Below are positions 1-64,000 of a DNA stretch of 64,000 nt, piece after piece (positions within the stretch are counted from its first letter, which is position 1; every line of letters starts with the position of its first letter). The translations under genes and the position numbers were made by a program. Source of the DNA: Thozetella sp. PMI_491 (Eukaryota; Ascomycota; Sordariomycetes; Chaetosphaeriales; Chaetosphaeriaceae); the NCBI GenBank assembly GCA_021432635.1, contig MU270073.1, forward strand, positions 152,161-216,160, read 5' to 3'. The notes under the pieces are model-generated. The model had not been told where the DNA came from, searched no databases, and saw only the letters and a program-made list of their open reading frames with translations.

Positions 1-28
1 TGCATGTGAGCACGCACGTGGGGGTTGT

Positions 29-31
<3 letters not shown>

Positions 32-112
<81 letters not shown>
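32..112. repeat. 81-nt poly-G homopolymer
   Basis: An uninterrupted run of 81 G residues lies close to the left edge of the window and is followed by GA-rich sequence. No other homopolymer in the window is comparable; the next longest are about 13-16 nt. It may be a real homopurine tract, but runs like this are also produced by assembly or sequencing error, so its true length should not be trusted. It has no coding significance. Confidence 0.9.
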
Positions 113-1332
113 CTAAGAGCGAGGGAGGGAAGGAGAACTAGTGCGCGAAAGAGAAAGAGGGAGAGGTAGAGAACAAGAGGGCAGTGATGGGAGCGGGTGA
201 ATCGAGACAAGAACAAGTCGGGGAAACTCACCAGCACCCATTACGGCTGCGTCGCTTGGGCGGCGGCGCTCCTGGCTTCTGCGGTCGTGGCATGTCAACA
301 ATCTATCCGATACCTTCATCATCACGAAACTGTCGTTCTCGAATCCGGGCGACATGGGCGGGGTAACCAGAGATGTGTGAGGCGGGTCCCATGCTCTTCT
401 CTCTCTCTCGGGCCCCGGGAGTTCGGAGAGAAAGAGGATGGAGGGACGAATCCAGGAGCCTCTTAAAGAGGCAGCCAGGTTGGGTTTGGGGTTGCTACCA
501 GTAGACTTTGAGAATTTGTTGTGCCGGCCCCCGTTTAAAAATGTGGAAGCACGAGGAGAGAAGGAGGGAAAGAAAAAAGCAAAGACTAAGAGAGGCCGAA
601 ATTGAGTGGTCGTGGTGGATGGGGAAGCCACAACCTCACTCGCTCCCGTGGCCGGGCTCCCGGCCACTCGGTATTGCAGATTGCAGAGCCCTTGAATTGG
701 GCAGCAGGAGACGTGTGTGTGTGTACTGTAACAATGCCGGCTAGATAAGGCACCATGGCCTTTGGCCAGTGGTGCACTTGGGATTTCTTACCTAACACCC
801 AAGCCACACACGACAGCATTGAGAGGGCATTGGGCCGCTACCTGCAGCTAAACACCCCTTGGGTGCACATTTGGCTGCACATGTGACCGAGTGACCACTC
901 CGGGCTCGGTCAGCGAGGATGCAGTGTCATCCGGTGTCAAGCGAAACCTAGGGAGCCGGTCCGCTCTCCACGCTCTCTCTCTCTGGAACGCCGAGAAACA
1001 GGGGTATCAAGAGCCAAAGTAGCATACAACAACCGTGAGAACCCGTAAACCTCCCTCCCCTTGCCCGTCGCTCTTCCCCTGCCCGAGGCCTCGTTTTGGC
1101 CCGGTATACACCGGAGGCGGTGGTGGCATCCTTGATCCCTGACCATGCGAATGCGAAGAGCGGTGGGCAACCCGCCCGAGATCGACCCGCTGGGACCTGT
1201 GCATCCATGCTAGCTAGTGTAGCCGCCTCCGATATTTCGCCTCGGCCATGCCGACGGGCCGAACGCACCTCGCTCGCGGCCAGGCTGCGACTGCGCGTCC
1301 TGCCAACCCGAGGGCAGCGAAACCCTCTCTTT
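113..1332. other. intergenic, no supported gene
   Basis: This stretch between the poly-G tract and the 3' end of the WD40-cyclophilin gene holds only low-complexity GA-rich sequence (about 120-180 and 545-600) and short open frames with no recognisable domain, splice pattern or composition typical of protein. The right part presumably contains the 3' UTR of the cyclophilin gene. Confidence 0.6.
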
Positions 1333-3466
1333 TTAGCGGCACTCAATGTTGATGATCTTTATGTCATTGAGTGGCACGTCGTCCTTATTGCTCGGCGCGT
1401 TCGAAATTTTCGTCGCCACCTGCACCCCGCGTGAAACCTTGCCGAAGATTGTGTGCTTGTGATCCAGCCATGGCTGCAAAGCGTTAGCTCCCATGTTGTC
1501 CACGGAGCGAGCGTTTGGTGGTTGGGAGGCAGAGGTTTGGGGAGGGGGTTAAACTTACTGTAGCCTCCACCGTGATGAAGAACTGGCTCCCGTTCGTGTT
1601 GGGGCCCGAGTTCGCCATGCTCACTATCCCGGCTTGGTCATGCTTTAGGGTCCCGAACTCGTCTTCAAACGGAGCGCCCCAGATGCTCTGTCCGCCGAGG
1701 CCATTGCCCCAGGGATCGCCGGTCTGGATCATAAACTTCTTGATAACACGGTGAAACTTGAGCCCGTCGTAGTATCCGGCCTTGGCGTGGGTCACGAAAT
1801 TCTCAACTGCCTTGGGCGCCACCTTGGGGTACAAGTCAATTTCGATGTCACCCTCCGTCGTGTGAAGCACTGCCTTGGTGGAGAGCTCGGTGGCCGCCTT
1901 GGCCTCCTTAATTGCTTTCTTCACGTTGAATTCCTTCGGACGCTCGTTCTGGATATCACGGGTGCGCTTGTCGGGCTTCTCTTCGTTGGTGAAGAGATAG
2001 AACCGGTGCCTGTCGAGCGCCGTCACAATCAGGGTTGGATCCCGAGCTTCTGATTCCTGGAGGAGGGCATTGGTGGTGGCGCCCATGGCTATGTTGGTGG
2101 CCTCCTGTTTCCGTGGCTGGCCTTGGTACAGCGCTAGGTTCAGGACTCGGATGCCCTCGTCGCTGCCGTAGAGGGAGACTTGCTGGTCGGTTACGGTATT
2201 GACCACCTTGACGCCCGAAAGCGAGCCGTAGATGACGAAGTTGCTCGACTCATCAAAGATGACATTGACTCTATTGCGAGATGAGAGCTCGCTTAGCCTC
2301 TCCTCCACAGCGAAGCGGCGTTCGAAGCTAGCCTCGCCGCGCCCGGGCGCGCCCTCGTAGACCGTCAAGGACTCGTCGTATACCCGCTGAAGCTTGCCTG
2401 TAGCGAAGTTGAAGAGGCGGATTTTCCGGTCCGGCAAGGAGAAGGTGGCGAAACGATCGCTGTCCGGGGATATAGTGATGCATGTGGGTACCGATTTGGC
2501 CTTCTTGAAAGCAAAGAGGTCCGTGGCGCTTTTCAGCTCCCAGACGTTGTCTGGCTTTCTCGCTCCCTCGCTGGGCTGCCAGTATTCTACCATGCCGCCG
2601 ACATCAGCCGAGATGACGCAGTCATACTTTTGGTTGTACGACATCAGAGCAACGGGCTGCCGATGCACCTTGGAGGCATTGTAGAGCGGCTTGTCAGGCT
2701 GGGGCTTGTCGCGGGTGTCGTACACGTAGATGGCCGGCGAGTCCTCACAAGATACGGCGAGCATGGGCATAGATGAGCCTTTGGAGTGCACCCAGCACAC
2801 GGCCAGGGGCTTGCGGTCCGGAAGCTCGAAGTCGTATAGGTAGTCAAAGGTTGTCACATCGAAAACACTGACCACACTACTCACGACGGCATAGCTCCGT
2901 CCGTCCTGGCTGACGGATACGGACCGTATGGGTGTACCCTCTCCAATGTTGAAGTCCTTGACAAACTCGATGCCGTCCGTGGTCTTCTTCCAGAACTTGA
3001 CGTGATGCATGCATGTCGTGATGATGAAATCGGTGTGCGGGGTGACGGTGACGAACGAGACGGGGTCGATATGCATCAAAGACTTGGAATAGCGGCGGCC
3101 CTTGGGTAGGGCCGAGATGTAGAGCTTCTCGTAGGGCAGCTTCTTCAGCTTCTTTTTCGGCCTGGTAGGCATCTCGTGCACCGGCTTCGGTCCCATGTCA
3201 TCGTCCGAGGAGGAATCATCGTCTGAATCTAGCACTGGAGAGTTAGCCTTTCGATGTCGCGAGAGCACAAGGATTCCAGGACTAGGCCTGCCGGTCTGTT
3301 GCGCACCATCCTTAGGAGCCTCGGACTCTTGCACACGGGCTCGCTTGTGTCCCTGCAGCTCCTTCTCGTCGTCGCGGTCCCGCTTTCTTGGGCTGGTCGG
3401 CGGGTTGCTGGCAGCATCCTGTGATGAGGATACGCCCCCATTCTCTTTGTCCTCACTTCCCAACAT
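1333..3466 (-). CDS. PPWD1: WD40-repeat cyclophilin (PPWD1/Cyp15-type peptidyl-prolyl isomerase)
   Basis: Predicted peptidyl-prolyl cis-trans isomerase of the nuclear, spliceosome-associated PPWD1 family. Two exons, 3466-1559 and 1473-1333, with an 85-nt intron; 682 aa, close to the roughly 650 aa of animal PPWD1. The N-terminus is charged and low complexity ([11 protein letters not shown], then a basic [13 protein letters not shown]), followed by a WD40 propeller at about residues 120-470. The cyclophilin domain occupies about 529-682. It keeps the catalytic FHRV arginine, GSQFFIT, and the conserved tryptophan in [11 protein letters not shown], which exon 2 encodes. The intron falls between FFITVEAT and PWLDHKH, a place where fused cyclophilin sequence must continue, so the splice is well supported. 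The ATG at 3466 is the first in frame. The family is known to act in splicing; isomerase activity here is inferred from intact residues. Confidence 0.93.
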
Positions 3467-5455
3467 CCTCGGCAATTGGGGCGCAGGTGTGCCGTTCTCG
3501 ACCTTCCAGGTAGTCTCACGAGGCTGTATGTTTACGTGTGTTGTAGCGATGCGGGCTGCTTAGGCTAATGGAGCTTTTTTTTTCTCTCCTACCAGTAGTA
3601 CAGTACATGGGGCGAGGCAGCTTTCGGAGCCCCACACTGTGCAGTGAAGAGGCGAAGTGTTTTTGCAAGATAGACTGTATGTTTAGGACGACCCCACCCT
3701 GTGTCCTACTTTGCGCACCCAATGATGCTCTCCATCCTGCCACAAGTCGGCGGCCCCCTACCAAGGTACCAAAGTTAGGCGGGGAGCTAGGATTGCCGGG
3801 CAAGGTACCTAGTGCTTGCTAGTTTTCTTATAATCAACATAAGATGAGGCTCAGGTCCAAAGGCGAGTTAAATGTATAGTTAAACCAGACAACTATGCCT
3901 TAGGTGTTTCCCTAGTCCATCATGATAACACAAGCCTTTGATTAATCCCTCAGTCGTTTACCACATCGGTAGTCTTCACAATGCTTCATGCCTCACTCCT
4001 TTGGCCTCGCCCCGTTTCGAAGTGGTATCAGTCAAGAGGTAAAGAACCTCACCGACGGAGCTGGGCCTCTGCATCAGGCCGGGTGCCATTTTCTTGATTT
4101 GGCTTACGGCAGGCACAAAGTTAGTACGCGCCTTATGACATTGCGTATTTTCGGCCGGCGCTCTGCGGCAGGTACCACCGATGCCAACGCTGGGCATAAC
4201 ATCACAAGGGTCTTGGCCGGCGAGATCTATATATGGGCATTGATCATCCATATGACTGCGAAGAGTCTCGTCTATGCGCCTGCCGCCTGTCCCGGACGGG
4301 ACACGCAACCCCGCGCCCCTCCCGGGTAGTAGTCATGTCAGCCCCGGAGCTTGCGAAAAATATGCCCCAGGCTTCTAAACACCCATCGTGCCCTGGGAAG
4401 GAAGAGGAGGATGTAATCGCAGCAGGGTGGCCTTCCGTATGCTGGCCTGGCTTACGCCTCTACCTTCCACGACACGCATGTTACACCACGCCCCCATCAA
4501 GGATCTCACCTTTCGGTCGCAAGGGATCGTCCTCAGTTGAAGATGGGCCGTGTACGTGAGCGCCCTCCACGTCATCCGCAATCAACTCCACCAGGTTAGC
4601 GACTACGGTTCAGGAGCTATGGGCCGTGGTGTCGGATCCACTCGCTTGTTCTGCCGCGGGTGCAACTCTTGCCCGATACCTTTCCTGGTATTTTGTTGGC
4701 CCTTAGGTACCGCAATCAGATGGACTTGGACCATATCGTATGTACGGAGCGCTGCCTCGGTGCCTAGCAATCACGGAGCCCGCATGCCGGACATGCGGCA
4801 TCTAAATGTGGATGCACACCTCCCCAGGGCCAGCACCAGCAGCTTGGGGCAGTCGGGAAGTTTTGGTCGGGTAAACCTGAGCGCCCTGGTTCCCTTTGAA
4901 GTCATACTATACGATGCAGGACCCGAGTGATCAATGGAGCGCCACTCCGGGTCCGAGATCGCCTAATAAGGGGGTGGGTTCTGAGGCCTACCCCCCCACC
5001 CCTCTTGCCCCTTGCCAGCGCCCACCTCTGTTCAGGTAAGCGCCTCGGGCCTCTGGCTCCGGGAAGCACCGCAGCTTCTGAGGTAGATAAAAGGGCAGTG
5101 CAGCTGGGCGACGTACCTGCTCGGGCCGGGCCCGCGAAGCTCTCTCACGGAGGTCCGATGAATCCTCATTAAACCAAGCCGGAGTGCCCTGGGTAAATTA
5201 AGATCGCAATTTGAGCCCCAGGGAAACGGCCCTCAGCTCCCAGCAAATATGGGACCGCATCTATGCGATGGCCTCGTGGGAGGTCTCCCTGCCGAGCAGA
5301 ATGAGCTCGGTAGAGGCGCGAGGAGATGTATAAGTACGACGCGGCAGTCGTCTTGCAGCCTCCTGTTGAAGTGCTCTCGCCAGCCTCGGTTCTGCAGATT
5401 TTCTTGCTGCTCGTCCGCATCCATCCACCTGACGTCTCATAACTAGACCAGAAAC
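3467..5455. other. intergenic, no supported gene
   Basis: About 2 kb between the divergently transcribed cyclophilin and NTF2-like genes. It has a somewhat AT-richer patch near 3825-3965 and otherwise unique GC-rich sequence. Open frames of up to about 125 codons exist but show no domain or composition resembling protein. It should hold both 5' regions. Confidence 0.55.
5329..5334 (+). promoter_or_regulatory. TATA-like element upstream of secreted NTF2-like gene
   Basis: TATAAG lies about 120 nt upstream of the ATG at 5456, a plausible core-promoter position giving a 5' leader under 100 nt. This is sequence match only. Confidence 0.4.
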
Positions 5456-5968
5456 ATGCGCTTCTCTCTCCTCGTGGCACTGGCTGGCACTGCCGCAGCC
5501 TGGCCCTCGATCTTCTCCCGGCAGGGCAGCACGGGCACCGTCTGCCTGACGAAGCCCGAGGCGAAGCTGATGGTGGATGTTTACCAGAAGCTCATTGCCA
5601 ACTACACGGCTGCGGACTGCGAGAAGTACTGCGCCGACGATTTTGCCGACTACTCGGACAGCATCAACACCTTCATCTTCGAGCCGCTGGGCAATGCGAC
5701 TTTCGGTAGCAAGAAGATCTTCATGGAGGCACAGCTCTCCAACCCACCTTTCCCCCTTGTGGTCGATGGCATCGACGCCGTCGATTGCGACGTCATCGCC
5801 CTGCGCTGGCACGCTACTTTCGGCGAGGCCATGAAGCCCAGCCGTGGCCTGACCATCATCCATACCACCAAGAAGACCGGCAGCTGGCAGATCTCACGCC
5901 TTGACGTCGAGTTCAACTCGCTCACCTGGCTGCTTGACATGGGAGGCAACTACACCTGGACTGGCTAA
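5456..5968 (+). CDS. secreted NTF2-like (SnoaL-type fold) protein
   Basis: Single-exon gene for a 170-aa protein. Residues 1-15 form a clear signal peptide (MRFSLLVALAGTAAA), with cleavage expected before W16. The mature part starts with a short segment containing SRQ and then a domain patterned like the cone-shaped NTF2/SnoaL fold: helix with VYQKLIANY, an acidic DCEKYCADDFADYSD stretch, ATFGSKKIFMEAQ, then beta strands including DVIALRWHATF and GSWQISRLDVEFNS. Two NYT and one NAT sequon suggest N-glycosylation, and several cysteines could form disulfides. Fold assignment is by pattern and is inference; the substrate, if it is an enzyme, is unknown. Secretion is well supported. Fungal secreted NTF2-like proteins include uncharacterised and effector-like members. 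Confidence 0.82.
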   Translation: MRFSLLVALAGTAAAWPSIFSRQGSTGTVCLTKPEAKLMVDVYQKLIANYTAADCEKYCADDFADYSDSINTFIFEPLGNATFGSKKIFMEAQLSNPPFPLVVDGIDAVDCDVIALRWHATFGEAMKPSRGLTIIHTTKKTGSWQISRLDVEFNSLTWLLDMGGNYTWTG

Positions 5969-6626
5969 ATGCAACCACCTCGCGCATGAGGGCTGCTCGG
6001 GAGCGACCGTGGCTCCTCTGGATTGTCGGGGAAAGCCAATGCCACCAGACCCGAGACGCCCGGAGAGATCGCTGGACGGATAATATGAAAGGAGGCAGGC
6101 GCACATAAAAGAGGAGGCGGAGGCCTGGGGGAGCCGGGGGGGGGCTCCCGGTTGTATGTACGGGGAATACGTAATGTACATAATAGGATCTTTGCTCTCA
6201 AGAATGTACCAAGCATCGCAACACAATTCTATGAGATTCAAGAGCAGCAAGCCGAAGTTTTCTTGTTGCCCACGCCACTATCCTTGTCGCGGTCTCATAC
6301 CTGTTGATTCCTGGGCCAATTACCCCAAGGATCTGACCGCCTCTGTCGTCAGACAGAGAGATTGGGGGCTTCTGCTTAGTTGACGCGGAAGCACGATGGC
6401 GGCGGGCGGAATTGGGCGTGCCGCGCCCAGCACCGGCTAAAAAGGAGCTTGCCAAGCGAGAGCCCTCAAAGGTGGTCTGGGTAGATCCACTTCCGACGAC
6501 ATCTTTGTTCTAAATACCTCAGCGACGAGATGCGAGGTCATCTAATACCGGTACACTATGTTACATGCATATCATATCGTACATGGGGCTCGGGCTCGGA
6601 CTGTTCAGCGACTGAGCGCATATGCA
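5969..6626. other. convergent 3' intergenic region
   Basis: This 658-nt stretch lies between the stop of the NTF2-like gene and the stop of the convergent prolyl-tRNA synthetase gene. It has a GGAGGC-type purine-rich part (6100-6150) and an AT-richer part near 6160-6240, both compatible with 3' UTR and polyadenylation sequence. No gene is seen. Confidence 0.55.
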
Positions 6627-8460
6627 TCACAGCTGCGCAAGCAGCTCCCCGACAACCCGAGGCAGCTGGTCCGCTTCAACTACCTCCTTGAAGCCGAGCC
6701 TTCGGCACTGCACCTCGGCCTTCCGGGCAGGCCAATCTCGGCCCAGCACGATGATGACGGGAAAGCCGACCAAGTCGGCGTCGTTCAGCTTCCAAGACAA
6801 CCTCTCCTTCCGGTCGTCCACAATTGCATCCAAGGGTTCCGCCGTAGTCTCGACGCCCCGGACTAGCTGGTGGTAGAGCTGCACTGCGTCCTCGTTGTAT
6901 GCTTCCTGGGCAGTTGTAATCACGCAGGCGTACGGCGCAATGGCCGCGGGCCAGTTCAATCCCCTCGCGTCTTGCAGATGGTCGGCCACGGCGCCGATTA
7001 TGCGCGATACCCCGATGCCGTGACATCCCATCTGCATGGGTACAAGCTGAGATGTGGCAGCTTCGCTGCCTGTGGACTCACCGGCCGATTCCTGAAGAAC
7101 AGAAGGAGGCACGCCTACCTTAGCCTCAAGAGGCTCGGAGTACCGCGTGCCTAGGTGGAAGGTGTGCCCCAATTCGACGGCCTTTTGCACCTTTAGAGTC
7201 CCCGACTGGCATTGGCTGCAATGATCGCCATCACGGATTCGAAGCAAGTTCAAGGGCTTGCCTTCTTCGCCGTAGAAGTGCTCCACTAAGGGCTGAGACG
7301 GACATGGTAGCTTGTCGGGCCACATTGGGGTCCAGTCTCTCTGCACCAACCTCCCATCCACTAGGTTGACAATGCTCTTTGCTGTACTTTCCCCACCCGT
7401 CACCGAGGCTTCCCAAAACAACAGCGGTTCTTCAATGCTAGCATCGAGTTCGGGGACCAGCTCCTTGGCGGCGTATATGTTGACATCGTCATGGCTGTAT
7501 GACCGCTCGCCTTCTAGGCTTGACGTATGGCTTGGGTACCACACATTAACCAAGGTTGACCTGTCCTTCGTGATGCCCCTCCAGACACGGGTTGAGGCTC
7601 CAGCCGTCGCTTTATCAACCACGCGGGACACTGCTAGCTCATCATTGATGGTGTAGTCGCACGTATTGCAGCTGACAACATGGTCTTCACCAAGCGAGCT
7701 TGGCAGGTGGTACTCGTGACTTAGATCGCCGCCCATGTCACCGGAGCTAGCTTTGGCAGCCAAAATTGGGAGCTTCATCTCACTGAAGATGCGGTCATAA
7801 GCCTCTCGAACTTTGTAGTACGTCTCGAGTGCCGAGGATATAGAGAGGTCGAAGGTGTACAGGTCTTTCATCATGAACTCCCGTCCACGGAGGAGGCCGT
7901 GGCGGGGCCGAGCTTCGTCGCGGTACTTGCGAGTGATCTGGTAGAGCCTCAAGGGAAGGTCCTTGTAGGACTGGATTGACTTTGCCACGAGGGTTGTAAT
8001 CTCCTCTTCATGCGTGGGAGCCAGGAGGTACGCCGCGTCTTTGCGATCGTTGAATTTGAAGAGCTACAGGCACTAGTCAATAATGCTCAAATACCTCATC
8101 TCAACAGAGACACGGACCTCAGAGCTGATGTTAGGGAAACGGCCACTTTTCCTCCACAAAGCCTCGGACGATATGGACGATAATGAAACTCGCGAAGCCC
8201 CTGGAGACGTTAGCCGCAGGAAAGGTGGCAATGCATGCGGCAGTCATACCGAGCGTGTCCTCCATGTGCTTGACGATGATGCCCTCGATCTTGTCTTGAA
8301 CCCTCCTCCCTAGGGGAAGGAGATGGAAGATGCCCGCATTCGATTGGCGTAGAAACCCCGCGCGGACAAGCTTGCTGTGCGCATCTTCGGCCTCTGTGCG
8401 TGCGAAGCCGCCGCCGGGCATCCATACTTTGGACAGACGTGGGACGACGCGTCGAAGCAT
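6627..8460 (-). CDS. AIM10: prolyl-tRNA synthetase, mitochondrial (class II, bacterial-like)
   Basis: Charges mitochondrial tRNA-Pro with proline. Three exons: 8460-8250, 8200-8118 and 8063-6627, with introns of 49 and 54 nt; 576 aa. The N-terminus MLRRVVPRLSKVW is basic and amphipathic, as expected for a mitochondrial presequence. Class II motif 2 is seen as RPRHGLLRGREFMMKDLYTF, preceded by APTHEEEITTLVAKSI; motif 3 is MGCHGIGVSRIIGAVADHL; the anticodon-binding domain follows (VIIVLGRDWPARKAEV). Between motifs 2 and 3 is an insertion with two cysteine pairs, CNTC (about 230-233) and CSQC (about 380-383), which could bind zinc. Exon 2 is fixed by the conserved LSSISSE..LWRKSGR segment. The start at 8460 is the first ATG; an in-frame GTG at 8505 is not a credible fungal start. 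Equivalent to yeast Aim10. Confidence 0.93.
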
Positions 8461-8888
8461 TTTTGGCGGCCGGCAATCCGAACTTGCTTTACAGTTTGGG
8501 ATCACCGATCATGAAGTTTCATGATAACTCTCATAATAGAGTATATATCAGAACGCCAAAAGGCGAGGCGTCGTCAACCGATGTGAAGCGGGTAGCGCGA
8601 TTGGGGGTGATAGACAAGATGTTCGCCGTTGAAAGCTCTCGGAAGCTGAGCTGTCGATCCTACCTCGTGCCAGTGGCCAATCGAGCGGACCCTGGCGGCT
8701 ATTGGCGCTACCCGCCCTACAGCTGCCACTAACCCTGGAACCCAATGGTGGGGTATCGCATCCCCGCCGTCCTTTGCAGACCGCCAAAAAATTTCTTTCT
8801 GCCGTTTGCCAAAAAGACCTAGGAGAAAGCCTACCAAGTTTGCAGAGCTTCGCATCGCTGCTTCGAGTCGGAGCCGGACACCGCAGAC
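8461..8888. promoter_or_regulatory. bidirectional promoter region with four CCAAT boxes
   Basis: The 428-nt spacer separates the start codons of the divergent mitochondrial prolyl-tRNA synthetase and Noc1/Mak21 genes. CCAAT pentamers occur at 8677-8681 and 8742-8746 on the + strand and as ATTGG at 8600-8604 and 8701-8705. CCAAT is the Hap2/3/5 (CBC) recognition core. Shared regulation of the two genes is inference from geometry. Confidence 0.5.
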
Positions 8889-11800
8889 ATGGCGCGCAAC
8901 AGGCAGAAGCAGAAAGGACCAAAGAAGTCCTTTGACGAAGCTGCTCTCGCTAACCTCACAGCGACAATCGACAAGAATCTCGACAAGTCTGGCGATAGTG
9001 ACCGATCTGGAAAGAGAAAACGACAAGACGGTGCGAGCGGCCCGTTGCCCAAGAAGCGCCAGATCCAAACCGATGCACCCCGCGACCGTGCACCAAAAGG
9101 CGGAAAAGGAGACAATGGCAAGAAGCACTCTGGGAAACTGTCGACGAGCCAATTGTTAGAAGAAATTCGAGCCCTTGGTGGCAATGAAGAAGACCTCGAG
9201 CTTGTCACCGGCATCGACTCGGACGCCGAAGAAGGAGCCCCCAAGGAGAAGCCAGCAGAAACCACCGTTGATAACTCATTCAAAAATGAGCTTGCGAAGT
9301 TTGCGTCAAGCCTAGGGTTTGAGAACCTACCGGAAGACGATGCTGAGACGGATGAGGAGGATGCCCAAGATGAGGGGCGAGAGGAGGGGCCCGAGGACAA
9401 CGGCCAAGGTGAAAAGGAGGATGAGGAGGAATGGGAGGAGGAGGAAGAAGAAGAGGAAGAAGAACCCGAACCAGTAGAAGAGCCTCAGAGAGGGAAGAAA
9501 GGAAAGCAGGTCAGTAAGGGCCGTCAGTTTGTGCACGAGTTTTACCGAGTTGCTAATATGTGCAGATATTCGAACCTCGCGCGGATTGGTACGGCGTTAG
9601 CACAGAAGGCATGCCTGCTCCTACCTCCGACGACATCAAGCCATATGCAGGCGCTATAGCCAATCTGAAGGCGTATGCAAAGACGCTACTCGAGGAGGAC
9701 GCAGCTAGCTTCAAGGCAAGCCAGGGCCGGAACACGTCGTCTCAAAAGTTTATGTCGACCATCATGACGTCCGGCACACTCTCCGACAAAGTCTCGGCCC
9801 TTACTCTTTCCATCCAAGAGTCTCCTGTCCACAACATCCGCACATTCGAGAGCCTGGTGACCTTGGCCTCGAAGAAGAGCCGCGGTCAGGCGATTGCCGC
9901 CCTCGGTGCGCTCGTGGATCTCCTCAGCAATGGAATGGTGCTCCCCAACGACCGACGCCTTCGACTCTTCAATGCGCAGCCCGCTCTTCTGGGCACGCTG
10001 CAGAAGCGTTCAGTAACCAAGTGGACTACAAACGACAAACTCCCAGGCAAGGTTTCGAAGCGGCACTTGATTATGTGGGCGTACGAAGACTGGCTCAAAG
10101 ACGTATACTTTCGTCTTATCCAAGTGCTTGAGGTCTGGTGCAATGATGAGATTGAATATTCCCGGTCAAGAGCCCTGGACTTCGTCTACGGCCTCCTAAA
10201 GGACAAGCCAGAGCAAGAAGCGAACTTGCTCAGGCTGCTCATCAACAAGCTCGGCGATAGAGATCGCAAGATTGCCTCCCGAGCCTCCTATTGCCTGCTG
10301 CAGCTCCTTAACCTGCACCCGGGGATGAAGCCGATTGTGATCAAATCCATCGAGCAGGAGCTTCTCCTCCGGCCAGGGCAAAGTGTACGGACGAAGTACT
10401 ACGCTATCAATACACTGAACCAGACTATCCTCAGTGCTAAGGAGCCGTCTGTCGCAGACACCTTGGTCCGCATCTACTTCGAGACGTTCATGGCACTCCT
10501 GAAATCCGGGTCGCTGGGATCGCTGGGATTCAACAGCGCGGACCCTATCCCGGACAAGGGATCGAAGAAAGACAAGAAGCGGAGGGGTGGGAATGGGCAG
10601 TCTGCAGAGGCTGCGGTGACCGAAGTAGAGTCTTCCGAAAAGCTGGTCTCAGCTGTCCTGACAGGTGTCAACCGAGCAATCCCGTTTGCCATGACGGACG
10701 ACACGACGTTACAGAAGCACCTCGACACCCTTTTTAGAATTACACACTCGTCCAACTTCAATACCAGCATCCAAGCGTTGATGCTGATCCAGCAGCTTGC
10801 TACAACAAAGCACATCGCTGTGGACCGGTACTACAGGACGCTATACGAATCACTTCTGGACCCTCGGCTTATCACCTCCTCAAAGCAGGCCCTGTATCTG
10901 AATCTTCTCTACCGATCGCTGAAGAATGACGTCGACGTCCGCCGGGTCAAGGCTTTCGTGAAGAGGATGCTCCAGGTCCTCAACCTCCACCAACCTTCCT
11001 TCGCATGTGGCATCCTCTATCTCGCCGCCGAGCTGGAGGGCACGTTCCCTGATCTGAAGACCTTGATAACAGAGCCAGAAGCACACGAAGAGGACGAAGA
11101 AGAGGTATTCAAGGACGTCGTCGAGGGCGAGCCCGATCAAGGGGCTGGCACCCAGGGCGAGGAAGAAGTTGCGAGGAAGAATGCCTACGATGGGCGCAAG
11201 AGAGACCCGGAGTACAGTAATGCCCAGCGGAGCTGTCTTTGGGAACTTGTGAGTGTTCACTTTGCCTGTGGCGTCATGCTAGGCGATGGTTTTGACTAAC
11301 ATGGCTAGACCCCTTTCTTCTCTCACTTTCACCCGTCAGTGGCGATCTTTGCATCCAACCTTCTGGTTCGCCAAAAGTCACTGCCCAAGCCTGAGCTGGC
11401 AAACCACACATTGATGCACTTCCTTGACAAATTTGTGTACCGGAATCCTAAGTCTACCGAGTCGAGCCGGGGTGGCTCGATCATGCAGCCTGTACTTGCA
11501 GCTGGCAGCTCCTCGCACATCGTATCGTCGGGCAAATTCAATGCAAAGGCACAAACCATCATCAACTCGGCTTCCTTCTGGAATCTTAGGCAGAACCAGG
11601 TCGCTGCCGAGGACGTCTTCTTCCACGAGTACTTCGCCCAGGTGGGAAAGCCTGGACAGTCGGCAAAGACGAAGAAGGAGCGCAAGCAGGACGAGAAGGC
11701 GGGCTCAGACGACGAAGAAGCCGAAGACGAGATCTGGGATGCCCTCGTCAACTCCCGCCCCGAGGTCGGTGGCGGCGACGAGCTGGACGACTCCGATATC

Positions 11801-12106
11801 GACATGGAGGACTACGAGGACTCTGAGGATGACCTGGATCTCGGCGACGAGGACGAGCCCGGAATGGGCGAGGGCAGCGACGATGGTTTCGAGGGTATAT
11901 TTGATGACTCGGACGAAGAAGAGGACGAGTCAGGAGAGGAGGCGGAAGACAAAGAAGAGGAAGAGGGCGTAAAATCCGCGGTGATGGGCAAGCCAACAAA
12001 GGGACGACTCAACCGCAAGGAGATGAAGGCTCTGCCGATGTTCGCCTCAGTCGACGACTATGCCGAGATGCTAGAGGACGAAGAGGACGGTATGGACGGC
12101 CAATGA
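8889..12106 (+). CDS. MAK21: ribosome biogenesis factor Noc1/Mak21 (CBF/Mak21 domain)
   Basis: Nucleolar factor for maturation and export of pre-60S ribosomal subunits, working as a Noc1-Noc2 complex. Three exons: 8889-9509, 9566-11248 and 11309-12106; 1033 aa, matching the family length of about 1000 aa. The N-terminal 200 residues are basic then strongly acidic (a run of Glu near 190). Alpha-helical repeats follow, starting with IFEPRADWYGV after intron 1. The CBF domain lies at about 600-890 and includes DRYYRTLYESLLDPRL and QALYLNLLYRSLKNDV. Intron 2 joins the family signature QRSCLWEL to TPFFSHFHPSV, ahead of the downstream FLDKFVYRNPK. The C-terminus is acidic again (DDSDIDMEDYEDSED) and closes with the common SVDDYAEMLEDEED. 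Transcribed divergently from prolyl-tRNA synthetase. Confidence 0.95.
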
Positions 12107-12283
12107 CACAGGTCTGTACCGAGCAGACAAGGGCCAGGCTGGTCACGCTAGATGACCGAGCCCTGCTACACCTAAGGGAAAATAGATCCATTGTTCAAGA
12201 GACTATCCGGCTAATCATAGCTATTCATGTCCTCCTTTCGTATCTTTTGTATGGTTCCAGCAGACTGGCCAGCCTTGCTTTCC

Positions 12284-12297
12284 GCCCCCCCCCCCCG
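12284..12297. repeat. short poly-C run in convergent spacer
   Basis: A C homopolymer of about 13 nt lies in the 242-nt spacer between the stops of the Noc1 gene (12106) and the convergent 147-aa gene (12349). It is of low significance and its exact length is uncertain by eye. Confidence 0.6.
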
Positions 12298-12348
12298 GGT
12301 ATCTTCGACGCTTCCCTCTTTCCCATGCCTACCACCTAGACACGGTGC

Positions 12349-12901
12349 TTAAGTATCGAACCACTCCAGAGGGTCCTTCTTGGTGAAGATGGCACGGTAG
12401 GTCTTGTCGCCACTTTCGTGCTCCTTCTCTTCGGTGTGGATGCTGTGCAGCTTGGCCGGCTCGCCTTCGGGCCCGTCGGTGAAGGCGCGGAAGTGAATGT
12501 AGGCGGGGCCGCTGTCGGGCAAGGCAGGGATGCGCACCTTGCCGAACAGGTGGACGCCGTAGGCCGAGCGGCCCACGCGCACCTCGACAAAGTCGGCCTC
12601 GGTGAAGCCGGCCAGGTCGTGGTCCGACAGGTCGCGCACGGCGGCGAAGTACTCGGGCTCGTGCTTGTCGTGGTCGTGCCGCAGGTGTACGATCTCGTGC
12701 TTCAGCTTGGGGAGGATCTCCTTGAACACGTGGATGGACTCCTCCTTGGGCGGGTGGGCTGAGCCGAAGTCGACGGTGCTTTCGGTCGCCTGGGGAAAGT
12801 CGAGGAGGTTAGAATTGTTACCTTCGAAAATACTGCCGCCATCTCCAGGCAAGGGGCTAGGAGGGAGGAGGTATGAGGGAGAGGCCGTTGGTGCTTACCA
12901 T
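12349..12901 (-). CDS. unnamed 147-aa protein with an ATG-only first coding exon
   Basis: I do not recognise the family. The main exon 12789-12349 encodes ATESTVDFGSAHPPKEES onward and has no suitable internal ATG near its start. Upstream, ATG at 12901-12899 is followed immediately by GTAAGC. The acceptor CCCCAG ends at 12790 and a CTAAC branch site lies just upstream of it, giving a 109-nt intron and a first coding exon of exactly three nucleotides. The protein is soluble, His- and charge-rich (HLRHDHDKHEPEYF), with a beta-rich second half (DFVEVRVGRSAYGVHLFGKV, AYIHFRAFTDG) and a terminal DPLEWFDT; there is no signal peptide or membrane segment. The alternative start at 12852 (MPGDGGSIFEG) would read through the intron and is judged less likely. 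Convergent with Noc1. Confidence 0.75.
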
Positions 12902-14482
12902 CTTGTCAGCTTTCTGGCGTGTGTGTGTGTGTGTTGTTGCAATTGGATGCTAAAAAGATAGGACGGGATCGGATGGGTTTCGCAGAGATGCAATGTCTCT
13001 ATGTCTCGTCGACTACCTAACCGGGGGGGGGAGGTCAGCGGCAGCGGGCTGGTCTAGTATTTAAGCTAGACCCTTGCCCCAGTCGTCGACCTCGTGTCAC
13101 GCCAGAAACGCAGAAACGTGCATTTCACTGAGGATGGAACCGGTTTGAGCTAACCTGGGCAGGCTGCCTATGACGCTACGCCAGGGGAGGGGCGATTGGG
13201 GAGTAAAGGGACTCTCTGCGGGGTGGCGGGGTAGCTCCTTGGAACAGCCGTCGTCATGACGGGCGGATCCCTCCCTGCGCGCCCATTTCGGGCGCCCTCT
13301 CCAATTTTGTTTGCTTCGGCTCCAGGCCAAATCAGAAGGCCACATTGGCTGCCGGCCCGCAGGCCTTGAAACCATCCTTGACATCACGGCTGACTGGCTG
13401 AGAAGGGGTTCGGCGGCCTTGCTTGCTTGGGTCTAGGAGCCCAAGCGAAGGGCTGCCGCCTTGTTCTCATGCAAAACCTATGACGGGGATCAGCTATGTA
13501 CACCAAATCTAGCTCAGGTACCTACTTTTGGTTGTCTCCTTTGGTACCTTCTTACCTGGCAACCTGGGTCCTGTGTATGCACTGTACTGTACTACGGGAA
13601 CTGCTAGCGCAGAAACGGACACCTGAAGAATCATTCTCCTCCCCTGGCCTGGCCTGGCCGGCCGACCGAGCCCGCATGAAACTGGACGCATGAAGCGCTG
13701 ATCCGCCACGGCTTGGTGCTCCCCCCCGCGGACGAACCACAAGCCTCGCCAGGGTCTGCTTTGCTGACGCAATTGCCAGGAAGAGCTTGAGGTGCTAGGT
13801 AGATGGACTAGGTAGATGGAGAGTGTGTGCACCCAGGCACACAATGTCAAAGAAAGCCAATATGCAGCCAGGAAGCTCATATGGCCGGTCCAGTGTTCTT
13901 TCTCTCCAGTTGGTATTCCACATGTCAGAGCAACACCCTTTTGTCGTTCCGCGGCCTTCTCGCTTAGCCCCTTTTCTTCTATCAACAAAAGGACAAAAGG
14001 GGAGGAGCAAGCCGCGCCGCACAGGAACCTCATCCAACTCGGCAACGTCGGGTGCAGTTCCTTCCACATCCCGATCCAGAGACTAGTGCAAGAAGACATC
14101 GTGTAGAATACAGTGTCTATGTGGGTTGACGTGCTGTTGTATGTACAAAGTTGCACCTTGCGCGGGAGCCTATCCTAATGCTGGCCCTTCTGGCTCAAGC
14201 AAGCGCGCGACCACAATTACGAACCCGAGCATATGCCAATCCGCTCAGGACCGCAAGGAAAAGCGCCCAACTCCGGGTGGCCTCTACCGGCCTGATCTTT
14301 CTGTCTGTCTATTCATGACAAGCATTTCCTGTGTAAATGGGTCACAGTCCCCTCCATGCGCCAGCGAAACGTCGTCAACTGCGTGATCCCCATTGCTAGG
14401 GTCGGACGGCCGTAACCTCCTTGTAACTGGTAGGAACGACCGTCGCGCCCAAGCATCTAGTCTGTCTCTAGATATCGAGCTG
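12902..14482. other. intergenic, no supported gene
   Basis: The stretch between the start of the 147-aa gene and the stop of the thioesterase gene is about 1.6 kb. It begins with a GT/CA microsatellite (about 12919-12934) in the presumed 5' UTR, carries a poly-G run near 13023-13031 and a 13-bp tandem duplication at 13795-13820. A 215-codon minus-strand frame (13509-14156) has no domain and no protein-like composition. Confidence 0.55.
13795..13820. repeat. 13-bp unit, two tandem copies
   Basis: CTAGGTAGATGGA is repeated head to tail twice without mismatch, in intergenic sequence. Confidence 0.85.
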
Positions 14483-15558
14483 CTAGTTTGCGGGTGAAAT
14501 AGGATAGACCTTCGCCATGGTCTGCGAATAGAGAATGCCATTAGCACGGCATCACTCTTAAGTAAGCAGCGACGACGCGCAGAAGCGCAAGTCACCGTAA
14601 GCAAGAGATAGGGGTAAACGTACCGCAGCTTGGCGAGGCGAGATGTACAGTGCCGACGCCGTGGCCAGCACCACCGGCTTGTCGCCCTCCTTGATCGGTA
14701 CCGTCTCGATATGGCCCTCAACCCACGCCTTGCGACCCTCAGACTTGACCGTGGTGCCTCGGAGGACCAAGTACTGGTCCGCCATGGCCGGGGCCTTGTA
14801 GTTGACCTCGAGCTTGGCCGTCATGCCTACATGGTGCGGCAGCACGGGGAAGCAGCATCGTGCCAGGCCCTCGTCCAGCATGGTGGCCAGGAAGCCGCCG
14901 TGGATTACGCCCATGTGGCCGCACATGTTGGGCCCAACGTGGCTGATCTGCACGTAGCTCTTGCCGCTCTTCTCCGACCAGCTAAATGGGGGCACCGTGA
15001 CGCGGCCGTTGCCCATGAGTGTGCCGGCCGTCAGGTTCTGCTCGCGCCACGAGTTGGGGAGCTTGAGGTGCGGGCGCGACTCGATGAAGTCCGGGTTGGC
15101 GCGGAGCTCAGCCACCAGGGGCAGCGAGTTGATATAGTCCTCCTTCTCTTGCGCGTCCGTATCCGCCGGGACGAACATCTGGAGGGTGTCGGCGTCGCTG
15201 GCGGGGTGCCGAATCTCGGCGACGGTTTCATAGGGGACGGCCATGGCGAAGCCGATGGCAGCGGACACAACGGCGGTGCCGGTAAAGAGGGCGAGGCGAA
15301 GGATCCAGGAGCGCTTGGGCGCCGGGGCAGTAGCGACTTCTGAGCGGTTTAGTTAGCTCAATGGCTCGAAGATCGAGGAGAGGGAGGCAGGTAAAGAGAG
15401 AGGGGGTAGCTGTGGTGCGAAAGGGGGGCCGGGACTGGCTTACCAGGTATTGTCGACGCTAGTCGAACTGCTTGTCTGTTGAGCAGCCGAGGGGTTACAG
15501 ACCGAAGGGGTAGCGGCTGTCGAGGAGCTACTCGCAGGATGGCTCGTGAGAGGGACAT
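14483..15558 (-). CDS. mitochondrial-type HotDog-fold acyl-CoA thioesterase
   Basis: Predicted acyl-CoA thioesterase of the PaaI/4HBT HotDog superfamily. Three exons: 15558-15444, 15339-14624 and 14521-14483; introns of 104 and 102 nt; 289 aa. The N-terminus (MSLSRAILRVAPRQPLPLRS, with RLLNRQAVRLAS further on) is a good mitochondrial presequence. A hydrophobic helix follows at about 50-70 (LRLALFTGTAVVSAAIGFAM), suggesting inner-membrane anchoring. The HotDog domain lies at about 130-275. It contains the HMGVIHGGFLATMLDEGLAR motif, whose central helix carries the catalytic acidic residue in this superfamily, and VNYKAPAMADQYLVLRG. The last exon adds only 12 residues (TMAKVYPISPAN) and is supported by clean acceptor and frame. 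The physiological acyl substrate cannot be told from sequence. Transcribed divergently from APS kinase. Confidence 0.88.
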
Positions 15559-16748
15559 GTCGGAGGCCCGGGCTATGCCCGTTTATATAGTCGCGATCCC
15601 ACGAGCGGCTGAACGGATGTCACGGATAAGCCCAACATCCACAGCCAAGGAAAAAAAAAAAAAAAGGAGGCTCCCGTCGCGAGACTGTTGGGAGTGCGCC
15701 TACCTCGGTTGGCGGTGGATTAGTCACTGCTATAGGTAGTAGGTCCAAGATCGCTTTTGTTGGGCTCCGCAATAGTCGGTAATTGGCGATTGGCAAGACG
15801 CGCCTAGACACAAGGGGGAACGAACGAACTGGGCGGCCGATGCATCGGGAATCGGGATAGCTTCAAACTGCGATTGCGCCCCTCTTGCCAACCTCGGTTG
15901 GGGGCGGCTGTAGGGAGCAACCCTAACCCCGGGCCTAGACTGGCCTATCACATAACAAGCTGCCTAGGGTAGCATTAGTTATACATTAAGTCGGTCGGCG
16001 TACAGAGCCTCGTCCGATTCGGAGAGGGTTACTCAGGGTCATCAAGCCCGTGATTTGTCCTGCCTGTCACGGCGAAGATTGTTCCTCTTCTGCACGTCTC
16101 TTCTGGAAGCCCAGATGCTGTGGAAAGGATCTTGACTCGACGCCGTTTCAAGCCTGCCCTCTGCCTCGGCTCCACGACCAGCAACCAGCCGGAGAAGCGC
16201 CGGAATCTAGTGGCGGTAGAAAAGCCCGAGGGCCTGCCTTTCCAGGGAAAAAAAAAAAAAAAACCCCGGCGCCTATCCAGGCCATGCCTGGCCAGCCAAG
16301 GAAAACACATTTAACCAAGACGCGGCCTCCCCGAGCCCGAAGCAAACAGCCCGACCGACACCGCGCCCCCGCCCCCCGAAATTGTGCCCCTTCTCTGTCT
16401 GGCATTGTAGCAGCGGATGCGGGTGGTCTGCTTAGACATGCCGCGTCAGGCGCCCACATGCGCTGCAGGTCCCACGGCGCAAACGGCCGTAATTCTTACT
16501 GAACATGGCGCCAGTTGCGGCATTATGAGGCATACGTCTCGGCGGCGGGGGGCGGAGACCGTTTAGCTCTGGAAGCACATCGGAGGCAAAAGAGAGCCTT
16601 CAAACTAGCCCCTCGTCCCCATAGAAAATTTGGCCCACCAGGGTAAACCCAACTTTGATTTCCTGCCGATTTCCTCTTGGTTATACTTTGCTTCTTTCCC
16701 GAAACTACAGAGGCTGGTTTCTGGAATAGTTCCTCGTATTCTCTCCTA
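15559..16748. promoter_or_regulatory. divergent promoter region with A-tracts and a telomere-like motif
   Basis: This 1190-nt spacer separates the thioesterase and APS kinase start codons. It contains A-tracts of 15 nt (15651-15665) and 16 nt (16248-16263), of the kind that disfavour nucleosomes, and AACCCTAACCCC at 15919-15930, which resembles the TTAGGG telomere repeat (telobox). No gene is supported here. Confidence 0.5.
15919..15930. promoter_or_regulatory. telobox-like CCCTAA motif
   Basis: AACCCTAACCCC in the divergent thioesterase/APS kinase spacer matches nearly two units of the CCCTAA strand of the fungal telomere repeat. Interstitial copies are known binding sites for Tbf1/TRF-like factors; function here is inference. 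Confidence 0.35.
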
Positions 16749-17748
16749 ATGGCGACGTAAGTTTATTCCCCGTGCATCCCCTGTTTGCACAGGACCCTTC
16801 TTCCCCGGCGTCCTTAGAGGGGTAAAAAAAAAAAAGAAAAGCCAGAAAAAATCTACTGCCCCGCGGAGCTTAGTTGCCCCTCCATCGCTGTGACCGGGGG
16901 GCGTTGCGCAGAGAGAGGGGCATCGCGACTCGCGAACCGTCAGCACTACGCAAGAGAGACGTGCGGACCACCACCTGTGCCCGGTGTACTGGACTGACAT
17001 ACCAATGCCTCGCTAGCAACATCACCTGGCACCCGTCGCTGTCGCGGCACGAGCGAAACACGCTGCGCGGGCAACGCGGCTTGACCATCTGGTTCACGGG
17101 TCTGTCTGCCTCGGGCAAGTCGACCGTTGCTACCGCGCTCGAGCAGCACCTGCTGCATCTGGGCCTCGCCGCCTACCGCCTGGACGGCGACAATGTGCGC
17201 TTCGGGCTGAACAAGGACCTGGGCTTCTCGGAGAAGGACCGCAACGAGAACATCCGCCGCATCGCCGAGGTATTTTTTTCTATCTACTGCTGTCGCCATG
17301 CCCTTACCCTTCCTTGCCAGCCACGGCGCCTTACGACACGAGACTGTGCTAACCATCCGCGCTCCCTACCAAGGTTGCCAAGCTGTTCGCCGATTCGTCG
17401 ACCATCGCGCTCACCTCCTTCATCTCGCCGTACAAGGCGGACCGGCAGATCGCGCGGGATCTGCACGCGCAAGCGTCGCAGGGCGGCGACGACGCCATCC
17501 CCTTCATCGAGGTCTTTGTCGACATCCCGCTCGAGGAGGCGGAGCGCCGCGACCCCAAGGGGCTGTACAAGAAGGCGCGGGCCGGCGAGATCAAGGACTT
17601 CACCGGCATCTCGGCCCCTTATGAGGCTCCAGAGAACCCCGAGATCACGGTCCGGACCGACCAGCTCAGCGTAGAGGAGAGCGTGCGCAAGATTGTCGAT
17701 TACCTGGTCGAGAAGGGGCTTGTACAGAACACCAAGGAGGTGAAATAA
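16749..17748 (+). CDS. met14: adenylylsulfate (APS) kinase
   Basis: Phosphorylates adenosine 5'-phosphosulfate to PAPS, the second step of sulfate assimilation, in the cytosol. Three exons: 16749-16756 (8 nt: ATGGCGAC), 17017-17269 and 17374-17748; introns of 260 and 104 nt; 211 aa, the normal length for fungal APS kinases. The joined N-terminus [20 protein letters not shown] is the typical family start, which supports the 8-nt first coding exon. The P-loop GLSASGKST is at residues 31-39. [17 protein letters not shown] and [18 protein letters not shown] follow, then [10 protein letters not shown] and the [17 protein letters not shown] lid segment, ending [13 protein letters not shown]. Intron 1 is unusually long for this window and holds an A-tract near 16824. 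The gene ends 277 nt from the convergent V-ATPase gene. Confidence 0.95.
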
Positions 17749-18025
17749 ATAAGTTGCAGGCGGCATGAGCAGAGAGGAGGGGAGGGGGAGAATAGGAGAG
17801 GACGAGGGGGAAAGTATGCGTGTACATATACACCCTTGGGGCGGCATTGTTTGGCTCGGCCGAGCGAAGGTCGCCCGGCTTTCAGGGTGGAGCGAGGGAG
17901 AAGAGGTGGAGCGAGATATTGACATTATGATACCGTGAGCATGCAAGTGCCGAGTTCCATCCCCAAAAAGTGCCCAGCCTTCGCCGAAAGCAAACCGTGC
18001 GTCCGTCTAGCATCGCTATCCATAC

Positions 18026-19322
18026 TCATGGAAACTCATACTCGTAGTACACGTAGGCTGTGTACTCGTTCCCTTCGCCCACCCCGAGCCCTGCCGCAGC
18101 CATGTCCGACGAGAGCGCGGCATCGTCCTTAGTGACCCGGCCCTTCTTATCCCGGCCGAAGGCGTTGCCACCGAGGTACGAGTACGCCGAGTCCAGGTTC
18201 GACTTCACCTTCTTGGCCTGTTTCGAAGTGGTCTGTAGCCCTGTTAGATCTCCTGCCTCTCTCCGTCCCCCTGCGTCTCCCGGTTCGACCGGTGCTCACC
18301 TTGATAACCACGCTTACGAACTCGAGCGGCAATCCGTATCGTAGCACCGTCTCCACGAAAACGCGCAGTGTCATGGTATGCGCCCAGAACACGACTGTCT
18401 CGCTCCAGCTGGTCCGGCCCTGGCGCAGGGCCTCGCCCCAGACCTTGCGCTCCTCCTTGACAACCCGCTCCAGCTCGCGCTTCTCCTCCTCCTTGCCGCC
18501 CTCGACGTACTTGTACTGGCGTGGGGTCCACTTCTGCTCGCGGGCTTTCTGCAGGAACTCGGCGCTAGTCTTCTTAAAGGTCGTGACGGCGAACAGCGCG
18601 AACTCGTCGTCCTGGGCGACCTCGAGCGACGACCGTGGCACCACCATGGGGGCCAGCGTCTCGTAGCTCTTGATGAAGTCCTTGCGCGCGTTTGCGGGGA
18701 CCGCAATTAGGTGCGTCTCGAGGTATTCCGAGTCGGTCACGAGGAGCTTGGGGTCGACGATGGGGAGGAGGGATTTGGTCGAGAGGTTCCCCGTCTGTTT
18801 CCTCTGCAGGGCCGCCAGGTTGGTCTTGACACCGTTGTACTGGTTGAATTTGGCCTTGACATCCATATCTGCATTCTGAAGCTCGCTCTGCAGATTGCTC
18901 ACGAGCTCCCCGATCGGCCGGTCGGTTCGGTACCGTCCCTTGTTCCACTGGAAGGTTCGCAGGTAGCTGTCGGTGGGCTCTGCAACAGTCGAGAATTAGT
19001 ACAAGGGGCCTCATGGGGGAGCTGGACCCGGGTCCATACTGTCGTTGACCATCTTGTGATCGGCCGCCTTGGCCTCGTCGCCGTCTAGAATCGACTTGAG
19101 CGATTCGGACACCTTGGACATGACAGCCTCGCAGCCTTGGTTGAGCTTGGTGAGGTCGTCGGCCTGCTGTACCAAGGCATCGAGGGTTCCTATCTTGAAC
19201 GAAGGTATGGGGAACTGGAAAACCTCGCCGTTGTCCGGCCCGACAACGGCCTTCAAGGATTCGAGCGGGTCATCGTCGAAGATGCGAACGGGGAGCGAGA
19301 CGAAGACGTAGGAGGACGGCAT
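18026..19322 (-). CDS. vma5: V-type proton ATPase subunit C
   Basis: Subunit C of the V1 sector, which clamps V1 to the V0 membrane sector and controls reversible assembly of the vacuolar proton pump. Three exons: 19322-19040, 18979-18300 and 18232-18026; introns of 60 and 67 nt; 389 aa, as in other fungi. The N-terminus MPSSYVFVSLPVRIFDDDP leads into the foot domain. Exon 2 starts within the conserved PTDSYLRTFQWNKGRYRTDR segment. The coiled middle contains ADMDVKAKFNQYNGVKTNLA and ALQRKQTGNLSTKSLLPIVD. The C-terminal foot part has TLRVFVETVLRYGLPLEFVS, and the last exon ends AYVYYEYEF with the stop just after. Both splice junctions restore family-consistent sequence. No oddities. Confidence 0.96.
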
Positions 19323-21257
19323 TGCGAATCAACGCATGCCTCCGCTGCGAGTCTCGGGAGGAGGAGGAGGGAAGAGCGGATAGCGCTGGCTAGCTAAGCC
19401 GAGGGGCTTCGAGCTGTGTTTCGCTTGTTAGCCACGAGGCTTGCCTGTCGGCATAGAGCCGTGCAGCTCGGCCACAAGCATCAGGCTGGATGATGCATGA
19501 TGGCTGCGGTGTGAGGCCACAGCTGGTGGGGCTAGCAGACTCACTTACGGGCTCGTCTATTCGCACGCGATTTGGACCAATTTCCGAGGGGTTCAGGATG
19601 GCGAGGAGGGAGCGCGGGATGAGAAATGCCCAAAGTTTGCGATAGAGATGGCGTTGGAGGGGGCAGCAGTGTGTGGAAATAGTCCCGCATTGCCAGGTGC
19701 AACATCATCCATCAGAGGACGTTGAAGTGGGGAGCTAGCTGCCAGGTCCTACCAGGTCCTGGGCGGCCCACTACTGACGGAGCTCCAGCAGGATGAAGAT
19801 CGATCGGACCCGGTCATTGGCTGCCCGCTGCAGCTGCTACTCGAACCCCAAAGCATGTGTGTCCACCGACCACAACACACGCCACCGTGGGCCAGCAACA
19901 CTTTCAACAAAAACAGGGTTCGTGCTCTCTGTGCGCGTGCCACCGCAAGAGGTATGCAGCCTCGGGCAAGCGAGGGAGTGGTAGGGAGGTAAAGGAGGTC
20001 TTTGGTGCGTGATGCACTTCCCGCCCTCCACGTCGGCCGGCCAGCCCGTCGTGGCCGTGAGAGCGGCTGCTCCATGCCCGTCTAGGTAGGTACTCTCGAC
20101 CGCAGCCCAGTATTAATATCAGTCCATGTTTCCAGATAGTAGTAGAGCTATATTGGCCCGCACATCGCAGTCCTTGGCGAGGAGCCGAAGAGCCCGCATA
20201 TCGCCTGGCCTTAGACGAGTCCATTTTGGAGAGACAAAAACTGCCTGCCTGCTCCTGCCCCAGGGGTTCCCAAGGCATTGTAAAGCAAGTTGACTAAGGA
20301 ATATACGGTTTGGCTGCCTACGGAAAGCACGTACAGGCGCAACATAGTGCGGGACCAAAAAATGTATAGGCAATACGGCCTGTGTCCAGGCGACGATGGG
20401 CTTCCCCTGAATGACCAAAACCCCCCAAATGCGCCCCCATAAAGCACCTGCCGCCACTAGGTTTGCCGGGGGGGGGAAGCATTCGGTTGGCTGACCCTGT
20501 TGGATCAAACCTCGTTCTGCCACGTCCAACCGAGCCACGCCACTAGTAGGATTGGCTGTTCGCCATGCCCAATAAATGTTCCCAATCAGCCAGGCTAGTA
20601 TGACTTGGCTCGTCTAGACAACGTCGTCAATTTCAATCGAAACCGGATCAGTCCCTCTGCTTCTTCCCGTCGTCGAACCCCGTATCCCCGACGATTGCTA
20701 CGGCGCCTGGAAACGAGCTGACTACGCGTCGCCTTGTTGCTCCCGTGCTCGGCCCTTGGCTGTGTCTCTCGCAAGCTTGCACGCCAAGATCGGCCAACGG
20801 CAACCATTGCATGGAGACAACCTGACTCTTCATCACCACTGGGCGGGCCACGGACGACATCGAGGGATTGGGCGACGGGACCCCGGGCTCGTCGACCACG
20901 GACTGCCTCGTAGCTCATCGGAGCACCTGCTCCCAGGGCCGCGCTAGGCTCGGTTTCGGCGCGCGTAAAGTGCTCGGGAGCGTCAGCCCTGCGCAGCCAG
21001 CCAACAGCGGCTTACCTGGCGGGCCACGATATCGTCCAATTCAGCCATACTTGTCCGACCGACCAATCTCGCTGCGCAACCTAATATGTGACTTGGGCGC
21101 CGCCTCAAATCGTCGCCGCCTGCCGCTCCTAATCCCCTTGCCTACACCCCCCTACTACACTGCAGACTCGACTACCCCGCAAGCTGAGCCCTCCGTGTGA
21201 GCTGCTGGAGTGGAAGCCCGGGTGCGTCGACGGGGACTATGAATTCTGGCCGCACCA
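19323..21257. other. divergent intergenic region, no supported gene
   Basis: The 1.9 kb between the V-ATPase subunit C start and the AT-hook gene start is unique sequence. A 139-codon minus-strand frame at 20119-20538 has no protein-like composition or domain. The part from about 20640 to 21257 is CT-rich on the + strand, as expected of a 5' leader for the AT-hook gene. Confidence 0.55.
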
Positions 21258-24200
21258 ATGGCCACTATCCCCTCAGGTGAGCTCGCCAATGCCGCTGCCT
21301 ACCCCCATGGGCTGCTCCGCGAGGACAGCAGCAGGTGTGCTAACACAATTCCCGCAGACCCTAAGGCCGTCGCTAGGCCGGCGGGCAAGGACGCGGCCGC
21401 CGTGGCGCCTTCCCCTGCTCGACCCGCCACCACGACCGCGACCGCGACTACGACCACGATCCTCAAGATTACACCTGTCCCGGTCCCCAAACCCGGCTCG
21501 ATACCCTCGCTGCCGCCATCCGCCGAGGCCGCTGCCGCCGCCGCGCGCGCGCAGGCCGCGAGCTCTGGATCGCCCGTCCCGGGCGCCTCAACCGCCAACT
21601 TCGGCGTTCTTCAGCCTGGCGGGCCAGCCAACCACTATACCGATGGACGTGTTCGCAATCCGATGCCCAGTAAGTTAAGGGGGAAGACGGATGGATCTAA
21701 GGGCAACTTCGGCGTCATGCTCATGGACGTGGGCATGAGCGAGGCGGCGGAACGTGATGCACGGGCCAAGCGCACCAGCGAGAGCACAGAGGCGGCGGCC
21801 AGGCGCGCCTTCGAGAACGGCTACGTATCTCTGAGGAGAAGCCGGTTCGTTCAGGTGCCTGACGAGAACGCGGGTTCACCCGCAGTGCCACAGCCATATG
21901 TCCCTCAGACCCAGGCTGCCCAGGCTGCCCAGGCTGCCCAGGTTTCTCAGGCTTCCCAGGCTTCCCAGGGAGACAGCGCAGCTGGGCAGCAGCAGATTCT
22001 CACGCCAGAGGAGATCAAGTCGGAGCAGGCCCGACTTCTGACGCTCCTAAGGAGCTTGCATCCCGTACTCGTCGTCGATCACTTATGTAAGGCATTGGCC
22101 TTCTTTGGGGGCATTCCCGGCGCGCCGCCCCCGGCAAACGGCGTCTTTCCCGAGAGTGCGGATGCGAATGGCTCGGGGAGACTGCTTGTCGGCTGGCTCG
22201 CAGAGATATTCCCAAAGTTAGGCCACTCGAACAAGAACAGGGCTTTGAGCCCCATACGACAGCTCGATGTTCTGCGAGAAGATGTGCTCCGAGATCTGGA
22301 TCACCCTGCGCACAGCACTAGAGGGTCGGTACCACCGCTGCCCGGTGCGTCCTCGTCTACGTCGACTGCGCCGGCAGCACCGGCCGAACCCGAGAAGCGA
22401 CGAAGGGGCAGGCCGAAAGGCAGCAAGGCTGCCAAGCCTCGCAAGGACAAAGGTATTAAAAAGGGCCCCATGAAGCCAATCGGGGCGGCAAGCCAACCCG
22501 GGCAGAGTGCACCGGCCGTAGCCGAGAGCTCCTGGATCGATATCGAAGGGGACGATGGCGATGGCGAGGGAGAAGAGGTTGATGCTCCCGACGACATCGA
22601 CAGAAGCGTAATGCTCCTTGCTCAGGCAGCAAGCCCAGAACCACAGGCGCAGTCGCAAACAGTCATGCAGCTGCAGCCGCCGGTCCCATCGGGAAGTGAC
22701 ACACAGTCCATAAGTACGCCGGCCCGAACGTCGTTGCCCATGGGCGTCCCGGCCAGCAGCGATCCCACCGCCGCCGATGGCAACCCAAAGCGCCGCGGCC
22801 GGCCGAAGGGCTCCAAGAATCGCCCAAAGGAGACGCTGAGCTCTACTCCTCAAGCCAGCCAGACGCCTCAGGCCTCCCATGGCGCGCTTGCTTTGCAGCC
22901 ACAAGGGGCCGGACTTGCGACGCCGTCCAATTCCTTCACTAACCAGTCCTTTACTGCGGTGAATACGCAGGTAGCCGATGCGACCCCTACCTCTGACAAG
23001 AAAAAGCTCGGCAGGCCAAAGGGGTCCAAGACCAAGCCTAAAATTCCCTCGGAAGCGACTCCGAGTGCCCAAGGGCAGGGCTTGCCGCTGGCGATTCCTA
23101 TGCCGACGACCCCATCTGCTACCTCGAGCATGATAGCCCAGGCCCAGGCCTACTCGGCAACCCCGGGTGTCCAGGCCGGGCAGGCAGCGAGCGCGGCGAA
23201 CACCGGCCAGAAGCGCAAGCGGAACCCAAGCAAAAACACCAACAGCCTCCAACCCACGGCGAACATGTCGCACAATCCTGCCGCGCTGTCGCAAATCAAC
23301 GGGTCTTCTCTCCCCACACCTTCCAGCAACCCGTCATCGCAGGCAGATGCGACCCCTACCATGCCAGCTGCGCTGCCGCCAGCCAAGCGCCAGAAGAAGA
23401 CGAAAGATGCTAAAGCGCAGGTGCCAAACCAGGCCCTGGGGGTGACATCGAATGTTGCGGAGTACGGAGCGGTTGTGCCCACTTCTGCTTCGGCCTCCGG
23501 GCCAGGATCAGATGCTAAGATGGCGACTTCAGCATCCGCTCCGCTTCAGATACAATCTCCTGAGCCGGTCGACCCCCCTACTCCGTCCCTCCATTCACCA
23601 GGGCAGGGCCACTTCGAGGTCCAGTCGCCAACCATGATGGAGAACTACGAGGCACAGCTTCAAGCCCAGCTGGAACAGGCAGCAGAGGCCGAGGCACAAA
23701 AGTCAACTCCAGTCCTAGGTCCGGCACAGACTCAAGCCAACAGCCGACGCCTTATGTCAAATCGCGCGCAGCAATCACAGCAGCAAGTGCAGCAACCACA
23801 GCAGCCGCCGCAGCAGCAGCAACCGCCGCAGCAGCAACCGCAACAGCAGCAACCGCAGCCGCAAAACACGTACCACCAGAGACAGCACTCTCAACCGTCA
23901 CAGCAAGCACAGTCGGCTGCTGGCCAGAGCAGGTCCCCCAATCCTCAGAGCCAGTCGGCAAAGTCTCAGACGACAAGTCCCATGGTCTCGCAGCAAGCAT
24001 CTCGGTCCTCCCAGTCCTCTTACTCACAGTATCGCTCTTCTACGGCGCAGTACAACCAACAAGGCTCGTACGGGATGCAGCAGTCCCAACAGGCGCCCCA
24101 AGGCCGCCAGCAGCAGCCATATTCGACGCAGCAGCAGGCGAGCCCCCAAATTGTCACGCCCACGTCGCAGACTCAACAGTATTCATCGACTGCTCAGCAG

Positions 24201-24848
24201 CCCCAACAATACACCGCCTCGCAGCAGTACTCGGGTGCCTCTCAGTCACCTTCGTACTCGGGTGGGCAGCAGCGCTACCAGCAGCAGCAGAATGCCACTG
24301 CTACGTCGACCAATTCGTACACGGCTCACCAGTCACCGCAGTTTTCAGCGAACAATAGCTTCAGCTCGGCGGACCACACGTACCGCAACTCGACGGCGGG
24401 AATGAACCCCGCGCCACTCAATACGTCGCTGAACAACTCGTCCTACGGCGGCCAGCGGAGCCAATCCTCGACACCGTCCACAGCCAACGTGTACCACTCC
24501 AGCACCCCCTCCCACGGGCTTCCACAGTACAGCCCTGCTAGCTCTGCTCAGCACCAACAGGCACACCAACGGTCCACCAGCTCTGGCCACCACTCTTCGA
24601 GCGGCCAGCCCATGACAGGCATGCAGAACTTCGGGACCAGCGCTGCGGCAGCGGACTGGGGCATCTTCGACACAAGCACCCTCGACACGACCAACAACCA
24701 TTCAGCGCTGGCCCTGAACAACACGGGCTACAACATGAACTCGGGCGCCGTGTCTCGCGCATCGACGGGCGCGAGCAATGCATTCGCGGGCAACGGTCTA
24801 GCAAGTTTTGACACACCAGGGACTTACTACCACGGGGTAAGGAGGTAG
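21258..24848 (+). CDS. AT-hook, glutamine-rich nuclear protein (unnamed)
   Basis: Probable chromatin or transcription-associated protein; I do not recognise a named family. Best model: exon 1 at 21258-21276 and exon 2 at 21358-24848, 1169 aa. The 81-nt intron has GTGAGC, a GTGCTAACAC branch site and a CCCGCAG acceptor, giving MATIPSDPKAVARP at the N-terminus. Residues about 80-180 contain NFGVLQPGGPANHYTDGRV and NFGVMLMDVGMSEAAERDAR. A run of 9-nt repeats (about 21911-21968) encodes AQ/SQ triplets. Three AT-hook cores are visible: RRRGRPKGSK (about 350), KRRGRPKGSK (about 482) and KLGRPKGSK (about 553), plus basic GQKRKRNPSKN. Residues about 800-1000 are glutamine-rich, and the C-terminus is Ser/Asn/Gly-rich. 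Because intron 1 is a multiple of three without a stop, retention would add 27 residues. A GTAAGG just before the stop could be a last donor, so the 3' end is uncertain. Confidence 0.8.
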   Translation: MATIPSGELANAAAYPHGLLREDSSRCANTIPADPKAVARPAGKDAAAVAPSPARPATTTATATTTTILKITPVPVPKPGSIPSLPPSAEAAAAAARAQAASSGSPVPGASTANFGVLQPGGPANHYTDGRVRNPMPSKLRGKTDGSKGNFGVMLMDVGMSEAAERDARAKRTSESTEAAARRAFENGYVSLRRSRFVQVPDENAGSPAVPQPYVPQTQAAQAAQAAQVSQASQASQGDSAAGQQQILTPEEIKSEQARLLTLLRSLHPVLVVDHLCKALAFFGGIPGAPPPANGVFPESADANGSGRLLVGWLAEIFPKLGHSNKNRALSPIRQLDVLREDVLRDLDHPAHSTRGSVPPLPGASSSTSTAPAAPAEPEKRRRGRPKGSKAAKPRKDKGIKKGPMKPIGAASQPGQSAPAVAESSWIDIEGDDGDGEGEEVDAPDDIDRSVMLLAQAASPEPQAQSQTVMQLQPPVPSGSDTQSISTPARTSLPMGVPASSDPTAADGNPKRRGRPKGSKNRPKETLSSTPQASQTPQASHGALALQPQGAGLATPSNSFTNQSFTAVNTQVADATPTSDKKKLGRPKGSKTKPKIPSEATPSAQGQGLPLAIPMPTTPSATSSMIAQAQAYSATPGVQAGQAASAANTGQKRKRNPSKNTNSLQPTANMSHNPAALSQINGSSLPTPSSNPSSQADATPTMPAALPPAKRQKKTKDAKAQVPNQALGVTSNVAEYGAVVPTSASASGPGSDAKMATSASAPLQIQSPEPVDPPTPSLHSPGQGHFEVQSPTMMENYEAQLQAQLEQAAEAEAQKSTPVLGPAQTQANSRRLMSNRAQQSQQQVQQPQQPPQQQQPPQQQPQQQQPQPQNTYHQRQHSQPSQQAQSAAGQSRSPNPQSQSAKSQTTSPMVSQQASRSSQSSYSQYRSSTAQYNQQGSYGMQQSQQAPQGRQQQPYSTQQQASPQIVTPTSQTQQYSSTAQQPQQYTASQQYSGASQSPSYSGGQQRYQQQQNATATSTNSYTAHQSPQFSANNSFSSADHTYRNSTAGMNPAPLNTSLNNSSYGGQRSQSSTPSTANVYHSSTPSHGLPQYSPASSAQHQQAHQRSTSSGHHSSSGQPMTGMQNFGTSAAAADWGIFDTSTLDTTNNHSALALNNTGYNMNSGAVSRASTGASNAFAGNGLASFDTPGTYYHGVRR
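21911..21968 (+). repeat. coding 9-nt tandem repeat (Gln-Ala-Ala / Gln-Ala-Ser units)
   Basis: About six imperfect head-to-tail copies of a 9-nt unit (CAGGCTGCC, drifting to CAGGCTTCC) lie in the AT-hook protein gene. They encode an AQAAQAAQVSQASQASQ stretch. Such in-frame repeats vary in copy number between strains. Confidence 0.85.
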
Positions 24849-26714
24849 AAGACAGCATCTGGACTATTTGGGGGCTGAAATCGGGCGCCGAGGGGTTTGG
24901 CCTCGTGCGCAAGACTCCGCAACAGAGGCTCAGCTAAACGAGCAGTATGGTGTGCGGCTGAACAGGGTCATTGTCCATGTTTCTGTTCTTTTTTTATTTC
25001 CCTTTGTTATCATGATAGTTGAGGATACCATATTTTTGCTGTGCTTTCGGCGTGGAGTCAACGGCAGTGTCTTTTTTTTATATATTTATTATTAGTCCTG
25101 GCAGGGGGTTTAAAGGGGGGTTTTCATCTCTACGATTAATGAAGGCGAATGGCACAGCATGGACTCGGGCACGACAACACCGGCCCAGAAGGATTTCTTG
25201 TTCCATCTATAATTGTATGCAAATGGAATGCCAGCCCTGACTAGACCCCAGGCTCGCATCTTCACACGGAATTTAAGGTCTTGTACAAATCCGAGCTGTT
25301 CGTTGGCGGTTATTAATACCCCTGTCCAGCACGGGTGGCTTGCTTCCTTCAAAGCTGGTGGCGCCCAATCACCCTCGCGAGGCCCGTCTGTTTACCTCGC
25401 GCCAGGGGTACGCCGGCACTGACGAGGAAACAAGACTGTCGAGCGAAATAAAACCCGCTGACCAGATCATCCATCCCCCAATGATTCCTCATCCGCGACG
25501 TTGCAACGCGCCCAGCGACCAAACCCTTCTCGAACAGGCTGCCCTACATCGAACTAAGCCGAAACTCGTGTTCCACAAGTCCATCTCAATTGTAGCCCGC
25601 GCGTGCGGCCAGAGTGGGTTTCTCCGTACATGGAGAGAGAGATGAGCTGAGCCGTCAGCTGCCGGTCGCTGCACGGTGCTTGGCTGTTCCCCCTCCCGCC
25701 GAAAGGCGAACAAGTAAGCGAGCCAGGGAGCAGGTGAGGACGTGCTGGTGTATGGAAATTAGATCGGGAGTTCGGCAGTCGAGACTACTACTGCACAGTA
25801 GATGCCACGGCAGAATATCCCTTCCGCTTTGGGACTGTCCTACAGGGATTTGAGTTGCCAAAGTTCGCAAGGGAGGTCGGAGGCTGGTCTGTGTACTTTG
25901 TAGCTCCCACTGTTCGTAACTGTGCGCAGCCGGAGCGAGAAAGGATTTTGATCTAGACATGTCTTCCGCGGCTCTTAGCCGTCTGTCTTAGGCCTTACCG
26001 AGACTCGACGAGACCGTCACGCACAGTAGATGCTGGATGTCAGGATAGTAGCCATCACACGGTCGCACAGGATTACCAAGACTAGAGCCAAGTAAACACC
26101 GTATTCGAGTTCAGCGCTCGCCAACAATGGCGGTTGTATTCGATAGGATGGTATATGACGCTCCCACCTACCGCCCTTCCTCAAGGCGGTGATAGTACAT
26201 GAATCTTCCGTTCCTTCCCTCCGTCCGTATCCGACCTCCCTAGACTAAGTAAACAAGATCGACAACACAGGGAGCAAAGTGTCCGGGTTGAAGTTCGAGA
26301 AAGAAGAAAGACGCCTCGGTGGACGGACCACACCCCCTTCCATAAACCCCTGTTGGGGAACCCCCCAAGACCAAACATAGAAAAACCGCACCGACCGTCC
26401 ATGGAACACCGGCTAGTAAAACTCTTCCATGGGACAGATGGCAAGTATCCCGGTAACGCCTCGTAAATGCTTTTCTGAGAGCCCGACATGACATAGAAAA
26501 CGTGGCCTGCTCAAAATCCGTCTACGTCTTTAGAGACGCCTGCCCATACACAAGGAAACGTGTTGTTGTTCGTAAGAGAAGTCGGTGAGTGTGTAAAAAG
26601 TGTTGACCGCGTGTGTCAAGAAATTATATTATCCGGGGTGGTTCGGCGGGTGGGACGGCCTCGCGTTCGTGTCGTCGCTTAGCACGTCCAGTTCTTCCGA
26701 GCCCGGGTTGTCGT
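24849..26714. other. convergent 3' intergenic region
   Basis: This 1.9-kb stretch lies between the stops of the AT-hook gene and the convergent F-box gene. An AT-rich part at about 24985-25095, with T-runs and TATATATTTATTATTAG, looks like the 3' end region of the AT-hook gene. The rest has no supportable gene. Confidence 0.55.
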
Positions 26715-28397
26715 TTATTCCAAGTCGTCCTCCACGATGGCATCCAGGTTCGGCCGTACCGATTCAGGAGCACAAGCCCCGTAGAGCCATTCGTCTTCTA
26801 GCTCTATCCCGTCGTCGCGGATCAGGTCCATCATGACCGAGGCGTTCCGTTTGATGTCGGCTGGGTGCTCGACAATCTTCCTCTCCAGAATCATTGCCTC
26901 GGCTGTTTCGAGCCAGATCTTCTGCAGAACGGGGAGGTCCGGGATGAGCATCTTCAGCTTGTCCTTGTCCATCTCGTCCATGGCCATAGGCATGCCAGCC
27001 GAGAGGCTGGTGTTGAAGATGAAGCCCCCTTGAGGCATTCCATAGCCGGTGCTGTCGACAGAGCCTCGATGCGGAGGCATCGGCATAGCAGGCTCTGCTG
27101 GCTTCCCAATGACAGCCATCGACTTTTTCCTGGCTAAGCCCATCAACCCTCGTCGCTTCTTCGGCTCAGGATCGGGGAGCAAAGGGTCCTTAGCGACCGT
27201 GTTGTACCAATCGTCCACGGCATTTCGTCTGGTGTTGTATCCCTTGACCTCCCAGAACCTCTCAACCTGCCTCAGCCCGCCAATGCACAGGATAGCGACG
27301 TGAACCTCATCCGGTGGCTTGTCCTTCAGATAACCTCTGAGTGACTTTTCTACACGACCGATATATGAGGGCGGGCGTAACCTTCGGCAAAAGGAAGAGA
27401 TCACCAAGGGGAAGACCTGGTGGACTCTGAGAAGGGTCTGGTCGTCATACATGGCCATAATCTTGGCCTCAATAGGATTGACAGTGAAAGGCGTCCTCGA
27501 GAGGCCAATCCCGCCATTCTCGGCGAGATGTTGGAGATGCAGTTCCCTATAGGTCTCGAAGAAGTGGAATATTGTGAAGACCAGCGGGATAAGTCGCCGC
27601 CTCATCCGTTCAGTCTGAGGCTCAAATTCTTTCTGTGCTTGTGGCGTTTTCTTCAGGAATATTTCCTTCAACATCCATTCGCACATCATATGCGACAGCT
27701 TAGCAGCGATATGTAGTCGATGCCATAGTCCACAAAGGTAGTGAAAGTTCATCTGAGATGGCTCCGGGACGGGATAGAGTCGCTTAGCATAGGCGGGGAT
27801 GTGATGATCAAGATGATAGCGAGTTATGGGCCCTTCGTTTAATGATATCAGGGCGTGGAGTGAGCTCGACGCCAAGCGCAGACTCAATATGTCAGAGAGG
27901 GGAAGCGAAGAGATGATCTGCACCTGCAACTCATTCGGTAGGCCAGAGAAAAGTTGCTCAAATGGGATGCTGGGTAGTATAATGTTAGGCGAGGTGCGGA
28001 GAAGCCAGGGACGGGGAGAGTGGTCATCAACCAACCTTATCTTTGTCGACTCCGCGACAGACGTCCGTCTTTCGATGAATGGCAGAGGCTGTGGAAGTTG
28101 CTCTATGCTCGTCGTTGTCGTCGTCGTGGATGTTTTTGAGTGGGACTTGAACCTGAAACCACGAAAGAGACCCTTCTGCTTCTGATCGTTACCCTTGGTC
28201 GCGGGCTCCTCCACGAGTTCAGCTTGCTGCTGCGATCCCCTTATCGGAAGAATGAATTGTGACTCGGGGAAATTGTGGACGGTTGTTGTCGTTGTTGACG
28301 ATTCGGCCGTCCCGGAGGCTGCTCGTTGCTTCGCCTCTTCCTGGAGCTTCTGATAGTACCGCTCCGAGGCGAACTCGGTCATATGTTGGTGATCCAT
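26715..28397 (-). CDS. F-box domain protein
   Basis: Putative substrate adaptor of an SCF ubiquitin ligase. A single uninterrupted exon encodes 560 aa from the ATG at 28397 (MDHQHMTEFASERYYQK). An in-frame non-ATG extension to 28439 was ignored. The N-terminal 150 residues are low complexity with a Thr run and a basic KGLFRGFRFKSHSK patch. The F-box is at about 155-195: LFSGLPNELQVQIISSLPLS then DILSLRLASSSLHALISLNE, with the Leu-Pro and hydrophobic pattern that binds Skp1. Downstream is an all-helical region with a YLCGLWHRLHIAAKLSHMMC segment and a WYNTVAKDPLLPDPEPKKRR linker. The C-terminus ends IVEDDLE. There are no WD40 or leucine-rich repeats, so the substrate is not predictable. It resembles fungal-specific F-box proteins of unknown target. 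Upstream lies the longest gene-free tract of the window. Confidence 0.85.
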   Translation of the reverse strand: MDHQHMTEFASERYYQKLQEEAKQRAASGTAESSTTTTTVHNFPESQFILPIRGSQQQAELVEEPATKGNDQKQKGLFRGFRFKSHSKTSTTTTTTSIEQLPQPLPFIERRTSVAESTKIRLVDDHSPRPWLLRTSPNIILPSIPFEQLFSGLPNELQVQIISSLPLSDILSLRLASSSLHALISLNEGPITRYHLDHHIPAYAKRLYPVPEPSQMNFHYLCGLWHRLHIAAKLSHMMCEWMLKEIFLKKTPQAQKEFEPQTERMRRRLIPLVFTIFHFFETYRELHLQHLAENGGIGLSRTPFTVNPIEAKIMAMYDDQTLLRVHQVFPLVISSFCRRLRPPSYIGRVEKSLRGYLKDKPPDEVHVAILCIGGLRQVERFWEVKGYNTRRNAVDDWYNTVAKDPLLPDPEPKKRRGLMGLARKKSMAVIGKPAEPAMPMPPHRGSVDSTGYGMPQGGFIFNTSLSAGMPMAMDEMDKDKLKMLIPDLPVLQKIWLETAEAMILERKIVEHPADIKRNASVMMDLIRDDGIELEDEWLYGACAPESVRPNLDAIVEDDLE

Positions 28398-30600
28398 TTT
28401 GGTGTTTTTTTTGTCAACGGCAGCGCCGCGGACGAGCAAGGGGAAGATGGACGCCGTTCAAGAACGGGTGGACCATGCGATGGCGAGGCGGCCTCGATCT
28501 CCCCCTTTAGTGTGAGGCCGTCGAGTCGACGGTTGAGATGGACTTGATGGTGACGAGAAGCAGTCTCAGCTCAACCATGGTGGGACATCGGACCTTCGGT
28601 GGTAGTCAAGATGGTCGAGGGCGAGAGATGAGCGGCGGGCACCGAGGTCTTTGAAGACCGCGATTCCGAACGCAAGATTGGACGGCGCAGTGCCTTGGTC
28701 CCTAGCGAGAGGCGACTAAGGAAACTGAGGAAAAAAAAAGACCCTCTAAAAAGGCAGCGACGGACCGGCTGTGTCTCCGATCTGTCCGGTACGCGTAGAG
28801 CCACTGGAGAGAGACCTTCGTCGGGGAACTCGGGGAGTGACCCAGGCGCAGGCTTCGTGGTCGGGCGATGGAGGCACCCTTGGCTGTCGTCGTGAGTGAG
28901 AGTGTCAGGCAAACCAGACCGGAGCGGCGATTGACGAGAAGTAGACACTCTCGTTGTCGTCTCGGCAAATGGGGTCGCGGCGATGCGAGCGTTTGGTCGT
29001 CTGCTCGTTCGGGGGTGGCGGGCGGCGGCGGGAGGGCGATCAATCGCTCGAGCGTGGGAGGGCGTCGTTCAAAAAAGAGCGGCTCTCGCAGTGGGCGTTC
29101 GCTGGGGGGGGCCGGTGTCCAGCGCACAGAAAAGAGTCGCTCGCGGGTTGTCGACGGCGAGTTGAAAAAGTCGACCGATGGGAGACCGAAGATGGTGCAA
29201 GAGGACAAGTGAGGGTCGTCAGCGATAAACAGGCTCAATGGTGAAAGCCTGTTAGGGGAGAGTTCGGGCCTGTTTGGGAAAGAGTGGGGGGGAAGGTGGA
29301 TGATGGCCAAGGGCCCACGGAGCGCAGCGCAACAAGAAGAGCCCTGCCGAAGAGAGGCCGTCGGCGACGGGGGAAAGGCGTGCGATAGGCAATGATGGCG
29401 CCTGGCACCCAACTAAGTCTAAGCAGGCGGCGACGGGATGGGACAGTGTATGATTTGACCTGGGGGGCGGGAGGAAGGGCAGCGGCGAGACGGAGGGCAG
29501 CAGCGCTGGGGGTTTGGGCGGTTCGGTCGACTCTGGCGATGGATCTTGATAGACCACGGCGGTTTGGCCGGCCTAATAGTGGATAGACAGCATTGGGAGT
29601 CGGGCCAGAATCCACAGGTCACAGGTGAGAAAGCCACGCAGGACGCACTGGTACGGGGTGGCTGCTAAGGAGAACAATGGAGATTCCTTCCGACTAGCCG
29701 GCCCCGTGTGGAGAAGGCAGGTATCTCCCTATCTGGACCCCCGTCCCTTGCTCGCGTTTAATTGGGTGTCTCCCCAGGGCCGCTCAGCTTTTCCCCGTGT
29801 CAATCGGGCCTGTTATGTGGACTCTGGCCAGCCCAGCTAAAGGTACCCAGGTACCCCCCAGGCCGTTCACTGTCACTGCGACCCACGCCAGCCGCGGGAT
29901 TGCTACCGAGCCTTGGGGCTTTCGCCGCGGCGGCCCGCCATTGTCGCACCCTCGGCCAAACAGCAGGCGACCCCCATCTCGGTCGCGGTACAAGTGCGGT
30001 ACAACACCCCCCCAGGGCCACACGCCGCTGCGTGGGCAAGTCATAATTTAGCCGGGGCCAATGAAATGGGGCCGAAAGATGGGGAAAGCACGTCCTCTTG
30101 CAGCCGGCCGCCCTCCACAGCCAAGCTCCACAGCCAAGATCCACAGCCAAGCATTCGCTTCTCGTCCCTACTCAGTTCTGTCAGTGCATGGCGAATTTTG
30201 CGCCGGAGCAGGGCCTACTTGGCGTGCCTTCCCTACTGGGCCATCCATTGAGAGGAGTCGAAGAGGGGAGGGAAAGAGAGAGAGGGAGCCATCCAAGCTA
30301 TCCTACCGTGCAGAATCTAGCGCAGCAATACACAATACGAACGCGACCACACACTGCTGCACATACACACTGCGCACACTTGCAGATACAGCCACACTGT
30401 GGCCTCCTCGCCTAGGGTCATCTTCCTACCTTTTGTTCCTCCACCCACACACAAGAAGAGCGCCTCATCCCCTCCCCCCCCCTTTCCCACCTATGGAGGC
30501 GTCTGGCTCGAATGCTCTGTTGTGCAAAAGAAAATCTCGAACAGCCTGAGGAATGGAGGGCCCTATGTCTCGTCGCTTCACGCCTTTGTCCCGTTCTCTC
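28398..30600. other. upstream region of F-box gene, no supported gene
   Basis: This part of a longer gene-free tract probably includes the 5' leader and promoter of the F-box gene. It contains the 13-bp triple repeat at 30113-30151 and CT/GA-rich stretches. Open frames of up to 236 codons lack domains or credible composition. Confidence 0.5.
30113..30151. repeat. 13-bp unit, three tandem copies
   Basis: CTCCACAGCCAAG occurs twice perfectly and once with one substitution (ATCCACAGCCAAG), head to tail, in the gene-free tract upstream of the F-box gene. Confidence 0.9.
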
Positions 30601-33600
30601 TGTCGACCCCCTGCCGGCCCGTCCGTCCGGCATTCCAGCAAGGGCCAGGTAATCAAAAGCCTACTGGGCTGTCGGACAGTGCGCCTCTCGCCCTGGCATT
30701 CTTGTTGGCTCGCAACACGCGGACGCCGCCGATCTTTGCTGCCTCGGTTTCAACCCCAAGGGGGTGAGGGTCCCGGGGGGGTAGCAGGAGGGGGCCCCAT
30801 AGCGGTTGCATTAAAATAAGACGCTGGCTGCCCGGTCATCAAAGCAGTTCCGGGTCGATGGCAGCCCTTCCCTGCTTCGCAGACGGGCCAGTTACATCAG
30901 TCTCGGGACTTAGAAAGTCATCCTGGAACGGCACTTGTGATGATCGCAGCCCAATCTGCTGGCGTCCCTGATGATATATGTTATGTACGAGGCCGGGGTG
31001 CGCCAAAAGAAGGTACCCGGCCGTCCCAGAAGAATTCCACGGCGGCAGCGAGGCTGCCGGGTCCTCTGGTTCCATTGCGTCTGGCTGCTGTCTGGCCATG
31101 ATTCATAGCCAGGTAGGAGAGAGTGCCAGGCGATGCAACGACTCGGTGCGACCCTTTTCGGCAGTTGCTCGCGCACCTCCGTATTAGTCCCCGGCGGCCC
31201 TTCTCCCCCAAGGGCCAGACTGAGAGTTCAGGAGCTTCGCAAGCTTGGCCCGTAAGGTCTCGGAGGCGGTTGAAGAAGGCACCCACCGCGTGCAACCATT
31301 GCCGCCCGGCGTAATCGCCGTAACGGCCCTTTTTGTCGCCATAGCCCGGCTCTCGACGTGATCTTCACGTGTGCTCTTCGACCAAGGGGCCGAAAGGGCG
31401 CAACACCCCATCCCTCCTTCTACTCACACGAGAGAGCACTTCTGCCCCTCTTGTGGACCGGGCCCTGACAAGGCAGGATATGAAAGTGACACCGCCGTCA
31501 GTGGATCGGTGTATGGGGATAGCCCGCCTTCTTTCTGTCCGCGCAACGGTCCGCTCCAACACATCAGCTTGCCCATGGGGTGTCTCCAGGATTTTGAGGA
31601 AGCAGGCCCCAAGGTGCCCGTCGATCACTGACGGACCAAGCTCCTTGCGGGTTTGGACTAAGGGACTCCTTCCGCACAATGATATCAGCACTCGCCTCAT
31701 CTCCACTGCTCTAAACTACTCGATCCGAGCCCGTGAGACCGAGGGGGGCTAGACGACAGCCTCGAGTCCAACAAAGCCTCCTCCCGGCCAGAGGCGCTGC
31801 TGCGCGTGCGGCCTGGCCGGCATTTGCACAGCGCATCCCTTCTGCCACTTGAATGCTGTCCAACCATGTCCGCCCGGCTCAGTTCTGCGACGTGGGAAGG
31901 GCCTCGTTGAAAGGTCCTTCGTGCGACGGGCTGCTCATCTGTAAAGCACTTGACCACTTTGCTCCAATATGCATCCCGTTCGGTCACTTGGAGACCGCTC
32001 GCCCTGGCCGTGGCAGTTGGTCGACTCGAGGCGGAACACTCGTACCTGGGTGCCAGATAGACACGACTCGTGCAATTTAGCCGCGCACATCAGGGAAGGC
32101 GGAAGAAGGGCGGACAGGGCCAATCCACCCCCCCCCCAACACTCGGGCGAGTGGTGTTGCGGCCTTACTCCGGCCATTCTCGCAGCTCTTCTTCTAGCCA
32201 TCAATCAAGGCCCCGATTGGCCATGTTTCTGGCGCCCCTTTCTGTGCACTTGCTTCTCGAGGCTACCTTGACCCTCCTCTCGGCGGCATGGTCAGCGGCG
32301 CCGGGGCCCAAGGGGCACGGCGAGTTCGGCCGAATCCAGACGCACAGGTCGTCGGCGAGATCCAAGCCTCTCTGCCTTGATAAAGGGCCGCCTTCCCAGG
32401 GCGGCGTTGCAGTTTTGCAACTTCCAACTGGACCCCAACGTCGCAGCAGCAGGTCAGCCTGGCGACTCCATCGCCGCTGGATGCAACGAAGGTCCAGTAG
32501 GCTCTGGAGCACGTAGTTTTGACGACGCCTATGACGAAGAGGCTGCGCTCGTATTGGCCCGAGACTCCCCGGGGGCAGACCGGGCAATCCCTGGACGTTT
32601 GGAAACTGAAGGTTCGACCTGGGCGAGGTTTAGCGAGCGCTTGAGCGTCATTCCTGGCCCCTTGCTTCCTGGGTCGGCCCGCCATATTCTGATCTTCGAG
32701 CTGACCGACTAGCCGGCCACCCAAAGAGAAGATTCGCCGAGAACGTTTGTCTGAACTTTGTGATGGGCGGCCATTGAAGCATTCGAGAACCAAACCTGAC
32801 CTTAGCCGTCGGGCCGAAGGGGAACTAAGAATGAGCTAAGGCGCCAATCGACATCAGGATCCAACCGCCTGGGTCGGGTCCGACGAACGCGAGCCCGCGA
32901 ATGGATCCCTGACATGATGGAAAAGGCCCAGAAATCGGTCCGGACGACCAGATCAAAAGGTCAAAAGATAATTTTTTGCTTTCTTTCCTTTCTGTGCTTT
33001 GATGGCTTGCACGACGTTGCTCGAAGGGAGCTACGAGTGCAAGCGAGAAGGGGGGAAAAAAAATTCACCCCTCCGAGCGGAAGTCACCGTTCCTCCCGTG
33101 ATCTTGTGGTGGTTTCCACGAATACCCACGGTCGAGCCTCGAAATACGGGAGGCGCCTGGCGCCTTCGGGAGAGGTGGGGCCGGCTTGCTTCCGGGTTCG
33201 TATGTACATATGTGTATGCAAGGTCCTTGCCAAGACCCTCTTTCCATCCTTCCCGAAACCCCTACTCCAGTCCACGATATTCAAGCCTGGTTCGTGCCTA
33301 TCGCCATCTGGTTCGCATGGTTCACAGGCCCTAGGGAGATGCTGCCCCGTATCCGTCTGCGCGCTTGCGTGTCTCCTATATCTCCTATCATGACTATGTA
33401 TAATTATGGCAACTACTCCGTACACATCCTGCTGCATACCTAGCTCCAGTCAGCCCTGGCTCCGGTGCTGACTCGCGAGAATTTATTGCCCCTTCACTTG
33501 AGCAGTACCGTGCAATGCACGGAGCCATGTGAAGGCTCGTTGCAATCATTCGCAATCATCGTCAGCTGACGAATGACGAATCAACGTCGCTGGCTCTTCC

Positions 33601-36600
33601 CATCTTGATTAAAACAAATCCAGAGAAAATCCTCCGTGCTCAGTTGTACGCCGAGTCCGCAGCACTCTACCATCCTGCCGGCTACCCTCTGTCTCCTACT
33701 ATGGGATCCTTGGCTAGTGCGTGCTCGCTAGGGATGAAAGCGGAAGCACACAAATGCGGGCCGTCGCCGTAGGACGAACGTGGTGCATATCGGCTACCAT
33801 AACCCTCCCCTTTTTTTCCCACCCATTCCTACTAGTATTCCCAGATGTTAACACACTTCCAGGTGCCGCTAGCCCCAATGCCTAGGCCGCGTCGCGTCTA
33901 ACCACCCTGGAATCTCATGGCAGCTCCCATGATCCTTAAGCATGGGGCAGCAGCGGAAATAACCATGCCCCCTCCCGGCGGCGCAAGTACATGTTGCTGG
34001 GTTCCGGCTCCTACTTGACCACCGCAAGGGTCAGCGCTAGACGGCCAGCGATCCCATGCACGCGTCTATTGTCCAAGGTGGCGAGCCCATTCCCGAGCAA
34101 GCCGGACTCCAAGGATCAGTCGACCGGGGAGGGGCTATGAAAGGGTTCGTGACTGCCCGTTTTCGCCAATTCTAGATTGCCCACAAGCGAGGCCTAGCGC
34201 TACACATGCCTGCCAAGTTGGTGTAGCCGGATGGGACAAGTAGCGCGAGACCCTTTCTCCCTGGTGTGTGCTTGGGCGCAGCCTCCAGCACGCCACGTGC
34301 CCGGCGCGCCCTCCCGGTGTCTCTTGCCCAGCCCGCTCGCTCCTAAGTCTGGGGAAAGAAGGCGCCTTCCTTCAAGGCCCGTGACGGGTCCCTGCCGGTG
34401 GGCTGTACTGGCTGGCCATAACCATGTCGGAGCTCCTCCTGCTTCTGCTAGTGGTGGTTCTGCAGACCCCTCGTCTCGCTCAATCGCTCGATTGTTTTCT
34501 TTCCTTCTACATATTCCCTCCGCCCTCCCTCGCTGCCCCTGAGAATGCGGGTAAGCTTCTACACATAACGGCGGCCAAGTGCTGTGGCCCAAAGGGACCC
34601 GACAACGGCCAAAGGCTTTCGCTCCCTCGTCGGCGCGGCCGAGCCGGTGCGTGCCTATGGGATCGACCTGCGGTGCGATCGAGCGCTGCATGCGAATGCC
34701 ACTTCGCGCTCCCCGCTTGTGCTAAGGGAGGTGCGCCGCACGGAGACGGGTGTGCTATCCGTCGCTAGCCAATTGCTTCGGTGTGCCGCGTGCCGCATGC
34801 CGCGGCAGATCGATGGGTCGAGGTGCGAACTCGGGTGGCAAGACCCTTATCATGGCGCCCAGCCTTCCTGCAACGGTCTGCAATTGGACCGGGAGGAAGC
34901 ATCGAACCAGAGTTGGTTCAACTAACATGCTCCCCCGTTGCCAGCCAAGCCAGCCCAGATCTTAAAAACTGTCTCTATGGCCCTCGTCAATGTGACGGGG
35001 GCGGCCAGGTTGGGCATGTTCGGCGTCGAGTGGTTACACACGGCGCCCCGTGGTGGCACGCAGAGTCTTCGGCGCCCGGGTTCCCCGGGGAGCTTCTAGA
35101 AGGCCAGCCAGGGTGAAACCCAGCAGCCACAAGGTAACGGCACCCGACAGGTGGGCGAGTGTACCAGCCTGCCCTGCTCTGGGCCGTCTTGTTACGACAG
35201 AAAGAGCTCAGAAGCACGCAGTTTCCGGCCAGGATCGTCTCAAAACCCAACTCAAATCAGCGTCCGCTAGGCGATCAGGCGGTAAGATCAACGATTCCCC
35301 GCGGTCTCGAGAAGAAAAAAAATTGGAAATCGATAGTCTGCATCACGCGTGTTGGCTTCTAGTGGACCATACGCCATGATTGGACCCCCGCCCACCCCTT
35401 GGACAGATTGCCGGGTCGCCGACAGTGGGCGTGCAGCGAGGATACCACCTCTCTTGCCCACAGCGTGCATGTCGCCCGTGCAGGGGTCCTATTTTTAGCA
35501 TGGGTGACGCTGTCAAACCCCTCGCCGGTGCTGCCCCTCGCTGGGGAACGGGGCGATGGTGGGGGATGAGCAGCAGTGACGGTCTGTTGCGTGTCTGGTG
35601 GTCAGCCATTCAGAGGTTATCATGAGGTCTCTTCGGCGAGGGTTCCATCTGAACCATGTAGTGAGCCCCTCAGTTCCCCGTCTAGTGAGCCGTGGGCCGT
35701 GGGCGCCCCGGCGCTGTCCGGCAAGTTGACCTTCGTGATTGGCCTGGCCCGCCATCGCGAACCCTTTTCTCAGGCGAGCACATGTGTAATCATGCATAGA
35801 ATTGGATTTGAGATGGGCGCTCATTACCCCATCTTGCGAGTTAAAGCAGAGCCCACCACTCAGGGCCGCCCGCTGGGCCCCCGCGGGCATGAGCGAGGAA
35901 GGGACGGCAGACTTCCCAAAGCAGTCTCGCGATCCCCAGCTGCGGTCTCGTCGATAGCGGTGATCTCCCCGCCCCGCGGATGGCACACCACCTGCCCGCG
36001 CCCTCGCTCTTTATTCCAACGTCCGTCCCGTGTTGCCTTATTTCGCGCCTCCCTCTGTCTGATCTCCGTCCACTGCATGCAGCTTGTGTCGTAGGCTGGC
36101 CACTCTTGCACTTTCTTGCCTAGCAGCTTGATCTCCCCTCCTCTTCCCCTCTCTGCCGGGCCCCTCTCTTCCCAGAGGCTTCTATTCTCGCATCTGGTGG
36201 CCCCATTTTTCTCTCGCCACTCCTATAGCACTTAGACATATCCTGGCACCTAGCCGCTGCCCTGGTGCTTGGTGACTTTCCGGTGCTGCGATTACATGAT
36301 ACCCCCTGGTCCAGCGACTCATTTTTAGCCCACGAGGCTTCATGCCCCGAACTGCTATATGAGGGTCCCAATATCCACTCTGATTTCTCTCGCAGCTAGG
36401 TTCTGGAATCGCAGCTGACAACCCGGGTTTATATTGTCGAGCCAGCACTCGAACGGCAGCCTGCTTGGTCTCGCTCCCCTGCGCTCGGAACCGAACCGCT
36501 CGCCCAATATCCCCCTCTCCTCGTACTTGCACACGGGCCTGCTCTGCCTGCTGCACGACCTGTTCGCCTCGTACGAGCCCCCCTTGAAAGCTCTGCTGTG

Positions 36601-36992
36601 TGGCGCGGGAGCTTGCTGGTGTCGCGCCCGCTGCTTCCCGGTGCGAGGGAGCTTGTGCGCTCGCCCCTCTCTGTCTGTACATGCGCCTACCCGTCAGCCC
36701 GCCTGATAGCTCCCACGCATCCTCTACGTGAACGCCGGTTTGAGGTGGACCGACGTAACGGTACAGTACACGCTAGGAAGTTGCCGCAAAAGCCCAGCAC
36801 TTGCCGCCACGTTTCCTGCTTTCAGCCGCCTCCTATAGCATCCGGCGGCAAAAACGTCTCAGTGTACCCCGCGATAGCCTCACCAACAGCAGCAGCGCCC
36901 CTCCCTCACCAAACCTGGACGTGCCCGCCGCCTACCTCCCCCTCCTCCGTCGCACCGAGAGGCTCACCGCACCAATCGCGGGCCTCGGCACC
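30601..36992. other. long gene-free tract
   Basis: About 6.4 kb in which I see no coding gene. Frames up to about 175 codons are present on both strands but show arginine/proline/serine-rich random composition, no domains and no plausible splice-joined homology. There is no AT-rich decay, no long terminal or inverted repeat, and no RNA gene that I recognise. The last few hundred bases are presumably the promoter and 5' UTR of the gene at 36993. Non-coding transcripts or distal regulatory DNA are possible but cannot be shown. Confidence 0.5.
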
Positions 36993-38152
36993 ATGACAGC
37001 ATCGGACGCAAACAAGCCGACGCTCCAGACAGACGGCGCGCCGGCGGAGCAGCTCGACGTGGTCGAGACTCCGACATCTCCATCATCCGCCCTGGCGCTG
37101 TCGCGCTTCGAGTTCGAGACCGGCAAGGCGAATGATGGGAGCAAGATCCTGATGGTCGAGTGGGACACGACAACCCTGCCGCCGGCGCCTGCCGGCAAGA
37201 CGGAGACCGAGCCGCCGTTGGAGAACGGCGACGGGCCGGGCGCGAAGGAAGAGAGAAAAGAGAGCGCAACGGGTGACTGGGACGTCACATGGGAAGGGAA
37301 GCACAAGGCCGTCGGGGTGCGCGACCGCGAGACCGACGCCACGATGCGGCGTGTGTACTTCTTTTTGCCGCCCGGTGCGCACATCCCACCGCTGGTGAGC
37401 ATATCCCCTCGAGGGGCTGCTCCTCCCGGTAGCCCGGTCGTGCCTGGGCGGGCCTCGCGGGTCCTGCGGACCAAGCCTCTTCCGGCCATCTACCCGGCTG
37501 CGCTAGGCGGCGCCGGGCCCGATGCCGGCCGCCGGGGCGTTCTGCACACCATCTGGGCGCGGAAGCGCCTGGCCGAGCTACAGGCCGAGATCGTCGACGA
37601 GATGAAGGCCAACGGCGAGAGCGTCGGGCTGGAGATGGCCCTGCAGGAGCGCCAGTGGCTCGTCGACCACTTTGGCCTCGCCCCGGCCGAGGGCGCCCGG
37701 CCCACCAAGCTACACATCCCCGCCGGAGCCCCCGTGGGCCCGGCCAGCCCACGGTCCCCGATCGGAGGCAAGCTGGGAGAGAAGCTGCGGGGGCTCAAGC
37801 TGGCGACGAGCCCCACCGACCTGGCAGCCGCGTTAGTCAGTAAGTTGACCTGATAATATCTTCCTGAGGAAACCTTGCGAGAACAAAAAGGGGGGGGACA
37901 GGAACAATATACTGACCCACGATCTCAGCTGCGTCCAACGCACCGGCCAAAGGCGGATTGCCGGCGCTTGGGACCGCAACCGCCGGGCGGTTACCGCAGA
38001 GCTCAGGCGGCATTGCCTCTCTAGATGCAATCGTTGGCAACAACGTGGCGGCCGCTGACGGGCAGGGAAACACGGAGGAGGATTTGTTTGCTCTGCCAAT
38101 GAGCCCGCGGAGCCCGGAGATGGCCAAGAGTCCGTTCAGTCTCTTGAAATAA
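36993..38152 (+). CDS. unnamed 356-aa cytosolic-type protein
   Basis: I cannot name a family with confidence. Exons 36993-37839 and 37929-38152 are joined by an 89-nt intron (GTAAGT to ATCTCAG); 356 aa. The frame is open back to an ATG at 36801, but the segment 36801-36992 looks like leader sequence, so the ATG at 36993 (MTASDANKPTLQTDG) is preferred. Visible parts: a disordered acidic N-terminus; a short folded core around SKILMVEWDTTTLPPAP, then DWDVTWEGKHKAVG and RRVYFFLPPGAHIPPLVSI; a linker with RVLRTKPLPAIYPAALG; a helix LHTIWARKRLAELQAEIVDE; QERQWLVDHFGL; and a Ser/Pro tail (SPRSPIGGKLGEKLRGLKLA). The exon-2 tail ends PMSPRSPEMAKSPFSLLK with several SP sites. There is no signal peptide or membrane segment. 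Convergent with Vps37. Confidence 0.78.
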
Positions 38153-38584
38153 GCCGACAGCACGAGACCAAGTAGCCCCAGCGTCAGCATGCTCCCCATC
38201 AGTCTGGGCCTCCCATTTGTCAGGTGGAGCGAGCAGGATCAACCGCCGGGGCAGCACCGGGGCATGGAACGAAGGAGAGGGCGGGGACGAGAGGTACGTC
38301 CCCGGGATGAACGGTATGGTAACGTGGAATATGAGTCCAAGAAATGAAGAATGGGTTGTTCGCCACTGGCATGGAGGCGTCTATACACTTTACATTTTAT
38401 AAGCACAGCCCTGTAGTTAGATACCATGTCCCTGGACGGGATGCTGTTGATGCTAAGATGCTACCATATGGTGGTAGATCTGAACAAACCCTTCTCGTAG
38501 CCCCAACTCCAAGCCAAGACCCTCTCGCTCGTGGCAATCCATATATGACTAGTACAGTTCCCATCCAGGCTCTCCCGCTCGAGT
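38153..38584. other. convergent 3' intergenic region
   Basis: A 432-nt spacer between the stop of the 356-aa gene and the stop of the convergent Vps37 gene. An AT-richer stretch near 38385-38405 is compatible with a 3' end. No gene is seen. Confidence 0.55.
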
Positions 38585-39478
38585 CTACCTCCAACCGCCA
38601 ACCCGGCCTTCATCCCACCTCTCCTTCCGCTCTTGCCTCAGATACTGCAACTTCTTTGCCTCACGGTACCGCTTCACCCACTCAGTAGCCTCACGCTCCG
38701 TCGCGACCCCGTCTCCGCCCTTGTCCCCGCCGCTACTGCCGCCGGCGCCGGCACCGCTGCCGTCCGGCCCGCCAGCCGTCTCGAGGAAGCTCTCCTCCAG
38801 GGCGTAGCACACGCCTTCCTGCTCGGCGACGCCCTGCGCCAGACGCTGGTATAGACTCGCGGGAGCAAAAGGCGCTAGCGCCACATCCATCTGTCCCTGC
38901 TTAGCGCGCCACTGCCGCTCCAGGGCGTGTGCGGTCAGAAGCTGCGCCTGCGTGGCCGCCCGCTGGTGAAGGAGGCGCCCCTCCAGGTCCGCCAGGTGTG
39001 CGGCCAGCTCGACGTTTTCAGCCAGGGCCGCATGGAGGGCTTCGTGCGACGCCTGGAGGGACGGGTGGACAGTATGCGGGGCGTGTGTGAGAGCGGAGAG
39101 GAGGGCGGGGTTGGACAGGATCTCGGCAAGGTCTTGCTTTCTGCGGCGAGTGCGCTGTCAGTGCCACAAACTCTCGAGAGATGGGAGACGATAGCAATGG
39201 CCGGGAGGGGAAGAGGGAGGTCCTCACGATTTGTCCTCGAGGAACTTGGGTAGCCACTGGTCGCCAGGGTCGGGGATCTGCTGTGGCTGGGCGACGCGTG
39301 GCTGGGCGGCCGGCCCGGCCGTGAAGGTGTGAAGGTCGCCGGCGTGCGCCTGTGCCGGGTCTGTCGGCGGTGGTGGTTGCGGGCGCGGTGACTGGGAGAC
39401 GATGGGCGTGCTCATGCGACTGACATCGGAGCTGCCCAGAGGCTTGGGCGGGGGGATTGGTGGCGTGCCTGAGTACAT
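38585..39478 (-). CDS. vps37: ESCRT-I subunit Vps37 (Mod_r domain)
   Basis: Component of ESCRT-I, which sorts ubiquitinated membrane cargo into multivesicular bodies at endosomes. Exons 39478-39228 and 39140-38585, with an 87-nt intron; 268 aa. The start is the ATG of MYSGTPPIPPPKPLGSSD; the open frame extends further upstream but has no ATG. The N-terminal 80 residues are Pro/Gln-rich. The Mod_r domain (about 75-240) begins QWLPKFLEDKSKQDLAEILS, continues with NPALLSALTHAPHTVHP, then a coiled coil (NVELAAHLADLEGRLLHQRA) and MDVALAPFAPASLYQRLAQG. A Gly/Ser/Ala-rich insert (GGPDGSGAGAGGSSGGDKGG) interrupts the last part before EWVKRYREAKKLQYLRQERK. The splice restores the family's LEDKS-KQDL continuity. 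Confidence 0.88.
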
Positions 39479-40137
39479 TTGGAGGGGCCCAGCACGGGCC
39501 AGCGGCGGTGAGGGAGAGACAGTCAGTTGGTGGTGCCAGAATAGGCGGCCCCCTGGTGTTGTGGACAAGGTGGGCAAAGAGGTCCTTCCCGAGATGAAGT
39601 GCTGAGGCTCGTTTGTCCGACGTTGAAAGTGCTGCTTTTGCTAGGTCCAAGCTCCTCCCATGTTGGGTGGTGCAGGAGCAACTTGGGTACAGTGACTACC
39701 TTGACTTAACTCAAATAGTGGGGCTCTGGCAGATCTAGGCAGCACGCGATACCTACCACTGCCACTCTACTTCCCGGGCCTCTCGACTCAGAGGAGGCCG
39801 GCCCATGCGACTTGAACTTGGAAAGTCCTGCACGTAGCCCATACAGCAAGGATTGCATGGCCTAGCTGTCACGTCTCCAAGTCTTGGAAATATTCTAATT
39901 TTCATGTTCCCCTATCCTCTCCTCGCGTCGCTATCTGTATATCCACAGGGATCTCCGTCGGGATCGACCAGGGGCAGCGCCAGAGAATGGAGGATGAAAA
40001 GACATCTGCTCCGGCGTATGGAAAGCAAACTTTTAAAGACATCGAAACAGCCCCCATCATCTACGGGAAATGGTCTCGTAGCATCATCAATGTCCCGAAA
40101 ATACTCATTGGCGCGGTCCCGCGGCTCCCGAGCTAGA
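39479..40137. other. intergenic between Vps37 and Abp1
   Basis: This 659-nt stretch holds the Vps37 promoter and the Abp1 3' UTR; both genes are on the minus strand. No other gene is seen. Confidence 0.55.
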
Positions 40138-42621
40138 CTACTGGTTGAGCTCAACGTAGTTCGCCGGGAAGAGGCCCGAAGCACCGTTGTAGTGGCCGAA
40201 CCACCAGTCCTCGTCGGGGAACTCCAGGTCCGTGACGGTAGCACCCTCGGGGAAACTCAGCTCTGAGAAGACGTAGTGTTAGTTGCCATCTTTTTCACTG
40301 CCTCGAGTTCCAAGAGGGGAACTTACCATTATCCTCGGCAGCCTCATAGTCAAACTGGGCCGTAGCAGTGGGCCCGCCGCCCGAAGCAGGTGCAGGAGCA
40401 GCAGGAGTAGGCTCCGCCGCTGGGGGTGGAGGAGGTACAGCGGCCTGCGCAGCAGGTGCGGCCCCGGCATCATCGTCCACGATCTCGACGTAGTTGCTTG
40501 GGAACAAACCGCTCTCGCCCTGCGTGTTGGTGCCCATCCACCAGTCATCGTCGACCATCTCGATGTTTGTGACGTACTCGCCTTCGCGGAGCTCAATCTC
40601 GTTGTCCTCGGCCTTCTCGTAGTCGTACTGGACCACCGCACGCTTGCCGCTAGCTGCCGCCGCGGCCGGAGGAACGTCCTCGACATGGCCCAGGGACTGC
40701 TGCGCCACGGCGACAGCAGCGGCCCGCGGATCATACGCCTCCTCCTCTCTCGGGAGCTCCTCTTCCTCTGGGATGTCCTCAGGGACGGGGATTGGGCGAG
40801 GGGGGAGACTTTGGGCAGCCGGTTCCAGGTCGGGCTCGGGGCCGCGTGCAACAGGTACCGCGATGCGAACTGGAGACGGCGGCTCGGGCTCGTCGTAATC
40901 GCGGTTGGGGATTGGAGGTGTATCTTCCTCCTCCTCCTCGTCTGCGGGCGGAGGCCGAGTCGGGAGCCCAGGCAGCGCAAAGCCGCCAGAGGGCGCACCG
41001 GGCCGAGAGGCTGCCGGAGGGGGCGGGGGCGCCGGCTCGTCGTCGAAGGCTCTGGGGATGGGAGGTGCGCCCATGCCGATGGGGGCAGCGTCCTTGAACC
41101 GATCCTTCAGGGCCGACACGCCACCACCCGAGGAAGGAGGCTCGACCTCCCTATCCGCCGCCTCGTCGGTGCCTCCGGTTGCGTGCTTTTCAACACCACC
41201 GCGGCCAAAGTTCGATGTGTTAACGGTTGCCCAGCTCTTGCCTGTGTATCCGCTCTTCCACTCGCTGCCGCTCGTCTGCGCGGCAATCGGTGAGGCCATA
41301 GGTGGCGAGACAGGTGTAGCAGAAACGCCTCCTCCCTGCGCGGCCTTCTTCTCGGCCCAGATCTGCGCAGGCGTTTTGGTTGCAGCATCCGTGAAGGAGC
41401 GGCCGGCAGAGCCCAGGCCACCACCCGTGTTGACGGGGGTTCCAAAGCCCAGGCCGCCCGGAGTTGGCGCTTTCGTGCCGGTGAATGACGAACTGCCGGC
41501 AAACTTCTTGGCAACCTTGGGCTTGGGGAGCTCGGTGATACGCTCAGACTGGTTAAAGGCAGCGCTTCGCTCCGCCAGCGACCTGGGCGGGGCGGCGGGC
41601 TCGTCGGCGGGCTCGGACGGCTTTTGCGCCTTCGCTCGGATGGCGGCGATATCTACCTTGCCGACCGGCTCATATGCCCCCTTGACGATGGTCGGCCGGT
41701 CATCCTGGACGTTCCTTGCCTGTGCGCGGATCGAAGCAATATCGACCTTGCCTATGGGCTGGTAGGCCCCCTTGATAACATCTCGGCCGTCGCCTGCGGA
41801 GCCTGAGCCGCTCGTAGACTCGTCCCTGTTCTGGCGCAATGCGGCAATATCGACCTTGGTGGGTTTGTATGCCGACTGGACCTTCTCGACCTGCGTCCTC
41901 GTGACCTGCGGGGCATCGGCACCCCAGCCATCGTCATCCACGTTTTCTTGTCTCCGGTTGCGGGCGGCAACGAGGGGGTTGAAGGCGGTCGGGGCCGCGC
42001 GTGAGGTGGTCGGTGTGAAGACGGGCTTCTTGGCGACGGGCGGGGGCCCGGAGGAGGAGAGAGGGGCCGAGCCGCCGGCCGTGTACTTGGCACCTGATGC
42101 GTCGGCGACCTTCTGGACAATCGACTCGGGGGCCAGGTCGCTATCGGAGCGGGCAGTGATCTGTACGTGGTAGCCGTGCAGGACCTTGGCAACGGCGGCA
42201 ACGTGGCTGGTGAAGTAGCCTTTTGTGCGCTCGGGCACGCCTCCGCCGCACCAGGCGATGAGGACATTCTTGGGCAGGCCAGAGTTGGGGTCCTTGACCT
42301 TGACGAAGGCAAACTGGATGCGGCCCTCGTTGAAGTCTTCGACAAGGTCGGCGAGCTCGCCCTCTGCGGGTAAAATGATGTCATCAGCATTGGTGCCCAA
42401 GAGATTGCGGGGAGGGCGGGCTTACCTCCGGTGCTTTCGACCTTGAGGACGCTCTCCTTCGCGCCGCTGTCCTGAAAAGCATTGGCGAGGGGCGCCTGCA
42501 CCGAGAAGAGGGCCCACTGGCCGTAGGTGGACGAGCTGGACGAGGGAGCCGGGCCGTTCACGACCCCGGCATAGCTGCTCTTGATCGAGGGGCCATTGAT
42601 GGAGAGATTGAGGGAAGCCAT
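40138..42621 (-). CDS. abp1: actin-binding protein Abp1 (ADF-H plus two SH3 domains)
   Basis: Cortical actin-patch protein that binds F-actin, activates Arp2/3 and recruits endocytic partners. Exons 42621-42426, 42363-40327 and 40262-40138; introns of 62 and 64 nt; 785 aa. The ADF-homology domain (about 1-140) starts MASLNLSINGPSIKSSYAGV and includes RIQFAFVKVKDPNSGLPKNV and LIAWCGGGVPERTKGYFTSH. Three VDIA motifs (TKVDIAALRQ about 231, GKVDIASIRA about 266, GKVDIAAIRA about 292) form a repeat region. A long proline-rich stretch (APPPPPAASRPG, TRPPPADEEEEED) precedes the SH3 domains. SH3-1 is at about 640-695 (VVQYDYEKAEDNEIELREGE, GLFPSNYVEIVDDD). SH3-2 is at about 733-785 (FDYEAAEDN, DEDWWFGHYNGASGLFPANY), and its second half is encoded by exon 3. 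Yeast Abp1 has one SH3; two is common in filamentous fungi (recalled, not checked). Confidence 0.94.
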
Positions 42622-45129
42622 TCTGTGCTGCCTAGGCGGTCGCGCAAGCCCGCGTGGGTGAGTGGCAGACAAAGCAAAGGCAGAGCGAAATGGAGGAAGA
42701 GAAAGGGGGAGGTTGACTGGGCCAGCACTGGTGGTGTAGAGCTGACGATGGAGGGGAGGGGTGGTTTTGTGGCAAGGAAAGAGCTGTCCTGGTCCTGGCG
42801 GCAGCTGTGCGTAACGTGCGTAACCCGACCGATGCTCCAGGGAGGCTGTGCAACCAGAAGCAGCCGGTGCTTCCCAGTGCCCGCTGCCCAGCCAGCCAGG
42901 CTTGCGTGGGTGGCACCAAGGCTCCAGGGCTGTCGCAGGGCCTGCTTGGCTGGAGAGCGGGGCACTGGTGCACTTGGGCGGAGCGAAGGAGAAGCCGGCT
43001 ACCCCGAGAGCGAACGGGGGGCTTGCGAGCCAGCACTGTGCCAGTCGCTAGGTGACCTAGAGGCATGGTACATACAATACAGTGCCTTGGGTTACCTAAC
43101 CGCCAGGCCCGACGAATCCGCGATTGACAGACATCGCTGCCGTCACGAAGCTCACTCAAGATATCCGCGGGAGAAGGCACTACGGACCAGCAAGCAAACC
43201 TCGAGACCTTCCTCTCTCTTTAAGGACCCTCCTACTTAGTGCCAACCCATGAGCAGCTTCTAGCTGGCGAAACAGGGCGACGGGGAATACGGAAATACGG
43301 AAATACGGACAGGGACAGAGCCCGGCAAGGTACAGTACCTACCGTAGCAGGTAAGGTAGATTCGGTAGGTACCCAGGGGCCAGTCGGACCCTCTGGTTTA
43401 GCACAGCACTATCGGCTAGGGCACTAGGGTCAGGTGACAGGGTAGAAGAACAGGGAGCGCCATTGATGAACTATGACGAGTTTGCATACCGGTGGTCCCC
43501 AGCAAGCGACGTCCAGCCACACACCACACGCATCCTCAGGAGGTTGGGAATATTCTGGAAGGGCAGGCGCCGCCAAGGGCGTGTTCTTGCGCGCCCAAAG
43601 TAAGCACGGCCGCAATCCAGCGGTCACCCGTCGAACGAGTGGTTGCAAAATGATTTGTGTTACGCGACCGAGCCACACGTCGACGGGCGCAGAAACCGAC
43701 AAGAGGTCTGTATAGCACGGCAAAGCTGGCAAGCTAGCAAACTGGTTACGAGATTCTGCCGGATTACATAGTCGCCAACCATACCCAGAAAACTTAGTCT
43801 TCGTCAGTGCCATAGAGTTTCGAGGGCGTACCGTGGCCGCCAATAGGGGACACAGAGCGATATAGGGCATCTCCGAGAGAATGATGCTCCCTCCGCGAGG
43901 CTCTGTAGTGGTTCTCTCTGCCTTGCCCGTCTCCGACTGATTCCAAGTCGACATGTCAAGCATTCGGTGCAACGACGTCGTTTCATGACTACCACGTCCC
44001 TGCAACAGTCCAGCACAACCAGGGATCTCGATAGCCAATGTCTAGAGAAGGTCTACATGCCATTCATTGTCTGACGGGCTAGCAGTTCCATACGGCAACA
44101 GACATACTTAGGAGAGCCCTCTCCCCCGACCAGGCAGGTAGTTCTGATCAACACATAACCATTACCGCAACCTGGAGGAGCCGCAACGGACCACTCAGAA
44201 ACGCCGAGGAAAATATACCAGCAAAAGCTAACGGGCTGGTGTAAGGCGATGGCGGACCCCACAAGCAAAGAATGCCCCAAAAGAGCCGTTTTGCGCTGTG
44301 GGTTGCCGCTTCTGGGAAATCTGCCCCGCTTTTCTCCCTCGAGCAGGCGCAGTGTGCATGGGTTCTCGCACTGTACTGGGGTCGCCGTCAGGGACCCTCC
44401 GCCACACATGAGGCCGCCGCGCAATGATGTCGAAGCACCTGCGAGGCTGGGTTCGACTCTATGACGTTCCACATGGGCGCGGATCGCGAGTGGCTCCGAT
44501 GACCGCTCGGCCTTTTTGCCATCGATTGAGCAGTATGGCGGCGAGGGGATTGCGCAGAAGGAACGCAAATCTCCGTCAGCGCGACCGTTTCACTCTGCGG
44601 CACGTCCGGCATCATTCGGATCTCACGTAGAATAAGCAGCGATGATTCTTCCGTCAATTAGTTCGGCATTCATCCTCCTAGAGACTAACTCCCGAGCTGA
44701 GCGCTGGCACAAAGCAAGGCGAGAGAGATAAAATAAGAAAAAGGAATCGTACAGGGCGCCTGGCAGGGCCCATCGTCATCGGCGAAGCCATCCTGGCACC
44801 TCTGCCAGCCATCGCTCTCGCTCCCCTCTGCCTCCCTTTGGCTTTTCCCGCCTCGCGCCCTCTAATTACAATCTTGACAAATGAGAGTCGCCAACCGAGC
44901 TGCGCTGAGGGGAAGCCTTCATCGTCCCCTTGTCCGTAGCGCATTGGCGAGTAGTCAGAGTTCTCGTTGCGGCCCTCTCTTCCCCTTCAGAGCCCAGCGG
45001 GACGGCACAATCGCGGCGCAGCTAACAGCTACATCGAGGTGGGTGGTAAACTGGTGTCTCGTGTGTCCAGTCCCCCATTCTGCTTAGGCCTTCCCAGAGG
45101 CCGTCGCGTCGAGCCGAGTCGTCGTGCCT
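42622..45129. other. intergenic, no supported gene
   Basis: About 2.5 kb between the Abp1 start and the stop of the CYSTM-like gene. It includes a short 9-bp tandem repeat at 43283-43309. Frames up to about 200 codons lack domains. I see no RNA gene. Confidence 0.5.
43283..43309. repeat. 9-bp unit, three tandem copies
   Basis: GGAATACGG/GAAATACGG-type 9-nt units are repeated three times head to tail in intergenic sequence upstream of Abp1. Confidence 0.8.
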
Positions 45130-45535
45130 TTAGAGGCAGTCGGCGCAGCACTCGCAGCACTCAGCGCAGCACTCGCAGCCCTCCTCGCAGACGAAGCAGC
45201 AGCAGAGCGCGGCCAAGCAGCCCTGGAGGCAGCCGCCGCCACCGCCGGAGCGGCGGGGAGGAGGCTGTTGCTGGTACTGCATCTGCTGCTGGGGAGGGTA
45301 GTAGGGCTGCTGTCCCTGCGGGTGGCCGTACGACTGATGGGGATTTGGGTTAGCATCGTGAGGCTCCAGCAATTGACATGGCGGTCTGGGATTTTTCTTG
45401 GTTTCGCTTTCTTGGCGTGTAACTTTTTTGGGTGCTTACCTGCTGGGGGTACTGAGGGTAGCCTCCCTGCTGCGGCGGCGGCGAGCCGTAGTGGCCCTGA
45501 GGAGGACCCTGCTGGTAGTATTGCTGAGCCGACAT
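45130..45535 (-). CDS. small cysteine-rich CYSTM-like membrane-module protein
   Basis: Two exons, 45535-45440 and 45333-45130, with a 106-nt intron (branch GATGCTAACCC, acceptor CCCATCAG); 99 aa. The N-terminal two thirds is Gln/Pro/Tyr/Gly-rich (MSAQQYYQQGPPQGHYGSPP, then GQQPYYPPQQQMQYQQQ). After PPRRSGGGGG, the last 33 residues are a hydrophobic cysteine cluster, CLQGCLAALCCCFVCEEGCE and then further CC pairs to the terminal CL. This is the CYSTM layout: a disordered Q/P/Y-rich tail plus a C-terminal cysteine-rich membrane module, found in small stress-tolerance proteins that sit at the plasma membrane and may be palmitoylated. More cysteines follow the core here than in the short consensus module. 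Function in this species is inference. Confidence 0.82.
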
Positions 45536-48027
45536 GGTGTGGGTTCGGTGGTTCGGTATCAAATCGAACGGCCGGAGGAAGGTTGATCTAGGTCGGTTGG
45601 AGGTTGTCGCAGCGAAATGGCGAACTTGGAAGAGGATGGGAGGGAAGGAGGGTTAAAGAGACGCCAAGCGGCCGGGTTGGGGTAAATTTGTTGTTGTCGG
45701 GCGGGAGTGGATGCGAGGGATCAGAAGGCCAATGGACGGGGGATATAAAGGCTGTGCGGGCCTAGTGACGACTCATGGCCCTACCAAAGCAGCGCCGACC
45801 GAGTTACGAGGGGAGGGGCTTAGGGGACGGGGGGGGTAAAGTTCGCAGGTGGCTCAAAGGAGCCGAACGGCGGCAGTAGTGTGGCAGGCAAGGCCCCATG
45901 TTTGAGACATGTGGGGCATCTTCATGACAGGTTTGCGATGGGTGGCCAACACTGGCCTAGCCCTCACAAAACCGGCCACAAGAAGCTTCAGGCTGGAGAA
46001 GAGGGGGGGGTTGGGAGGCCGTCGGTCGGGTGAATGCAGCAGCGCTTCTCAAAAGACCAGCCGAAATTTCCCTGGCTCCCCTCGCGCGCTTAATTCTCCT
46101 CAAGAATCAGGGACATTGCAGAGCCGCCCGGGCGCGACGGCTGGCCGGGGCCTGGGAGGCCCTTGAACGCTTGAGCCCTGGGCCGAGGTGACACTTGATT
46201 TGCGGTGCGACTCTCAAAGCTACCGCCGACCATTGGGCGCAGGGACAAAAGCCAAAAGCCAAACCAACATGCCATGGAATATGCGAGGTGAGGCCCACGG
46301 CCGCTCCGGTGCGGCGTTTGTTTCTCGCCTATGGGCTAGGTAATTACACGGTACCACCCTCCGATACAGTACCTTTGAGTACCTATAGGCCCCCTCGGGT
46401 AGCCTAGGATCCTACCTTATGGATGTAGGCACCCAAGATAGGTAGGATGCCCCCGTGCAGCACACCGCCCTGCTTCAGGCTCAAGCTCGAGGCTCTTCCC
46501 CCCTCTCTTCTCAGCTGGCATTACAGCTTGCCAGGCCGCTAGCAAGCTCACTTGCAGGCCACGCGGCCTGAATTCTGCACCTAGGAGCTGTGGTGCGCCG
46601 TGCCGTCCCCCCAAAAAAGCTAGCTTGCGCGCCAATAGCTCGCACCCGACACTCGATTCCAAGGCACCGCACCGCTGGCCCGGCGAGCCCGACCCCGACA
46701 GCGAAATCTAGATCCCTCACCTGCACATCATGTGAAGAACGCCTCGTCTGCGCCAATAGCAGAGGCTCCCCGCCCCCTGTGGCTACCACAAGACCACCTA
46801 AGTCTCCCGTGCCGACCCTCCCTCTTCCCCTCTCTTCCCCGTTGCTTCTCAGCGAATCATTATCCTCGCCGTAGTCAGTGCCCATAGACCGAGCCAACTA
46901 AGACTGTAGATCGCTTTCCTCGCTTCAGGCAGCGCCTCCCGCTCTCCGCCTCAATTTGTGGCGACTTATACCCAGGCACCGCCACACCTCCGCGTGGCCT
47001 TCCTCGATCGCATGTCGCCAAGAGAAGGTTGCCCACGGTCCCTGGCGATATGAGGTCGGCGTGACCTATGTGGCAGATCCATCTGAAGCTCGAGATCCAC
47101 TTGATGGGAGCATCAGGGTGGAGAGGGCTTGGCGGGTTTCTGTCCAGCAAGGAAGCCAAGTTGGTCAAGCCTTGATCCCGACCCACGACGGGAGGACGCG
47201 TGCGGCGGATTGCTGATGCGTCCAAGGGCTGGGCAGGGCTGAGGAACTTGTCGCTTTGCCGAATGTGACATCTAGCGCTTCTCTCCTTACTTGGCCGCTC
47301 TACCCCGTTTTCGATCTTCACGTTCAGTTATTGCCGTATGCATTGGGCAACCGAAGCGATGGGCCGGGCTAGTGGTGTCCAATATCTCCGTCGCCGGAGC
47401 CTAGTATATTCCATACTGGGATCTCCCAAGTTGGTGGCAACTTATCCGACGTGCTGCGGCTGCATAACACAAAGCCGTCCTCTTGTCATCTACCACCCCC
47501 CATAGCAACTAGGACCTCCCCGGTGCTCAATTACCTCACTTACAAGTCGGCCATACTCTGTAGCTTGCCTGCGGTACATAGACATTCTCCTGAGAGCCAG
47601 AAATACCCCGGACGGGATACGGTATAATTCTGCTTCTTTCTCGCTGTGCTCAGGCATGAATCATCAACCGCTTGGGCCCAATAAGTGGATATATCTCATA
47701 GCAAATAGACAGGGATGATCGCCTTCACGATCAAACGGTAGTCTGGAATAGAATACGCGGAACGATGGGCAATAAAGTTTACCGCTTGGGTCCAGCCCCA
47801 ACCAGTTCTTTCCAAGGCAGATAACCTTTCCCAGTTGGACTAGCTAATGCCGCGCGACGAAGATGTGGATAGGCTACACCAGTAGAAACCGTTTCTCAGA
47901 GCTACAAAGAACAGTACTGCAAATGTATCCCTTCTTGTTTAATGGCTTCGGAAGGCTAAATAGTACTTCGTATCGGTCTCTTTGTGACCAGTCAGAGTTC
48001 TCAATATTTGCTTAGACCAGAAAGGGG

Positions 48028-48041
48028 CTAACCCTAACCCT
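48028..48041. promoter_or_regulatory. interstitial telomere-like repeat (telobox)
   Basis: CTAACCCTAACCCT is more than two units of CCCTAA, the complement of the TTAGGG telomere repeat of filamentous fungi. It lies about 335 nt upstream of the glutaredoxin ATG. Binding by a TRF/Tbf1-like factor is inference. Confidence 0.4.
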
Positions 48042-48088
48042 CTATTGCGGGTTGCAAGTTCATCCTAAATGACGCAACGGCCGATCAA

Positions 48089-48093
48089 CCAAT
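48089..48093 (+). promoter_or_regulatory. CCAAT box upstream of glutaredoxin gene
   Basis: CCAAT about 280 nt upstream of the ATG, in AACCAATCA context. In ascomycetes the CCAAT-binding complex with HapX controls iron genes and HapX activity depends on monothiol glutaredoxin, so the site is worth noting. Sequence match only; no HapX half-site was established. Confidence 0.35.
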
Positions 48094-48373
48094 CAAAGAT
48101 GCTGGACATAATCGCGGGGCTGCTGCCCGTCATCGGCCGACAACTTTTGGAGGGGCAAACTTTGGCGCACTGGTCGACAGGCCCCCGAGCGAGAATATCG
48201 AGCAAAAGATTTCCACGCCGTCGTGCAAGGAGGGACGTGCTGATCAAGCGCATCTTTCCCGACGATCGAGAATCACCGACCACTCGATCCTGTCGCAAGA
48301 TTTCTTTTGTCCTCCTGGACACCCCGCCGCTTCACCCAACCACTACCCCCTTTGCCTGCCGAACCCGCCAATC

Positions 48374-49218
48374 ATGTCGACTCTCACCCCCATCACCAGC
48401 TATGCGGACTGGGACAAGCATCTCGCCTCTGTCCCGCCCAGCGCCCTCCTCATCCTCTCCTTCCACGCGCCATGGGCCGCCCCCTGCGCCCAGATGAAGA
48501 CGGTCCTAGAGACGCTCGCCAGCGAGTACCCCGTGACCGAGCCCGCCACCACGTCCTGGGTATCCCTCGACGCCGAGGAGCTGTCCGACATCAGCGAGAC
48601 GTACAACGTGACGGCCGTGCCCTTCCTCGTGCTCATCCGGAACCGCGAGGTGCTCGAGACTGTCAGCGGCAGCAGCGCCGTCAAGGTGCGGGAGGCGATC
48701 GAGCAGCACGCGAGCGCCGCCAAGTCGGGCGCGGGGGGCGCCACGGGCGCTGCGGACCAGCAGAACGGCGCGGGTGCGGCGGAAGAGAAGGACCCCGAGA
48801 CGGCCAAGAAGGAGCTCTTCAAGAGGCTAGAGGACCTGGTCAAGGCGGCGCCCGTGATGCTGTTCATGAAAGGCACCCCCAGCGAGCCCAAGTGCGGCTT
48901 CTCGCGCCAGTTAGTCGCCATCCTACGTGAGAATGCCGTCAAGTACGGCTTTTTCAACATCCTTGCAGACGACGAGGTGCGGCAAGGCCTCAAGGAGTTC
49001 GCCGACTGGCCCACGTACCCGCAGCTGTGGATGAGCGGCGAGCTCGTGGGCGGACTTGACATTGTGAGTCGGGCTCCTGCAGCTCGCAGTATCTGCCCCA
49101 ACGGGCCAGCAGGTTATGCTAACACTGGAAACAGGTCAAGGAGGAGATGGAGAACGACCCGGACTTCTTCAAGCCCTACAGCATCAAGGCGAATGGGGAG
49201 ACGGCAGCTGCCGCCTAG
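48374..49218 (+). CDS. grx4: monothiol glutaredoxin, Grx3/Grx4 type
   Basis: Cytosolic/nuclear iron-sulfur carrier and iron sensor. Exons 48374-49063 and 49135-49218, with a 71-nt intron carrying a GCTAACAC branch site; 257 aa, the normal length for the thioredoxin-plus-glutaredoxin form. The thioredoxin-like domain (about 1-115) has the degenerate active site HAPWAAPCAQMK, with only one cysteine as is usual in the family, then VPFLVLIRNREVLETVSG. A Gly/Ala-rich linker follows (AAKSGAGGATGAADQQNGAG). The glutaredoxin domain holds PVMLFMKGTPSEPKCGFSRQ with the CGFS active site (Cys about 174) that ligates the shared [2Fe-2S] cluster, DWPTYPQLWMSGELVGGLDI, and, from exon 2, VKEEMENDPDFF. The partner regulator (HapX/SREA type) is not in this window. 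Confidence 0.95.
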
Positions 49219-49736
49219 GGCGGAATGGGACGTCCGAAGTGGCAGGCGTGGCTTAGGAGGTGACACAACTAGCAGGCAATATTTGGCAACAAGAGGCGGA
49301 AAAAGACCTATCTTCAGGCGTTACATGTACATACCTAGGGCCCCATAGACATGGATTAGGGCGCTGGCTCCTAAGTCGAGATCATCTTTGCCCCTTATAG
49401 TGCACTGCTATTTCTATATTCGTGTGTCCCTTTCCCTATTCATTAAAACCTGACAATCATATGTACCTGACCTAGCTCTATATATCCGTTCATTCCCAGG
49501 GTATATACGGCACGTATCGCTCTATGCTGGCCTCGGAGGCCTTGGCGTCTAGCCTCGATCTATAGGTGACCGATGAGTTGGTACGATCTGCCACGCTCCC
49601 AGATAGTATGGAGACACAAGCGCAAAATTAGTCATGGTAGAGTGAGGCGATGTGTCTTTCGCTAAATGTCAAAAGCAAACCATGCACACTAGCCGTGACT
49701 CGCACTGTGACACTCGCGCAAGAGTATCACTGGTGA
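49219..49736. other. convergent 3' intergenic region
   Basis: A 518-nt spacer between the stops of the glutaredoxin gene and the convergent multicopper oxidase gene. It has AT-rich stretches around 49400-49500 (for example ATTCATTAAAACC), compatible with polyadenylation regions. No gene is seen. Confidence 0.55.
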
Positions 49737-51892
49737 TCATCGTCGACCTCCCGCGGGCTTCCCGAAGAAGATCTCGTCCTTAGGGACGGAGCCTTTCTCG
49801 AGCTCGCTCAGGTCTGCCTCGCACAGCCGAGCGTTGTCCGCCGGAATGGACCACTTCTCCAGCTCATCGAGCCTGGAGAGAAACTGCATGGCCATGCCGG
49901 ACTCGCCATGCCAGATCATATGGCAGTGGAAGAGCCAAATACCCGGGTTGTCCGCCACGAACCGTATCAGGTGCCATCCGTAGCCCTCCACAGTCGCGAC
50001 GTCCCGGCGGAGAGGATTGGCCACCATTGTGTTGTTTTGCGGATTCAGTAGCCCTTTGCCATCCGGCGCGAAGCCAAGTGCTTCGTAGCCAGGGAAGTAC
50101 CCGTGGCCGGCGGCTAGGACCCAGAACTGCTGGCCGTGCAGGTGGAACGGGTGGTTGCCCTCATCGAAGCTTTGCAAGATCACGTCGACCACCTCGACAT
50201 CCTTGCTGCTGATGACGAGCTCGTGCACGGGGTCGAAGGCGCGCGTGTTGACGCCTTCGGCGGCGAACGACTCGTTCTGCGCTGCGAGCCCCTCCACGAC
50301 GCGGTGTAGAGTGGGCGACTGTACCTTGGTCCGGAAGGTGGACTGGTTGAGAAAGCCACGCTCAAGGCGCCAGTTGCCAATCTCGAGGTTCACGCGGAGA
50401 TACCACGAGTGGTGGGCATAGGCGGGGGCCGGCGTCTCAACCGCGGGAAAATATCGCCCGGGCTTGGGGTCTCGGCATTCGACAGCATAACGGTTACTGT
50501 CATTCTCTGTGGTGGGAACGGCTGCTTCCCCCTTTGCAGACGCGCCGGCTACGTTGGTGTAGCGAATCACGGCTCTTGCCTCGTCGAATCCCTGCTCCGG
50601 CAGGACGTTCTCGGAGAAGCAGTGCTTGACCATTCGAGCGCGAAACCAGAAGGTATCACCAACGGTGTGGTTGGGAGCAGTGGCGGAGAGCACTATGCTG
50701 TAGCGCTGGCCAGGGCCGACGAGAATGCCATCCTCCGGGGTGGGCGCAACCTCGGTGCCGTCTATCTCCATGACAGGCATGTCAAAGTGGCGGTCCGCCG
50801 TTACTTCGAACCAGGCGAATGCCCCGACATTGAGGATGCGGAGGCGATGGTTCTTGCCCTGCTCGAGATCGAGAATAGGGAGGGCAGCAGAGGACGAGTC
50901 ACAGCGGCGGTTGGTATGCAGCGCGCAGTCGACCTTGTTGGCACCGTTGATGAGGGCTGAGTTGGGGATAGGTGAGGTCTCGCTCCCTGGTGAGAGCTTC
51001 TCCATGAGGAGCAGGCTCGAGGGGTCATAGTACCAGTCCTGAAGCATGACGACTCGGTCCGAATCGTAGGCTACTAGCCCGTCCTGCTTCTCTTTCCGCG
51101 AGTGCACGACAATGGGGCCTACCAGCCCATCTATTCCCTGGGCGGCCTGGTGGCCGTGATAAAAGTCTAGGAGAATTTATTAGCCACATGTCGCATAGCA
51201 GCGGTCTCAGACCAGGATAGGGAAGTCATACACGTTCCAGACTGGAAGGTGATCTTGAACTTGTATTGAAACTTCTTCCCCGGGGCAATGGGGCACTGGG
51301 TAACGCCGGGCACGCCATCCATCCAGTTGGTGCCGTTCTGGAAGATGCCGTGCCAGTGGACCGTGGTGGCATTGACGGACTGGTTCTCCACATTGACGAC
51401 GATGGTGTCTCCTTCATTACATCGGATCATCTCGCCAGGGAACTTGCCGTTCACGACGAGCATAGGTCGGAAGACACCATCTGGGTTTGCGACGATATCC
51501 TGGACGACCCAGTTGTACTCGCGCGTCTTGGGTGCGGAAAAATAGTCCCAGTTCGGATCCAGAGTATAGTCTGAGCTCGGGCGCCGGAAGCCGGACGAGG
51601 GGCCTTCGCCGTCGCGGGTGCTTGGCGCGAGGATCCGGAAGAGCAGGACAAGGGCGACGATGACGGCCAGGCCTAGGACGACTAGAAGACTGACCAGGCA
51701 CATAGCGCGCCGTTCCAACCTTGGGGCGGGCCGCGGGTGGCCCTCATCCCCGTAGCCATCCTCCCCAAGCAGTCTCTCCTGCTGCTCCCCCTCCGGATCG
51801 TGATCATGCTTCTCTTCCAGCTCGTGTGACTCCGCATCCTCGTGCGGGCCGCGGACGGGCGAGTGCGAGCGGACTCGCTTGTACCCGGACAT
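49737..51892 (-). CDS. membrane-anchored multicopper oxidase (laccase-like)
   Basis: Copper oxidase that reduces oxygen to water while oxidising phenolics, metals or other donors. Exons 51892-51232 and 51166-49737, with a 65-nt intron; 696 aa. Instead of a signal peptide it has a 64-residue charged N-terminus (MSGYKRVRSHSPVRGPHEDA and more) and then one transmembrane helix at about 65-85 (CLVSLLVVLGLAVIVALVLLF), so it should be a type II membrane protein with the enzyme facing the lumen or outside. All four copper-ligand segments are intact: HWHGIFQNGTNWMDG (about 179), YFYHGHQAAQGIDGLVGP (about 221, formed by the splice), HPFHLHGQQFW (about 558) and HCHMIWHGESGMAMQF (about 633). The T1 axial position, ten residues after the Cys, is Met, which usually means a lower redox potential. 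Many N-glycosylation sequons are present. The anchor separates it from Fet3 ferroxidases, which have a C-terminal helix. Substrate unknown. Confidence 0.92.
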
Positions 51893-54500
51893 GGTGGTGG
51901 GCGAAGCGAGGGCGCACGGAGGGAGCAAACCCCGAGGTGTTGTGACCCTTCCTATCTCCTTGCCTAGTTAAGCCGGGGACCGGGCATTGAATTACAGCCT
52001 GCAGTCTTGGCAAGGCGGTCCTGCAGCGGAAACCCTTCAGGATGTGCAGAATTGGGAGGTGAAATTTGTCATTTCCTGGAGCACCGCGAGAAACGAGTCG
52101 GAGCGCAACCCAGTTGTGGCAAAAACAAGAAAATCACTAGCACAATGGCGATGGGCAGGAAAGGGTGGAAAGGGGGCAGGATTGAGGTTGGAGGAAAGTT
52201 CTCAGCCTCGAGGCCACCTCCCTAGGCTGGGGCCCCACTCTAGCAACAGGGGTTCTCAGCCATGCACCTCACCGGGAGGTACCCGTGGTGGTTCCCCCAT
52301 GTTTGGTTGGTGGGATTCGCCCCCAGTGCTCCTCCCTCGTCCCAATCAGCTGGGCCGGCGACCTCAGGCGCATGCTCAGGAAATCCAGACTAAGACACAG
52401 TCGGCATGTAGGTATGTACGCACAACAATAGGGCGGCCGTTATCTTAGTCAAGCCCACGAGCGACTAGAAAAGCGTTTTACTTCGGGTATCGGCTTGGCG
52501 CACGTGGTCGCGCTCTCACCTGGCTTCCTGAGTATCCTCATCCATTGCATCCATTCGCACCCATTGTCCGCCAGCAGGAGACACAGTCTCGTTGGTGCAC
52601 AGGAGATGCTACACAGCGCGGCAGTTTTAGACGACGACAGATTAGCGCCAGGGCTGCGGCTCTTGGACGAGGCGCTCGCCTTTGTCCGTTTTGCCCGTAG
52701 TTCTAGTTGGCACGGGACTAGCTCGGCTTCTCTATCGCGACGCCAAGAGACCCAAAGCCCGGGGCTTGCACGCTGTCGCGAGGCTCGGCCTTTGTCATGT
52801 GTCTCGAAATAAACACTCAGTGCCCGGTTGAGTCGCGCAGCGCCAGGTTGGGTCGAGGGAGGCGAGAAGTTGTCTTGAGACAGCGGCGATTGTTAGGACA
52901 GACCCAACGTGGGCCGCAACGCTGGTTCGGCGCCTCGGGCTCCACTTCTTGCCGAGCTGCGCCTCCGGTCCCCGGAACCACGGCGAGGGGCGAGTAAAGC
53001 CATGGGTGGCCTCGTGCCCCTCCCGTCCTCCCGCCCGATCGGCATTCTACTTTCGGCTCCCAAAGCCCGGGGGTGTACCAGGCCAGGGGGAAGCTCAAGA
53101 TGTCGACGGCCAATGAGACAAGGAGCCGCCGATAGGTGCACTAGTGACGATACTACTCTGATTGACAATTCAGCATCACCTCGCTCTTCGGACTGCGGTT
53201 CCTAATGACTGGGTCCCGAGCGCATACCCACACGCGCTCGCGGACTCTTTCCGTCGCTACAAGATAGGCCGTTCATCAATCTCCGGTCCCCGTTACCCAG
53301 CTGGTCCCAGGCCGGGTGGCTGAGGAAGATGGGTCATGTTCTCAGTTGCAGGAGCCGTTGACAACTAACGTCTCCGCTTGACCGCCGCCGGTAGTCCCTC
53401 TTTGAGAAGTACAGAAGTTCCTCTTTGCGAGGTACTTTCTCTTCGCGAGATCTTCGTCTGTGGGGCGGGCGTGTGGTGTGTAGGTAGATATGTATGTACC
53501 TGACATAGTGAGCCATCAGCGGCGCGCACGCACCACACGACAGCCGATGGCCCCAGGCAACAACAGCAGCGGGAACGATGGAACGTCGGGAAACTGCCGC
53601 ACCTGCTACTTGCGCAGTACGTATCCCTGGGTCCAAATTAAAGTGATTACGGAGTAGCCAACTACCTCCCTTGCCAAGCCTGCCTACATCCCATACTTAG
53701 CTTTGTGGGTAGTCGAGTATGACTCACCTTCCACAAGCGCCAAAATAGGCTAAGCCATTATTCAGCACTTGCCTTGTGCTCGGTCTAAATTTTGAACCGC
53801 AACTATGTACTTGTACTGTCAGATGTCATACACAACAGACTGTCTACGGGCTGCCCTGGAAGTCGAACCGGCCTACACGGTGGCACGCCCTGGTCGTAGG
53901 GCTGCGAGAACAAATTTTGATTGCGCACTAGGCAACTACGACTGCTTGGACCCATAGCGTTTGGACGCATGAGCGATAGTATAGAGCATCTGACTCTGGT
54001 CTTCTTCCCTTCTCCGACTATAGCGGTACTCTTGCTCTCCTTCTGTTTTATGTTGCCGGTAACGAGGGGGACGCCGGATCGTCGCACATCCCAATCGCCC
54101 CCCGACAGAATCATGCCATGCACCAGCGGGAGGCACGCATGTTGTGGTACTCGGCACGCCCACTTACAGTAGCGAGGTCGGGTATCCGGCAAAGTAGCAT
54201 TAACCTTTCCTGCCCAGCGTGACTGGGAAGCCAACGGGGCAGATATCAAGTTTCGGAGTCTGCCGCTTCCACGTAGTAAACAAGGGAACTGTGCGGGCGT
54301 CGAAATCGGGCAGCGGGCACCGCCTAGTATCCTAGTTCAGATAGCGGAGCGCCAGGAGCACATCTCGCCTCCTCCGCTGCAAGACGACCTTGATGGAGCG
54401 GCAACCTGTCTGGCAACAGAGGGGTTAAGCTAGCAATCTCCAAGAAAAAGAATTACAAATAAAAAGGGGGAGAGAGAGAGAGAGAGAGCAAGGCTCATCA
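51893..54500. other. intergenic, no supported gene
   Basis: The upstream side of the multicopper oxidase gene. It contains no recognisable gene; a minus frame of 148 codons at 53803-54249 is not protein-like. An (AG)n microsatellite lies at 54471-54488. Confidence 0.5.
54471..54488. repeat. (AG)9 microsatellite
   Basis: Nine AG dinucleotides follow a short A/G-rich stretch in intergenic sequence. Confidence 0.9.
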
Positions 54501-56371
54501 TCAGCATCATCCTAGCGGCCGCTTCAATCCCAACGGCCTCACATACGGATACCCCGGCCGGGTCGTGATATACTTAGATACAAATGCTATGTCTACAGAA
54601 GGAGCCCATTCGTGTTGAAATTAAGAGTCTGACGCGGGCCATCGGCGCTATCAGCCCGGAGCCGGCTAGCACTTAGTAGTGAAGGGGGTGTTCTAACGGC
54701 GTATGCCGAACAGGGATTCGGGGTGGCGTGCAGTGTTGTAGCCTAGTAGGTCCAAATAACAAAAAGTAGGGCCGGCTTGGGTTGGCTGGGGGGTCCAGTG
54801 AGGGGGAGCGTTGGAGGGTTGGGGGAGCGCTAGGGGTGAGGGAGCAGGCGAGAAAAATCATGAGCATCGGACCCTCAGTGTCGGACGGCGCCCCTTAACG
54901 CCGGGCGGGACACTTTTCGCGGCCAATGCGCATCGCCCAAGCCGGCCCACTCTTGCTAGCTCAAGCCTCGTCCCGCCGCCCACCACCGCCCGCATCGCGG
55001 CTTCTTGCCCTGCAACTTCTTTCTCACGCCGAACGTCATCCTTCCCCCGGATTTCCCCTCCCTTCTACATTCCACCTCCCTCCGCCCGCCGCTGGCCTCT
55101 CTGTCTCAGACCCCGATTCACCCTCCACGACCGGGTCTCGCCTCGATCTGATTCGGTCCCGCGGCAGCTTGCTTCGTGTTGCCGAAGGCGCGGGCTACCT
55201 AACCCGATTCTGCCTTCCGCTTACATCGCCCGATCGCGCGAATTGGCAATGTGAGTTGGGCCCCGAAGTCCCCGACAGCATCCCAACCGCTGGCGTTGTC
55301 GCCGCCGCTGCCGCTGCCGCCGCCGCGATATACCTCGCGCGAGGAAGGGATGCCCGCGACTAATGCGTGCGTCTAACAGACCCTCACTGGCACACACACA
55401 CCCTGTGTTGCTTGCCGTCTCGTAGCCTCTGCTGCGTCAACGATCCTCGCTTGACCTCGTTGCGCCCCCCCGCCACATCCCCGGCGCCCACACCACGTAC
55501 ACTCCACTGCACACACACCTGCCCTAGCACGGCCTAGCATTTGTCGAGGCCTACAGCTGCCAGTGTCACTTACGTGGGAATCCCAACAAGGTTGCTTGCG
55601 CGCATCCTTGACGACCCCTGGCACCTGCCGCTCGTCGTATCAGAGCCTGCCCTCATCAACCACCGAGGCCGCCGCTACATCGCCTCGGCCGATCGCACAA
55701 GGACCACACCTCCTGTGCCGACCCTGTCTCTGGTCTGGCTCCTGTGACGGAGACGTCGCATCACAGATCGCACACGAGGCGGCGCATAGCTCTTCTAAGC
55801 CCATCCCTTGTAGCCGTCGGGCCGTCTGCAGTGTTCCTCCGGTAGAGACGGTTGAGACGACGCACTGCCCGCTGGCCTGGGTCTTGGCTGAACCCCGAGA
55901 TCTTACTCCCCTAGACCGTTCTGCGAGAAAGCGCTCGTTTTACGGGGTCCCAGGGAGACGAACCTCGATACTCTTAGTCATCCCCCCTACTACTCCGTCA
56001 CCCGTGCCAGGTTTTGCACCTGCAGGTGGTCTCTATCTCCGCAGCTTCAGCCCTAGGGACCCGTGTATCGAGTTTTTTCCCCCTGCCGCGGTGGGGACTA
56101 GGAGCTGTTAAACCCGCCCCAGGGGCGAAGTCGTGGGAAGAGTAGCGGCGAGCTTCCAAATTGGGAACTGCCCACTGGCCTGTCTGGCTGTTTGCACCCA
56201 CCCTGTCGACATCGAGAAGGGGTCTGAGAGTGCAGTACTTCTACCTCCGGTTCCCGCTGGTTTGGAACCCTGCTTTGGTCTCTAAACTCCGGGCCCTTGT
56301 CTCTCCTTGCATTCTCCCAATCTTTTCCAAAGAAGCCTGCCCGGCCAAAGGCTGCGTCCGACTTTACCACC
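54501..56371. other. probable promoter and long 5' leader of the Zn2Cys6 gene
   Basis: From about 54950 the + strand is C/T-rich with many short open frames beginning in ATG (for example 54811-55254 and 55563-56111), none resembling a real protein. This fits a promoter plus a long leader, possibly with upstream ORFs and spliced introns, as is common for fungal regulators. The transcription start is unknown. Confidence 0.4.
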
Positions 56372-59199
56372 ATGACCCCCACACCACCATCGACGACGCC
56401 GTCCTCGGCTGGCCGGTCACCCGAAGAGCAGTTTCGGGTGGTACGGAAGAGGAACAGAGTCCCGCTGAGCTGCTATCCCTGCCGGACTCGCAAGTAAGTG
56501 AATCTAGAACCGAACCGGTAACTCGTTCCCCGCGCGAGACTAACCCGCTGCGCCTAGGTTGTAAGCTACAAGCCGTCCCCCTGCCTGCTAAGCTCGGGAG
56601 TAGGAACTCACATGCCTTGTTCTTTAGGAAATGCGACAGGAACCATCCCTGTAGCAATTGCGTGAAGCGTGAGGGCTCGGACCCTGGGTCGTGTTCCTAT
56701 GCCACGCCCGCCTCTCGCAAGAAAAACCAAAGTCAAGGCGCTACGAGCCCAGATGACATGCAGAACCGTATTGACAGATTAGAAGGCCTAGTGTTATCTT
56801 TGATGCATGGAGGTGCCAACATCGACCCCTCCTCGGCGGCAGCGGCGGCGGCAGCGACGGCTTCCGCGGCTGTCAAGACAACTTCCACCACAGACAGCGG
56901 CGGCTCGATTCGATTTGCCGACGAAGACCTAATGCAGGACGACGAAGACGACGAGAGCGACACTGACGATGGACTGGCAACTTCCCTTGGCGTGCTGAAA
57001 GTCGATGCCGACCGGGGAAAATCGCTGTACATCGGCCAGGAGCACTGGCACACCATCCTCGCCGACATTGCGGAGGTCAAGAACTACTACGCGGCCCACA
57101 AAGCCGACCTAGAAAAGAGTTATGAGAAGGTAATGATGAGCAAGCCCATGACGGCCCGGAATGGCCCCACCTTCCTCCTGGGAGCACCACCTGCGAGTGA
57201 AGTTGAGCTCAGGGCGGAGCTCCCGCCCAAGTCGAGCGTGCTGACCCTCTGTGGGCGGTACTTCAACTCGATGGATAATGCGGTCAACATCATCCACGCG
57301 CCAACGTTCCACCAACAATTGCGGAACCACTGGCAAGACCCCTCCAAGTCGTCCATAATGTGGCTCGGCCTGCTCTACTCAGTACTGTGCCTGGCTATGC
57401 TAAGCTACCACAAGGTGGGCGACGAGCCTCCCGAGTGGAAGGGGAGGACGCTGGAGCTGGCTGCTGAGTACCGAATGAGGACCGTGCAGTGCCTGGTCAC
57501 AGGCGATTATACGAAGCCGAGCGAGTACACCGTCGAGACGATGATGCTGTACGTCTTTGGCGAGTTCTCGTCGCGTTGGGACGCCGACGTGGGCTTGTGG
57601 CTGATCACCTCACTGGTCACGAGGATAGCCTTCCGGATGGGCTATCATCGAGACGCGAAGTGGTTCCCATCCATATCCCCTTTCCAAGCGGTAAGTGTTC
57701 TTCGTTTCGGATCTAGCTCTGCAGACGGCTGAACCTTTCACGACAGGAGATGAGAAGGCGGACGTGGGCTTTAGTCAGAATGTCAGATGTCGTATTCTCG
57801 CACCAGGTCTCGCTACCTAGTATGATATACGAGCACGACTGTGACACTGGCCTGCCGCACAATATCTTTGACGAAGAGTTTGGCCCGGACACCAAGGTCC
57901 TCCCGGCCTCTCGGCCAAATACTGAGCCGACGCCTATCAGCTACATGATTGCGAAAGTCAAGCTGTGCCTGAAGCTGGGCGTCATTCTCCAGGCTACTGG
58001 CCGCGCCAAGAATCACGTCCACTACGACGACATTCTTCGGTTCGACGCGGAATTGAGGGATATTCGAGAGGAGCTACCCCCGCACCTGAAGCTCCAACCC
58101 CTTGACGGCTCGCACGATCCCCTGACGCTCATCATTGCCCGCTTCAACATCGACATTCTCTACCTCAAGATCATGTGCCTATTGCATAGGAAGTACATGT
58201 CGCGTGCGAGATCGAACCCACGATATGCCCACTCCCGTCGCAGTGCGATTGAGGCGTCCATGGAAACGCTGCGCCATCTGTCGACGCTCCACCGAGAGTC
58301 GCAGCCCAGCGGCCGGCTGCGGTCGATCAAGTGGTACGTCAGCTCGATTGCCACTAAGGACTTCTTGCTACCGGCGATGCTCATCGTTCTCGACCTGCAT
58401 TTCGACAACCAGGCGGAGCGCTCTGGGAAGCGCCAAGACTCGCAGAGCCTTTACTTCTGGACACCGGAGCAGCGTGCAGAGATGATCAGCAACCTCGAGA
58501 TGACACGGGACATCTGGAAGGGCCTGGCCCACACTTCGATGGAGGCGGTGAAAGCCTCCAACATCCTGGACCTCATGGTCGACAAGATCAAGAGCCCTAC
58601 GTCCAAGGACTCCTCCACTAGCCCACCGGCTGTCCCGGTGAGGTCTGACCTGTTCAATACCGACTCGCCCGAGATGCAGCCCGAGCACTCGGCGGCTATG
58701 ACCTTGGGGATGCTCTCTGGGGGCATGACGCCGACCACGGCTGCCACGCTCGCCGGTGTGCAGAGCCCAGGAGGGACCGCGCAGGCACCCCTTGACATGG
58801 CCGGGCTCACATCGTCTAGCAGCGCAGGGATGACGCCCGACTTTGGGGCAGACATGCTGAGTATCAACAATGCCGGGTCGCCGTTTTCGTCCATGTTCAG
58901 CAACATGGGCGCCGCCCCGAATAACTTTGACTTTACATCCAACTTTGATTGGGTAAGTTGGCGCTCGAAGGACGCACCGCCCTATGAGACGTACCCCGCG
59001 TTAACGTATACACTACTAGGAATCATTCGAGAACTACACGCAAACGGCCCACTGGGGGACGGACCAGTCCTTCCAGTTCTTCTCGGGCAACACGGACCAA
59101 CAAGGACAGCAGACACAGGGGCAGCAGCAGAGCACGCCCGGCTCGGCAGACAACAGCCCGTTTTCCTTTGGCACGTCGAACCTATCAGGCTCAAGCTGA
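56372..59199 (+). CDS. Zn(II)2Cys6 transcription factor with fungal-specific TF domain
   Basis: Nuclear DNA-binding regulator; its target pathway is not evident. Five coding exons: 56372-56493, 56558-56560, 56628-57690, 57747-58952 and 59020-59199; introns of 64, 67, 56 and 67 nt; 857 aa. The zinc cluster (Cys 34, 37, 44, 50, 53, 64) reads LSCYPCRTRKLKCDRNHPCS. The 3-nt exon GTT supplies the end of the Lys41 codon and the start of the Leu42 codon. Without it the second spacing would be five residues instead of the canonical six. A dimerisation-type helix follows (MQNRIDRLEGLVLSLMHGGA), then an Ala run and an acidic segment. The fungal-TF domain spans about 255-560, including NAVNIIHAPTFHQQL, MWLGLLYSVLCLAMLSYHKV and MRRRTWALVRMSDVVFSHQV, where intron 3 is placed. 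The C-terminus is Ser/Thr/Met/Gln-rich and likely an activation region. If the last intron were retained, a different, unlikely tail would be read. Confidence 0.9.
56558..56560 (+). other. 3-nt internal coding microexon (GTT)
   Basis: The sequence CGCCTAG|GTT|GTAAGC places a standard acceptor and a standard donor three bases apart. The upstream donor is AA|GTAAGT (56493/56494) with branch GACTAACCC; the downstream acceptor is TCTTTAG|G (56627/56628). Joining AA-GTT-GAAATGC gives Lys-Leu-Lys-Cys, completing C-X2-C-X6-C. Splicing directly from 56493 to 56628 would give Lys-Lys-Cys with X5, and using the first acceptor without the second intron hits a stop at once (TTG-TAA). Confidence 0.8.
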
Positions 59200-60517
59200 T
59201 CGCCTTCCCTTCATTACGTGGATGCTGTGTTGTGGGGACCAGGTTCTCCTTGCCCAAGTTAGATGGGCATCACCTAAGAGGAAGACATAGTCGGGCATTG
59301 GATGGACGGTGCTGGTCTCGGTCTGGTACTACAAAATCACGAGGAACGTGTATGATGGGCCAAGTATACGTGGATGTTAAGAAGGGTGTAGGCGTCCCTA
59401 TTTTGATGGCTACCTTGCCTGGGTGCATTGCTATATCTTGGAAACTCGTGGGCTAGTCTAGGACGATTGTCTAGGACGATTCTGTATAGAACATGCCAAT
59501 ACCCTCCTCTTAAATTGCTGAGCCGGCCAGTGTTTCGACCCTGCGGAGTAAACTAGGCTGCCAAATGCAGCAATATTAGCCCGTCAGCGCAACGACCTCG
59601 CGATGGATCATTACGTACCCACCGCACTCTCGGCGGTTCCACACGTCAATCGGCGGGGGGCTCGACATTGTTTACTCGTTCTCAACGGCGGCGCCCGCGG
59701 CACCACCGAAGCTATTATGACGAAGCCTCAGCGTGCTGCAATATTCGGCCCTATTGACGAGGCATTGCGAACGTGATGGCCGTTGCGGCCTCGTCGCTCT
59801 TCGCTTCCACCAATCTGGACGTCTCACCGCGCCGGCACTTGGACTGGTACAGCACACGTGCATGCGGGGTGCATGCCGGAAGACCTGCATCGACGACGAA
59901 GAAGGGGTGGGCAGCCAGAGCTTGCGGAGTACAGTACATACTATGGTCCTGCTGCACAGGTACCGCCAGGCTGCTTTGGGACCGCCTAGCCCCTGAGCCC
60001 CTGGTGCGGCAGCCAACCGCGATGTCAGGCGGGCGTGGCGCCCGATTGGGGCAAGGCTCCCCCTACTAGTTCGCTCCTCTGCCGCCCGCCACGGCGGCTT
60101 GGGCGGCCAGGGGGAGCCAACACCATGCTACCGCATGATCGAAAGGGCCGATACGCCGCAAGGAGAGAGGGCTATTCAAGGGAAGGGGGGCCAGCGCGGC
60201 GAAGGATTACGCTTCAGCTAATGGCGCCCGCTTCATCACCTGGGCAGAAGGCCAACTATTGACGGATTGTCTTGCCCACCTCGCCTACGCTGCGACATCC
60301 ATGTCTCTCTGCTTACTAGTCCAGGAGCATTCGCGTATCTAGGTAGTATACTCGTGGGGGCGCCCGCCCGCTCCTTCTCGTGGGAATATTATTATATATT
60401 CGCTACGTGGGGAGTATAGATAGTCCCGCGGCTGGCACCTCTTTGACGCCTGCTGCCTCTCCTCGGTCACAGCAAACCTGCCAAGAAGCACCCTCTCGGC
60501 CCCCCTCAGCTACCGTG
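59200..60517. other. intergenic with amylase promoter
   Basis: 1.3 kb between the stop of the Zn2Cys6 gene and the amylase ATG. It holds the regulator's 3' UTR and the amylase promoter. A quick visual scan found no clear CGG-N8-CGG (AmyR-type) site, but this was not exhaustive. No gene is seen. Confidence 0.5.
60393..60398 (+). promoter_or_regulatory. TATA box of the amylase gene
   Basis: TATATA in AT-rich context (GGAATATTATTATATATTC), 120 nt before the ATG at 60518, implying a leader of roughly 90 nt. Consistent with the strong TATA promoters of secreted-amylase genes. Confidence 0.55.
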
Positions 60518-63101
60518 ATGCAGCTCCTCGGTCTCGCCACTACGGCGCTGTCGGCGCTGGCAGCGCTCCCCATCGCCGGGGCCCTCAGCGCTGCCGACTG
60601 GCGCAAGCAGTCCATCTACCAGGTCCTCACGGACCGCTTCGCCCGCACTGATCTGTCGACGTCGGCGGCTTGCGATCCCTCCCAGGGCGTGTACTGCGGT
60701 GGCACATGGCAGGGCCTGGTCAAGAAGCTGGACTACATCCAGAGCATGGGCTTCACGGCCATATGGATTTCGCCCGTGGTCAAGCAGGTTGAGGGCAACA
60801 CTGGCGACGGCTCATCCTACCACGGGTACTGGGCCCAGGACATCTGGAGCCTCAACTCCCACTTTGGGTCTGCCGACGACCTCAAGGCACTCTCAACAGC
60901 CTTGCACGCTCGTGGAATGGTAGGCCGTTTCCCCAGAGGCCGGGGAACATGACGCCGCGGGGGGTTGAGGCGGCGGCACGTATTGTTCGGTGAGACTAAC
61001 ATGGATGCATAGTACCTCATGGTCGATGTCGTTGCCAACCACATGGGCTACATTGGATGCCGCAGCTGCGTCGACTACAGCACGCTCAACCCTTTCAACT
61101 CGGTAAGAGCGGGCGGTCTCACATGAAGTAACTACCTTGGCTTGCCACGACACAAGGGGCTAATTAGCTATGGCTAGGCCTCTTATTTCCACTCGCCGTG
61201 CACCATCGACTACAACAACCAGAGCTCGATCGAGACGTAGGCAGCTCCTTTCCTGACACTAACAGGGGGCGGTATTAACCTTGAAATTAGGTGCTGGGAA
61301 GGCGATGACATTGTCAGGTAAGCCTCTCCTTCCTTGTTGTATAAGGACCTCCTAGCGAAAACCCGCGATGGCAGAAGGCCACTAACAAGAAGCCCATAAC
61401 AGTCTTCCTGACCTCCGAACCGAAGACTCCAGTGTCCGGAGCATCTGGAACAGCTGGATCAACCAGCTAGTCTCTACCTACGGCATCGACGGCCTCCGCA
61501 TCGACAGTGCCAAGCACCAGGAGCAATCCTTCTGGCCCGACTTCCAGAATGCAGCTGGCGTCTTCTCTCTGGGTGAGGTCTATCATGGCGACCCGGCCTA
61601 TGTCGGCCCCTACCAGAACTACCTCCCCGGTCTGCTCGATTACCCCAGGTGCGTTGCTTATCACTTGTCTGCTGGCACCCCTGGGCCGACACGTATTAAC
61701 CTGGCATGGCATATAGCTATTACTGGATTACTCAGGCCTTCCAGTCGACCAGTGGCAGCATCTCGAACCTCGCCAACGGGCTTAACCAGCTCAAGACCTT
61801 GAGTAAGCTCTCATCACTGGCGTGAGCGATGGCGGAGCTCGGCTGACTGTCTCTCCATAGCCAAGGACACGACCCTCTACGGATCGTTCATCGAGAACCA
61901 TGACCAGAAGCGCTTCCCGGCACTTACTGGCGATGCGGTAAGTTTCTCATATCACTTCGGTATGGCTTCTATGTCCCTCGGTACACTGACGCCCCGCACA
62001 ACAGGCACTCATCAAGAATGCCATTGCTTTCATGGTTATGAAGGATGGTACGTCCAGCTGAGGCATCCCTGCAACGACGCAGCCAAGGCGTCGTCCTCGT
62101 ACTGACGCTCTATACAGGAATCCCAATCATCTACCAGGGTCAAGAGCAGGGCTTTGCGGGCGGCGACAACCCTGCCAACCGCGAGGCTCTCTGGACCTCA
62201 GGCTACGGGACGTCCTCGCAGTACCACTCGTGGATCGCATCCCTGAACCAGATCCGCAACCAGGCCATCTACCAGGATGCCGGCTTCGTCACCTCTGTGG
62301 CATCGGTCGCCTCCACGAGCGACCATGTCATCGCGCTGCGCAAGGGCAACGCCGGCGCCCAGATTGTCAGTGTCTTTACCAACGTGGGATCCAGCAGCTC
62401 CGCCAGCGTCACGCTCGCTGCGTCCTCGACCGGCTTCACGGCGAACCAGCAGCTGATCGATGTTACGACCTGCACGTCTTACAGCACCGACAGCACCGGC
62501 AGCCTGGCTGTAACGCTCAACGGCGGCCTGCCGCGCGTCTTCTACCCAAGCGCCCGCCTGCAGGGTAGCGCGATCTGCACGAACACCACAGGTACGGCTG
62601 CTTCATCGTGAAGCTGGCCATTAGACAACAAGCCAAGGCTAACCCGCTCCAGTGCCACCTAGTAAGACGACCGAGGCCCTCGCCACCTAATCTAGCTAGA
62701 CATGTTACTAATGGATGCCCTACAGCCTGCTCCTCCGCTGCGATCACCTTCAACGAGCTAGTCACCACCGTCTACGGCGACGCCATCAAGATGTGAGCCA
62801 GTTCTCCTCTCCTAAGTACCCGCTGGAGGCTGTCAGCTGACCTAGGATTCCCCCACGAAGCGTCGGTAGCATTGACGCTCTCGGTAGCTGGGACACGAGC
62901 AAGGCCATTGCGCTCAACTCCACTCAGTACACCTCCAGCAACCCGCTGTGGTCCGTCACGCTTACCTTCACCCCGGGAGTCTCGTTCGACTACAAGTTCA
63001 TCAAAGTGAGCAGCTCGGGGGCCATCACTTGGGAGAGCGACCCGAACCGGAGCTATACCGTCCCGTGCTCGGCCGCCACCGTCTCCAGCAGCTGGAGGTA
63101 A
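60518..63101 (+). CDS. secreted alpha-amylase, GH13 with C-terminal CBM20
   Basis: Extracellular endo-acting starch hydrolase. Eleven exons: 60518-60919, 61013-61102, 61178-61236, 61291-61317 (27 nt), 61403-61648, 61717-61802, 61861-61937, 62005-62047, 62118-62591, 62726-62792 and 62861-63101; introns 54-134 nt, most with CTAAC/CTGAC branch sites; 603 aa. The signal peptide is about residues 1-22 ([21 protein letters not shown]). The GH13 barrel starts [20 protein letters not shown], with [10 protein letters not shown] and the catalytic triad Asp227 (GLRIDSAKH), Glu251 (SLGEVYHGD) and Asp318 ([10 protein letters not shown]). Domain C ends near 500. CBM20 follows almost directly ([60 protein letters not shown]) with no long Ser/Thr linker. 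The last intron has two in-frame acceptors; the downstream one gives the canonical IKIVGSI. Confidence 0.94.
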
Positions 63102-63468
63102 TGCTAGAGCGTATATTGTTAGAGAATCTGGGTGAGGTGAGATAGGCGGGGCATACCGCCCGGGTGGGATGACGACTTCAATGTATATATTATGTTCACG
63201 GAAGACACCGAGGTTTGGCATCGCTTGGCGGCCTGCAACATACTGCATTTTGTATGCACTGTACATTTCGGTTACATAGCCAGAAGCTCCAAATGGGGCG
63301 TCGTAACTGCTCCGCTCCGTTGTCGGCCGGCCTTGAGCCGTCCACGAATAGAATAATAAGGTATATGTACAAGTAGAATTATAAACCATGTCTGCTGAGG
63401 AGACAGTGCTGCTGGGATATCTTATGTCAATGCTAGCTTCCGCTCCCAACGCCTTTGCCAGTTTCCGC
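63102..63468. other. convergent 3' intergenic region
   Basis: A 367-nt spacer between the amylase stop and the stop of the convergent secreted-looking gene. AT-rich stretches near 63180-63195 and 63340-63380 suit polyadenylation. No gene is seen. Confidence 0.55.
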
Positions 63469-64000
63469 TCAAAGGCCAAAAGCCGTCTTCGCCCGGGTCC
63501 AGTACGCCGTCCGGTTCTCGTCAATCACCACGCCGACGCAGCCCATGTAGTCGGAAAAGCCCTGGTCGGTGCCGGTCTGGAGCGAGGCGTGAATGCTGGC
63601 GCACTTGTTCTTGTAGAACCAGGCAGCGCTGGCGAAGTTGTACTCGTCGGGCGTCACAAGCGCCAACACGTCATTGGGCGCCAGGCCTTGCACCTTGTCG
63701 GCGCCGAACAGCTCGGTGGCGTACTCGGTGTTGAACTGGATCTGCTGCATGTTGGCGGTGCCTTGGCCGGGACGGCCCGGGCTGACGTTGTGCTTGTACT
63801 TCATGTCCACGCTCTCGACGCCGATGAGGGCCAGGATGGCGGCAATCTCAGCGTACGTGTAGACGCCATATTTGGGGAGCGACTGGATGAGGAAGGGTGC
63901 GGCCTGTGCGGCAGTGCGGCACTCGTCCGGAAAGTCGGCACCGTCGCAAGAGTTTGCGGTGGGCATAACCTCGCTGATCAGCTGGGCCGCCGACTTGACA
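63469..64000 (-). CDS. partial gene: possibly secreted protein of lysozyme-like fold
   Basis: The frame is open through the right edge, so the 5' end, including any signal peptide, lies outside the window; 176 residues are visible. The visible part begins VKSAAQLISEVMPTANSCDG. It continues with DECRTAAQAAPFLIQSLPKY, AEIAAILALIGVESVDMKYK, HNVSPGRPGQGTANMQQIQF, NTEYATELFGADKVQGLAPN, VTPDEYNFASAAWFYKNKCA and CVGVVIDENRTAYWTRAKTA. A helix ending in Glu, then a Gly-rich GRPGQGTANMQ turn and later helices, resembles the lysozyme-like superfamily layout, with the GVES glutamate as a candidate catalytic acid. That is inference from pattern, not an identified family. Three or more cysteines suggest an extracellular protein. 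Convergent with the amylase gene. Confidence 0.75.
   Translation of the reverse strand, partial: VKSAAQLISEVMPTANSCDGADFPDECRTAAQAAPFLIQSLPKYGVYTYAEIAAILALIGVESVDMKYKHNVSPGRPGQGTANMQQIQFNTEYATELFGADKVQGLAPNDVLALVTPDEYNFASAAWFYKNKCASIHASLQTGTDQGFSDYMGCVGVVIDENRTAYWTRAKTAFGL

Follow-up and report, generated by a model that had tools for sequence, protein, structure and literature searches.

A probable 3-nt coding exon within the zinc-cluster codons of a Zn2Cys6 regulator gene of Thozetella sp. PMI_491, as read from the genomic sequence

The window, the whole stretch of 64,000 nt of Thozetella sp. PMI_491 DNA analyzed here, carries on its + strand an intact gene for a Zn2Cys6/Fungal_trans regulator of 857 aa. 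Its coding span (56372-59199, + strand, in positions of the window) is divided into five coding exons, of which the second is only three nucleotides long:

56372-56493, + strand: exon 1, beginning at the start codon and ending with base 2 of the AAG codon in CRTRK
56494-56557, + strand: intron 1, 64 nt, phase 2, GTAAGT...CTAG, branch motif CTAAC with its A at 56543
56558-56560, + strand: micro-exon GTT, the third base of AAG (K) plus the first two bases of TTG (L)
56561-56627, + strand: intron 2, 67 nt, phase 2, GTAAGC...TTAG, branch motif CTCAC with its A at 56610
56628-57690, + strand: exon 3, the remainder of the zinc cluster (KCDRNHPCSNC...) and the beginning of Fungal_trans
57691-57746, + strand: intron 3, 56 nt, phase 0, GTAAGT...CAG
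57747-58952, + strand: exon 4, the remaining part of Fungal_trans and the C-terminal part
58953-59019, + strand: intron 4, 67 nt, phase 0, GTAAGT...CTAG
59020-59199, + strand: exon 5, the C-terminus, with the stop codon ending at 59199

The start codon stands in the context ccaccATG, and in-frame stops lie upstream of it. With GTT included, the whole 857-aa protein matches Zn_clus (PF00172) at 28.9 bits and Fungal_trans (PF04082) at 54.2 bits, above the curated Pfam cut-offs of 21 and 23, respectively; a scan against NCBIfam gave no match. The zinc cluster of the regulator reads CYPCRTRKLKCDRNHPCSNCVKREGSDPGSC. Its cysteines are spaced C-X2-C-X6-C-X5-C-X2-C, within the CX2CX6CX5-12CX2C range quoted for Zn2Cys6 proteins, and its final loop is X10 (VKREGSDPGS, 56662-56691, + strand), one residue over the quoted range of 6-9 (PMC12881047); the Zn_clus profile still passes.

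The other genes of the window look like ordinary fungal genes. Of 85 open frames listed, 30 were scanned, and 14 of these, including frames of a multicopper oxidase and of an alpha-amylase, have Pfam matches at E 0.001; scanning the 64-kb window for Rfam families and tRNAs yielded none. Upstream of the regulator lies a multicopper oxidase gene (49737-51967, - strand) in two frames joined by a candidate 65-nt intron (51167-51231), and a 1201-codon open frame (21243-24848, + strand) has no Pfam match at E 0.001. An alpha-amylase gene (60347-62611, + strand like the regulator), apparently split by introns, begins some 1.1 kb past the stop codon of the regulator gene, its catalytic domain beginning in the frame 60347-60952 and its domain C lying in 62042-62611. 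In Aspergillus, the regulator AmyR is known to lie beside an amylase gene.

Between CGCAA, which ends at 56493, and GAAATGC, which starts at 56628, lie 134 bases that divide into a 64-nt intron, GTT, and a 67-nt intron. Two introns of these lengths, with GTAAGT and GTAAGC donors and TAG acceptors and with GTT between them, had been described in an earlier note on this DNA, and both sequence and coordinates agree with that description. Removal of both introns with GTT kept gives CGC AAG TTG AAA TGC (R-K-L-K-C) and thus CYPCRTRKLKC with the X6 spacing; at the cDNA level, the corresponding junction strings would be CGCAAGTTGAAATGC and AAGTTGAAATGC. The other outcomes are likewise those the note had foreseen, namely X5 spacing upon skipping and an early stop upon partial splicing: skipping of GTT (junction string CGCAAGAAATGC) yields CRTRKKC with R-K-K-C and X5 in a frame that stays open for 856 aa, retention of intron 1, alone or together with intron 2, brings a stop after 41 aa, and retention of only intron 2 brings one after 42 aa.

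The note had also held that only inclusion of GTT restores the X6 spacing. We enumerated every splicing solution with ends within 56460-56700 and introns no shorter than 40 nt, either one intron (GT-AG or GC-AG) or a pair of GT-AG introns, counted as frame-keeping those solutions that remained open for more than 150 residues, and searched their products for the zinc pattern CX2CX6CX5-12CX2CX6-10C, in which the upper limit of 10 for the last loop was chosen to admit the regulator itself. Among the 36 frame-keeping solutions (19 with a single intron and 17 with two), the zinc pattern occurs in exactly one, namely the 3-nt exon, which bears out the claim. It stays the sole solution when the minimum intron length is lowered to 30 nt (1 of 39) or 20 nt (1 of 47). 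A single intron with other borders was considered as a candidate and rejected, as the zinc pattern is found in 0 of 19 such solutions and in 0 of 20 and 0 of 22 at the two shorter minimum lengths.

The Zn_clus profile provides a test that is independent of the CX2CX6C pattern used in the enumeration. The N-terminus with GTT scores 33.2 bits against the cut-off of 21, while once GTT is left out the scan lists no match to Zn_clus at E ≤10, a level at which HMMER filters drop most matches above about 0.1. Isoforms using the acceptors at 56603 and 56600 score 18.5 and 19.7 bits, below the cut-off, so that only one of the four N-terminal isoforms scanned passes, the one that includes GTT. The closest solved structures are four constructs of the yeast protein HAP1/CYP1 (31.7-34.2 bits), the best match in the PDB being HAP1 at 34.2 bits, and on this comparison the predicted zinc cluster of the regulator resembles that of HAP1/CYP1. 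The best HAP1 construct starts with RKRNRIPLSC, where the regulator has RKRNRVPLSC, and a Val of HAP1 pairs with the Leu encoded across the micro-exon; Val stands at this position in all of the best 5 of 26 alignments, four of which are to the same protein. When the skipped form is compared with HAP1, the score falls from 34.2 to 28.0 bits, and in the best three alignments a one-residue gap opens exactly opposite that Val. Because the skipped form retains a 28.0-bit match, the missing Pfam match is not by itself proof that no cluster could be made. Judged from spacing and profile, a zinc cluster without GTT would probably not form, and we infer that the skipped form would be unable to bind zinc. 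The proposal in the note that skipping leaves the frame intact but damages the domain is thus upheld by an 856-aa product with no Zn_clus match listed and one residue short relative to HAP1.

The splice signals on both sides of GTT are complete. Donors were scored with a table derived from 2022 Fusarium introns (PMC5677156), in which the third exon position is printed twice with different values for C, of which 17 was taken. The donor of intron 1 scores 6.29 and ranks 5th among the 3285 + strand GTs in the window; that of intron 2, GTT|GTAAGC, has no consensus base on its exon side, scores 2.76, and ranks 73rd of 3285. The donors of introns 3 and 4 score 6.09 and 6.42, placing the intron 2 donor below the other three of the gene. 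The branch motif of intron 1 is CTAAC, with its A 14 nt from the last intron base, and that of intron 2 is CTCAC, with its A 17 nt from the last intron base, and no AG lies between the A and the acceptor in either. CTRAY is the major branch motif, accounting for 91% of introns in the Fusarium set; CTCAC departs from it and fits the rare CTHAH form, although it is absent from the four examples listed for that form (PMC5677156).

How much of this might arise by chance depends strongly on what is required. We generated 300,000 random inserts of 134 nt, keeping the ends fixed: 47,888 (16%) contain an AG-N3-GT able to rescue the zinc pattern, 3,241 combine rescue with YAG and GTRNG sites, and only 8 have both branch points in addition, and thus the bare motif is weak evidence and the complete set of signals strong evidence. 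The identity of the triplet carries less weight: 60 of the 64 triplets rescue the zinc pattern at this position, and the residue encoded by GTT therefore adds only a HAP1-like hydrophobic match. Complete candidate intron pairs 3 nt apart arose five times when a single strand was scanned in 200 Markov sequences of 64 kb, and the real window has one on the + strand and none on the - strand. YAG-N3-GTAAGY occurs twice on the + strand and once on the - strand, with about 1.0 expected per strand. Candidate introns number 30 on the + strand and 34 on the - strand, fewer than the Markov mean of 49.6, and a lone candidate intron therefore means little. A second candidate pair of complete introns, 9 nt apart (gap 62653-62661, + strand), lies just past the amylase stop at 62611; intron pairs with a gap of 0-15 nt are expected 0.64 times per strand, and this pair is probably due to chance.

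The simplest competing account is that the 134 nt form one intron, that GTT is not an exon, and that the zinc cluster is X5-spaced or defective. The donor at 56494 and the acceptor at 56627 are indeed both good, the joined frame is open, and the 28.0-bit HAP1 match of the skipped form fits this account as well. On the other hand, the resulting product has no Zn_clus match listed and is exactly one residue short relative to HAP1, and a complete acceptor-N3-donor arrangement with both branch points inside the 134 nt would be very unlikely by chance. Length points in the same direction. Introns of 64 and 67 nt fit the other introns of the gene (56 and 67 nt), while one of 134 nt would be about twice as long; eight intron candidates obtained in the window by mechanical joining of open frames, probably partly chance, have a median of 63.5 nt and include one of 130 nt. 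Very short exons annotated in Zn2Cys6 genes can, nonetheless, be wrong, as with a 13-bp exon in a Scedosporium Zn2Cys6 regulator that was judged to be an annotation error (PMC12881047), and this counts as a caution against the GTT exon. Weighing these points, we regard a single 134-nt intron as highly improbable.

We therefore favor a model, which we consider very likely, whereby GTT at 56558-56560 would be a genuine, normally included 3-nt coding exon spliced by intron definition with sequential removal of its two introns. That the micro-exon is real as a feature we hold with high confidence; its real splicing, its constitutive inclusion, and the sequential removal of its introns are the parts that we infer from the genomic sequence. 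In this model, each short flanking intron would be recognized across itself, as in the intron definition demonstrated in Pezizomycotina by the two-step excision of stwintrons (PMC5639578), and with intron definition the tiny exon itself needs no recognition by the spliceosome. Introns 1 and 2 would be excised one after another, because 3 nt cannot hold two spliceosomes simultaneously; either order would serve, as the sequence demands no fixed one. Joining of AA, GTT, and G would then produce AAG TTG (Lys-Leu) and so place six residues between zinc cysteines 2 and 3. Excision of intron 1 would create the very poor donor GTTGTA, and loss of GTT by re-splicing is therefore unlikely. Constitutive inclusion of GTT appears likely. 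Low-level skipping or retention, giving defective or truncated products, is possible.

The same junction bears on a recursive, stwintron-like route in which intron 1 would be removed first and AA|GTTGTA would then act as a donor, GTT being lost in two steps. Removal of intron 1 does leave a GT at the junction. As a donor, however, GTTGTA scores -7.87 and ranks 2391st of 3285, while the GTAAGC 3 nt downstream ranks 73rd, and the two-step loss of GTT would again yield the X5 protein; such a route is extremely unlikely. The resemblance to stwintrons with a forced order of removal, which the earlier note had suggested, is not supported. Stwintrons are similar in that two adjoining introns of ordinary size occupy one site in a fungal gene; in a stwintron, however, the external intron works only once the internal intron, which interrupts one of its splice elements, has been removed (PMC5639578, PMC6616335). 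Here, introns 1 and 2 are complete, each with its own donor, branch motif, and acceptor, the intron 1 junction is a poor donor, and, unlike in stwintrons, GTT is needed in the mRNA. The splice elements of each intron are left uninterrupted by the other intron, and the arrangement is therefore not a stwintron. The accessible text of a further stwintron paper (PMC9024468) contains no occurrence of short-exon or zinc terms.

A micro-exon, taken as an internal exon of ≤30 nt, describes GTT at the sequence level, where its 3 nt are flanked by introns of 64 and 67 nt whose signals are complete; the reconstructed domain lends indirect support to its presence in mature mRNA. GTT would thus belong to a known class, and what is unusual is its size of 3 nt and its position inside zinc-cluster codons. 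For plants, micro-exons of 1-15 nt are described; animal cases are the 3-nt exon of Drosophila TnT and, in Ncam, exons of 30 nt in rat and 3 nt in mouse (PMC8831610, PMC8042270). The idea that an exon this small is close to the lower size limit is fair, with the correction that the limit itself is 1 nt, as in Fusarium CYP621A (PMC12940212) and in Arabidopsis APC11 (PMC4674806), where a 1-nt exon is reported. In a DNA-binding regulator gene, the 3-bp micro-exon of Drosophila homothorax (PMC7392893) is similar, but it lies in an animal gene and is alternatively spliced from another exon.

Among the matches listed from the open literature, to which most subscription papers do not belong, none reports an exon of 3 nt in any Zn2Cys6 gene, and the only other fungal exons of ≤3 nt were those of Fusarium CYP621A (1 nt) and Dactylellina lipS (3 nt). 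CYP621A (PMC12940212) is similar to our case in that the gene, from a filamentous ascomycete, has an ultra-small exon within a conserved motif; its exon was inferred from motif spacing in an over-long apparent intron of 139 nt, and 20 orthologues, together with 18 reads from two species, support it. It is, however, a P450 gene with an exon of 1 nt, the skipping of which shifts the frame, and not a zinc-cluster gene with an exon of 3 nt. The lipS duplicates of Dactylellina haptotyla (PMC5639578), likewise from Pezizomycotina, carry two 3-nt exons per gene, but these are lipase genes whose exons are mentioned in passing, with no motif, switch, or transcript evidence given for them in the accessible text. 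Another close case is Trichoderma Xlr2 (PMC11121469), in which a micro-exon between two introns also encodes part of a Zn2Cys6 cluster, was missed by annotation, and is reported as switch-like. The Xlr2 micro-exon differs in being 20 nt long, not a multiple of three, and in encoding two cysteines (PCRRCE); Xlr2 is described as XlnR-like and its micro-exon is supported by RNA, whereas the GTT exon is predicted from sequence. The Xlr2-type PCRRCE is not encoded by GTT, and the cluster of the regulator is SCYPCRTRKLKCD.

Xlr2 brings in the alternative that GTT is included or skipped according to condition, producing either a working factor or a form that stays in frame and has a broken cluster beside an intact Fungal_trans domain, which could act as an on/off or dominant-negative device. 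Skipping does leave the frame open for 856 aa and abolishes the Zn_clus match, the 20-nt zinc-cluster micro-exon of Trichoderma Xlr2 is reported to be glucose-dependent (PMC11121469), and exons of 15 nt and 33 nt are skipped in fungal rtnA (PMC6616335). Preservation of the frame is, however, a property of any 3-nt exon and thus no sign of regulation, and skipping would need a 134-nt pairing that bypasses the nearer acceptor. The RNA fold is not special (z +1.66; 193 of 200 shuffles are no less stable), and nothing was found in the window that bears on regulation of GTT. In Xlr2, moreover, reads linking exon 1 to exon 3 were absent (PMC11121469), and therefore simple skipping is not what was observed there. 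Condition-dependent inclusion is accordingly very unlikely, and its strictest form, in which regulated skipping would decide, as a binary switch, whether the product is an activator that binds DNA or an almost full-length protein that does not, is slightly less probable still; the on/off idea is speculation. If it were true, no switch exon that preserves the frame could be smaller than GTT in a fungal transcription factor.

For the preferred reading, a normally included GTT exon, the significance lies elsewhere. The exon is a clean example of one that gene predictors and read mappers easily miss or misjoin, and because missing it costs the predicted protein its recognizable DNA-binding domain, zinc-cluster regulators may be under-counted or misannotated. 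In A. nidulans, about 159 of 520 transcription-factor genes or transcripts need some re-annotation, and 124 of these cases carry Zn2Cys6 and/or fungal-specific domains (PMC8396895). The GTT exon is also a natural test of the smallest exon tolerated under intron definition, for which it is suited because the motif spacing dictates the right answer.

As for relatives of the regulator, searches of viral_contigs (with the first 107 residues) and genome_contigs (with the first 686), which are not fungal genome collections, returned 12 pattern matches each, with 0 confirmed. Tandem duplication of one intron was considered as a source of the pair and rejected: the two introns align with a score of 3.5 against a shuffled mean of 3.02, with 219 of 500 shuffles scoring at least as high, and, being unlike each other beyond their ends, they leave a duplication unsupported. 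The simplest guess on origin is that one intron may have been gained a codon away from an older one.
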